A DNA stretch of 44,328 nucleotides from Hyphomicrobiales bacterium (GTDB lineage: Bacteria; Pseudomonadota; Alphaproteobacteria; Rhizobiales; Rhizobiaceae). The notes beneath the pieces were generated by a model. It saw only the letters and a program-made list of their open reading frames with translations. It was not told the DNA's origin and did no database searches. Position 1 is the first letter of the stretch. Each line of letters starts with the position of its first letter. Below are positions 1 to 44,328 of this stretch, piece by piece. A program made the translations under genes and the position numbers. Location: NCBI GenBank assembly GCA_011087605.1, contig JAALLE010000025.1, positions 1 to 44,328 on the forward strand, read 5' to 3'.

Positions 1-33
1 ATCAAATTGTCGCACCTAATGGCAGCAGAAATA

Positions 34-53
34 GGGTAGCTGAGTAGTTACGA
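34..53 (-). repeat. 20-bp inverted copy of a sequence also at the far end of the window
   Basis: The reverse complement of this stretch reads TCGTAACTACTCAGCTACCC. The same 20 bases, with one mismatch at position 11, occur on the plus strand at 44276-44295. Similarity beyond the core is weak. I did not find a third copy inside the window. It looks like a dispersed repeat or the edge of one; I do not recognise the family. Confidence 0.6.
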
Positions 54-91
54 TTATTCATCGAATTCATAAGTGGCACTTCCCAATCATC

Positions 92-1051
92 TCATTTGCT
101 GCGGCCCGGCAGACCAATCAACCTTGCCAGGTCTGAACGCCATGCACCTTTTGACTGGATGGTGGCTTGTGCCGCCTTTATGCCGATTTCAACAGCCTTG
201 ACCAGAGGAACACCACACATCAGACCGTAAAGAGACGCACCGACGAGCGCATCACCTGCACCCGTCACATCTGCCACATGTTTAACCGGCCTGACCTTGA
301 GCATATGAACTTCGCCATACTCGACCACGGCGACGTCATCTGTACCGTCGGTGATGACCGCCGATACAACCCCGGTTTCGGCCAATGCTTGTGCAAGTGT
401 ATCATTGCTGGCGGATTTTGTTGTTTCGTCGTCAAACCCGCAAAGCGCGCCAGCCTCCACGCGATTTGTGAAAACCAGATCGAGTTGATCAGCAAATGCT
501 TTCAACCGGGGAGCCTTGGCTTTTGAAACGGTCAGGCCGATTTTTTTTGCCGACCCGCTTTTCTGTAACAGTTTACTCAACTCCCGTGGTGGCAGGTTTG
601 TATCGACACATATCCAGCCTTCGGCAGTCAGTGATTCGGTGCGACCAACAGCAAGTTGCGCGGAAAAACCGTCGAATATGGCCATATCAGCCAGCCCGAT
701 CAACAGCGATCCATCAGGCTCAATCACGCAGGTATATGTGCCGGTATTGGCACGGGTGGGTCCATCGACATATGCATCGACACCTCGCGCCTTCAATTCG
801 GCACGCAACCCAAGGCCCGCTGAGTCTTGGGCTACCAGGGACACCAATTCCGGCTTGACCCCCAAGGCTGCGACAACGCTGGCAACATTGAGCGCAGTGC
901 CACCGGGTGTTTCGTCAAATCGACCCGGATTTGAGCATCCCATCGCCGATGGCGCGTCCAACCAGCCGGTTCTGTCGATGTTGGCTGCCCCTGATAATAC
1001 CAGTCTGCAGGATGGAATATGCTTTAGAAAATTCTGGGGGATGACGCTCAT
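92..1051 (-). CDS. PfkB-family carbohydrate or nucleoside kinase (pseudouridine-kinase-like)
   Basis: This is an ATP-dependent ribokinase-fold kinase that phosphorylates a sugar or nucleoside in the cytoplasm. Visible family features are the N-terminal glycine-rich PGGTALNVA segment and the C-terminal VTGAGDALVGA motif (GAGD at about residues 264-267), whose Asp is the catalytic base of the PfkB family. The chosen ATG at 1051 gives 319 aa, normal for the family; an ATG at 1117 would add 22 residues, and neither start has a strong ribosome binding site. It is transcribed away from recA. The overall look is closer to PsuK-type kinases than to fructokinase, but the partner glycosidase gene psuG is not in the window, so the substrate is an inference. 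The 91 bases beyond its stop hold no other gene. Confidence 0.8.
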   Translation of the reverse strand: MSVIPQNFLKHIPSCRLVLSGAANIDRTGWLDAPSAMGCSNPGRFDETPGGTALNVASVVAALGVKPELVSLVAQDSAGLGLRAELKARGVDAYVDGPTRANTGTYTCVIEPDGSLLIGLADMAIFDGFSAQLAVGRTESLTAEGWICVDTNLPPRELSKLLQKSGSAKKIGLTVSKAKAPRLKAFADQLDLVFTNRVEAGALCGFDDETTKSASNDTLAQALAETGVVSAVITDGTDDVAVVEYGEVHMLKVRPVKHVADVTGAGDALVGASLYGLMCGVPLVKAVEIGIKAAQATIQSKGAWRSDLARLIGLPGRSK

Positions 1052-1176
1052 ATGTCTGTTGGTTTCCGAACCGTTTGCACAGTCTGTCATCATACAACCG
1101 AATCGAAACAAATGCATCGGTGGAAATGCCCGATTGGGTTACTTTTATCGATCAGATCGCAAACAAAAGCAAACGA

Positions 1177-1259
1177 GAACAAAGAAAGAATATATATCGA
1201 ATAACTGTTTTTATTCAGATAGTAAGAAGGCTCTTTACAAAAGAGAACAAAATGTGTAC
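1177..1259 (+). promoter_or_regulatory. candidate LexA (SOS) sites and promoter of recA
   Basis: The alphaproteobacterial LexA box is GAAC-N7-GAAC. Two near matches lie upstream of recA: GAAC-AAAGAAA-GAAT at 1177-1191 and GAAC-AAAATGT-GTAC at 1245-1259, each with one mismatch. The second sits between a possible -35 (TTTACA, 1234-1239) and -10 (TACATC, 1257-1262) with a 17-bp spacer, where bound LexA would block transcription. The first closely resembles the perfect box at 12491. Which one works is not decided by sequence alone. Confidence 0.45.
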
Positions 1260-1309
1260 ATCTGAAGAAATTGCAACACCACCCGACCCGTGGAATAAGG
1301 ACAAACAAG

Positions 1310-2413
1310 ATGGCTGCACCCAAACTGAAAGTTGTTGAGGACAATAACGTGGACAAATCAAAAGCACTGGAAGCAGCTCTTGGACAGATTGAGCGGGCTT
1401 TTGGCAAGGGTTCAATCATGCGGCTTGGCGCGAATGAGCAGGCAGTCGAAATTGAAACGATCCCGACAGGTTGTCTCGGCCTTGACATTGCCCTGGGTGT
1501 GGGCGGTTTGCCGCGGGGACGCATTGTTGAAATTTATGGCCCTGAATCGTCCGGGAAAACAACATTGGCGCTGCACACCGTAGCTGAAGCACAAAAGGCT
1601 GGCGGTATTTGTGCCTTCGTTGATGCCGAACATGCTCTGGATCCGGTCTATGCCAAAAAGCTCGGTGTTGATCTGGAAAACCTGTTGATCTCACAGCCTG
1701 ATACGGGGGAGCAGGCTTTGGAGATTACCGATACTCTGGTGCGGTCTGGAGCCTGTGACGTTCTGGTGGTCGATTCTGTGGCGGCGCTGACCCCACGGGC
1801 CGAAATCGAAGGCGAAATGGGGGCATCGCTTCCCGGCTTGCAGGCTCGGCTGATGAGCCAGGCACTGCGGAAACTGACAGCATCGATTTCCAAATCCAAT
1901 ACGATGGTTATTTTCATCAATCAGATTCGCATGAAGATTGGTGTGATGTTCGGTTCACCCGAAACCACAACTGGTGGCAATGCCTTGAAATTCTATTCCT
2001 CTGTTCGCCTCGACATTCGCCGTATCGGCGCCATCAAGGATAGAGACGATGTGATCGGCAACCAGACCCGCATCAAGGTCGTCAAGAACAAACTGGCGCC
2101 TCCCTTTAAGCAGGTTGAATTCGACATCATGTATGGCGAGGGTGTTTCCCGCACCGGCGAATTGATCGATTTGGGGGTCACTGCGGGGATTGTTGAAAAA
2201 TCCGGAGCCTGGTTTTCCTATGACAGTGTCAGACTGGGTCAGGGGCGTGAAAATGCCAAAAACTTCCTGAAAGAAAACCCGGAAATCGCCCAGACAATCG
2301 AAACGTCCATTCGTCAAAACGCCGGACTGATTGGTGAAAAATTGTTGGATGAGCCTACAGATAAGGACGAAGAGGGGTCTGACCCGGAACTCGACAGCGG
2401 CCTGACCGGTTAA
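1310..2413 (+). CDS. recA: recombinase RecA
   Basis: RecA forms the filament on single-stranded DNA that drives homologous recombination, and it triggers LexA self-cleavage in the SOS response. The 367-aa product has Walker [10 protein letters not shown] at residues 77-85, the VFINQIR-like core strand, DNA-binding loop L2 around [14 protein letters not shown], and an acidic C-terminal tail (EPTDKDEEG). The ATG at 1310 is chosen because AAGGA lies just upstream and the protein then begins in the usual way; an upstream in-frame TTG at 1271 would add 13 unrelated residues. The gene ends before a strong intrinsic terminator, so it is probably monocistronic. Two imperfect LexA boxes lie upstream. 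Confidence 0.98.
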
Positions 2414-2498
2414 TCGTTGGACCGGGTGATCGAGCCGGATCTGATGCCGGCGATATGCGATCCGGTAATGGTTCGACGCTGAAACTAAAAATATCCAG

Positions 2499-2536
2499 AA
2501 AAGAGACTTTTCAGAATTCTGAAAGGTCTCTTTTTG
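2499..2536 (+). terminator. intrinsic terminator of recA
   Basis: The arms AAAAGAGACTTTTCAGAA and TTCTGAAAGGTCTCTTTTT pair almost perfectly over 18 bp with a single G-T wobble and run into a T tract. It sits 86 bases after the recA stop. Confidence 0.9.
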
Positions 2537-2675
2537 CATTTTGGGGTGGTGATATTTACCGATCTTTACAGTTGAACTGCATTGGCTGTTGAATTTCCCG
2601 ACCGAAACTGGTCAAAGCCTATCCGCAAGACGCTATTTCAACAGACAAGAACAAAAGACAAGGAACCAGCCAGCC

Positions 2676-5354
2676 ATGAGCGGTGTCAACGAAATCCGAT
2701 CCACCTTCCTCTCCTATTTTGAGAAGAATGGTCACGCGGCCGTCGCATCCTCCCCTCTGGTTCCGCGCAATGATCCAACATTGATGTTTACCGCTGCCGG
2801 TATGGTTCAGTTCAAAAACCTGTTCACCGGCCTGGAAACCCGCGACTACACCCGGGCTGCGACGTCACAAAAATGCGTGCGCGCCGGGGGCAAGCACAAC
2901 GATCTGGACAATGTTGGTTATACGGCGCGACATCACACATTCTTTGAGATGCTCGGCAATTTTTCCTTTGGAGATTATTTCAAGGAAACCGCCATTGAAC
3001 TGGCCTGGAACTTGTTGACCAAGGAATACGGCCTTGATGCAGCCAAGCTGATCGTGACAGTCTATCACACAGACGATGAAGCCTTTGATCTTTGGAAGAA
3101 GATTGCCGGGCTGTCTGACGATCGCATCATCCGCATTGCCACACACGATAATTTCTGGGCCATGGGTGATACCGGCCCTTGCGGACCATGTTCTGAAATA
3201 TTCTATGGCCACGGCGACCACATTTTTGGTGGACCGCCGGGTAGTCCCGATGAAGATGGTGACCGTTTCGTCGAAATCTGGAACCTGGTTTTCATGCAGT
3301 TTGAACAGGTCACGCTGGACGAGCGCATCGACTTGCCCAAACCGTCGATTGATACCGGCATGGGTCTGGAACGCATCGCCGCAGTATTGCAGGGCACCCA
3401 CGACAATTATGAAATCGATCTTTTCCAGGCGCTCATTCGCGCCAGTGAAGAAGCACTTGGTGTCGGTTCAAACGATCAGACGGGTCCCAGCCACAGGGTC
3501 ATCGCTGACCATCTCAGAGCCGCTGGATTTTTGATCGCTGATGGTGTTCTCCCATCAAATGAGGGCAGGGGCTATGTGTTGCGCCGCATTATGCGCCGCG
3601 CCATGCGTCATGCCAGTCTGCTTGGTGCTCAAGAACCGCTTTTGTGGAAACTCGTGCCAGCGCTGACGGGTCAGATGGGGGCAGCATATCCGGAACTGGG
3701 CCGCAGCGAACCACTGATCGTCGAAACCCTGAAATTGGAAGAAACCCGTTTCCGAAAAACGCTGTCGCGCGGTCTGGACCTGCTCGATACCGCGTCAAAG
3801 GACCTGAATGCCGGAGACAGTCTTGATGGCAAAACCGCATTCAGACTTTACGACACATATGGGTTCCCGCTCGATTTGACCCAGGATGCCCTGCGCCGCC
3901 GTGACATTGATGTTGATCTCGACAGCTACAACGCCGCAATGGAAGCCCAGAAGGAGGAAGCGCGGGCTTCCTGGAAAGGCGCCGGGGGTACGGCAGACGA
4001 AGCCATCTGGTTCAAGCTGCGCGAGCAGGTGGGAGCGACAGAGTTTCTGGGCTACGAAACCGAGCATGCAGAAGGTGCTGTGGTTGCCCTTGTAAGTGAT
4101 GGCATGGAAATTCAGTCTGCAAATTCTGGAGACGCCATTTCGATCATTTTGAATCAGACCCCGTTTTATGGAGAGTCCGGTGGTCAGATGGGCGATTCAG
4201 GTGAATTGCGCATTGGAGACGCCATTGTCGATATCTCGGACGTTCAGAAAAAAAGTGACGGCCTGTTTATTCACCATGGCACGGTTCGCAAAGGCGAAAT
4301 CAAGGTTGGAGATGGCGCGCAATTAATCGTCGACCATGACCGCCGCACAAATCTGCGCTCCAACCATTCTGCCACCCATCTTGTGCACGAAGCCTTACGT
4401 CAGGTGCTGGGAGATCATGTTGCCCAAAAGGGTTCACTGGTGGCGCCCGAACGACTTCGCTTTGACTTTGCCCATCCAAAGCCAGTCGCCGCAGAAGAAA
4501 TGCAGCGAGTCGATGCTTTGGCCAATGACTACGTGCTTCAAAATGGCCCTGTGACCACAACTTTGATGGCGGTTGATGATGCCATTGAATTGGGTGCTCA
4601 GGCTCAGTTTGGAGAGAAATACGGCGATGAAGTGCGCGTGGTTTCCATGGGCACAGATGAAGGCGGCAAACCCTGGTCGCTTGAACTCTGCGGAGGCACC
4701 CATGTTCGCAATACTGGCGACATTGGGCTTGTCACAATACTCGGCGAGAGCGCCGTGTCATCAGGTGTTCGTCGTGTTGAAGCGTTGACCGGAACGGCCG
4801 CAAGAGCACATTTACAGGCGCAGGATGCCAAGTTGCGCGAAGCTGCTGCCGTGTTGAAGTCTTCGCCGGCTGATGTACCAAATCGCGTATCTGCCCTGTT
4901 GGACGAGCGCAAGAAATTGGAACGCGAACTCACCGAGGCCAAGAAACGCCTCGCAATGGGCGGCGGTGGCAGCGGCGGCGGCGCGGCCGCGGGAGGTAAT
5001 GCGTCAGATGACACTGCGACCAAAGTAATTGGAGATATTTCATTTGCCGGCCGGATTGTCGAGGGCGTGTCCCCGCGCGATCTGAAAGGATTGGTCGATG
5101 AAGAAAAGGCCCGCATCGGATCAGGTGTGATTGCCATTGCAGCAAATTCAGAAGATGGCAAGGCAGCAGTAGTGGTTGGTGTCACCGATGATCTCAAGGA
5201 TCGATTTGACGCCGTACACCTGGTTCGAATTGCGTCCGCTGCCGTCGGCGGCAAGGGCGGTGGCGGTCGCCCGGACATGGCTCAGGCTGGAGGTCCGGAC
5301 GGTGAAAAATGCGGCGATGCCTTGGCTGCAATTGAATCCGAATTGGCCGGTTGA
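2676..5354 (+). CDS. alaS: alanine--tRNA ligase
   Basis: This is a class II synthetase that charges tRNA-Ala and hydrolyses mischarged Ser- and Gly-tRNA-Ala. The 892-aa protein has the full architecture: N-terminal catalytic core ([13 protein letters not shown] and [17 protein letters not shown]), an editing domain with the zinc ligands HSATH at about 563-567 and CGGTH at about 672-676, and the C-terminal DHHA1/C-Ala domain. A linker of almost pure Gly with Ser and Ala (about residues 760-775) separates editing and C-Ala domains. The ATG at 2676 has AAGGA at 2660-2664 and gives the standard N-terminus; the longer frame from 2589 adds 29 residues with no family match. Gene order recA-alaS-icd is typical of rhizobial genomes. 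It converges with icd. Confidence 0.98.
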
Positions 5355-5360
5355 TCAACA

Positions 5361-5392
5361 AAAAAGGCCCGCTCGAACGTGTCGTGCGGACC
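5361..5392 (-). terminator. first intrinsic terminator of icd
   Basis: Read on the minus strand, GGTCCGC pairs with GCGGGCC (one wobble pair) and is followed by six T residues. It lies just downstream of a second hairpin, giving tandem terminators behind icd that also insulate it from convergent alaS. Confidence 0.65.
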
Positions 5393-5404
5393 CATCACGT
5401 AAAA

Positions 5405-5435
5405 CGCCCGGTTCAATAGAAAGTCAAACCGGGCG
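5405..5435 (-). terminator. second intrinsic terminator of icd
   Basis: Arms CGCCCGGTT and AACCGGGCG form a perfect 9-bp stem with a 13-base loop. On the minus strand the stem is followed by TTTTACG. It is the hairpin closer to the icd stop codon. Confidence 0.75.
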
Positions 5436-5442
5436 AATTGAT

Positions 5443-6654
5443 TCAGCTCATGGCTTTTTGAAGGTTTTCGTCGACCTGGTCGAGGAAACCTGTTGTTGAC
5501 AGCCAAGGCTGATCAGGTCCGATCAACAGCGCCAGATCTTTGGTCATGTGACCGCTTTCAACAGTGTCGATGCAGACTTTTTCCAGCGTGGCGGCAAATT
5601 TTGCCAATGCGTCATTGTCATCCAGCTTGGCGCGGTGGGCGAGACCACGCGTCCAGGCAAATATCGACGCAATCGAATTTGTTGACGTTTCTTCGCCTTT
5701 TTGATGGGCGCGATAGTGACGAGTGACTGTGCCGTGGGCAGCTTCAGATTCCACCGTGTTGCCGTCCGGTGTCATCAAGACAGAAGTCATCAGACCCAAT
5801 GAACCAAATCCCTGGGCCACAATGTCTGACTGCACGTCGCCATCATAGTTCTTACAGGCCCATACATAACCGCCGGACCATTTCAGAGCTGCCGCAACCA
5901 TGTCGTCGATCAGGCGATGTTCGTACCAGATTTTAGCTTCCTTGAACTTCGCTTCGAACTCGTTTTCGAAGACTTCCTGAAAGATGTCTTTGAACTGACC
6001 GTCATAGGCTTTCAAAATTGTGTTCTTGGTGGACAGATAAACCGGTACGCCACGCTGCAAACCGTAGTTCAGAGAAGCGCGGGCAAAATCCTTGATCGAT
6101 TCATCAAGATTGTACATGCCCATTGCAACGCCGGATGCCGGGGCGTCAAAAATGTCATAGTCCTGAGTGGTGCCATCTTCACCGACAAACTTCATGGTAA
6201 TTTTGCCGGGGCCGGGAAACCGGAAGTCGGTGGCGCGATATTGGTCACCGAACGCGTGACGGCCGACGATAATGGGCTGGGTCCAGCCAGGAACCAAACG
6301 GGGCACATTTTGCATGATGATGGGTTCGCGAAATATCACGCCACCCAAAATGTTGCGGATGGTGCCGTTTGGTGAGCGCCACATTTTCTTCAGACCGAAT
6401 TCCTCGACCCGACCTTCGTCTGGAGTGATGGTCGCACATTTTACACCAGCACCATATTTCTTGATTGCTTCAGCAGAATCAATTGTGATCTGATCGTCTG
6501 TATCATCACGGGCCTGAATTCCCAGATCGTAATATTTCAGATCGATATCGAGGTAAGGATGGATCAGCTTGTCCTTGATGAACTGCCAGATAATGCGAGT
6601 CATTTCATCGCCATCGAGTTCGACAAGTGGGTTTTCAACCTTAATTTTGGTCAT
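5443..6654 (-). CDS. icd: isocitrate dehydrogenase (NADP+)
   Basis: The enzyme converts isocitrate to 2-oxoglutarate and CO2 with NADP+ in the TCA cycle. At 403 aa it has the length of the eukaryote-like type II NADP-IDH found in rhizobia, not the E. coli type I. Visible motifs include [14 protein letters not shown] at the N-terminus, [17 protein letters not shown] near residues 95-110 (substrate-binding loop), [20 protein letters not shown] near 270-290 (metal-binding Asp residues), and the cofactor loop [20 protein letters not shown]. It is transcribed against alaS and followed by tandem terminators. Confidence 0.97.
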
Positions 6655-6816
6655 ATTCGGTTCTTTCCAATTCGTGAATAGTCAGCCCATACATCGTTGC
6701 ACGCGCAAATAATGTTCATTTTTGATATGATGGGGGCGTCTATATCACTGTCGTGGCAGAAGGCAAATATCGAAGCTCAAAAACCCATCATTGGTGGATA
6801 GAAATCGTGACCCCTG

Positions 6817-7512
6817 TCAGTTTTTGATCGGAACGAGCTTGGAGCGCGAAAGTTCTGCCAAAACATTGTCGATTTCGGTTTTCGGGATAGGCCAGGCCGT
6901 AACTACCTTTGACTGAAAGGAGGATGTGCGCCAATGGCGGGTCATTGTGACCAGTCCGGATTTATTTCGCAGAGTAACAATTGCTGCAATCTGACCTGTT
7001 GCTCTGTCACGGGAATAATTGCCGCAGGCAACAACCTGAATCAACCGTTGGGGTGTTGCATGCACCTTGAAAGCCTGCATGTTGCTGGGGCTGCATAGCG
7101 CCTTAAATTGTCCGACGACAGTCAACCCATGACGAATAACGCTGGGATTTGATTTTTCGTGCGCGACCACCGTGAACAGGTTGCGCCAGTCGGCCAATTG
7201 TTCATCACCGGGCACCATTGTCATTTTGTAGAGGCCCTTGTTATTGGACGTTTTCATCTTTGTCCGTTCTGCCGGGGCAGGGCCGTTTTCAAAGCTCGAC
7301 CAGACGGGCATCGGGTGAATGAGAACATTTTTGAACAAACGTATGCGACCATTCAAAGAACGATTTACAGTTGAGCCCGGAGATTCTGGCAAAAGGTCGT
7401 TGAGCGTTCCCAGACCCTCCTGGGCGGACGCAGAATAGGGCGCGGCCAGCAGCCCGGCAGAAACAATCAGCAAAGTGCGAAACAGATTTCGCGCGATCAG
7501 GTATTTAAACAA
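6817..7512 (-). CDS. secreted protein of unknown function
   Basis: I do not recognise this 231-aa protein. It starts with a clear Sec signal peptide: Arg/Lys-containing n-region, a hydrophobic core ending LLAAPYSASA, and probable cleavage after residue 30 before QEGLG. The mature part has no further hydrophobic helix, two Cys (in LCSPSN and ACGNYS) that could form a disulfide, and alternating beta-like segments towards the C-terminus (IAAIVTLRNKSGLVTMTRHW). A periplasmic location is therefore likely. It is divergent from the TrmJ-like gene, 63 bp apart, and shares its strand with icd but has a 162-bp gap before it. No enzymatic motif was visible. Confidence 0.7.
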   Translation of the reverse strand: MFKYLIARNLFRTLLIVSAGLLAAPYSASAQEGLGTLNDLLPESPGSTVNRSLNGRIRLFKNVLIHPMPVWSSFENGPAPAERTKMKTSNNKGLYKMTMVPGDEQLADWRNLFTVVAHEKSNPSVIRHGLTVVGQFKALCSPSNMQAFKVHATPQRLIQVVACGNYSRDRATGQIAAIVTLRNKSGLVTMTRHWRTSSFQSKVVTAWPIPKTEIDNVLAELSRSKLVPIKN

Positions 7513-7575
7513 TGGATCATATCAGTCTATAGCGGTGGATATCGCAACCCTATTGCATAACAAATGGAGCATGTC

Positions 7576-8421
7576 ATGGCCGGGACTGATCGTCGCCAAA
7601 AAGTGATCATGGATGGTCCGGTAATAATTCTGGTCAATCCGCAATTGGGTGAAAATATCGGCGCGGCAGCTCGGGCAATGGCCAATTTCGGTCTGCTGGA
7701 ATTACGTTTGGTCGATCCCCGCGATGGATGGCCCAATCCGGTGGCACGCGCTAATGCCGCCAAAGCAGATCACGTCATCGACGGAGTGCAGGTGTTTGAA
7801 ACTGTGGAACAAGCACTGGGCGATCTCAATTTTGTCTACGCAACCACGGCGCGACAAAGAGAAATGCTAAAACCGGTTCGTAGCCCCGGCGAGGCGGCGC
7901 AGTCCCTGCGCGTACGTCACGGTCGAGGTGAAAAGATCGGCATATTATTTGGCCGCGAAAGGTGGGGGCTGGAAAGTGTTGAAGTAGCGCTGGCCGATGA
8001 GATCGTCACCTTCCCGGTAAATCCGGCTTTCGCATCACTTAACATTGCCCAGGCGGTGTTGCTGATGAGCTATGAGTGGATGCGCTCTGGTGAGGCGGAC
8101 TTGCCGATTTCTGAGCCAGCCAGCCTGCCAGCTCGAAAACAGGACCTCTATGGGTTGTTTGAACATCTTGAAGAGGTGCTGGACCGCGAGAATTACTTCA
8201 GGCCGCCGCACAAGCGCGCCACGATGGTGGAAAATCTGCGCAACATTTTTCAAAAGGCAGAATTGTCTCAACAGGAAATCCACGCGCTACGGGGAGTGGT
8301 TGCTACTCTGGAAGGGCGCAAAACCCGCCCGCGTAAAGATCGCCAGCCACCCAAAAACCGACCAACAAAAAAATCCGGAAAATCCAAATCAGCTTCTGAT
8401 GACCCCTCATTGGCCCAGTGA
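7576..8421 (+). CDS. trmJ: TrmJ-family RNA 2'-O-methyltransferase (SPOUT superfamily)
   Basis: This SAM-dependent enzyme family methylates the ribose at position 32 of tRNA anticodon loops. The sequence shows SPOUT motifs: ILVNPQLGENIGAAARAMANFG near the N-terminus, GILFGRERWGLESVEVALAD in the middle, and the knot-forming segment FPVNPAFASLNIAQAVLLMSYEW. The 281-aa length fits. The C-terminus is a basic tail rich in Lys, Arg and Pro. The ATG at 7576 is preferred because GGAG lies 6 bases upstream; an in-frame ATG at 7564 has no such site. It converges on the peroxiredoxin gene with 34 bases between the stops. Assignment to TrmJ over a paralogous SPOUT enzyme is by similarity only. Confidence 0.88.
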   Translation: MAGTDRRQKVIMDGPVIILVNPQLGENIGAAARAMANFGLLELRLVDPRDGWPNPVARANAAKADHVIDGVQVFETVEQALGDLNFVYATTARQREMLKPVRSPGEAAQSLRVRHGRGEKIGILFGRERWGLESVEVALADEIVTFPVNPAFASLNIAQAVLLMSYEWMRSGEADLPISEPASLPARKQDLYGLFEHLEEVLDRENYFRPPHKRATMVENLRNIFQKAELSQQEIHALRGVVATLEGRKTRPRKDRQPPKNRPTKKSGKSKSASDDPSLAQ

Positions 8422-8455
8422 ATTTGTGGCCAGGTCTTTAATAATGTGAGAGCGC

Positions 8456-9031
8456 TTACTGCTGTTGCAGCCAATCCAATACATCTGTTGCGCTTCGGTC
8501 AGGCGGATACACCGGATAAAAAACCTTTTTAATGCGACCATCCACGCAGATCATTGTCAGGCGCTTCATCAATATCGCTTCTTCAACCTGCATGACCGGC
8601 AATTTCAAATCAGACCGCAGCTTGCTTTCGCAATCTGAAAGAAGTGCGAAGGGCAGATGCAGACGTTCTGCAGCTTCCTTTTGATACTCGGTTGATTGAA
8701 CCGATAGTCCAAACACATGGTTGGCACCGGCATCCTGCAGTTCTTTATACAAGTCCCGAAAGGTGCAGGCCTGTGGGGTACAGCCACGCGCGCCAGGGAT
8801 CATGTCCCAGCCCTCCGGCAGGGCAACATCCGGCCTGCCGGTCATCGGATAGGCGAAAATAACAGACGTGCCTTTCAGGCTTCCCAGCTGCACATATGAA
8901 TCGGCAGTGGAAGCCAGGGAAATGTCCGGCAGCGCCATGCCTTCAAGATGCGCCCCACCACCATCGTCCAATGGCGACGGCAGTTGACTCCAATCAACCT
9001 GTTGGAGATTTGCCTGATTTGCATCGGCCAT
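8456..9031 (-). CDS. peroxiredoxin (AhpC/TSA family, PrxQ-like)
   Basis: This is a thiol peroxidase that reduces hydrogen peroxide or alkyl hydroperoxides. The 191-aa protein has a thioredoxin-like fold with the active-site stretch [15 protein letters not shown]; Cys84 and Cys89 have the C-x4-C spacing of PrxQ/BCP peroxidatic and resolving cysteines. The Thr normally three residues before the peroxidatic Cys is Ala here, which I recall as usual for this rhizobial subgroup. The start at 9031 is supported by AGGGGG 7-12 bases upstream; the frame extends to an ATG at 9121 with no ribosome binding site. It is divergent from proS with about 108 bp between starts. Confidence 0.85.
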
Positions 9032-9139
9032 GTTACTGCCCCCTTGTTTTGCAACACCGAATGCGGTTTTAAGTTGCAGGTAAAGTTCCTCGGGCGAATC
9101 CGCCCTCAACGGCATGTCCAATCTGGGCCAAATTCATCC

Positions 9140-10495
9140 ATGTTGCTATCCAAATATTTCATACCGGTGCTGAAAGAGGCACCTCGCGAAGCTGAAATAG
9201 TCTCGCATAAATTGATGCTGCGTGCTGGCATGATCAAACAACAGTCCGCAGGCATCTATTCGTGGTTGCCGCTGGGGCTGAAGGTCATGCGCAAGGTCGA
9301 GCAGATTGTCCGGGAAGAACAGGATCGGGCAGGTGCCGTTGAAATTCTGATGCCAACGATTCAAAGCGCCGATCTGTGGCGCGAAAGTGGTCGTTATGAA
9401 GATTACGGCAAGGAAATGCTACGCATTACCGATCGCCACGAACGCGATATGTTGTTTGGCCCAACCAACGAAGAAATGGTGACGGATATATTCCGAACCC
9501 ATGTCAGAAGTTACAAGGATCTGCCGCTCAACCTGTATCACATTCAGTGGAAATTTCGCGATGAGGTGCGTCCGCGCTTTGGCGTTATGCGCGGTCGTGA
9601 ATTTTTGATGAAAGACGCCTATTCATTCGATCTGGATGAGGCCTCATCTCGGGCGGCCTATTACCGCATGTTCGTATCCTATCTACGCACTTTCGACCGG
9701 TTGGGGGTCAAGGCCATTCCGATGCGGGCAGATACGGGACCAATTGGAGGCGACCTGTCACATGAGTTCCTGATCCTCGCCGACACTGGTGAAAGCGAAG
9801 TTTTCTGTCACGCCGACTATATGAAGCTGGACGTTCCTGGCGCCGGTGTCGACTATGACGATGATGGACTGATTCAGAGCATCGTCGAAGACTGGACAAA
9901 ATCTTATGCCCGCACCGATGAAATGCATGAAGAAGCGCTGTGGAGCAACGTTGATGCTGCCCAGCAGATGAATGCACGAGGCATTGAAGTCGGGCACATC
10001 TTCCACTTCGGCCAGAAGTATTCTGAACCTATGGGAGCCAAGGTAACAGGCCCGGATGGCAAGGACGTTCCTGTTTACATGGGGTCATACGGCATTGGGC
10101 CGAGCCGCGTTGTTGCTGCTTTGATCGAAGCCGGACACGACGACAATGGAATTATCTGGCCAGCTTCCGTTGCCCCATTCGATGTTGGTTTGATTAACCT
10201 GCGGTCTGGAGACGAGCGAACTGACGGTGCTTGTGCAAGTCTCTACGACCAACTGACCAATGCCGGGTTTGATGTTTTGTATGATGACACGGACAGCCGT
10301 GCTGGTGGCAAATTTGCCCTGGCTGATCTGATCGGATTGCCATGGCAACTGATTATCGGCCCGCGCGGGTTGGACAATGGGGAAGTTGAATTGAAGAATC
10401 GCTCTACCGGTGAACGTGAATCCTTGAACAACGAAGCAGCCATCAACAAACTAATGACATGGCAGTCAGAAACAAAGGCGCGCTTTGGTGGCTAA
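9140..10495 (+). CDS. proS: proline--tRNA ligase (short alphaproteobacterial type)
   Basis: This class II synthetase charges tRNA-Pro. At 451 aa it is the short form that lacks the roughly 180-residue editing insertion (INS) of E. coli ProRS, as usual in Alphaproteobacteria. Motifs visible include [32 protein letters not shown] at the N-terminus, motif 2 around [28 protein letters not shown], motif 3 near [17 protein letters not shown], and a C-terminal anticodon-binding domain. The ATG at 9140 gives the family N-terminus ([14 protein letters not shown]); upstream in-frame sequence to 8948 is unrelated. The ribosome binding site is weak. The stop at 10495 lies 22 bases before the chosen lolC start. 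Confidence 0.97.
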
Positions 10496-10517
10496 AACAG
10501 ATGATCTCGAGGCTGAT

Positions 10518-11798
10518 ATGGCTGCCAATTTGACTTTGCCAGGCTCAACCCGACCGTTTGCAGCGTTCGAATGGATGCTGGCGCGCCGATACCTGGGCAG
10601 TCGTCGCAAGGAAACATTCATTTCGGTAATTTCTGTGATTTCCTTCATCGGCATTATGCTGGGGGTGACAACCCTGATCATCGTGATGGCCGTCATGAAT
10701 GGGTTTCGCACCGAACTGCTGGATCGAATTCTTGGCATCAATGGTCACCTCGTCGTGCAACCAGTACATTCTGAACTGACTGATTATGATGAAGTTGCAA
10801 AGCGCCTTGAGACACTTGAGGGAATCACGATTGCGTTGCCGCTGATTGAAGGCGAAGTCCTGGCGTCGGGAGGCAAAGGTGGTAACGGCGCGCGGGTCCG
10901 CGGGATGCGCGAAAACGATCTTAAACGTCTGCCTGCTGTGGGGGACAAGATTGTCGAAGGCACGCTTGACGGATTTGATGATTCAGAGGGTGTCGCCATC
11001 GGCGTGAATATGGCAGCAAATCTGGGACTAACTCTTGGAGATCAAATCACCTTGATTACTCCCGATGGGAACCAGACAGCATTCGGTGTTTCTCCTCGCG
11101 TCAAAGCCTATCCAGTCACCGCCATCTTCAAGATGGGCATGTCCGAATATGACAACATTTTCGTGTTCATGCCGCTGCAGGAAGCTCAGCTATATTTTAA
11201 TCACGAAGATACGGTTTCCGTAATTGAGGCATTTGTTGAAGATCCTGATGCCGTTGAAGAACTGGCCCGCCGTGTAGAGGAAGGGATCGACAGACCAATC
11301 TACGTCACCAATTGGCAGCAGCGAAACACCACCTTTTTTCAGGCTCTGGAAGTAGAACGCAATGTGATGTTCCTGATTTTGACGCTAATCCTGCTGGTTG
11401 CAGCGCTCAACATCATATCTGGTCTGTTCATGTTGGTAAAAGACAAGGGCGGTGATATCGCCATTCTGCGCACCATGGGAGCAACGCGCGGTTCAGTCAT
11501 GCGTGTATTCCTGATTACAGGTTCGAGCATCGGCGTATTTGGAACATTGGCCGGTTTCGCACTTGGAGTGGTCTTCTGCCAGAACATCAACAGCATCAAG
11601 GACCTGATCACACGACTCAGTGGTTCGCAGGTATGGGATCCGACGGTTCGGTTTCTCAGTGAAATTCCGGCTCGCCTGGATGTCACCGAAACCAGCCTTG
11701 TGGTTTTGATGGCTCTGGGGCTGTCGCTATTGGCAACCATTTTTCCGGCGTGGCGTGCTGCACGTCTCGATCCAGTCGAGGCGCTGCGTTATGAGTGA
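10518..11798 (+). CDS. lolC: lipoprotein-releasing ABC transporter permease LolC/LolE
   Basis: This is the inner-membrane permease of the Lol system, which extracts outer-membrane-destined lipoproteins and hands them to LolA. The 426-aa protein shows the FtsX/MacB layout: one helix near residues 35-60, a large periplasmic domain (about 65-270), and three C-terminal helices (near 285-310, 335-360 and 395-415), ending in [15 protein letters not shown], the usual family end. ATG 10518 has CGAGG at 10508-10512; GTG 10488 and TTG 10485 upstream would overlap the proS end. Only one permease gene is present, so a homodimer is likely, whereas E. coli uses a LolC-LolE pair. The stop overlaps the lolD start (ATGAGTGA), indicating translational coupling. 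Confidence 0.93.
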
Positions 11799-12474
11799 GC
11801 CGATTCTCCAGATGAACGGCATCAATCGCACGTATGGCCAGGGCAAGAACTCGCTGACTATTTTAGATGATGCAGAACTTTCAATCGATCGTGGTGAACT
11901 CGTGGCTCTTGTTGCGCCATCTGGGGCCGGTAAATCTACATTGCTCCACCTTGCCGGTCTGCTGGAACGACCCGATGCCGGCAGCCTGACCATTGGTGGA
12001 GTTGAATGCAGTAAATTAAATGACGACAAGCGAACCCGCATGCGCCGCCTCGACATCGGATTTGTTTATCAGTTCCATCATTTGCTGCCAGAATTGGACG
12101 CCCGTGAGAATATCGCGCTTCCGCAACTGATTGCCGGGAGCAATAAGCAACAGGCCGACGCAAGTGCAGATAAGCTGCTAAGCCATCTCGGCATTGCCAA
12201 ACGGGCAACTCATCGGCCATCACAACTGTCAGGCGGTGAGCAGCAAAGGGTGGCTATTGCCCGCGCGGTGGTCAATAAGCCAAAAGTCCTGTTGGCCGAC
12301 GAACCAACCGGAAATCTCGATCCGTCAACATCGGACCTGGTATTTGACGCCTTGACCGATCTGGTGCGATCCACCGGCCTGGCCGCGCTGATCGCCACCC
12401 ACAATCACGCACTTGCAGCCCAAATGGACAGAACAGTTACGATTGAAGACGGCAAAATCGTACCGCTCAGCTGA
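11791..12474 (+). CDS. lolD: lipoprotein-releasing ABC transporter ATPase LolD
   Basis: LolD is the cytoplasmic ATPase that powers lipoprotein release by LolC/E. The 227-aa protein has Walker [10 protein letters not shown], the Q-loop in [21 protein letters not shown] (the LLPE segment is characteristic of LolD), signature [14 protein letters not shown], Walker [13 protein letters not shown] and switch His in IATHNHALA. The start at 11791 overlaps the lolC stop; a longer frame from 11755 is the overlap with lolC and not credible. The gene is followed by the regulatory region of the small SidA-like gene, with no clear terminator except a short inverted repeat at 12482-12512. Confidence 0.96.
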
Positions 12475-12481
12475 CATTAAC

Positions 12482-12512
12482 CAAGATTGAGAACAAAGAT
12501 AGAACAATCTTG
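12482..12512. repeat. 8-bp inverted repeat around the first LexA box
   Basis: CAAGATTG (12482-12489) and CAATCTTG (12505-12512) are perfect inverted repeats with a 15-base loop that contains the LexA box at 12491-12505. There is no T tract, so a terminator role for lolD is doubtful. It may simply extend the operator. Confidence 0.45.
12491..12505 (+). promoter_or_regulatory. LexA box 1, perfect GAAC-N7-GAAC
   Basis: The sequence GAACAAAGATAGAAC matches the alphaproteobacterial LexA consensus exactly. It lies 95 bases upstream of the 31-codon gene at 12600 and close to a TTGACT (12510-12515) that could be its -35 element. Confidence 0.85.
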
Positions 12513-12537
12513 ACTGATTCGAAAAAGAACATATGGT
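12510..12537 (+). promoter_or_regulatory. putative SOS promoter
   Basis: TTGACT (12510-12515) and TATGGT (12532-12537) are spaced by 16 bp, a plausible sigma-70 type promoter. LexA box 1 ends just before the -35 and LexA box 2 covers the -10. TATAAAAT at 12543-12550 is an alternative -10 without a matching -35. Confidence 0.4.
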
Positions 12538-12541
12538 GAAC
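12527..12541 (+). promoter_or_regulatory. LexA box 2, perfect GAAC-N7-GAAC
   Basis: GAACATATGGTGAAC is a second exact match, 36 bp downstream of the first. Two perfect 8-of-8 matches within 51 bp in one short intergenic region are very unlikely by chance and indicate tight SOS control of what follows. Confidence 0.85.
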
Positions 12542-12599
12542 ATATAAAATAATGCAGCTGTTGGAACAGCTTGCAGCATATATTGAAAGGTAGGTTCTT

Positions 12600-12695
12600 A
12601 TGTCGCTTCTTGCTCGCAATCTGTTTTCGGCAATTTCCATGTCAATTTTTCTGTTCATGATCTTCACCTGGGTCACCATTCTGTCCGCAGTCTGA
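12600..12695 (+). CDS. 31-aa single-helix membrane peptide, SidA-like SOS cell-division inhibitor
   Basis: A 31-codon open frame begins with ATG at 12600, preceded by GAAAGG (12585-12590) and TAGG (12591-12594). The peptide starts MSLLARNL, with one Arg at position 6, and from Phe9 to Val31 is hydrophobic with Phe, Ile, Met and one Trp (Trp24), long enough for one membrane helix with the N-terminus probably cytoplasmic. Two perfect LexA boxes stand upstream and dnaE follows. In Caulobacter, SidA is a 29-aa SOS-induced inner-membrane peptide that blocks division through FtsW/FtsN, and as I recall its gene also lies beside dnaE. Function here is inferred from size, topology, SOS sites and synteny; I cannot align the sequences. 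Confidence 0.75.
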   Translation: MSLLARNLFSAISMSIFLFMIFTWVTILSAV

Positions 12696-12739
12696 CTTGT
12701 TTGTCGGGGGGGCCAGCGCCATGATAAAAAGCACACAAT

Positions 12740-15700
12740 GTGAGTCTAAAGGGTCGATCCCGCGGGATCGTGAAATGCAGTTTGTCCAAGCGCGAAGAAA
12801 TCAATGCGGCACTTGCAGGTGGCAGCACAGCGGCATCTGAGAATTCCAAGCCCTTTGTGCATCTTCATGTGCATTCAGCATTTTCTCTCTTGGAAGGCGC
12901 GTTACCACTCGCCAGTCTGATTGATCTGACGATATCAAATGAGCAACCGGCGCTGGCGGTTACCGACAGGAGCAATTTGTTTGGCGCGCTGGAATACTCC
13001 GAAAAATCGATTCCCAAAGGTCTGCAACCGATAATCGGCTGCACGCTGGAAGTCGATTTTGACAGTTCCTTGCAACCTTCCTCCGAGCAGGAACTTTCAA
13101 GAACCGCCAGTTCGCAGCAAGCCATGCGGGCACAGCCCATTCTGGTGTTGCTGGCTGCAAATCCCACAGGATATGGCAACTTGGCAAAGCTCGTCAGTCT
13201 GGCCTATCTTGATGATGCAGCAGTTTCACGCGCACACATCACCCTGGACCAGTTGCGCAAATACTCTGATGGGTTGATTGTCCTGACAGGTGGACCCAGC
13301 GGTGCTCTCAACATGCCATTACTGGCGGGGCAGGAGACCATGGCGGCGGCCCGTCTTGAAAGCCTAAAACAAGTTTTTGCCGACCGGCTTTATATCGAAC
13401 TGCAAAGACATCAGGGATATTCCCGCAGCGTCGAGAACAAGTTGATCGATCTTGCCTATGACAGGGACGTTCCACTGGTTGCCACTAACGAGGTCTATTT
13501 CGGCAAGCGCGAGGACTATCACGCCCACGATACTTTGATCTGCATTGCTGAAGGTCGCATGGTGGTGGAAGAAGATCGACGAAAACTGACACCGGACCAT
13601 TACTTTAAGTCGTCGGCTGAGATGCATGCCCTGTTTGCGGATCTTCCAGAAGCTCTCGACAACACAGTTGAGATTGCGCGGCGCTGTGCATTTAAGGTGC
13701 CGAAGCTCGACCCCATTCTGCCGTTCTTTACGGATGGATCCGGTGATGACCCACTGGAATCGGAAGCCAGGGAATTAATCCGACAGGCTCGTGAAGGCTT
13801 GCAGCGGCGTCTGGAGGTACACCAACTTGCCGACGGCCACACAAGAAAGGACTATGACGACCGACTGGAATTTGAACTTGGAGTGATCACCAAGATGAAG
13901 TTTCCGGGCTATTTCCTCATCGTTGCCGACTTTATCAAATGGGCAAAGGCGCAGGATATTCCTGTTGGGCCGGGTAGGGGGTCAGGCGCAGGTTCACTGG
14001 TCGCCTGGTCCTTGACGATTACCGATCTGGATCCGATGAAATTCTCACTGCTGTTTGAGCGATTTCTCAATCCTGAACGCGTCTCAATGCCCGACTTTGA
14101 TATCGATTTCTGCCAGGATAGGCGCGACGAAGTCATCCGATATGTGCAGGACAAATATGGTCGGGACCAGGTTGCTCAAATTATTACGTTTGGAACATTG
14201 CAGGCGAGAGCCGTATTGCGGGATGTCGGGCGCGTCCTTCAAATGCCCTATAGTCAGGTGGATCGTCTTTGCAAGATGGTGCCCAACAATCCAGCAAATC
14301 CAACATCACTGGCTGAGGCAGTTACCAGTGAACCGGGTCTTGTTGAAGCCCGCAAGGCCGAAGAAGAAGTCGATCAACTGATCAATATCGCTCTGAAACT
14401 GGAAGGTCTTTACCGTCACGCGTCGACCCACGCGGCCGGCATTGTGATTGGAGACCGTCCGCTCGACAAATTGGTACCGCTATATCGCGACCCCCGTTCG
14501 GATATGCCGGTGACCCAGTTCAACATGAAATGGGTGGAACAGGCAGGTCTGGTGAAGTTTGACTTCCTCGGTCTGAAAACACTGACGGTTATCCGCAAAA
14601 CCCAACAATATCTGGGTCAACGAAAAGTCGAAGTCGATATTGATGCGCTGGCGCTCGATGATAAAAAGACGTTTGAAATGCTGCAACGGGGAGAAACCGT
14701 CGGCGTGTTCCAGTTGGAATCGATGGGGATGCGCAAGGCGCTGATCGGCATGAAGCCCGACCAGTTTGAAGATATTATCGCACTGGTTGCCCTTTATCGC
14801 CCCGGACCGATGGAAAACATTCCCGTCTACAATGCCCGCAAACATGGCGAGGAGGAGCCGGACTATTATCATCCAAAGATCGAGAGTGTTCTAAAGGAAA
14901 CACAAGGCGTCATAATCTATCAGGAACAGGTGATGCAGATTGCTCAGATCCTGTCGGGATATTCTCTGGGCGAAGCGGATATGCTTCGCCGCGCCATGGG
15001 CAAGAAAATCCGTGAAGAGATGGAAAAACAGCGCAAACGCTTTGTCGACGGTGCCGTTGAACGGGATCTGAAAGCCGCTCAGGCCAGTCACATTTTTGAT
15101 GTTCTGGCAAAATTTGCCGATTATGGGTTCAACAAATCCCATGCCGCCGCCTACGCCCTGGTCAGCTATCATACGGCCTGGCTGAAGGCCAATCATCCGG
15201 TTGAGTTTCTGGCTGCCCTGATGACCCTTGATATGGGCAATACCGACAAACTCCATGACTTTTACCGTGAAGGAAAACGCGAGGAAATTGAAATCGTTGC
15301 GCCTTCGGTCAACACGTCAGACGTCGAGTTTGCCGTGCGGGGAGGCAAAATTTATTACGCACTTGCCGCGATCAAGGGCGTCGGCGCGCAAGCTGTGGCG
15401 CATATTGTTGATATTCGACAGGCAGACGGACCATTTGAAAGCCTGACCAACTTCTTTTCACGCGTCGATCCCAAACAGCTCAACCGCAAGATGCTGGAAA
15501 ATCTCATCCATGCCGGAGCCTTTGACTGTTTTGGTCCAAGTCGAGAGCAACTCATCGGTGGTCTCGACCGGTTGATAGGCCACGCAACCCGAGTGGCCGA
15601 CAATCAGGCAATTGGCATGACCGACATGTTTGGTGGAGATTCAGGAGAAACCGCCGTTTCCCTGCCGGAAGTTGCCCCCTGGATGTCAGCGGAAAAACTG

Positions 15701-16306
15701 CTGCGCGAGTTCCAATCCGTGGGTTTTTACCTGTCGGCCCATCCGCTGGACGAATACAAGCAGACGCTGGACAAGATGCGGGTTCAGAACTGGTCAGATT
15801 TTCAGGCCGCCGTCAAAAAGGGAGCTTCTGCTGGCAATCTGGCGGGGACGGTGACCAGCCTGCAGCAACGCAAGACGCGCAATGGAAACCGCATGGGCAT
15901 TTTGCAGATATCTGATCCCACCGGTCAGTATGAAGCTGTTTTGTTTTCTGAAAGCCTCGAACAGAACAAGGAATTGCTGGTTGCGGGCAACGCGATTGTT
16001 CTCAATGTGGCCGCCGAAGACAAACCAGAAGGCATATCCTTGCGCATAAATTCGGTTAAAAGTCTGGAGGCGGAAGCGGCCCGAAAACAGTTCCAGCTGA
16101 ACATATTCGTTCGCGATGAAAGACCGCTTGAAAGCATTTCCAAACAGATCGGCAAACGCGGGGAGGGGCAGGTCAGTCTGATTGTGCTTAATCAGGCAGA
16201 AAAGCAGGAGGTCGAAATTGGCATTCCAGGAAAGCGATTAATTTCCCCAGCCGTCGCTGGTGCAATTAAGGGCATACCGGGCGTGATTGATGTGGAACTG
16301 ATCTAG
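12740..16306 (+). CDS. dnaE: DNA polymerase III alpha subunit
   Basis: This is the replicative polymerase catalytic subunit. The 1188-aa protein has an N-terminal PHP domain (HLHVHSAFSLLEGALPL, about residues 42-58), the polymerase active site (PDFDIDFCQDRRDEVIRYVQDKYG around 450-475), the fingers region with GVFQLES and ALYRPGPMENI, tandem HhH, and a C-terminal OB fold near LAGTVTSLQQRKTRNGNRMG. The start is uncertain: GTG 12740 gives the longest product, GTG 12770 and TTG 12782 are alternatives, and none has a good ribosome binding site. Residues before the PHP domain are poorly conserved, so all are possible. Placement after the LexA boxes raises the chance that dnaE is SOS-influenced. Confidence 0.97.
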   Translation: MSLKGRSRGIVKCSLSKREEINAALAGGSTAASENSKPFVHLHVHSAFSLLEGALPLASLIDLTISNEQPALAVTDRSNLFGALEYSEKSIPKGLQPIIGCTLEVDFDSSLQPSSEQELSRTASSQQAMRAQPILVLLAANPTGYGNLAKLVSLAYLDDAAVSRAHITLDQLRKYSDGLIVLTGGPSGALNMPLLAGQETMAAARLESLKQVFADRLYIELQRHQGYSRSVENKLIDLAYDRDVPLVATNEVYFGKREDYHAHDTLICIAEGRMVVEEDRRKLTPDHYFKSSAEMHALFADLPEALDNTVEIARRCAFKVPKLDPILPFFTDGSGDDPLESEARELIRQAREGLQRRLEVHQLADGHTRKDYDDRLEFELGVITKMKFPGYFLIVADFIKWAKAQDIPVGPGRGSGAGSLVAWSLTITDLDPMKFSLLFERFLNPERVSMPDFDIDFCQDRRDEVIRYVQDKYGRDQVAQIITFGTLQARAVLRDVGRVLQMPYSQVDRLCKMVPNNPANPTSLAEAVTSEPGLVEARKAEEEVDQLINIALKLEGLYRHASTHAAGIVIGDRPLDKLVPLYRDPRSDMPVTQFNMKWVEQAGLVKFDFLGLKTLTVIRKTQQYLGQRKVEVDIDALALDDKKTFEMLQRGETVGVFQLESMGMRKALIGMKPDQFEDIIALVALYRPGPMENIPVYNARKHGEEEPDYYHPKIESVLKETQGVIIYQEQVMQIAQILSGYSLGEADMLRRAMGKKIREEMEKQRKRFVDGAVERDLKAAQASHIFDVLAKFADYGFNKSHAAAYALVSYHTAWLKANHPVEFLAALMTLDMGNTDKLHDFYREGKREEIEIVAPSVNTSDVEFAVRGGKIYYALAAIKGVGAQAVAHIVDIRQADGPFESLTNFFSRVDPKQLNRKMLENLIHAGAFDCFGPSREQLIGGLDRLIGHATRVADNQAIGMTDMFGGDSGETAVSLPEVAPWMSAEKLLREFQSVGFYLSAHPLDEYKQTLDKMRVQNWSDFQAAVKKGASAGNLAGTVTSLQQRKTRNGNRMGILQISDPTGQYEAVLFSESLEQNKELLVAGNAIVLNVAAEDKPEGISLRINSVKSLEAEAARKQFQLNIFVRDERPLESISKQIGKRGEGQVSLIVLNQAEKQEVEIGIPGKRLISPAVAGAIKGIPGVIDVELI
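12755..12770. repeat. 16-bp perfect palindrome at the dnaE start region
   Basis: CGATCCCGCGGGATCG is a perfect palindrome. It lies within the first codons if dnaE starts at GTG 12740, or directly in front of the alternative GTG at 12770, where an RNA hairpin could affect initiation. Confidence 0.5.
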
Positions 16307-16309
16307 AAC

Positions 16310-16923
16310 ATGACCCAGGACGCGCCGTTTGAACCTCCTTTCAGCCGCTCGGCAGATGCCAATAAGGATCACATTCTCAATCAACTGAAAGCCTGCCTCA
16401 ATTCGGGGGACAGGGTGCTGGAGATTGCATCGGGAACCGGCCAGCACGCCGCGCACTTTTCAATTAACCTGCCGGACATGCTCTGGCAAAGCAGTGATGT
16501 TGATCTTTCAGGTTATGGTCTGTTGCAGGTAATCGCTGCCAATCAGCGGGCCAATCTTCCTGCGCCGCTTACCCTGAATATTGCGGATTGGCCGAACCTG
16601 ACAAACAAATTTGACGCCGTTTATAGTGCAAATTGCATTCACATTATCGGTTCAGAGTTGTTGGAACCGTATGTCGCGGGAGCAGCACAAACTTTAAAGC
16701 CCGGTGGATTGATGTTGCTCTACGGGCCTTACAAATATGGTGGCAACTTCACCACGCAGAGCAATGCTGACTTTGACCAGTATTTGCGGACCAGCAATCA
16801 GGGGGCGGCATCAAGGATTTTGAAACGCTCGACAAACTAGCCGGACAAAATGGGTTGGTGCTGGAAAGCGATGTTGACATGCCCGCCAACAATCAATTTT
16901 TGATTTGGCGCAAACAAGGTTGA
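16310..16923 (+). pseudogene. DUF938 SAM-dependent methyltransferase-like gene, frameshifted
   Basis: The frame from ATG 16310 encodes a Rossmann methyltransferase-like protein of the DUF938 family: ANKDHILNQL, then the SAM motif VLEIASGTGQHAAHF, and later AGAAQTLKPGGLMLLYGPYKYGG. It stops at 16838-16840 after 176 aa. A second frame continues it with GGIKDFETLDKLAGQNGLVL and ends MPANNQFLIWRKQG at 16923, the normal DUF938 C-terminus, giving about 204 residues in total. The shift falls at the run of five G at 16801-16805; one additional G would restore the frame. It is either a real inactivating deletion or a homopolymer sequencing error. It starts 3 bases after dnaE. Confidence 0.85.
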
Positions 16924-17022
16924 TTGATCGTCATTGGAGCGAACTGCAACAGAGCCTTTCGTTTTTCTGCCATCCACATTATCAACAAGCAGACACCGTT
17001 CAGTTCTTCAAGTAGCCCAAAT

Positions 17023-18060
17023 ATGGATAAATCCGGTTTTACCTATCCCGTAAATGCCACAAAAATATTTGCCGTTGCGCCGATGATGGATTGGACGGAC
17101 CGTCACTGCCGGTATTTTCATCGACAGCTAACCAAACACGCTTTGCTGTATACAGAAATGGTTGTTGCCGACGCGCTTATTTACGGAGACGTGGCGCGAC
17201 ATCTGGATTTCAGCGAAACAGAACATCCGTTGGCCCTGCAATTGGGCGGATCCGATCCGGACAAGCTGATGCAGGCCGCGAAGCTGGCTGAGCAATGGGG
17301 CTATGATGAGGTAAATTTGAATGTCGGATGTCCATCTGATCGGGTTCAGAGCGGCACATTTGGTGCCTGTTTGATGCGCCAGCCAGAATTGGTGGCAGAA
17401 TGTGTGCACCAGATTTCCAAGGCAGTGCGAATACCGGTAACGGTTAAATGTCGCATTGGCGTTGACGAGCAGGAACCTCAACAGGCGCTGTATGAACTGG
17501 CTGCTGGCGTATTTGACGCCGGATGCAAGGCGCTGTGGGTACATGCTCGCAAAGCCTGGCTTCAGGGATTGAGCCCAAAGGAAAACCGCGATATCCCGCC
17601 CCTGGATTATGATATCGTGCATCAACTCAAGAACAAATACGTTGACCGCTTCATCGGCATTAACGGCGGCGTCAAATCTGTCGATCAAGCGGCCGAATTT
17701 GTATCCAGCGGATTAAACTCCCCACTGGATGGGGTTATGGTTGGTCGGGCGGCATATCAAAACCCTTCTATTTTGAGTCATGTCGACCGGGAGTTTTATG
17801 GAGATAACTCCGATCCAGTTGTGCTCGATGACGTTTGTCAAAACATGATGGATTACACAGCCAGGCATCTGGAGCAGGGCGGGCGCGTCCATCACGTCAC
17901 TCGTCATATGATTGGTCTGTTTCAGGGACAGGCCGGCGCGCGCCGCTATCGTCAGATACTGTCTGTGGAAGCCGCCAAACCCCAGGCGGATCAGAATATT
18001 GTCCAGCAAGCATTTGATTCTGTACAAAAATATGCCGAAATGACCGAACTGGCGAGTTAA
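17023..18060 (+). CDS. dusA: tRNA-dihydrouridine synthase DusA
   Basis: This FMN enzyme reduces uridine 20/20a in the tRNA D loop. The 345-aa sequence has the family start FAVAPMMDWTDRHCRYFHR, the catalytic Cys in NLNVGCPSDRVQSGTFGACLM, VKCRIGVD, and the phosphate-binding VWVHARKAWLQGLSPKENR and INGGV segments, with a C-terminal helical domain (MIGLFQGQAGARRYRQIL) that is typical of DusA. The ATG at 17023 gives the standard N-terminus; the frame reaches a TTG at 16924, but those 33 residues have no resemblance. No strong ribosome binding site is visible. A 100-bp gap separates it from the DUF938 pseudogene. Confidence 0.95.
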   Translation: MDKSGFTYPVNATKIFAVAPMMDWTDRHCRYFHRQLTKHALLYTEMVVADALIYGDVARHLDFSETEHPLALQLGGSDPDKLMQAAKLAEQWGYDEVNLNVGCPSDRVQSGTFGACLMRQPELVAECVHQISKAVRIPVTVKCRIGVDEQEPQQALYELAAGVFDAGCKALWVHARKAWLQGLSPKENRDIPPLDYDIVHQLKNKYVDRFIGINGGVKSVDQAAEFVSSGLNSPLDGVMVGRAAYQNPSILSHVDREFYGDNSDPVVLDDVCQNMMDYTARHLEQGGRVHHVTRHMIGLFQGQAGARRYRQILSVEAAKPQADQNIVQQAFDSVQKYAEMTELAS

Positions 18061-18229
18061 CCTTAAGATCAGGTTTCATCACGAATTGGGGCGTTAAGAC
18101 TTGCTTAAGCATTGGCCAATCGGGCAAACTCGCCTCTGAACAGACGACAATGAGTGTGTCGGGAGGATACTCCACCGACTCCTTGTCATGAGCATTTATG
18201 ACAAACGGGATTTCCCGCAGGAGGGTCGC

Positions 18230-18742
18230 ATGGCCTGCACACGCACACTTAAGATCGCGCTCGTCGCATTGGTATTTTTGGCCGGTTTATTGATTTTGGA
18301 CATCACCGCTCAGGCACGTGAGCGCGGATATTCAACGGTTGCCGGTGAATTCGCAAAAGCCAGACCGAGCATTCGGTCAAAAAACTTTCACTTCAAACGG
18401 CGCTTAAGCAACAAGTCGCGTCGCCACGGTCGTCGTCGTTCTCTGCACGACACGATCTTTGTTATCGATGGGGATGACTTAACGGCACGTCGCAACGATC
18501 AGGACGCTATCCGACGCAACAGCCATTTGCGCGACAAGGTCAACCAAATGCGTCGCAGGTCGGGTTCAAAAATTATTCGCGTCTCCGAAAAGATGAAACG
18601 CCTTGGTGAAGAAAGAGCCGCCAGACGTGAAGCCAAAATGTTGAAGCAAATTGACAATGTAGACATTCGTTTTTATCGCAACAGCGAAGCATACGATGCC
18701 AGATACCCCAGCATCGTCTATCTGGAATTGATCAAAAAGTAA
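18230..18742 (+). CDS. basic exported protein of unknown function
   Basis: I do not recognise this 170-aa protein. ATG 18230 is chosen because AGGAGG ends 6 bases upstream; an earlier ATG at 18188 lacks a site. It opens with a signal peptide or anchor (KIALVALVFLAGLLILDITAQA, probable cleavage after AQA near residue 30). The mature region is very basic: Arg/Lys-rich blocks such as KRRLSNKSRRHGRRRS near 60-75 and many Arg through 140, then a less charged end (YDARYPSIVYLELIKK). Such a charge could bind nucleic acid, lipopolysaccharide or peptidoglycan, but no fold is evident. It converges with rlmB, the stops being only 8 bases apart, with no terminator between. Confidence 0.65.
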   Translation: MACTRTLKIALVALVFLAGLLILDITAQARERGYSTVAGEFAKARPSIRSKNFHFKRRLSNKSRRHGRRRSLHDTIFVIDGDDLTARRNDQDAIRRNSHLRDKVNQMRRRSGSKIIRVSEKMKRLGEERAARREAKMLKQIDNVDIRFYRNSEAYDARYPSIVYLELIKK

Positions 18743-18750
18743 TTCTGGTG

Positions 18751-19659
18751 TCAGCTACGGGGCCGCAAATGATTGGCCACCGCGTAGAGCGATAAGGTTG
18801 CAGCGTTTGAAACATTGAGAGATTTGATTGGCCCTGGCATATCCAGCCGGGCCAAAGCTTTGCAGGTCTCGCGGGTCATCTGCCGTAGCCCCTTATTCTC
18901 AGATCCCAGGACCAGAACAATGCTGTCTGCACCACTGCTTGCCAGCGTTTCTTCCAGCACCAGCGGACCTTCGCTGTCCAATCCGATCGAATAAAATCCC
19001 ATATCATTGAGTTCTTGCAGTCCCTTCGACAGATTGCGCAGCTCAATCAGTCGAATCGTATCCAGTGCACCGCACGCAGATTTCGCTAAAACAGCAGTTT
19101 CGTGGACTGAATTGCGGCTGGTGGTCAAAACCGCATCGGCACCCAGAGCGCTGGCTGACCTCAATATGGCACCTGCATTGTGGGGATCCGTGATTTGATC
19201 AAGTACCAGCACCAGTTTGGCTTCCGCCAGGTGAAACAATTCAGATGCATCGAGCATGTCGAGTGGTAAACATTTGGCGACAACACCCTGATGAACGGCT
19301 TCACCCCCAACCAATTGATCTAGTGCCTGCCCAGACCGTAGCGATACAGGAAGCGCTTTGCGGTGCGGCGCAATCTGACCGAGGCGATCAAGGCCGTTTT
19401 CGGTTACATAAAGCTCTTCAATTCGCCTGTCTGGATTGTTTAGTGCGGCGCGAACCGTATGAAGGCCATAAAGCAAAAGAGAATCACCTGAACCGGCGCC
19501 ACTTCGCGAACTTCTGTTGCCGCCCTTTCTTTTTGGTCTTGATCGTCCGGCGCTTGCACCGCCGCCGCCGCCATCACTGCCAGATCTGGGAGTGCCGCGG
19601 TTTGAGGTATTTCTGGAGTGCTTCCGGGCAGGGGGACGGGGGCTTTTCATATGTCGCAC
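18751..19659 (-). CDS. rlmB: 23S rRNA 2'-O-ribose methyltransferase RlmB (TrmH family)
   Basis: This SPOUT methyltransferase modifies G2251 of 23S rRNA in E. coli. The 302-aa protein has a substrate-binding domain (LLLYGLHTVRAALNNPDRRIEELYVTE, HQGVVAKC) and the SPOUT core with LDQITDPHNAGAILRSA, LVLGSENKGLRQMTRETC and the knot segment GPIKSLNVSNAATLSLYAVA. The first 55 residues are a low-complexity Arg/Gly/Ser-rich extension. A start at residue 4 (19650) is equally possible. Its neighbours tRNA-Tyr and tRNA-Gly point the other way, as in other rhizobial genomes. Confidence 0.94.
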   Translation of the reverse strand: MRHMKSPRPPARKHSRNTSNRGTPRSGSDGGGGGASAGRSRPKRKGGNRSSRSGAGSGDSLLLYGLHTVRAALNNPDRRIEELYVTENGLDRLGQIAPHRKALPVSLRSGQALDQLVGGEAVHQGVVAKCLPLDMLDASELFHLAEAKLVLVLDQITDPHNAGAILRSASALGADAVLTTSRNSVHETAVLAKSACGALDTIRLIELRNLSKGLQELNDMGFYSIGLDSEGPLVLEETLASSGADSIVLVLGSENKGLRQMTRETCKALARLDMPGPIKSLNVSNAATLSLYAVANHLRPRS

Positions 19660-19747
19660 CTATCACGCAACGGGCCCTGATGCACCCTGATATGACAGAG
19701 AAATTTCATGATAATGCAATTGTCCTTACAAACACGTCGAGTTTGTG

Positions 19748-19776
19748 TTGACACGCAAATGTGCAGTCGTCATAAC
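19748..19776 (+). promoter_or_regulatory. promoter of tRNA-Tyr
   Basis: TTGACA (19748-19753) and CATAAC (19771-19776) are spaced by 17 bp, and the tRNA begins 15 bases after the -10. This is a near-consensus housekeeping promoter. Confidence 0.75.
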
Positions 19777-19790
19777 GCGCCTGCTGGCTT

Positions 19791-19875
19791 GGAGGAGTGT
19801 CCGAGTGGTTAAAGGAGACGGACTGTAAATCCGTTCGCTTAGCGTACGCTGGTTCGAATCCAGCCTCCTCCACCA
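19791..19875 (+). tRNA. tRNA-Tyr (GTA anticodon)
   Basis: The acceptor GGAGGAG pairs with CTCCTCC, followed by the encoded A-CCA end. The anticodon GTA lies at 19825-19827 in a stem ACGGA/TCCGT. It has the long variable arm expected of tRNA-Tyr (CGCTTAGCGTACG region), and the TPsiC arm GCTGGTTCGAATCCAGC is intact. Confidence 0.97.
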
Positions 19876-19943
19876 GCCAGTTGTTCGCTCTTTGACAATA
19901 AGAGTTGGCGCTTGGGACCAAGTGACCTAAAGTGTCCCCGGAT

Positions 19944-20017
19944 GCGGGTGTAGCTCAATGGTAGAGCAGCAGCCTTCCAAGCTGAATACGAGGGTTCGAT
20001 TCCCTTCACCCGCTCCA
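19944..20017 (+). tRNA. tRNA-Gly (TCC anticodon)
   Basis: The acceptor GCGGGTG pairs with CACCCGC, then T and CCA. D arm GCTC/GAGC, anticodon loop CTTCCAA giving TCC, and T arm GAGGGTTCGATTCCCTT are all present. It follows tRNA-Tyr by 68 bases. A TTGACA at 19892 could be a -35, but no good -10 follows, so co-transcription with tRNA-Tyr is plausible. It marks the left edge of the sugar-utilisation region. Confidence 0.97.
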
Positions 20018-20092
20018 ATACTTCGATGACGTATATTCATTCAGGCACAATCGCGGTCGCGAGTTATTGTTGCCTGTGGTTAACCTGTCGGA

Positions 20093-20842
20093 TCAGTTGG
20101 CTGATTGACGCTGCAATTCTTCAAGTTCGGCTTCCAGAAATTCCTGAATGCCCCGATATGTCAGATCAAGATGAGACTGCATCATTTGCCGTGCCAATGA
20201 TGCGTCCCGGTCCTTCAAAGCATCGAGAATCGCCTTGTGTTGGAGCAGGGTGGATTCGCCAAATCCCTCTTTGGGAACGGTCTGGTGCCGACAGCGATCC
20301 AACTGGACCTTGAATATCGTAATCGCCCGCCACAACAGCGGCAGATCCGCAATTTCAGCAATCATCTGATGAAATTCATCATCGAACCTAATCGCGTCAA
20401 CATATTGCTCGCGATCCAGTGCCAACTGATGTTGCAGGTAATTTCCCTCAAGTCTTGTCGCATCTTTATCGGTAATTTTCTCTGCCGCGGCAGCAACGCT
20501 TTCACTTTCCAGCGCCCGCCTGATGATAAATGCCTGGTGCACATGACTGCGTGAAATACCTGCAACCCGCGTCCCGGATTGCGGTTTTATCTCCACCATG
20601 TGTTCATCGCTCAAACGCTGAACTGCTTCTCTTACAGGGGTTCGTGAAACCCCAAGTCGGATGGCGATCGACTTTTCCTCAATCGGACCCCCAGGGGGCA
20701 ATGCACCGGTCGAAATCATCGATCGAATCAGCACATAAATCTGATCGCGCAACGGCAAAGTTCGATTGATCTGATCGATCTTCCAATCGATGTCAGGGGG
20801 TACAATAAATTTGGACTGTTTCTGTTTCAACGATTTCGACAC
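20093..20842 (-). CDS. GntR-family transcriptional regulator (FCD domain)
   Basis: This is a ligand-responsive DNA-binding protein, probably the local repressor of the sugar cluster. The 249-aa form has an N-terminal winged helix (LPLRDQIYVLIRSMI, then AIRLGVSRTPVREAVQRLSDEHMVEIKPQSGTRVAGIS) and an all-helical FCD ligand domain with metal-ligand candidates: Asp and His in FDDEFHQMIAE and the later His residues LLQHKAILDAL and MQSHLDLT. The start is assigned to GTG 20842; no ATG lies between there and a longer frame reaching 21055, which would overlap the divergent isomerase gene. No good ribosome binding site is visible. An operator-like palindrome lies 24 bases upstream. Confidence 0.88.
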   Translation of the reverse strand: MSKSLKQKQSKFIVPPDIDWKIDQINRTLPLRDQIYVLIRSMISTGALPPGGPIEEKSIAIRLGVSRTPVREAVQRLSDEHMVEIKPQSGTRVAGISRSHVHQAFIIRRALESESVAAAAEKITDKDATRLEGNYLQHQLALDREQYVDAIRFDDEFHQMIAEIADLPLLWRAITIFKVQLDRCRHQTVPKEGFGESTLLQHKAILDALKDRDASLARQMMQSHLDLTYRGIQEFLEAELEELQRQSAN

Positions 20843-20865
20843 TTGTTGTTCGTGAAAGGGTGTGC

Positions 20866-20879
20866 TTATACTAATATAA
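20866..20879. promoter_or_regulatory. candidate GntR operator palindrome
   Basis: TTATACTAATATAA is a palindrome of the form TTATA-n-TA-n-TATAA in the divergent region between the regulator and the first catabolic gene. FCD-type GntR regulators often bind such short AT-rich dyads. No second copy was found in the promoter region at 34196-34311. A further imperfect dyad, ATCGA-N5-TCGAT, lies at 20939-20953. Confidence 0.4.
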
Positions 20880-20973
20880 CAGTTTTTGGTTGATTTGCCA
20901 GTGCTGTTGATGGCTAAGTGGGAAAAACAAAATTTGCCATCGACTAAATCGATTGGATTCAGGGAGGAGACAA

Positions 20974-22023
20974 ATGTCAATTTCGAATACATTTCCAAAG
21001 TTGCACAACGCGATGTGGCCGGGATTGGTTGGTAAGGGCGATGACTCTGAACCACCGATTGATTTGGACACGATGCTGGATCTAACGGCCGCAGCGGATG
21101 TCAACGGAACCAAATTTGATGGCGTCGATCTGTTTTTGGCAGACCCGCACACACCAATCGACGCGAGCGATGATCAAATCAAGGAACTTGCTGATAAGGT
21201 GGGGTCCAGAAATCTTGTCGTAGGCTCGGCTGTTGCTCCGGTATGGGAACCGGTAGGTGGCGGCGCAGCGATGGGATCAGCAGATGACCGTAAGCAATTT
21301 CTCGAAATGGTGCGCAAATCCTGTCACATTCTTGGACGCTTGAAAGAACTCGGTGTCCGTTCCTATGGGGTGGTACGCATTGATTCCGCCAGCGGTGTCG
21401 AAGACTGGGCGGCCGACCCGGCGGGCAATACAAAGCTAATCGCCGATACATTCAGACAGGCTTGCGACATTGCAAGCGACCATGGCGAGCGTCTTGCTGC
21501 TGAAGGGGAGATTTGCTGGGGCGGCATGCATTCCTGGAAGTCCATGGTTGAACTTTTGGAGGCGGTGGATCGGCCAAATACAATTGGTTTTCAGGCCGAC
21601 ATGGCCCACACCTTACTTTATGTGATGGGTTACAATGCGCCAGAAGCCAGGTTGCTGCCGGAAGATTTCGACTGGAGTGACGGGGATGCGCTTGATGGCG
21701 CACTCACCAAAGTTACCGATGCTTTGCGGCCCTGGACGATTGATTTCCACGTCGCACAAAATGACGGCACGGTAAAAGGCATGGGATCTCACGACAAAAC
21801 CGGGCGGCATTGCATGGTTGGTGATCCCAATGGTCGTCTCGATATTGTTCGTCATGCCGGGCTTTGGCTCAACAATGCAGACGGGTCTCCGACCAAGGCA
21901 ATGCAGCACATCTGCTGGGATGGATGCATGTTCCCTAATGAAGACTTGCTGAAACAGCAGACCTGGAATGACATTTTGGGGGCGATGATCAATGTCCGCG
22001 ATGCACATGGATGGAGTTCCTGA
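20974..22023 (+). CDS. TIM-barrel sugar isomerase/epimerase-like enzyme 1
   Basis: This protein belongs to the xylose isomerase-like TIM-barrel (AP endonuclease family 2) superfamily of metal-dependent enzymes that isomerise, epimerise, eliminate or hydrate sugars. At 349 aa it is a single domain. Candidate metal ligands in order are Glu in [11 protein letters not shown], Asp in GFQADMAHT, His in [10 protein letters not shown] and Asp in [11 protein letters not shown] 20974 has GGGAGGAG directly upstream; a frame start at 20953 would read through that site. It is first in the plus-strand cluster, divergent from the GntR gene, and its stop is 1 base before the next start. Its reaction is unknown. 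Confidence 0.82.
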
Positions 22024-22024
22024 C

Positions 22025-23167
22025 ATGGCGGCTAAAAAACTTAGAATTGGTTTGGTTGGTTACGGCTTTATGGGGCGGGTCCATTCAAACGCGTTTCACC
22101 AGGCCTCACATTATTTCGATTCCGAATATGAACCGGAACTGGTTGCAGTTTGCGGTCGCGACAAGGCCAATGCAGAGGTGCATGCCGAACGTTGGGGCTT
22201 CTCTTCGGTTGAAACTGACTGGAGAAAGCTGGTCGAGCGCGATGACATTGACCTGATCGATATCGCCGCTCCAAACGACATGCACCACGACATCGCAATC
22301 GCTGCGGCCGAAGCCGGCAAGATGATTATGTGTGAAAAGCCACTGGGCAGAAATGCACAGGAGTCGCAGGAAATGGTTGACGCGGTTGAAAAGACCGGTG
22401 TCGCCAACATGGTCTGGTATAATTACCGACGCATTCCTGCTGTGACGCTGGCCAAACAAATTATCGATGAGGGAAAGCTCGGCAAAATCTTCCATTACCG
22501 GGCGAAATTTCTTCAGGACTGGACCATTGCCGACGACCTTCCGCAGGGCGGCGCCGGTCTGTGGCGTCTTGATGCAGGCGTAGCCGGAAGCGGTGTTACC
22601 GGCGACCTGCTTGCGCATTGCATAGACACAGCCATATGGCTGAACGGTCCCATCGATAATGTTTCCGGCGTAACCGAAACCTTCATCAAGGAGCGCATGC
22701 ATACCTTGACCGGTAACGTTGAACCCGTCGGGATTGATGACGCCAGCCTGTTCCTAGCCCGCTTCCATAACGGCTCCCTCGCTACCTTTGAAGCAACTCG
22801 CTATGCGCGGGGGCATAAGGCACTTTATACGCTGGAAATAAACGGCGAAAACGCCTCGATCATGTGGGATCTTCATGATCTGCACCGGCTGGAGTATTTT
22901 GATCACAGCGATGAAGGCCGGGTTCGTGGATGGCGCTCGATCCACGTGACCGATGGCGATCAGCCTTATATGGACAAGTGGTGGGTGCCAGGTTTGTCGA
23001 TCGGGTATGAATCCAGTTTTGTCCATCAATTCGCCGACTTTTTAACCGGTCTGGAAGGGGATCAACCTGCGATGCCAACGTTCCGCGATGCTTTGGCGAC
23101 CGATCTGGTGACCGACGCTGTGCTGAAATCCGCACAGACCGGTCAATGGGAATCGGCAGGGGCCTAG
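22025..23167 (+). CDS. Gfo/Idh/MocA-family oxidoreductase 1 (levoglucosan-dehydrogenase-like)
   Basis: This is an NAD(P)-dependent sugar dehydrogenase. The 380-aa protein has the Rossmann start [18 protein letters not shown], the family EKP motif in [15 protein letters not shown] (catalytic Lys), [19 protein letters not shown], and [19 protein letters not shown] with the catalytic Asp and His. From memory, the YRR-PAV-LAK and YLQDW-like segments resemble levoglucosan 3-dehydrogenase (LgdA), which oxidises C3 of an anhydrosugar; this subgroup call is tentative. It starts 1 base after the isomerase stop, so the two are translationally linked and probably act in sequence. Confidence 0.85.
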
Positions 23168-23177
23168 GAGAAAATCT

Positions 23178-24290
23178 TTGCAACAGGGCAACGGCCAAAC
23201 TGATGAAGCTGAAACAGCGGTGCGCCTGCGGGGCGTAGACAAGAACTTTGGAGATGTAGAAGCTCTCAAAGATCTGTCGTTTGACGTTGCGACTGGCAAG
23301 TTTTTTGTTTTGTTTGGTCCAAGTTCGGTTGGCAAAACCACCACATTGCGGGCGATAGCCGGATTGGAGAAAATCAACGCCGGAAAGATCGAACTCAATG
23401 GGCGTGATGTTGCCGACGCACCCATTCGGGGCCGTGGCGTGGCGATGGTCTTCCAGTCATTTGCGCTTTATCCGCATTTGAGTGTTGCCGACAATTTTGC
23501 CTATCCGTTGAAAGAATCAGGATTACCTGCTGCTGAAATCAAGCAGCGAATTGGTGAAACGGTGGAAATGCTCTCCTTGTCTCATCGAACCGGCAATCTG
23601 CCGTCGACGCTTTCAGGCGGGGAACAGCAGCGCGTTGCCCTTGGGCGTGCGCTGATCCAGCGACCCAACATTTTGCTGCTCGACGAACCGCTGACCAATC
23701 TGGACGCTAAATTGCGCCATGACATGCGCGCCGAGCTCAAACGTCTGCACCGGCAATTTGGCATGACAATCATTTATGCCACGCCGGACGAACTCGAAGC
23801 ACTGTCGATGGGCGAGGATATCGCGGTTATGGAAGAAGGCCATGTTGTCCAGCAGGGTTCTCCCGACGAATTGTATGAAACTCCCGACAATCTTTACGTG
23901 GCTGCAAAAATCGGTTCGCCGCACATGAATCTGCTGGACGTCAGTGTCAATGAGGATGGCGATGGATTGCAGACACCGTTTGGGCCTCTGGAAACCAAAC
24001 GCCCGCAGGTCTCGGGAGACGAAGCAATCGTGATGGGGATAAGACCATCCGACATCCGGCTTGCCCGGGACGCTGAACCACATCTGAATTTGAAGGTACA
24101 ACTGGTGGAGCCGCTCGGCGATATCACCGTCGTTTCGGTAGATGTTGCCGGTTCAAGCCTGCGTCTGGTTCTGCCCGAGGCAGGTGCATTGGGCGTCAAG
24201 CCAGGTCACGAATTACCAATCGTTATCCCGCCGGAGCGGGTTCATCTATTTCGCAAGGCAGATGGCACAGTCGTGTCGACCGCCATGTGA
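23178..24290 (+). CDS. ABC sugar transporter ATPase 1 (MalK/UgpC type, switch His replaced)
   Basis: This cytoplasmic ATPase energises the CUT1-type sugar importer encoded by the next genes. The 370-aa protein has Walker A GPSSVGKTT (47-55), Q-loop Gln93, intact signature LSGGEQQR (145-152), Walker B ILLLDEP (165-171) and a C-terminal TOBE-like regulatory domain. The switch histidine, normally THD, is Pro203 in YATPDELEALS, so its own site should be slow or inactive. The start is TTG 23178 with AGGAG 8-12 bases upstream; no ATG or GTG is available. It pairs with ATPase 2 at 27812, whose own defect is in the signature motif. Confidence 0.93.
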   Translation: MQQGNGQTDEAETAVRLRGVDKNFGDVEALKDLSFDVATGKFFVLFGPSSVGKTTTLRAIAGLEKINAGKIELNGRDVADAPIRGRGVAMVFQSFALYPHLSVADNFAYPLKESGLPAAEIKQRIGETVEMLSLSHRTGNLPSTLSGGEQQRVALGRALIQRPNILLLDEPLTNLDAKLRHDMRAELKRLHRQFGMTIIYATPDELEALSMGEDIAVMEEGHVVQQGSPDELYETPDNLYVAAKIGSPHMNLLDVSVNEDGDGLQTPFGPLETKRPQVSGDEAIVMGIRPSDIRLARDAEPHLNLKVQLVEPLGDITVVSVDVAGSSLRLVLPEAGALGVKPGHELPIVIPPERVHLFRKADGTVVSTAM

Positions 24291-24339
24291 TTTATCGAGG
24301 AAAAGCTAAGAAGAAAGACTAACAGGAGGAATAAAAACT

Positions 24340-25767
24340 ATGACACTTTCAAAACGGTCGCTGATTTCAGCGGCGATGGCGGGTTGTCTGGGAATGTCCC
24401 TTGCCACCCCCGCGGTTTGGGCCGCAGATGTGACATTGAATATGGCGGTTCCGGACTGGCCACCAACGCGCATCATGAAAAAGCTGTTTGACGAACAGTA
24501 TAAGGCAAAGTCGGGCAATAACGTGAAGCTCGAAGTCGACTTCATTCCATGGCCGGACTACTACACCCGTCTGAACGCCTCGCTCACATCTGGCGAACAA
24601 AAATATAATATGGCCGTATCAGACAGTCAGTGGTTGGGTGCCTTCATCGAAGGTGGTTATTACAGAAAACTCAATGACCTGATTGATGCCGATCCAGAGT
24701 TGAAAGCGACACTTGATGGCATGCATCAGGCTCCGCTTCAGGCTTATGGAACCTATCCCTATAAGTCCGATAACATCTACGGCTTCCCGCAGATGCCGGA
24801 TATCCTGATCACCTATGCTCGTACAGATGTTCTGTGCCATGCGGATGAACAGGCTGCATTCCAGGCCAAATATGGCACCAAGTTGCCTTGCTCTCCAGAA
24901 GAACTGGATGGCATGGACTGGGACATGTTCGGTAAGATCGGTGAGTTCTTCCAACGCAAAAAAGGTGACATGCTCGCCGGTAAAGCTGCAGACGATGACT
25001 TCTACGGAATCGCCTATCAGGCTGGTAAAGGCTACGACTTCTCCAGTATGCAGGTGAACGGATTTACCTGGCAGCATGGCGCAGGTATCTGGGATGAAAC
25101 CGGAATTCCAAACGCTCAGGCAGAAGGTGTTGTTAATTCACCTCTCGCCGTCAAGGCGCTTGATCACTATTTGAGCCTGTTGAAATACATGCCGCCAGTG
25201 GTCAAAACCGGATCGATGGACATCTTTAAAACCGACGAACTTTTCCGTGAAGGAAAGTTGGCTCTGAACATCGAATGGATTGGTTTCGCTGAAAGTGCGA
25301 TCAACCCCGAAACGTCTAAAGTTGCGGGCAAAATTGCATTTGCTGCCATGCCGGGTCTGAAAAAAGCCGACGGTAAAATTGACAGAACTTCCAACATTGG
25401 TGGTCAGCCATTTGTCATCATGACCTGGACTGACGATGCCAAGATCAAGGAAGCTGTTGACTTCGTGAAATGGTGGTTGTCATCGGATATCCAGCATCAG
25501 TTTGCTGCAGCCGGTGGTCAAAGTGCTATCAAGTCGGTGTACAACGATCCAAAATACACCACTTACCGTCCATGGAACCGTACCTGGGCTGCTGGCCTTG
25601 AATGGCAGCAGGACGTCTGGCACGTACCTCAGTTCTTTGAATTGTTGGTGCAGCAGCAGGAACAGTTCGACCTTGCCGTCACCGGTAAGCAGGACGCCAA
25701 AGCGACGTTGGATGCCATTGCCAAATTTCAGCAGCAATTGCTGGAAGATGCAGGGCTGATCGAATAA
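24340..25767 (+). CDS. sugar ABC transporter solute-binding protein (CUT1 family)
   Basis: This periplasmic protein captures the sugar and delivers it to the permeases. It is 475 aa with a Sec signal peptide (KRSLISAAMAGCLGMSLATPAVWA, probable cleavage before Ala29 or Asp30) and the two-lobed family 1 fold. Trp- and Tyr-rich segments such as DFIPWPDYYTR, DSQWLG, FTWQHGAG, NIEWIGF and YRPWNRTW are the usual sugar-stacking type. Cys166 and Cys184 may form a disulfide. AGGAGG precedes the ATG by about 8 bases. It is the fourth gene of the cluster, and a 12-bp hairpin follows it. The ligand cannot be read from the sequence. Confidence 0.93.
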   Translation: MTLSKRSLISAAMAGCLGMSLATPAVWAADVTLNMAVPDWPPTRIMKKLFDEQYKAKSGNNVKLEVDFIPWPDYYTRLNASLTSGEQKYNMAVSDSQWLGAFIEGGYYRKLNDLIDADPELKATLDGMHQAPLQAYGTYPYKSDNIYGFPQMPDILITYARTDVLCHADEQAAFQAKYGTKLPCSPEELDGMDWDMFGKIGEFFQRKKGDMLAGKAADDDFYGIAYQAGKGYDFSSMQVNGFTWQHGAGIWDETGIPNAQAEGVVNSPLAVKALDHYLSLLKYMPPVVKTGSMDIFKTDELFREGKLALNIEWIGFAESAINPETSKVAGKIAFAAMPGLKKADGKIDRTSNIGGQPFVIMTWTDDAKIKEAVDFVKWWLSSDIQHQFAAAGGQSAIKSVYNDPKYTTYRPWNRTWAAGLEWQQDVWHVPQFFELLVQQQEQFDLAVTGKQDAKATLDAIAKFQQQLLEDAGLIE

Positions 25768-25788
25768 TCGTCTGATTATAAAGAACTT

Positions 25789-25818
25789 ATAACGCGCCGG
25801 CTTTTTCCGGCGCGTTAT
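25789..25818 (+). terminator. intra-operon hairpin after the solute-binding protein gene
   Basis: ATAACGCGCCGG and CCGGCGCGTTAT form a perfect 12-bp stem around a CTTTTT loop, followed by TTT. It is strong enough to act as a partial terminator or as a 3' stabiliser that raises binding-protein mRNA relative to the permease genes. The next start is 11 bases downstream. Confidence 0.8.
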
Positions 25819-25829
25819 TTTCAGAGAAT

Positions 25830-26888
25830 GTGGTAAAATTGAAAACAACTGACACCCCTTCCTCCAGCGGCAACGCATTATTCACACCAAGCTGGAGCAA
25901 CTGGCTTGGGGCACTTATTGTAGGTGTGGTTGCAACTGTAATTTCAGCGTTGGTCTTGCCGGCGATTACAACCTTATGGATTGCTGGAGCAGCCAGCGCC
26001 CTTGTTGCGGTGACCGCCGTTGTCAATGCATGGGGTCGTTATATTGGAGGTCTTCTCATCGCCCCGGCCATTGCCGTGCTTGTGGTGATGAACATCTTCC
26101 CGCTGCTGTGGTCTTTGGGATTGTCGTTCTACAACTATCGCGCCGACCGCCAGACCTTGAGATTTATTGGTTTTCGACATTACGAACGTCTCATAAATGA
26201 TCCCGTGGTTTGGGATCGCCTTACAACAACCGCCACACTGGTTGTATTGACTGTGCTGGTACAGATGATTTTCGGCTTTTTGTTGGCCCTACTTTTTGCA
26301 AAGCAGTTTCCTCTGCGCCGCTATCTTCTCATTTTGGTACTGACTCCGATGATGTTGTCATATGTCGCGGTCGGGGCCTTTTTCCGTTATTACTACGACC
26401 CGACTTTCGGTCTCGTCAGTCAGGTCGCCAATCTGTTCACCGATGAACCTTACGTGTTGATTTCATCAACCGGCGGTGCGATCGCAGCCATCGTGATTGC
26501 TGACGCGTGGATGTGGGCACCTTTCGTGATGCTGTTGGTTCTCGCTGGATTGGTGAGCGTTCCCAAATATCTGTATGAAGCTGCCGCTGTCGACCGGGTG
26601 CCGGCTTGGCGACGATTCCAGTCGATCACGTTTCCCTATGTCAAAGGCCTGCTGATGCTGGCGCTGCTGTTTAGAACCATTGAAGCGTTTAAACTGTTTG
26701 ACATTGTTTTCATCCTTACCGACGGGGGGCAAAGCACGGAAACAATTGCGCTTTATGTTTATCGACAAGCGATTCAATTCAACAAAACGTCCTATTCGGC
26801 ATCGCTGTCTTATGTCCTGTTATTTACGGTGATCGTTTTGACCAATCTTTATCTTTATCTGGCCAATCGCCGGGCGAAGGAGGGTTAA
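25830..26888 (+). CDS. sugar ABC transporter permease 1 (MalF/UgpA type, extra N-terminal helices)
   Basis: This is one half of the membrane channel. The 352-aa protein has the EAA loop EAAAVDRVPAWRRFQSITFPYVKG near residues 255-278, which contacts the ATPase. It carries two hydrophobic segments (about 28-50 and 52-72) before the standard first helix (IGGLLIAPAIAVLVVMNIFPLLW), giving about eight helices, where the basic fold has six. The start is GTG 25830, with a weak site (CAGAGA). The stop is directly next to permease 2 (TAA followed by ATG), so translation is coupled. Confidence 0.92.
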   Translation: MVKLKTTDTPSSSGNALFTPSWSNWLGALIVGVVATVISALVLPAITTLWIAGAASALVAVTAVVNAWGRYIGGLLIAPAIAVLVVMNIFPLLWSLGLSFYNYRADRQTLRFIGFRHYERLINDPVVWDRLTTTATLVVLTVLVQMIFGFLLALLFAKQFPLRRYLLILVLTPMMLSYVAVGAFFRYYYDPTFGLVSQVANLFTDEPYVLISSTGGAIAAIVIADAWMWAPFVMLLVLAGLVSVPKYLYEAAAVDRVPAWRRFQSITFPYVKGLLMLALLFRTIEAFKLFDIVFILTDGGQSTETIALYVYRQAIQFNKTSYSASLSYVLLFTVIVLTNLYLYLANRRAKEG

Positions 26889-27815
26889 ATGTTGTTTCGC
26901 TCTAATGCCAAAAACCAGACGCGGGAAGTTGATCAGGCGGGATGGGGCAGGACCTTTGGGGCCACTGTCGTCAGCCTGATCTATTTCTTCCCAGTTCTGA
27001 TTATCATTATCACTGCGTTTAAAGAACACACGGATGCGCTCGCGGTTCCCGCCAAGTTATTCCCGGATTTTCTGAGTTTTATTGTTCCAGAAGGCCTGAC
27101 ATTCAAGCCGACCTTTGACAACTTCGTGCACGTCTTCTCAAGATCATATTCCGCAGGTGCTGCCGCTCAGGACACCGGCTTCGACCGTTTCTTCTTCAAT
27201 TCAATATTCATCGCCGGATTTTCAGTGCTGCTGGCATTGTTCATCGGCACGCTCGCAGCCTTTGGGTTCTCGCGATATCCACTAAAGGGAAATGACACCT
27301 ATCTGTTCGTGATTTTGACGACCCGAATGCTGCCCGCAATCGTGGTCATCATACCGGTCATGCTGATGTTCAGGGTGACGGGACTGTCCGGCACTTATAC
27401 GGGTATCATATTGCTCTACACCGCGTTCAATTTGCCGTTTACGATCTGGATGATGAAAAGCTTTTTCGACGAGCTTTCGCCGGATGTTGAAGATGCCGCC
27501 CGAATTGATGGTTCTTCAGAACGACGGGTGTTCTTCAAAATCTGCCTGCCGCAGGTATTGGCTGGTCTTGCTGCAACGGCAGTATTCGGCCTGATCCTGA
27601 CATGGAACGAGTTCCTCTTCGCCCTGTTGTTGACAGGTGTTGAGACCCGAACTGTGCCGGTCGCCATGTCACAGACAATCGGCGGCGATATCGGGGTACG
27701 CTGGGGATTGCTTGCGGCGATTGAAACCCTGTTTCTCATACCGGTGATATTGGTCACCTTCTTCTTGCAAAATCAGCTGCTACGCGGCGTAACATTCGGG
27801 ACGGTAAAACGCTGA
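26889..27815 (+). CDS. sugar ABC transporter permease 2 (MalG/UgpE type)
   Basis: This is the second membrane half of the importer. It is 308 aa with six predicted helices (first at about 24-45, last at about 275-295) and an EAA loop, EDAARIDGSSERRVFFKICLPQVLAG, near residues 195-220. The ribosome binding site GAAGGAGGG lies at the end of permease 1. Its stop codon TGA at 27813 overlaps the apparent CTG start of ATPase 2. Confidence 0.93.
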   Translation: MLFRSNAKNQTREVDQAGWGRTFGATVVSLIYFFPVLIIIITAFKEHTDALAVPAKLFPDFLSFIVPEGLTFKPTFDNFVHVFSRSYSAGAAAQDTGFDRFFFNSIFIAGFSVLLALFIGTLAAFGFSRYPLKGNDTYLFVILTTRMLPAIVVIIPVMLMFRVTGLSGTYTGIILLYTAFNLPFTIWMMKSFFDELSPDVEDAARIDGSSERRVFFKICLPQVLAGLAATAVFGLILTWNEFLFALLLTGVETRTVPVAMSQTIGGDIGVRWGLLAAIETLFLIPVILVTFFLQNQLLRGVTFGTVKR

Positions 27816-28903
27816 AATCAACAATTGAACTCAGAGGTGTTGATAAGAATTTCGGGCAGTTCACAGCTGTCCGGGACTTCAACCTATATGTGGATTCTGG
27901 CGAGGTAGTATGTCTGCTTGGCCCGTCAGGCTGTGGCAAAACCACAACGCTGCGGATGATTGCCGGACTGGAAACGCCCAGTGCCGGAGAAGTCCTATTC
28001 AACGACAAACCTGTGACAAATCTAACGCCGGAGCAACGCAATGTCGCGATGGTGTTTCAGTTTTATGCTCTATATCCAGCGCTGACGGTCGGCGAGAATC
28101 TGGCCTTCCCGCTATTGGTGGAAAAACTGTCGGCAAAGGATCGCGAGAAGCGGGTATCTGACGTCGCAGAAATTCTGCAATTGTCGCATATTTTGCAGCG
28201 CTATCCGGCCGAAGTCGCTGAAGGAGAGAAACAACGCATCGCCGTGGCCCGTGCCATCATCCGCGATCCGGCGTGTTTTCTGTTTGATGAACCGCTGTCC
28301 AGACTCGATGTCGAGTTGCGCGAAACCATGCGTGCGCAAATCAAGGAAGTGCTCCAAGGACTTTCGAAACCAACCGTCATCGTCACTCACGACCAACTCG
28401 AGGCGTTGACCATGGCGGACCGGATTACCATCATGCGCGACGGTGCGGTTGAGCAGATTGGTTCGCCGCACGATGTATTTGCCAAACCGGCAAACGCCTT
28501 TGTTGCAAGCTTTATTGGCACGCCTCAAATGAACCTGCTGGACGCTCAGTTTGCCCATTGTGAGGATGGCACGGCAGAAGTGGAACTGGATGGCGGTCCA
28601 TTGCAATTGGGAGTTGATAAAGCCGTATCAGGACAGTCGGCGGGACCAATTCAGATTGGGGTCAGGCCACGCGCGTTTTCGCTTGCTTCTGATCCTAGTT
28701 CCAGCACCATTACGGTTGAAGCCGAGATTATTGAATCCATGGGCGCTGAAACACTGGTTCACGCCCGCACCCCAAAACAAACCGAAATTCGCGTTGTGGT
28801 TCCCCGGGAAACACGGGTGAAAAGTGGAGAAGTTCTCCATCTGACGCCCGATCCGGGTCAAACCCATGTGTTTGACGCAGATGGAAAGGCAGTGCGGACA
28901 TGA
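27812..28903 (+). CDS. ABC sugar transporter ATPase 2 (degenerate signature motif, non-ATG start)
   Basis: This is the second ATPase of the importer. From CTG 27812 it is 363 aa, with family N-terminus STIELRGVDKNFG, Walker A GPSGCGKTT (37-45), Q-loop Gln83, Walker B CFLFDEP, normal switch His193 in VTHDQLEAL and a C-terminal TOBE-like domain. The signature LSGGQ is VAEGE (135-139): Ser and the first Gly are lost. No ATG, GTG or TTG exists in frame before GTG 27890, which would delete the first strand, so CTG overlapping the permease stop (CTGA), or ATT 27824, is the likely start. With ATPase 1 it should form one good and one dead ATP site. Confidence 0.9.
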   Translation: MKSTIELRGVDKNFGQFTAVRDFNLYVDSGEVVCLLGPSGCGKTTTLRMIAGLETPSAGEVLFNDKPVTNLTPEQRNVAMVFQFYALYPALTVGENLAFPLLVEKLSAKDREKRVSDVAEILQLSHILQRYPAEVAEGEKQRIAVARAIIRDPACFLFDEPLSRLDVELRETMRAQIKEVLQGLSKPTVIVTHDQLEALTMADRITIMRDGAVEQIGSPHDVFAKPANAFVASFIGTPQMNLLDAQFAHCEDGTAEVELDGGPLQLGVDKAVSGQSAGPIQIGVRPRAFSLASDPSSSTITVEAEIIESMGAETLVHARTPKQTEIRVVVPRETRVKSGEVLHLTPDPGQTHVFDADGKAVRT

Positions 28904-29337
28904 GTGGTGGCAGCGGTTCGAAACTGAGCAAAGACGTAGCGCTTCGGTTGGAGTATTCAATCATCGGATTCGGCATTGTGGCCCTGATCATGATTTTTCA
29001 GCCCTTCAGTCTGACCATATTTTCTATTGGCTGCGGATTGGTGGTTGTGGCGGCCTTGATCAATAATCTGCTGCCACTAGCGGTAGCCGGCGCGCCAGTT
29101 CGCATAATCCCATTTGCAACGGCTGTTGTTGCACTGATCTTATGTACGGCATTATTGGTAGCCATTGCCGCAGCACACCTGTACGGCCTGGCATTTTTGA
29201 AGGCGCCTGCGGTTTCTCTGGTTCGCCGTGCCGCCTCTGCTCCATTTTATCAGCAGCCGTTGGTCTGGGGACTTGCGGTTATCGATATCATCTTGTGGTT
29301 TGCGGTGTTTCGTTTGCGGGGAGACAAAGGTGAATGA
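28900..29337 (+). CDS. four-helix membrane protein of unknown function in the transporter operon
   Basis: I do not recognise this 145-aa protein. After a short polar N-terminus it shows four hydrophobic segments, about 20-36, 39-62, 68-92 and 121-138, with no charged residues inside and a short basic C-terminus. It overlaps ATPase 2 (ATGA) and the following kinase gene (ATGA), so it is translated with them. Small membrane proteins inside sugar ABC operons are known, for example GlpU in the rhizobial glycerol transporter operon, and an accessory role in uptake is a reasonable inference. Confidence 0.75.
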   Translation: MSGGSGSKLSKDVALRLEYSIIGFGIVALIMIFQPFSLTIFSIGCGLVVVAALINNLLPLAVAGAPVRIIPFATAVVALILCTALLVAIAAAHLYGLAFLKAPAVSLVRRAASAPFYQQPLVWGLAVIDIILWFAVFRLRGDKGE

Positions 29338-30278
29338 AACATGACGTTTCAGTAATCGGATTTTATGTTCTCGATATCCTTGGGCGACCTGTCACCGTCA
29401 TTCCTGAATTCGGGAATGTTGAGTTTATTGAAGAGATTAAATTAACCGTTGCTGGAACCGCGGGTGGAACAGTCGTCAATACAGCAAAACTCGGGCTCAA
29501 CAGTTTGGCTGTTGGTGCAGTTGGCGAAGATGAGAAAGCCGATTGGGTGCTTTCAAATCTGGAAAAACACGGTGTGGATATCTCCAGTATGCAGCGTTTA
29601 CCCGGTGTATCGACATCTGCGACCATCCTGAACGTCCGGCCAAACGGCGACCGGCCAGCTCTTCACGCGCGCGGTGCGTCGGATCATTTTGATGTGCCAG
29701 CAGAAATGTACGACCGGGTCTTTGATGCGCCGATAGTTCATCTGGGCGGCACAGGTCTTTTAAAGAAAATCGACGGCGAACCAAGTGTACGCCTGCTGAA
29801 GGAAGCTAAGAACCGCGGCAGAACCGCGACATTTGATTTGATCGGAACGGATGAACACACGATCAAGATCGTCAAACCGCTGCTTCCTCACATCGACTAT
29901 TTTATGCCGTCAATTGAAGAGGCGAGAGATCTTTCGGGAAAACAAACTGCGGACGATTGCGCCGATGCCATGTTGGAGGCCGGAGCAACAATCTGCATAA
30001 TTACCCTGGGCCCGGACGGGGTATTTTACGCCGACAAATCCGGCCTACGCAAACAATCGAACGCCTATGACATTGAAGTCGTGGATACCACCGGTTGTGG
30101 CGATGGTTTTGACGCCGGGTTCATTGCCGCTTTACATCACAAAATGGACCTCGACACGTCGCTGCGATTTGCCCAGGCTTCAGCTGCTCTGGTCGCCACG
30201 GGTCTTGGTTCAGATGCTGGCGTCACCTCATTTGAAGACACAAAAAACGCCATGAATTCGTTGCCGATCAGAGGCTAA
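29334..30278 (+). CDS. PfkB-family sugar kinase
   Basis: This is a ribokinase-fold, ATP-dependent sugar kinase, expected to phosphorylate a catabolic intermediate of the cluster. The 314-aa protein has the N-terminal AGTAGGTVVNTAKLG substrate segment, NPxE-like PSIEEARDL in the middle, TLGPDGVFY, and the catalytic motif DTTGCGDGFDAGFIAAL near residues 250-265; the usual GAGD reads GCGD, keeping the catalytic Asp. It overlaps the four-helix protein gene by 4 bases. Sequence is not close to a single named kinase, so the substrate is open. Confidence 0.88.
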   Translation: MKHDVSVIGFYVLDILGRPVTVIPEFGNVEFIEEIKLTVAGTAGGTVVNTAKLGLNSLAVGAVGEDEKADWVLSNLEKHGVDISSMQRLPGVSTSATILNVRPNGDRPALHARGASDHFDVPAEMYDRVFDAPIVHLGGTGLLKKIDGEPSVRLLKEAKNRGRTATFDLIGTDEHTIKIVKPLLPHIDYFMPSIEEARDLSGKQTADDCADAMLEAGATICIITLGPDGVFYADKSGLRKQSNAYDIEVVDTTGCGDGFDAGFIAALHHKMDLDTSLRFAQASAALVATGLGSDAGVTSFEDTKNAMNSLPIRG

Positions 30279-30316
30279 GCGAAACGTCAGGTGATAAGAA
30301 CACAGGAGAAAATAAC

Positions 30317-31165
30317 ATGCTGCTAGGTTTCAATCTTCTATTGTGGACCATCCACGTCACTGACGAACATTTTCCGATATTCGAAGAACTGAAAAAGACC
30401 GGTTATGACGGCATTGAACTGCCGATATTCGATGGTGATCCAGCGCACTATGCAAGAGTCGGCCAGGCGGCCCGCGATAATGGTCTACGGGTTACAACTG
30501 TCTGCGTTATGCCAGGTGAAGACCACAGTTGTTTGAGCGGCGATGCAGGTATCCAGGAAGCAGCGCTGAACCATATCAAATGGGCAATTGACTGTACTGA
30601 AGCCGCCAGCGGAGAAGTCCTATGTGGGCCATTTCACCAGCCATTGGGCGTCTTTTCCGGCAACCCGCCAACCGAAGATGAACGCAGCAATCTGGTGACG
30701 GTCCATAAAAAAGCGGCAGCCTATGCCGCTGATCACGGCGTCACACTAGGCATCGAGCCGTTGAACCGGTTTGAATGTTATGTGCTCAACACGGTGGAAG
30801 ATGCTGCAGACATCGTAAAGCGGGTGGGAGCTGATAATTATGGTCTGCTTTATGATACCTTCCACGCCAATATCGAAGAAAAGGACCCTGTTGGCGTCAT
30901 TGGCCCCAATATAAAGCAAATTTCCCATGTTCATTTTTCCGAAAATGATCGGGGAACACCGGGCAAGGGCCATGTGCCTTGGGCCGAAACCATGTCGGCT
31001 CTGAAACATGGTGGTTATGACGGCTGGTGCACGATTGAATCGTTTGGACGGGCAATGCCTGATCTTGCGGCGGCGACTAAGGTGTGGCGAGATTTCTTTC
31101 CATCCCGCGATGAAGTTTATAAATTTGGCCACGACTTTTTGCGTGAGACCTGGGACAGGGCCTGA
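30317..31165 (+). CDS. TIM-barrel sugar epimerase-like enzyme 2 (D-psicose/D-tagatose 3-epimerase type)
   Basis: This belongs to the same TIM-barrel superfamily; the ligand set is that of ketose 3-epimerases: Glu in LGIEPLNRFE, Asp in LLYDTFHANIEE, His in HVHFSENDRGTPGKGH and Glu in CTIESFG. The 282-aa length also fits that family. RBS CAGGAG precedes ATG 30317. Besides ketose 3-epimerisation, elimination or hydration of a 3-keto sugar is possible, as in levoglucosan catabolism. It follows the kinase by 38 bases. Confidence 0.85.
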   Translation: MLLGFNLLLWTIHVTDEHFPIFEELKKTGYDGIELPIFDGDPAHYARVGQAARDNGLRVTTVCVMPGEDHSCLSGDAGIQEAALNHIKWAIDCTEAASGEVLCGPFHQPLGVFSGNPPTEDERSNLVTVHKKAAAYAADHGVTLGIEPLNRFECYVLNTVEDAADIVKRVGADNYGLLYDTFHANIEEKDPVGVIGPNIKQISHVHFSENDRGTPGKGHVPWAETMSALKHGGYDGWCTIESFGRAMPDLAAATKVWRDFFPSRDEVYKFGHDFLRETWDRA

Positions 31166-31226
31166 TTTCGCAAAATGCGCGATGAGACCGGCCACAAACT
31201 ATTTTGATTATGAAGGAGACTAACCG

Positions 31227-32279
31227 ATGAAAACGATGAAAGGTCCAGCGATATTCCTGGCACAATTTGGTGGCGACGAACCGCCTTTCAATTCTCTCAA
31301 AAGCGTCTCCGAATGGGCCGCAGGCCATGGCTATAAAGGTATCCAATTGCCAAGCTGGGATGGCAATCTGATCGACCTCGCCAAGGCTGCCGACAGCAAG
31401 ACCTATTGTGATGAGCTGATCGGAACCTGCCGGGAAGCCGGCGTTGAAATAACCGATCTCTCAACTCACCTGCAGGGTCAGTTGGTGGCCGTGCATCCCG
31501 CCTATGACGAAGCATTTGACGGGTTTGCAGCCCCCGAAGTGCGGGGCAATCCCAAGGCCCGTCAGGAGTGGGCTGTAGATCAGATGATGATGGCCGCCAA
31601 GGCGTCGGCCAATATGGGCTTTAAATCCCACGTGTCGTTTCCGGGCGCGCTGGCTTTTCCCTACCTCTATCCTTGGCCACAACGTCCTGCCGGTCTGATT
31701 GAAACTGCTTTCGATGAGTTGGCAAAACGCTGGCGTCCGATCCTTGACGCATTCGATGAAGCCGACTGCGACGTTGGTTATGAAATTCATCCCGGCGAAG
31801 ACATCTTCGACGGCACCACCTTTGAGATGTTCCTTGAACGGTTAGACAACCATCCACGCTGCCAGATCAACTACGATCCGTCGCACTTTTTGCTTCAACA
31901 GCTCGACTATCTTGATTTCATCGACATCTATCACGAACGAATCTGTGCTTTCCATGTGAAGGATGCCGAGTTCAATCCCACGGGTCGCCAGGGTGTTTAT
32001 TCCGGTTATGCGCCTTGGGTAGAACGCGCCGCCCGTTTCCGTTCACTCGGCGACGGACAGGTGGATTTTCCGGCAATTTTCTCAAAACTTGCTCAGTATG
32101 ATTACGATTCCTGGGCCGTCATCGAATGGGAATGTGCGCTGAAACATCCTGAGCAGGGTGCCGCCGAAGGCGCTCCCTTCATCGAGGCGCACATCATCCA
32201 GGTTACGGACAAGGCCTTTGACGACTTCGCTGATGGCGGCACAGATGAAGCCGCAAATCGCCGGATGCTGGGCATTTAA
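31227..32279 (+). CDS. TIM-barrel sugar isomerase/epimerase-like enzyme 3
   Basis: This is a 350-aa xylose isomerase-like TIM-barrel protein. Candidate metal ligands are Glu in VGYEIHPGEDIF, Asp in INYDPSHFLLQ, His in CAFHVKDAEF and Glu in AVIEWECAL. A strong GAAGGAG precedes ATG 31227. Proteins of this type are commonly encoded beside Gfo/Idh/MocA dehydrogenases, as here (the next gene starts 15 bases on), which points to two enzymes acting in succession on the same sugar. Exact reaction unknown. Confidence 0.85.
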   Translation: MKTMKGPAIFLAQFGGDEPPFNSLKSVSEWAAGHGYKGIQLPSWDGNLIDLAKAADSKTYCDELIGTCREAGVEITDLSTHLQGQLVAVHPAYDEAFDGFAAPEVRGNPKARQEWAVDQMMMAAKASANMGFKSHVSFPGALAFPYLYPWPQRPAGLIETAFDELAKRWRPILDAFDEADCDVGYEIHPGEDIFDGTTFEMFLERLDNHPRCQINYDPSHFLLQQLDYLDFIDIYHERICAFHVKDAEFNPTGRQGVYSGYAPWVERAARFRSLGDGQVDFPAIFSKLAQYDYDSWAVIEWECALKHPEQGAAEGAPFIEAHIIQVTDKAFDDFADGGTDEAANRRMLGI

Positions 32280-32294
32280 TAGGGAGAACTAATC

Positions 32295-33455
32295 ATGGCA
32301 AATGAAGACAATACACGCATTAGGCTTGGCATGGTTGGTGGCGGGCAGGGCGCCTTTATCGGAGGCGTCCATCGCATTGCATCGCGCATTGATGATCATT
32401 TTGAACTGGTTGCCGGAGCTCTGTCGTCCGACCCGGAACGGGCAATCGCTTCTGGTGCGGAACTCGGACTGGCCGAAGACCGCTCCTATGGCAGCTTTCT
32501 CGACATGGCCAAACGGGAGGGGCGGTTGAAAAATGGCATTCAGGCCGTATCCATCGTCACGCCGAACAACATGCATTATCCGGTTGCGCGGGAATTTCTC
32601 AAACGCGGAATTCACGTCATTTGCGACAAGCCACTAACCGCCAGTCTCGGTGATGCAAAAAAACTGTCCGCACTGGTTGAAAAGACCGGTGCAATCTTCG
32701 TATTGACCCATAACTATACTGGGTACCCGATGGTACGCCAGGCTCGTGAAATGATTGCCAGCGGCGAGCTTGGAGAGATCCGGGTCGTACAGGCGGAGTA
32801 TCCCCAGGATTGGCTATCGGCCGATCTGGAATCGACGGGCCAGAAGCAGGCATCCTGGCGCACCGACCCGACACAGGCCGGGGCAGGTGGCTCAACCGGT
32901 GATATTGGGACCCATGCCTACAATCTGGCCAGTTTCATGACCGGGTTGGAAGTTTCCGAATTGTCGGCTGATCTCAGTGCATTTGTCTCCGGTCGTCAGC
33001 TCGACGACAATGCCCATGTGATGTTGCGCTTCACCTCGGGTGCCCGCGGCATGTTGTGGTCCAGCCAGGTGGCTCCGGGCAATGAAAATGCCCTTGCCAT
33101 CCGTATCTATGGTTCCAAGGGCGGTCTGGAATGGCGTCAGGAAGACCCGAATTATCTTTGGTATACTCCGCTTGGAGAGCCAAAACGGCTGATCACCCGT
33201 GGTGGGGCAGGTTCAGGCGAAGATGCCGGCCGCGTCACCCGCGTTCCTCCAGGCCATCCTGAAGGCTATCTTGAAGGTTTTGCCAACATCTATACCGAAG
33301 CTGCCCGCGCCATTCGTGCGGCGCAAAGCGGCGGAAAAGTGGAAGCAGGCACCGTTTATCCAACGGTTCAGGATGGTGTCAAAGGAGTTGCATTCGTTGA
33401 TGCCTGCGTCCGGTCCAGCAATCGCAACAGTGCATGGGTCAAACTGGCAATATGA
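32295..33455 (+). CDS. Gfo/Idh/MocA-family oxidoreductase 2
   Basis: This is the second NAD(P)-dependent sugar dehydrogenase of the cluster, 386 aa. It has the nucleotide-binding start RLGMVGGGQGAFIGGVHR, DKPLT in place of the usual EKP (the catalytic Lys is kept), HNYTGYPMVRQAREMIASG, and GGSTGDIGTHAYNLASFM with the Asp and His of the active site. AGGGAGAA precedes ATG 32295. It is different enough from dehydrogenase 1 to act on another position or in the reverse direction, for example reducing the 3-keto sugar at the end of the route. It is the last gene of this plus-strand run. Confidence 0.88.
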   Translation: MANEDNTRIRLGMVGGGQGAFIGGVHRIASRIDDHFELVAGALSSDPERAIASGAELGLAEDRSYGSFLDMAKREGRLKNGIQAVSIVTPNNMHYPVAREFLKRGIHVICDKPLTASLGDAKKLSALVEKTGAIFVLTHNYTGYPMVRQAREMIASGELGEIRVVQAEYPQDWLSADLESTGQKQASWRTDPTQAGAGGSTGDIGTHAYNLASFMTGLEVSELSADLSAFVSGRQLDDNAHVMLRFTSGARGMLWSSQVAPGNENALAIRIYGSKGGLEWRQEDPNYLWYTPLGEPKRLITRGGAGSGEDAGRVTRVPPGHPEGYLEGFANIYTEAARAIRAAQSGGKVEAGTVYPTVQDGVKGVAFVDACVRSSNRNSAWVKLAI

Positions 33456-33487
33456 ACCGATGCGTGGGCGTCCGAATTAAGCAGGGA

Positions 33488-34195
33488 TCAGTCGCGTCTG
33501 ACTGGTGCAAACACGGCGGGAGAATCGGATTTTTCCGTTTCCGCCGGTTGCTTGCCGTAGGTTTTGAATCGCTCCAGAACATTGGCCATTTCTGCATCTT
33601 TGAGGATAACCGGTTTGCCCATCTGACAGGCAATCGCATATTGGCGGCAAAGCGCCTCGACTTCGACTCCAAGCGAAAATGCGGCATCAAGATTTTTGCC
33701 AAAGCAAATCATCCCGTGATTTGCCAGCAGACAAGCCGAACGGCTTTCAAGCGCGGCCAGCATATTGTCCGACAGTTCCTGGGTGCCGAAGGTCGCATAG
33801 TCTGCGCATCGAAGCGTGTTGCCGCCAGCCGCCGCAACCATGTAGTGAAATGCCGGCACGTCTTTTCGCAGACTGGATACCGCGGTGGCATAGGGCGAAT
33901 GGGTGTGCACAATCGCCTGGGCGTCGGGACAGGCGGCGTAAATATCCATGTGCATTCGCCATTCAGAAGACGGCAAAAATTCTCCGCGATAGCCGCTTTG
34001 CAGGTCCATTTCCACAATGTGGTGTTGTTCCATCCCATCATAGCGAACACCAGACGCGGTTATCACAAACCCGACCCCGTTTCGCGCGCTGATGTTACCC
34101 GATGTTCCCTGATTGAGACCTGTTTGATTCATCCTCAAGCACGCCGCGATTATATCTTGTTTGATAGACGAAAGTCTTTTCTTGGTCATGGACAT
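33488..34195 (-). CDS. class II aldolase/adducin-family protein (fuculose-phosphate aldolase type)
   Basis: This is a zinc-dependent aldolase-fold enzyme, 235 aa. The fold is marked by GLNQGTSGNISARNG, the base Glu in LPSSEWRMHM, zinc ligands His-x-His in IVHTHSPYATA and the third His in LLANHGMICFG. Relatives cleave L-fuculose or L-rhamnulose 1-phosphate, or decarboxylate 3-oxo-tetronate 4-phosphate. It is the only minus-strand gene inside the catabolic set, converging with dehydrogenase 2 (32 bases) and divergent from the mutarotase gene. A start two codons later (MTKKRL, 34189) is possible. Confidence 0.9.
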   Translation of the reverse strand: MSMTKKRLSSIKQDIIAACLRMNQTGLNQGTSGNISARNGVGFVITASGVRYDGMEQHHIVEMDLQSGYRGEFLPSSEWRMHMDIYAACPDAQAIVHTHSPYATAVSSLRKDVPAFHYMVAAAGGNTLRCADYATFGTQELSDNMLAALESRSACLLANHGMICFGKNLDAAFSLGVEVEALCRQYAIACQMGKPVILKDAEMANVLERFKTYGKQPAETEKSDSPAVFAPVRRD

Positions 34196-34311
34196 GTATC
34201 CTCTTTAGCGCTGGTCCGCAGTCACTCAACGCGCGCCGGAACACTCTTTAATGTCAACAAATTATGGCATCCCCGGCGGTGCCCTGCAACAAATGGCGAA
34301 AGGAAATTATT

Positions 34312-34641
34312 ATGCAACGCATGGGAATGATGATCGGACTTCGACCTGAGGATATGGCTGAATACAAACGCCTTCATGCGGACGTTTGGCCGGAGATTCT
34401 CAATCGGCTTTCAAAGAGCAACATCACCAATTATTCAATCTTCTTGCGTCAACCCGAAAATGTCATGTTCGCCTATTGGGAATATCTTGGCAGCGATTTT
34501 GAAGCCGACAGTCAGGCAATTACAGACGATCCAAAAACCAAGGAATGGTGGAAATTGTGCGGGCCGATGCAGGTGCCGCTGGAAACGCGGGCCGAAGGTG
34601 AATGGTGGGCGTCCATGGAAGAGGTATTCCATCACGATTAA
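34312..34641 (+). CDS. L-rhamnose mutarotase-like protein
   Basis: RhaM-type mutarotases interconvert the alpha and beta anomers of L-rhamnose and related sugars. The 109-aa product has the family layout: MIGLRPEDMAEYKRLHADVWPEIL with the catalytic-type His, NYSIFLRQPENVMFAYWEY, and the Trp-rich end WWKLCGP and GEWWASMEEVFH. The ATG at 34312 follows AAAGGA; an upstream in-frame ATG at 34264 would add 16 unrelated residues. Together with the neighbouring aldolase and SDR it suggests a deoxy-hexose or similar sugar, though members of this family sit in other sugar operons too. Confidence 0.88.
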   Translation: MQRMGMMIGLRPEDMAEYKRLHADVWPEILNRLSKSNITNYSIFLRQPENVMFAYWEYLGSDFEADSQAITDDPKTKEWWKLCGPMQVPLETRAEGEWWASMEEVFHHD

Positions 34642-34716
34642 ACGCCAACACACGGATGCAATCAAACAACAATCAATGCGGATCGCACGGGCGAGACCGG
34701 TAAGGAAGGAATTCAA

Positions 34717-35463
34717 GTGAACAAGTATGATTTACAAGGTCGCGTGGCGATCGTCACCGGCGGCGCGCAAGGCATCGGGCTGGCAGTCGCACAACGGATG
34801 ATGGAAAATGGCGCACAGGTTGCATTGTGGGACCGCGATTCCAAACGTCTGGCGCAAACCGCAGAAGACCTTCAAAACAAGGCATTTGCAGTCGAAGTTG
34901 ATATTGCAGACACCCAGTCCGTTGCCGCTGGCGTCGAAGCGACCATGAAGAAATTTGGCAAAATCGATATTCTCATCAATAACGCTGCCCTGATTGGACC
35001 TAACGCAACGCTGGTCGACTATCCGGTTGATGAATTTGAAGCCGTGGTGGCGGTGGGCCTGACCGGCACGTTCAAAGTTTGCAAGGCCGTGGTACCTCAC
35101 ATGAGTGCTGCGGGCTATGGACGTATCGTCAATGTTGCTTCTGTGGCTGGTAAGGAAGGCAATCCCAATGCCTGTGCTTATTCATCGACCAAAGCTGCAG
35201 TTATTGCCTTGACCAAAGGTCTGGGTAAGGAATTGGCGGCCGAAAATATCGCGGTCAACTGCGTCACGCCTGCTGTTGCAAAAACCAAGGGTGCGATGGA
35301 GCAATCGGAAGAACATATTGCCTACATGTTATCCAAAATTCCGCGCGGACGGATGATGGAACTGGATGAGGCGGCTTCGATGATTAGTTGGCTGAGCACG
35401 GAAGAAAACTCGTTTACAACCGGTGCCGTTTTCGATCTCAGTGGCGGTCGGGCAACCTATTAG
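34717..35463 (+). CDS. short-chain dehydrogenase/reductase (SDR), sugar-acid or sugar dehydrogenase type
   Basis: This is a classical 248-aa SDR: cofactor motif TGGAQGIG (15-22), NNAA (about 89-92), catalytic Ser in VNVASVAG, Tyr and Lys in YSSTKAAV (YxxxK), and a C-terminal GAVFDLSGGRATY. An acidic or polar residue after strand 2 (LWDRDSK, Asp) favours NAD+ over NADP+. Its nearest functional relatives may be 2-keto-3-deoxy-L-fuconate or -rhamnonate dehydrogenases, inferred from context. The start is GTG 34717 with AAGGAA upstream. It follows the mutarotase by 75 bases. Confidence 0.9.
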   Translation: MNKYDLQGRVAIVTGGAQGIGLAVAQRMMENGAQVALWDRDSKRLAQTAEDLQNKAFAVEVDIADTQSVAAGVEATMKKFGKIDILINNAALIGPNATLVDYPVDEFEAVVAVGLTGTFKVCKAVVPHMSAAGYGRIVNVASVAGKEGNPNACAYSSTKAAVIALTKGLGKELAAENIAVNCVTPAVAKTKGAMEQSEEHIAYMLSKIPRGRMMELDEAASMISWLSTEENSFTTGAVFDLSGGRATY

Positions 35464-35487
35464 GTATCCGTCAAATCCAGATGATTC

Positions 35488-35862
35488 CTAACGAGTGGTG
35501 CACTGCCAGACGCGCACTTTGCAACCACTCGTATATTGTGAATATTTATTGATGGCCAACCGCTGGGCGCGGCGTGATGTTGAACCCCAGGCGCTGCCCC
35601 AGCTCTTATTGTTGCCCCAGGCGACCGCACCGCAGGCATTGCGGAACCATAATACCTTGCAATCCCTGGCATGTTTGCGGCAACCACGCATGGCTCTGCG
35701 TTCCGCCGCACGGCGGCTTGGATAGTCCCAGGACCGTCCAAAAGCACCTGAACTGGGGGAATAGGCGATGGCTCAAAAATTATCGGCAAAAGCTGCCTGG
35801 GATTCGAATACCCAACCCGCCAGAATCATCATAATGCCTGAAATAAAGCTGCGCCGAATCAT
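35488..35862 (-). pseudogene. DUF4189 secreted protein gene with in-frame TGA
   Basis: On the minus strand a reading frame begins at ATG 35862, with a signal peptide (RRSFISG, then IMMILAGWVFESQAAFA) followed by ADNF. TGA comes next at 35773-35775, then the frame continues without interruption to 35488: AIAYSPSSGAFGRSWDYPSR, four Cys in GCRKHARDCKVLWFRNAC and GCKVRVWQC. This is the DUF4189 pattern, in which Cys pairs form disulfides outside the cytoplasm. Homologues have Gly, Trp or similar at the TGA position, so one base change (for example GGA to TGA) explains it. A short remnant from ATG 35691 would lack export and half the domain. TGA is a normal stop elsewhere in this window. Confidence 0.8.
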
Positions 35863-36047
35863 TGTGTTGCCCGATTTCTGCAATGGCTGTGAATTCAGAC
35901 TACTGCGATCAAACGTGGTTGCAAATGCATCCTAAAGGGCGGACGATGTAGCAGAGCCGTTCAAACAGTTATAAAAGATTGAATTTTGTGGCAGATTTCT
36001 CTCACATTTAATTTGAAAGTTGGCCTGTCACCAAACCGGGCAAAGGC

Positions 36048-36890
36048 ATGTTAAGGATTGTGTTCCTGTCCTTCTATCGGGCAGTCATTAAATTGATCGA
36101 CGATGGTGGGCTGGCAATCGCCTCAAATGTTGCTTTGTCGTTACTGCTGGCGCTGTTCCCCTTTTTGATGCTGATTGCCTCGCTCGTTCGCCTCTATGGC
36201 GATCCGTCCATGGCGCAACAAATCGTGTTTCTGTTACTTGGCTCGTGGCCCGGAGATTCCGCGGATGCAATTACCGAACAGGTGAGGGTGTTGTTGTCGC
36301 AAAATCCCGGCGAGTTCTTTTCATTTTCTACTTTGGTGGCGCTGATATTGGCAACCAACGGCATTGAGAGCGCACGCGATGGGCTCAACCGGGCCTACAA
36401 AGTCAACGAGCGTCGTTCCTTTTTGTGGCGGCGCGTTCAAGGTGCAGTCTTCGTATTGCTTGGCGCGGTCGCGTTGATCGCCTCCAACGTCATTTTGGTC
36501 GGCGCCCCCTTTGTCTGGTCCTTAATGCTGGTCCGCATGGAATGGCTATCTGAATTTGCCCTGATGTTCCGTTTGCTGCAGTTCGGCCTTCCGCTGGTAC
36601 TTCTGGGGGCAACGCTATTTGCATTCCATCGCTTCCTACCTGACCTGAAGGGACATCGAAGGGAATTGCTTTGGGGAATCCTGATCACCCTGATTGGCAT
36701 TGCGGTCGGTTCCCACCTGTTCGGCCTGTATCTGCAATACATCGCCAACTACACCGCCGTTTATGCAGGTTTGGCTGGGATCATGGTGGCAATTGTTTAT
36801 CTTTATGGCCTTTCTGTCCTGCTGTTATTCGGCGCGGAATTCAACACCGCATTGGTGGAAGTAAACCAAGAGACGAAAAACCCAACATAA
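36048..36890 (+). CDS. YihY/virulence factor BrkB family membrane protein
   Basis: This is an inner-membrane protein of the family once misnamed ribonuclease BN; its role is not established. The 280-aa sequence has about six helices, including IASNVALSLLLALFPFLMLIASL near the N-terminus, LVALILATNGIESARDGLNRAYKV with the conserved family segment, and GSHLFGLYLQYIANYTAVYAGLAGIMVAIVYLYGLSVLLLFGAEFN at the end. The ATG at 36048 has GGGCAAAGG upstream. It precedes tRNA-Trp. The 185 bases upstream of it, down to the DUF4189 remnant, hold no other gene. Confidence 0.9.
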   Translation: MLRIVFLSFYRAVIKLIDDGGLAIASNVALSLLLALFPFLMLIASLVRLYGDPSMAQQIVFLLLGSWPGDSADAITEQVRVLLSQNPGEFFSFSTLVALILATNGIESARDGLNRAYKVNERRSFLWRRVQGAVFVLLGAVALIASNVILVGAPFVWSLMLVRMEWLSEFALMFRLLQFGLPLVLLGATLFAFHRFLPDLKGHRRELLWGILITLIGIAVGSHLFGLYLQYIANYTAVYAGLAGIMVAIVYLYGLSVLLLFGAEFNTALVEVNQETKNPT

Positions 36891-36893
36891 GAC

Positions 36894-36922
36894 TTGATCG
36901 CGCCGCAGTTTATCGTTAGCGA
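36894..36922 (+). promoter_or_regulatory. possible promoter of tRNA-Trp
   Basis: TTGATC (36894-36899) and TAGCGA (36917-36922) are 17 bp apart and end 13 bases before the tRNA. The -10 is a weak match, so this is tentative. Confidence 0.35.
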
Positions 36923-36935
36923 TAGCCGCGCGCGA

Positions 36936-37011
36936 AGGGGTATAGCTCAGTTGGTAGAGCGACGGTCTCCAAAACCGTAGGTCGCGGGTTCAAATCCTGC
37001 TGCCCCTGCCA
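36936..37011 (+). tRNA. tRNA-Trp (CCA anticodon)
   Basis: The acceptor AGGGGTA pairs with TGCCCCT (one G-T), followed by G-CCA. The anticodon stem ACGGT/ACCGT encloses CTCCAAA with anticodon CCA at 36969-36971, and the D and T arms are complete. In many rhizobial genomes secE and nusG follow this tRNA; here they do not. Confidence 0.97.
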
Positions 37012-37116
37012 GTTTACCAACAATCTGATCGCGAAGTTCTGACAGCTAATTCATTTGCAAATCTGCGCCTCGGCTTGCCAAATGCCGTTGGTGATCGATT
37101 CTTCGGAATGCAGACA

Positions 37117-37332
37117 ATGAAGTGGTTTTTGGTTTTCCTGTTCGTCGTTCAGACCGGCGAAAGCACACAAAAAGTGGTCGAAGGCAAGGAATTTGAAGGC
37201 TTTGATGCCCGGCCTTATACGACCCACGAGGCCTGTTTGGAAAAATCAAAATTCTTTTATCGGCAGACTTGGGAAAAGCTGCCTTATCAGATCCTGAACA
37301 TCTATACGCGCTGCGAGTTGCGCGACAAATAA
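37117..37332 (+). CDS. small secreted protein of unknown function
   Basis: I do not recognise this 71-aa product. It begins MKWFLVFLFVV, a short hydrophobic lead that could be a signal peptide, and continues with a polar region holding two Cys (HEACLEKSK and YTRCELRDK) spaced suitably for a disulfide. The start is uncertain: ATG 37117 and ATG 37108 both have GGA nearby; the frame opens at 37075. It stands alone between tRNA-Trp and the rpsB promoter. Confidence 0.55.
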   Translation: MKWFLVFLFVVQTGESTQKVVEGKEFEGFDARPYTTHEACLEKSKFFYRQTWEKLPYQILNIYTRCELRDK

Positions 37333-37385
37333 ACCTCCTTCGCAACGGGTTTGCCTCCACCTGCGTCAACCCGCAAAGAAACCCC

Positions 37386-37413
37386 TTGCACCTTTCCAAA
37401 TTCCCGCTATAAC
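37386..37413 (+). promoter_or_regulatory. promoter of rpsB
   Basis: TTGCAC (37386-37391) and TATAAC (37408-37413) are separated by 16 bp. Transcription from about 37420 gives a leader of roughly 160 bases before rpsB, long enough for the autogenous control by S2 known for this operon in other bacteria. I could not identify a defined leader structure. Confidence 0.7.
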
Positions 37414-37577
37414 GCCGCTCATTCCACACGCGGATGCGTGATGGTCAACGTTTCTTTATGAAACGATCAGCCCCGAGTTAGCGATAACATGGCACTGACC
37501 AGCACTTCCGGTGCGACAGAAATTGGTCTGTCGTTCTTATCCGCGCCAGGTACAACCGGTAAAAGGAGATGCGAGCC

Positions 37578-38702
37578 ATGGCTCTGCCCGATTTTTCTAT
37601 GCGTCAGCTTTTGGAAGCTGGAGTTCACTTTGGTCATCAGACCCACCGCTGGAACCCGAAAATGGACAAGTTCATTTTTGGCAAACGCAACAACATCCAC
37701 ATTCTTGACCTGTCCCAGACCGTGCCACTGCTGCACAACGCTCTGAAACAGATTTCCGACACGGTTGCCCGTGGTGGCCGCGTGCTCTTTGTTGGCACCA
37801 AACGGACCGCTTCCGAGCAGGTTGCAGACGCGGCCCGTCGTTCGGCGCAATATTACGTCAATGCACGCTGGTTGGGCGGCATGCTGACAAACTGGAAAAC
37901 AATTTCAAACTCCATCAAACGGTTGCGTGAGCTGGAAGAATTGCTGTCTGGTGAACAGGCCGGTTTCAAGAAAAAAGAACTGCTGAAACTGACCCGCGAA
38001 CGTGACAAACTGGAACGTGCGCTGGGCGGCATCAAGGACATGGGCGGCACGCCGGACCTGATCTTTGTGATCGACACCAACAAGGAAGCCATTGCTGTAC
38101 TGGAAGCTGCCAAGTTGAAAATTCCGGTCTGCGCTGTCCTCGATTCAAACTCCGACACGGCCAATATCGACCTGCCAATCCCGGGCAATGATGACGCCTC
38201 ACGCGCCATTGCGTTGTACTGTGATCTTGTTGCCAGGGCTGCGATTGACGGCATCGCCCGTCAGCAAGGCGCTTCCGGCGTTGATCTTGGTGCTCAGGCT
38301 GAAGCTCCTGCAGAAACCATTTTGGAAGCTGCACCTGAAGCACCAGCAGCCGAGGCGGCACCCGTTGCAGAAGAAGCTCCTGCGGCCGTAGAGGCCCCTG
38401 TTGCGGAAGAAGCACCAGCCGCTGAAGCACCTGAGGTAGAAGCAACTCCTGCACCAGAAGCGGCTCCTGCCGAAGCTGCACCATTGTTTGCAGCTCCTGA
38501 AGGCGATGCCGATGACTTGAAAGAGATCAACGGCATTGGACCGGTTGCAGAAGGTCAGTTGAAAGAACAGGGCATTACAACCTACAAGCAGATCGCTGAA
38601 CTGACAGCAGAAGACATTGCCAAAGTCGACGAGTATGTGCCGTTTTCATCTGCACAGATCGAAGACTGGAAAGCTCAGGCTGCAGAGCGTCTGAAGTCGT
38701 AA
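37578..38702 (+). CDS. rpsB: 30S ribosomal protein S2 with C-terminal HhH extension
   Basis: S2 binds at the head-body junction of the small subunit. The first 240 residues are a normal S2: [70 protein letters not shown], and [11 protein letters not shown]. The protein then continues to 374 aa: a 70-residue linker rich in Ala, Glu and Pro, and from about residue 312 a domain [20 protein letters not shown] with [20 protein letters not shown], a helix-hairpin-helix-like fold. A similar domain is known at the end of L21 in some Alphaproteobacteria. AAAAGGAG precedes the ATG at 37578. It heads the rpsB-tsf-pyrH-frr cluster. Confidence 0.97.
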
Positions 38703-38783
38703 GTCAATTGCAGACCGTCGGTTGCATGGCTGCCATGCAGCACTTGTAGATCGACATTTTTGCACGATGTAACCCGCAATACC

Positions 38784-38803
38784 GGAGCCCCGATCGGGGC
38801 TCC
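38784..38803. terminator. palindrome between rpsB and tsf
   Basis: GGAGCCCCGATCGGGGCTCC is a perfect 20-base palindrome that folds into an 8-bp GC-rich stem with a GATC loop. There is no proper T tract, so it is more likely an attenuator or RNA-processing hairpin that sets the rpsB to tsf ratio. Confidence 0.6.
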
Positions 38804-38862
38804 TGATACTTTGACACAATCATACGCCCCGGATTGTGGGGCCAACCAGAAAGGCTATTGAG

Positions 38863-39780
38863 ATGGCTATTTCAGCATCAATGGTGAAAGAACTGCGCGA
38901 CAAAACCGGCGCAGGCATGATGGACTGTAAAAACGCGTTGAACGAAAACGGTGGTGACATCGAAGCCGCAGTTGACTGGCTGCGCGCCAAAGGCATCGCC
39001 AAGGCCGACAAGAAGTCCGGTCGTACGGTTGCTGAAGGTCTCGTGGCTGTCGTCAGCGATGGATCAAAAGCCGCCGTTGTCGAAGTGAACGCAGAAACCG
39101 ACTTCGTTTCGCGTAATGACGATTTCCAGGCTCTTGCAGCCGGCATCGCAAAGGTTGCCATGGGCACCGATGGTTCGGTTGAGGCAATTTCTGCAGCCGA
39201 CATGGGCGGCAAGCCGGTATCGGAAAAAATTACCGAAGCGATTGCAACAATCGGTGAAAATATGGGCCTGCGCCGCGCTGCCGTAATGGAAGTTGGTTCT
39301 GGAGTTGTCGCGTCTTATGTTCACAATTCCATCGCCGATGGACTGGGCAAAATCGGTGTTTTGGTTGCGCTTGAATCCGAAGGCGATGCTGCTGCTCTCA
39401 GTGCAATTGGCCGTCAGGTTGCAATGCACGTTGCGGCGACCAACCCGCTGGCCGCAACTCGCGATGACATGGACGCTGATGTTGTTGAAAGAGAAAAGAA
39501 AATATTTGTTGAAAGCGCACGAGATTCCGGCAAGCCAGAAAACATCATTGAAAAGATGGTCGAAGGTCGCATTCGCAAATTCTATGAAGAGAATGTTCTG
39601 ATGTCCCAGACCTTTGTCATCGATGGCGAAAACTCCGTCGAACAAGCGTTGAAAAACGCTGAAAAGGACGCTGGCGCAGCGATTGCTCTGAAAGGTTTTG
39701 CCCGCTTTCAGTTGGGTGACGGTATCGAAAAAGAAGAAGATGACTTTGCTGCTGAAGTTGCAGCGATGTCAAAAGGCTAA
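38863..39780 (+). CDS. tsf: elongation factor Ts
   Basis: EF-Ts is the guanine nucleotide exchange factor for EF-Tu. The 305-aa protein has the N-terminal UBA-like region [23 protein letters not shown] and [16 protein letters not shown], the core [17 protein letters not shown] (the TDFV motif contacts EF-Tu), and HVAATNPLA in the second half. The ATG at 38863 has AAGG upstream; a longer frame from 38836 is not credible. It follows rpsB by 160 bases and ends at an intrinsic terminator. Confidence 0.98.
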
Positions 39781-39805
39781 GGCCAACTTCATCTGAAGAA
39801 TTGAA

Positions 39806-39840
39806 GGGCGGCATCTGACAAAGATGTCGCCCCTTTTTTT
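39806..39840 (+). terminator. intrinsic terminator after tsf
   Basis: GGGCGGCATCT pairs with AGATGTCGCCC (one G-T pair) around a 5-base loop and is followed by seven T. It separates rpsB-tsf from pyrH. Confidence 0.92.
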
Positions 39841-39983
39841 GCGGACCGTTGTGCTGCCAGTTTTAACAGATCAATCAGCAAACTCTTTGCACATCCATCA
39901 GGTGACAAGCCCCCCTGCATCTAGTAACTCTTTGACAATCTGGGCCCCGGTGCCGGTGAGAGATTCGAGGATACGCTAAGTAG

Positions 39984-40706
39984 ATGAGCAAACCGCTTTT
40001 TGCCCGCATTCTATATAAAATCTCCGGCGAAGCGCTGATGGGCGATCAGGCGTTTGGAATTGACCCTAAAAAAGTAGCCGTGATTGTTGATGATATTGCC
40101 GAGGCGGCAGCAACAGGAACGTCGATTGCTCTGGTTGTTGGTGGTGGCAATATATTTCGCGGGGTTGCTCTGGCCTCAAAAGGTGCAGACCGGGTAACCG
40201 GTGACCATATGGGCATGATGGCAATTATCATGAATGCGCTGTCATTGCGCATGGAGTTGGAAGGGCGCGGCGTGAAAGTTACGGTATTGTCCGGCCTGGC
40301 TGTGCCACAGGTATGCGATACATTCACCCAGCGTGGCATGGTGGAAGCCCGGGACCGGGGAGATGTGCTGATTTTCGCCGGCGGTACCGGAAATCCCTAT
40401 TTTACGTCTGACACGGCTGCGGCCCTGCGAGCGGCGGAATTTGGGGCTGATGCAATCTTCAAGGGCACGCAGGTTGATGGAATTTACTCCGCTGATCCTA
40501 AAAAAGACAAAAATGCAGCGCGGTATGACAAGCTTACTCACAGTGACCTGCTGGAAAGGCAACTGAAAATCATGGATGGATCGGCTGTTGCGTTGGCTCG
40601 CGACAATGATATTGATGTGGTGGTATTTTCGATACACAAACCCGGCGAACTGGCGCGCGTATTATGCGGGCAGGGCACGTATACCCGGGTGAGCAGTAAC
40701 AATTGA
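39984..40706 (+). CDS. pyrH: UMP kinase
   Basis: This amino acid kinase-fold enzyme makes UDP from UMP. The 240-aa protein shows LYKISGEALMG near the N-terminus, VVGGGNIFRG (about 52-61), ADRVTGDHMGMMA, FAGGTGNPYFTSDTAAALRA and the nucleotide-binding KGTQVDGIYSADPKKD. The upstream 143 bp contain TTGACA at 39932 but no clear -10, and a repeated AACTCTTTG at 39881 and 39926. It leads frr by 66 bases. Confidence 0.98.
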   Translation: MSKPLFARILYKISGEALMGDQAFGIDPKKVAVIVDDIAEAAATGTSIALVVGGGNIFRGVALASKGADRVTGDHMGMMAIIMNALSLRMELEGRGVKVTVLSGLAVPQVCDTFTQRGMVEARDRGDVLIFAGGTGNPYFTSDTAAALRAAEFGADAIFKGTQVDGIYSADPKKDKNAARYDKLTHSDLLERQLKIMDGSAVALARDNDIDVVVFSIHKPGELARVLCGQGTYTRVSSNN

Positions 40707-40772
40707 TTTAGAAGACAGGTTCCAGGTGGCATTCAAGTTCTCCACCTCTCAGAGCCGGTAAGGGATAAGACA

Positions 40773-41333
40773 ATGGCAGATGGCATCGACCTCGGTAGTA
40801 TAAAGAAACGTATGGAAAGCTCGGTAGCCGCTTTTGGCAAAGATCTTGGCGGCTTGAGAACCGGGCGGGCGTCAGCAAGTTTGCTGGAACCTGTTATGGT
40901 CGACGCCTATGGCCAAAAAATGCCGATCAATCAGGTTGCCAATGTCGGGGCACCCGAACCGAAACTGATTACAGTGCAGATCTGGGACAAGTCGATGGTT
41001 GGACCCGTCGACAAGGCAATCCGTGAAGCCGGACTTGGTTTGAACCCGGTCGTAGACGGACAGAATTTGCGCATCCCGCTGCCTGACCTCAACGAGGAGC
41101 GCCGTCGCGAGTTGGTCAAGGTGGCCAAAGGCTATGCTGAAGATGCCAAAGTCGCCATTCGTCACGTACGCCGCGATGCCATGGAAACGTTGAAAAAGGC
41201 GGAAAAGGACAAAGAAATCGGCCAGGACGAATCTCGCGGTTCAGCCGACAAGGTGCAGAAAATGACCGACGATACGGTTGCGCAGGTAGACGAAGTGCTG
41301 GCCAACAAAGAAGCCGAAATTATGCAGGTTTAG
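40773..41333 (+). CDS. frr: ribosome recycling factor
   Basis: With EF-G, RRF splits post-termination ribosomes. The 186-aa protein has the two-domain pattern: helices at both ends and the small domain in the middle ([28 protein letters not shown]), [10 protein letters not shown], and the conserved [29 protein letters not shown] hinge helix. GGGATAAG precedes the ATG. It follows pyrH as usual. Confidence 0.98.
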
Positions 41334-41380
41334 CTGCTCGCTATGAGTTCAACTCGTCTCGCTGAGCTAGGGATAGATTA

Positions 41381-42154
41381 ATGTCCAATGATGTCAGATT
41401 GCCGGAGAAGGAGACGCCAGGACTGGACAGTTCTGGCCCGCGTGGCCCTTCACATGTGGCAATCATCATGGACGGTAATGGCCGTTGGGCTCAGGCAAGA
41501 GGATTGCAACGCAGTCATGGGCACCGAAAAGGTGTTGAAGCCGTTCGCGCTGCCGTGCGAGCCGCCGGTGAGTTAAACATCAAGACCCTCACATTGTTTT
41601 CCTTTTCGTCGGAAAACTGGAGTCGCCCGGCCAACGAAGTCAGTGACCTGATGTCGCTGCTTAAATTATTTATCCGGCGCGACCTTGCGGACCTTCACCG
41701 CGAGAATGTTCGAGTTTCAATCATCGGTTCACGCCGGAACATTCCCGGCGACATTCTCCCCCTGCTCGACGAAGCGGAAAACCTGACACGCAACAACACA
41801 GCCACCCGGTTGGTAATCGCATTCAATTACGGCGCACGTGATGAGATTACCCGAGCGATGCGCAAAATTGCCGATCAGGTTTCGACTGGCAAACTGGCGG
41901 CCGATGACATCGATGCCGACGTGATCTCTGGTGCTCTCGATACATCCGACTGGAGCGATCCGGAACTGATCATCCGGACATCTGGAGAACAACGTTTGTC
42001 GAACTTCCTGTTGTGGCAGGCGGCATATTCTGAATTTATCTTTCTCGATTGCCTTTGGCCCGACTTTACCAAAGCGCAGTTTGAACAGGCTTTGGAAGAA
42101 TATCGCAGCAGAAACCGGCGATTTGGAGGGGTTGTGGCCCAGTCCAGCGCATGA
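41381..42154 (+). CDS. uppS: isoprenyl transferase (undecaprenyl diphosphate synthase)
   Basis: This cis-prenyltransferase makes the C55 lipid carrier for peptidoglycan. The 257-aa sequence shows [27 protein letters not shown] (catalytic Asp), [13 protein letters not shown], and the C-terminal [27 protein letters not shown] motif. An N-terminal extension of about 23 residues precedes the core. Its stop overlaps the cdsA start by 4 bases (ATGA). Confidence 0.97.
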
Positions 42155-42966
42155 GCGGCAATTCCAGCATTAGCGGTCTGCTGTCCTCAGAGCTTGGCAA
42201 ACGAGTGATTTCCGCTGTTTTCATGCTGATCGTCATCCTTTGGGTGACGTGGATCGGCGGCTGGCCATTCACCATCCTGTCGTTGTTGCTGTCCGGGCTG
42301 CTCTATTACGAATGGCAATCAATGGTCCGCCAGACACCGTTTGATGGCATCGAAGCAGTGCTGACAGCTGGATTTGTTGGGCTGCTTATCTTCAATCTTC
42401 TTGGCTATTTGGCGATAGGGCTGGTGGCATTCGTGGTGCTGGGCCTGATGTTGGAACTAACAACGTCGGGCGCGGAGAGATCGGATGTGCGCTGGATCGG
42501 CTTGGGCGCTCTATGTTGTGCGATTCCCGCGGTGGCCTTTCCGATTATCCGCGAAAATGGTGGGCTTGGGCTCATTATGTTTTTGTTTTTAACAGTCTGG
42601 ATTACCGACTGCGCGGCCTATTTTGTTGGTCGACAGTTTGGCGGCGCCAAACTCATGCCAGCAGTGTCTCCCAAGAAAACCTGGTCTGGTGCCATCGGTG
42701 GCCTGGTGTTTTCCGTGATATTTGCCGCAGTGCTGATTGCTACAAACCCACAATTGCCTGCTTTTGCTGTAATATTTGGCGCAGCAATATTATCAGTCGT
42801 GTCTCAGGCGGGAGATCTATTCGAATCATGGGTCAAACGATTGTTTGGTGTTAAAGATTCCAGCCAGCTGATACCGGGCCACGGTGGCTTTCTTGATAGA
42901 TTGGATGGTTTGGTGGCAGCAGCGGTTCCAGTGGCCGTTATTGTTGCATTGGGTGCCGGGATATAG
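42151..42966 (+). CDS. cdsA: phosphatidate cytidylyltransferase
   Basis: CdsA makes CDP-diacylglycerol for phospholipid synthesis in the inner membrane. The 271-aa protein is almost entirely hydrophobic, with about seven helices, and ends in the family signature [36 protein letters not shown] near residues 220-256. It is translationally coupled to uppS. In most Alphaproteobacteria dxr would follow directly; here it does not. Confidence 0.96.
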
Positions 42967-43043
42967 GGCCAGAGCAAGATTACAACGCATCGTTGACCAT
43001 AATTTTAGCCTTTATGCGCATCGTTGTGAATTCTGACACAAGA

Positions 43044-43073
43044 TTGACGAATTTTTGAATAATTGAATATACC
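43044..43073 (+). promoter_or_regulatory. putative rseP promoter
   Basis: TTGACG (43044-43049) and TATACC (43068-43073) are 18 bp apart, about 35 bases before rseP. The same 141-bp gap carries a direct repeat of GCATCGTTG (about 42985 and 43018) and the short palindrome CCGCTTTAAGCGG (43072-43084), which overlaps the -10. No gene is visible in the gap. Confidence 0.55.
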
Positions 43074-43107
43074 GCTTTAAGCGGACGTGGAAACAAGGAC
43101 TAATCGA

Positions 43108-44259
43108 ATGGATTTGCTAGCAGCGCCAATGGCGCTCTTCGACTTCGGGCTGACCAAAGTGGTCCCGTTTGTCTTTGTTTTGACGATCGTCGTGTTCTTC
43201 CACGAATTGGGGCATTTTGCCGTTGCTCGCTGGAACAAGATCAAAGTCGAAGCTTTTGCGGTTGGGTTTGGTCCGGAATTGTTGGCCAGAGTTGATAAGC
43301 ACGGCACACGTTGGAAGCTCTGCGCTATTCCTTTGGGGGGATATGTAAAATTTCTCGGCGATCAAAATGCGTCAAGCCAACCTGACCATGAAGCTTTGCA
43401 AAAAATGACCGCCAAAGAACGCGAAGATACTTTTGAGAACAAGGCTTTATGGCAACGTGCAGCCGTTGTGGCAGCGGGGCCTCTGGCCAACTTCATTCTC
43501 GCCAGCGTGATCTACACCGGCTTTTTCATGTATTACGGTGAAACCAAACTGGCGCCAATTATCGGCACAATACAGGAAGACTCCGCAGCTGCTGAAGCTG
43601 GATTTCAACTCGGTGACAAAGTGGTCAGCGTTCAGGGTGGTGAAATCGGCAGTTTTCAGGACATCGCAAATTATACACTCGTCAGCTCCGACGAGCCATT
43701 GCAATTTGTCATCGAACGCGACGGCAAAACCTTGGACATCACGGCAATTCCGCGCATGACCAAACGTAAAGATCGCTTTGGCAATGAATTTCAGACTGGT
43801 TTGGTGGGTATTGGCCCTGGAAACGACCCAAGCAGTATTATTCGTAATCCACTGGGACCTGTTGCTGCGTTTGTCAAAAGCATTGAGGCAATCGGACTCA
43901 TTATCAACCGAACCTATCACTTTTTGAGGGAGTTGATCGGCGGCAAGCAGGATGCAAGTCAATTGAGGGGGCCATTGGGCATTGGTCAAATGACTTCTCA
44001 GGTCGCCACATTGGGTATTCTCCAGTTAATTTCACTGGCTGCGGCGCTGTCCGTTAGCATTGGTTTGATGAATTTATTACCGGTTCCGATGCTGGACGGC
44101 GGCCATCTCGTGTTTTATGCGATCGAGGCCATACGGGGGCGTGCACTGGACCCGAAAACCCAGGGAATCGCATTTAGAATCGGTTTAACCTGCGTTTTGA
44201 TGCTGATGTTATTCGCAACTTCCAATGACATACTGCGTCTGTTCGGTGGAAGCGGCTGA
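43108..44259 (+). CDS. rseP: RIP metalloprotease RseP (site-2 protease)
   Basis: This is an intramembrane zinc protease that cleaves anti-sigma factors and signal-peptide remnants. The 383-aa protein has HELGH in its first helix (VVFFHELGHFAVARW), GFGPELLARVDKHGTRWKLCAIPLGGYVKFLGD, one PDZ domain (about 125-205, APIIGTIQEDSAAAEAGFQLGDKVVSV), and the second active-site motif NLLPVPMLDGGHL with the third zinc ligand Asp. Four helices are predicted. ATG 43108 has ACAAGGAC upstream; a GTG at 43087 would add 7 residues. It normally sits after dxr and before bamA; bamA would lie past the window end. Confidence 0.96.
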   Translation: MDLLAAPMALFDFGLTKVVPFVFVLTIVVFFHELGHFAVARWNKIKVEAFAVGFGPELLARVDKHGTRWKLCAIPLGGYVKFLGDQNASSQPDHEALQKMTAKEREDTFENKALWQRAAVVAAGPLANFILASVIYTGFFMYYGETKLAPIIGTIQEDSAAAEAGFQLGDKVVSVQGGEIGSFQDIANYTLVSSDEPLQFVIERDGKTLDITAIPRMTKRKDRFGNEFQTGLVGIGPGNDPSSIIRNPLGPVAAFVKSIEAIGLIINRTYHFLRELIGGKQDASQLRGPLGIGQMTSQVATLGILQLISLAAALSVSIGLMNLLPVPMLDGGHLVFYAIEAIRGRALDPKTQGIAFRIGLTCVLMLMLFATSNDILRLFGGSG

Positions 44260-44275
44260 TAAATTAACCAAAAAT

Positions 44276-44295
44276 TCGTAACTACCCAGCTACCC
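44276..44295 (+). repeat. 20-bp copy of the window-end repeat
   Basis: TCGTAACTACCCAGCTACCC matches the reverse complement of 34-53 at 19 of 20 positions. It lies 16 bases after the rseP stop and 33 bases from the end of the window. The remaining sequence to 44328 has no recognisable gene. Confidence 0.6.
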
Positions 44296-44328
44296 CAACC
44301 TGATGCTTTTATAGACGGCCCATCAGAC

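What the first reader, a model, noticed from the sequence alone, without database searches (positions are those of the whole stretch)
12482..12695. SOS-controlled 31-aa membrane peptide upstream of dnaE: probable SidA counterpart
Seen: two perfect GAAC-N7-GAAC LexA boxes (12491-12505 and 12527-12541) over a promoter-like sequence, then a 31-codon frame with a ribosome binding site and one membrane helix, then dnaE. Known: Caulobacter SidA is a 29-aa SOS-induced inner-membrane inhibitor of division that acts through FtsW, and as I recall it is also encoded next to dnaE. Inference: this is the same checkpoint in a rhizobial-type genome, in a gene too small for usual annotation.
Basis: partly seen in the sequence, partly recalled or inferred. 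Interest (0 to 1): 0.86.

Follow-up and report, generated by a model that had tools for sequence, protein, structure and literature searches.

The report
SOS-controlled SidA-like cell-division brake
A 31-amino-acid membrane peptide hidden next to a DNA polymerase gene is, by sequence, control signals and position, a distant relative of Caulobacter SidA, a brake that stops cell division while DNA is damaged, and the same tiny gene recurs in many related bacteria.

Summary
Confirmed and strengthened. Window 12600-12695 encodes a 31-aa single-helix peptide behind two exact LexA boxes, between lolD and dnaE. It evolves as a protein (pN/pS 0.33; other frames 1.0, 2.1). Over 196 distinct dnaE upstream regions: 106 peptide and exact box, 14 peptide only, 0 box only, 76 neither; without loci that seeded the model, 46/14/0/76. 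Caulobacter vibrioides has a 29-aa boxed peptide at the same place that NCBIfam's SidA model recognises (72.4 bits, cut-off 35). Profiles of the two groups align (95%, E 2e-8), but that model does not recognise the window peptide: a diverged branch beyond the curated family. Sinorhizobium meliloti has it; published Ribo-seq lists a translated small ORF in its dnaE1 5'-UTR. Of 40 fetched hits away from dnaE, 31 keep an exact box, against a dnaE leader. It is absent at dnaE in 25 of 29 class-wide loci, so it marks some lineages only. Best reading: a diverged SidA orthologue that halts division through FtsW; induction, arrest and FtsW binding are inferred, not shown.

The parts
12491..12505 (+). 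LexA box 1 (GAACAAAGATAGAAC)
   Evidence: exact match; two or more exact boxes also in L025, L026, L027, L028, L029 and L033 of the genus
12527..12541 (+). LexA box 2 (GAACATATGGTGAAC), overlapping the -10-like hexamer
12510..12537 (+). sigma-70-like promoter TTGACT-16-TATGGT, 9 of 12
   Evidence: consensus scan only
12587..12594 (+). ribosome-binding-site-like AAGGTAGG
   Evidence: read from sequence
12600..12695 (+). sidA-like gene, 31 codons: MSLLARNLFSAISMSIFLFMIFTWVTILSAV, one predicted membrane helix
   Evidence: AlphaFold2 helix residues 3-30, mean pLDDT 95.9
11755..12474 (+). LolD-type ABC ATPase, upstream neighbour
   Evidence: PF00005; LolD by position after a MacB/FtsX-type permease and by the annotated S. 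meliloti order
12740..16306 (+). dnaE, DNA polymerase III alpha (start codon ambiguous)
   Evidence: PF07733, PF17657, PF02811

Best explanation
The gene is a diverged orthologue of Caulobacter sidA. Shown by sequence: a purifying-selected, ~30-aa single-helix peptide under LexA boxes in a lolD-sidA-dnaE neighbourhood shared with relatives. Inferred: DNA damage activates RecA, LexA cleaves itself, the promoter at 12510-12537 is freed, the peptide inserts in the inner membrane with its Arg-bearing N-terminus inside, and one conserved helix face packs against the FtsW (FtsW/I/N) complex and holds it inactive until damage is repaired. Read-through could raise dnaE at the same time.
For: Genus: 10 of 15 genomes match at E<1e-4. 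Nearest relative: 8 synonymous against 1 nonsynonymous change; pooled pN/pS 0.33 over 8 sequences, 1.0 and 2.1 in the other frames. Family: 139 of 151 genomes have a profile match at E<=0.02; of the 12 without, 8 have genomes of 2.0 Mb or less. Of 122 peptide-bearing dnaE upstreams, 110 have an exact box within 160 bp; of the other 12, 10 have two one-mismatch boxes and 2 are cut by contig ends. Distinct loci 106/14/0/76, Fisher 2e-40; two control motifs occur in 4 and 1 of 196; without seed loci 46/14/0/76, Fisher 4e-24. Caulobacter vibrioides DSM 9893: 29-aa peptide, exact box, before dnaE, 72.4 bits to NCBIfam SidA NF033228; C. crescentus is its synonym. A profile with no f94 (Caulobacteraceae) member hit the gene before dnaE in 3 of 3 f94 genomes of the class sample, E 0.001-0.013. 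hhalign 95.3%, E 2.2e-8. Conservation period 101 degrees, permutation p 0.039. One FtsW/RodA-type protein in the genome. S. meliloti: same gene, two exact boxes; translated sORF25 in the dnaE1 5'-UTR (PMC10117765). SidA facts: PMC4211646, passages.
Against: No experiment here. NCBIfam's SidA model gives no match to the window peptide or to 9 other family members outside Caulobacteraceae at E<=10. Four of 14 genus dnaE loci lack the gene, as do 25 of 29 class loci and 10 of 37 named ones (one of these, L253, has only 66 bp upstream). So short a helix could converge, though position and boxes make that unlikely. The window has Asn where most have Asp or Glu (7 of 56 clusters have Asn). The model was first seeded with peptides seen beside boxes; dropping the 60 seed loci does not change the pattern. 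The periodicity p is modest and two columns served as anchors. The letters of sORF25 were not seen.
Confidence: 0.8

Rival explanations
1. A leader peptide (upstream ORF) whose translation regulates dnaE.
For: It sits just before dnaE in many loci; PMC10117765 (section 24) places sORF25 in the dnaE1 5'-UTR and names 5'-UTR sORFs as possible uORFs.
Against: Of 40 profile hits away from dnaE that I fetched, 31 have an exact LexA box upstream; 30 of these lie elsewhere than the dnaE found, one is in a genome where one search found no dnaE. In 14 of 20 checked, a LolD-type gene still lies upstream. A leader should not persist away from its gene.
Confidence: 0.07
2. A TisB/DinQ-like SOS-induced membrane toxin that depolarises the inner membrane (type I toxin-antitoxin).
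For: Same size class, LexA control, single helix; E. coli tisB is SOS-induced and depolarises the membrane (PMC8145889, abstract start).
Against: Profile similarity and shared position with Caulobacter SidA; Rfam found only tRNAs in the window; a conserved face with an Arg-Asp end suggests a protein partner. No TisB or DinQ sequence was compared.
Confidence: 0.08
3. A chance ORF under chance boxes.
For: Single boxes occur at chance rate genome-wide.
Against: Codon-level selection and box/peptide co-occurrence.
Confidence: 0.01

Closest known systems
SidA of Caulobacter crescentus (= C. vibrioides), NCBIfam NF033228
   Same: LexA box, 29-31 aa, one helix, directly before dnaE with lolD nearby, shared pattern R-[DEN]-x-[AL]-[AS]-[LF]-x-S-x-x-x-F
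   Different: 31 aa; not recognised by NF033228; two boxes here; the FVWMM core of Caulobacteraceae reads FLFMI here; in C. vibrioides a divergent nucleoside-hydrolase-like ORF lies between lolD and sidA (named from its sequence by eye)
sORF25 of Sinorhizobium meliloti 2011 (PMC10117765)
   Same: translated small ORF in the dnaE1 5'-UTR; the S. meliloti Ak57 gene lies between lolD and dnaE
   Different: published without a function; its letters were not seen, so that the two are one ORF is inferred
DidA of C. crescentus
   Same: small single-helix division inhibitor acting on FtsW/I/N (PMC4211646, passages)
   Different: 71 aa, SOS-independent, driven by DriD, binds FtsN
YneA and SulA
   Same: SOS-induced division inhibitors; YneA also acts on FtsW (PMC13396833, listing)
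   Different: PMC4211646 calls sulA, yneA and sidA unrelated genes; no sequence comparison was made here

Membership tests
SidA | about 29 aa, one membrane helix | tested here: met
   31 aa, hydropathy 2.24 over 17 residues; AF2 helix 3-30; membrane location itself untested
SidA | LexA box in the promoter | tested here: met
   two exact boxes; the genome's lexA also has one
SidA | score over the curated NCBIfam SidA model (NF033228, cut-off 35 bits) | tested here: not met
   no match at E<=10 for the window peptide; 18 of 18 Caulobacteraceae peptides match. Hence filed as SidA-like, not as that equivalog
SidA | detectable homology and shared position with Caulobacter sidA | tested here: met
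   hhalign 95.3%, E 2.2e-8; before dnaE in both
SidA | damage- and RecA/LexA-dependent induction | not testable with these tools
   needs an experiment
SidA | blocks division when overproduced | not testable with these tools
   needs an experiment
SidA | acts through FtsW | not testable with these tools
   one FtsW/RodA-type protein present; binding untested
Type I toxin (TisB/DinQ-like) | antisense RNA antitoxin | tested here: inconclusive
   no Rfam family but tRNAs in the window; new RNAs not excluded
dnaE leader peptide | always in cis to dnaE | tested here: not met
   31 box-bearing copies among 40 fetched hits away from dnaE

The most novel reading that the evidence does not exclude
In Hyphomicrobiales, Caulobacteraceae and some other alphaproteobacterial lineages sidA and dnaE form an old SOS operon: one LexA-controlled transcript makes both the division brake and the replicative polymerase, so that arrest and replication capacity rise together. 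Some genomes have added box-free SidA-like paralogues (9 of 40 fetched hits) as a second, SOS-independent branch, and genome-reduced lineages have lost the brake.
Probability: 0.3. Interest if true: 0.78.

Novelty: new variant of a known kind. Interest (0 to 1): 0.66.

Why it matters
In the held papers I found no SOS division inhibitor described for rhizobia (lists of 51 and 98 were capped). This names a testable candidate, in S. meliloti among others, offers a function for an orphan translated small ORF, and shows that a checkpoint described in one species has a much wider, diverged family that NCBIfam's SidA model misses and that had no consistent match in Pfam or PHROGs.

Tried and rejected
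Chance boxes: single boxes are at chance level genome-wide, so the case rests on conservation. Libraries: 36 members outside Caulobacteraceae gave no consistent family in Pfam, NCBIfam or PHROGs (best E 0.048, 0.018, 0.0096); 18 Caulobacteraceae peptides all match NCBIfam SidA but no Pfam family consistently. In the mixed set A4, 8 of 29 match SidA at E<=10; the call does not say which. Phages: no match for one member. First pass missed loci by too strict a DnaE motif; the looser repeat still dropped L092, and L281-L282 were left out as not orthologous. Selection test: 8 of 10 genus sequences; L014 and L017 failed the strict pattern. Neighbour count over dnaE-linked loci (20 of 85 with a LolD-type pattern within 700 bp) is low, because lolD lies further off in Caulobacteraceae (L197, L200, L244); it is not used as support. 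Methylobacterium bullatum region L357: no exact box. Class-level hits without dnaE or box (L193, L198, L201, L208) were treated as chance. Order-level loci: 21 of 30 have box and dnaE, 2 dnaE only, 5 box only, 2 neither; the last include L180, a locus cut short.

Literature: Modell 2011 and Erill 2004 are not held. Seen as passages: PMC4211646, PMC12700426, PMC13384398, PMC9578287, PMC1839093, PMC4117421, PMC10117765 (its section 24 whole). PMC13396833 and PMC8145889: title and abstract start in listings. Other papers: listings only. Supplements could not be opened.

Full report
What is there. The window order, class II tRNA synthetase - MacB/FtsX-type permease - ABC ATPase - peptide - dnaE, matches an annotated Sinorhizobium meliloti record (proline-tRNA ligase, lipoprotein-releasing permease, ABC ATP-binding protein, dnaE), whose table lists no gene in the gap that holds the peptide (that collection's gene tables are incomplete). 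A single box is not significant genome-wide; the argument must come from relatives.

Is it a gene? The peptide matches 10 of 15 genus genomes at E<1e-4 (101 genomes in all, 14 with a match at E<=1). Over 8 of 10 genus sequences pN/pS is 0.33; against the nearest relative there are 8 synonymous and 1 nonsynonymous changes; frames +1 and +2 give 1.0 and 2.1. Four of 14 genus dnaE loci lack both peptide and box.

How far does it reach? dnaE N-terminal searches found dnaE in 14 of 15 genus, 150 of 151 family and 378 of 387 class genomes. I examined 198 upstream regions: 14 genus, 88 further family (28 tool-picked, 60 chosen by me), 29 class, 30 of 79 f94, 37 of 39 named. Scoring small ORFs with a profile, threshold 12 bits, 122 have the peptide; the best minus-strand control score was 5.3. 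By group: 10 of 14, 19 of 28, 32 of 60, 4 of 29, 30 of 30, 27 of 37. Of the 122, 110 have an exact box within 160 bp; of the other 12, 10 have two one-mismatch boxes and 2 are cut by a contig end; at least one such near box occurs in 16 of 220 control windows. Among 196 distinct loci, counting boxes within 740 bp of the DnaE motif, the table is 106 both, 14 peptide only, 0 box only, 76 neither. The model was seeded with peptides first seen beside boxes; without the 60 seed loci it is 46/14/0/76. Two of the 76 have little upstream sequence (L253 66 bp, L273 321 bp).

A profile built mainly from family peptides matched 72 of 150 order genomes at E<=0.5, of which weak ones may be chance; of 30 loci read, 21 have a box and dnaE downstream. 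At class level 83 of 387 matched at E<=0.3, most of the weak ones probably chance, with boxed hits before dnaE in families f44, f50 and f94; a wider profile matched 44 of 387 at E<=0.1 and added f45 and f108. So the gene is widespread in the order and in several families of the class, and not seen at dnaE in most other class loci. In the family, 139 of 151 genomes match at E<=0.02; 8 of the 12 without have genomes of 2.0 Mb or less.

Is it SidA? A named scan gave Caulobacter vibrioides DSM 9893 (L244) and 26 further Caulobacteraceae-type loci with a peptide of about 29 aa before dnaE. NCBI taxonomy resolves C. crescentus to C. vibrioides. Published SidA is a 29-aa, LexA-controlled inner-membrane protein of that species acting through FtsW (PMC4211646); its dnaE is CC1926 (PMC1839093). 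NCBIfam's SidA model scores the C. vibrioides peptide at 72.4 bits (cut-off 35) and matches 18 of 18 Caulobacteraceae peptides. The same model gives no match to the window peptide. Profiles of the two groups align over 27 columns, probability 95.3%, E 2.2e-8, and a profile without f94 members found the gene before dnaE in 3 of 3 f94 genomes. I therefore call the window gene a diverged, SidA-like homologue, probably an orthologue by position, and not a member of the curated equivalog.

Not a dnaE leader. I fetched 40 profile hits that lie away from dnaE by the coordinates (one genome, G128, had no dnaE match). 31 carry an exact box upstream; the other 9 lie in genomes that also hold a box-bearing or dnaE-linked copy. 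In 14 of 20 of the first set a LolD-type gene lies upstream, 13 within 300 bp and 1 at 860 bp, as if dnaE had moved away and sidA stayed.

How it may work. AlphaFold2 gives one helix, residues 3-30, pLDDT 95.9. Conservation has a 101-degree period (p 0.039), one face, with Arg-Asp at the N-terminal end and a nearly invariant Phe; two of these columns were used as anchors. The genome has LexA with its own box and one FtsW/RodA-type protein. The simplest reading is the Caulobacter mechanism; each functional step is inferred.

Outside support. A Ribo-seq study of S. meliloti lists sORF25, translated, in the 5'-UTR of dnaE1, without function (PMC10117765). The S. meliloti Ak57 peptide lies before dnaE with two exact boxes. 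That the two are one ORF is inferred.

Novelty. Searches of the held papers (several lists capped, most papers seen as listings) showed no report of SidA outside Caulobacter; key subscription papers are not held, so this is not proof.

Noticed in passing
L306-L309, L311-L315: Nine further SidA-like peptides without a LexA box, in genomes that hold another copy; perhaps SOS-independent paralogues.
   Followed up: partly
L284 (G000:C126:60262-60300): A second pair of exact LexA boxes in the same genome, between two reverse-strand ORFs, before one of about 143 aa that I could not name; possible unknown SOS gene.
   Followed up: partly
window 16295-16309: An exact GAAC-N7-GAAC match straddles the dnaE stop and abuts the ATG of a DUF938 methyltransferase-like gene at 16310; may be chance.
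   Followed up: no
G000:C94:20708-20886: Six LexA-like matches in two runs spaced by 11 bp, with GAACAAAACAA units.
   Followed up: no
L354 (CP090106.1): Record titled S. meliloti pSymB, 3.7 Mb, holds proS, a lipoprotein-releasing permease gene and dnaE and so looks like a chromosome under a plasmid label.
   Followed up: no
L031 (G014): A 0.9 Mb genome placed in the window's genus lacks the peptide and box at dnaE.
   Followed up: partly
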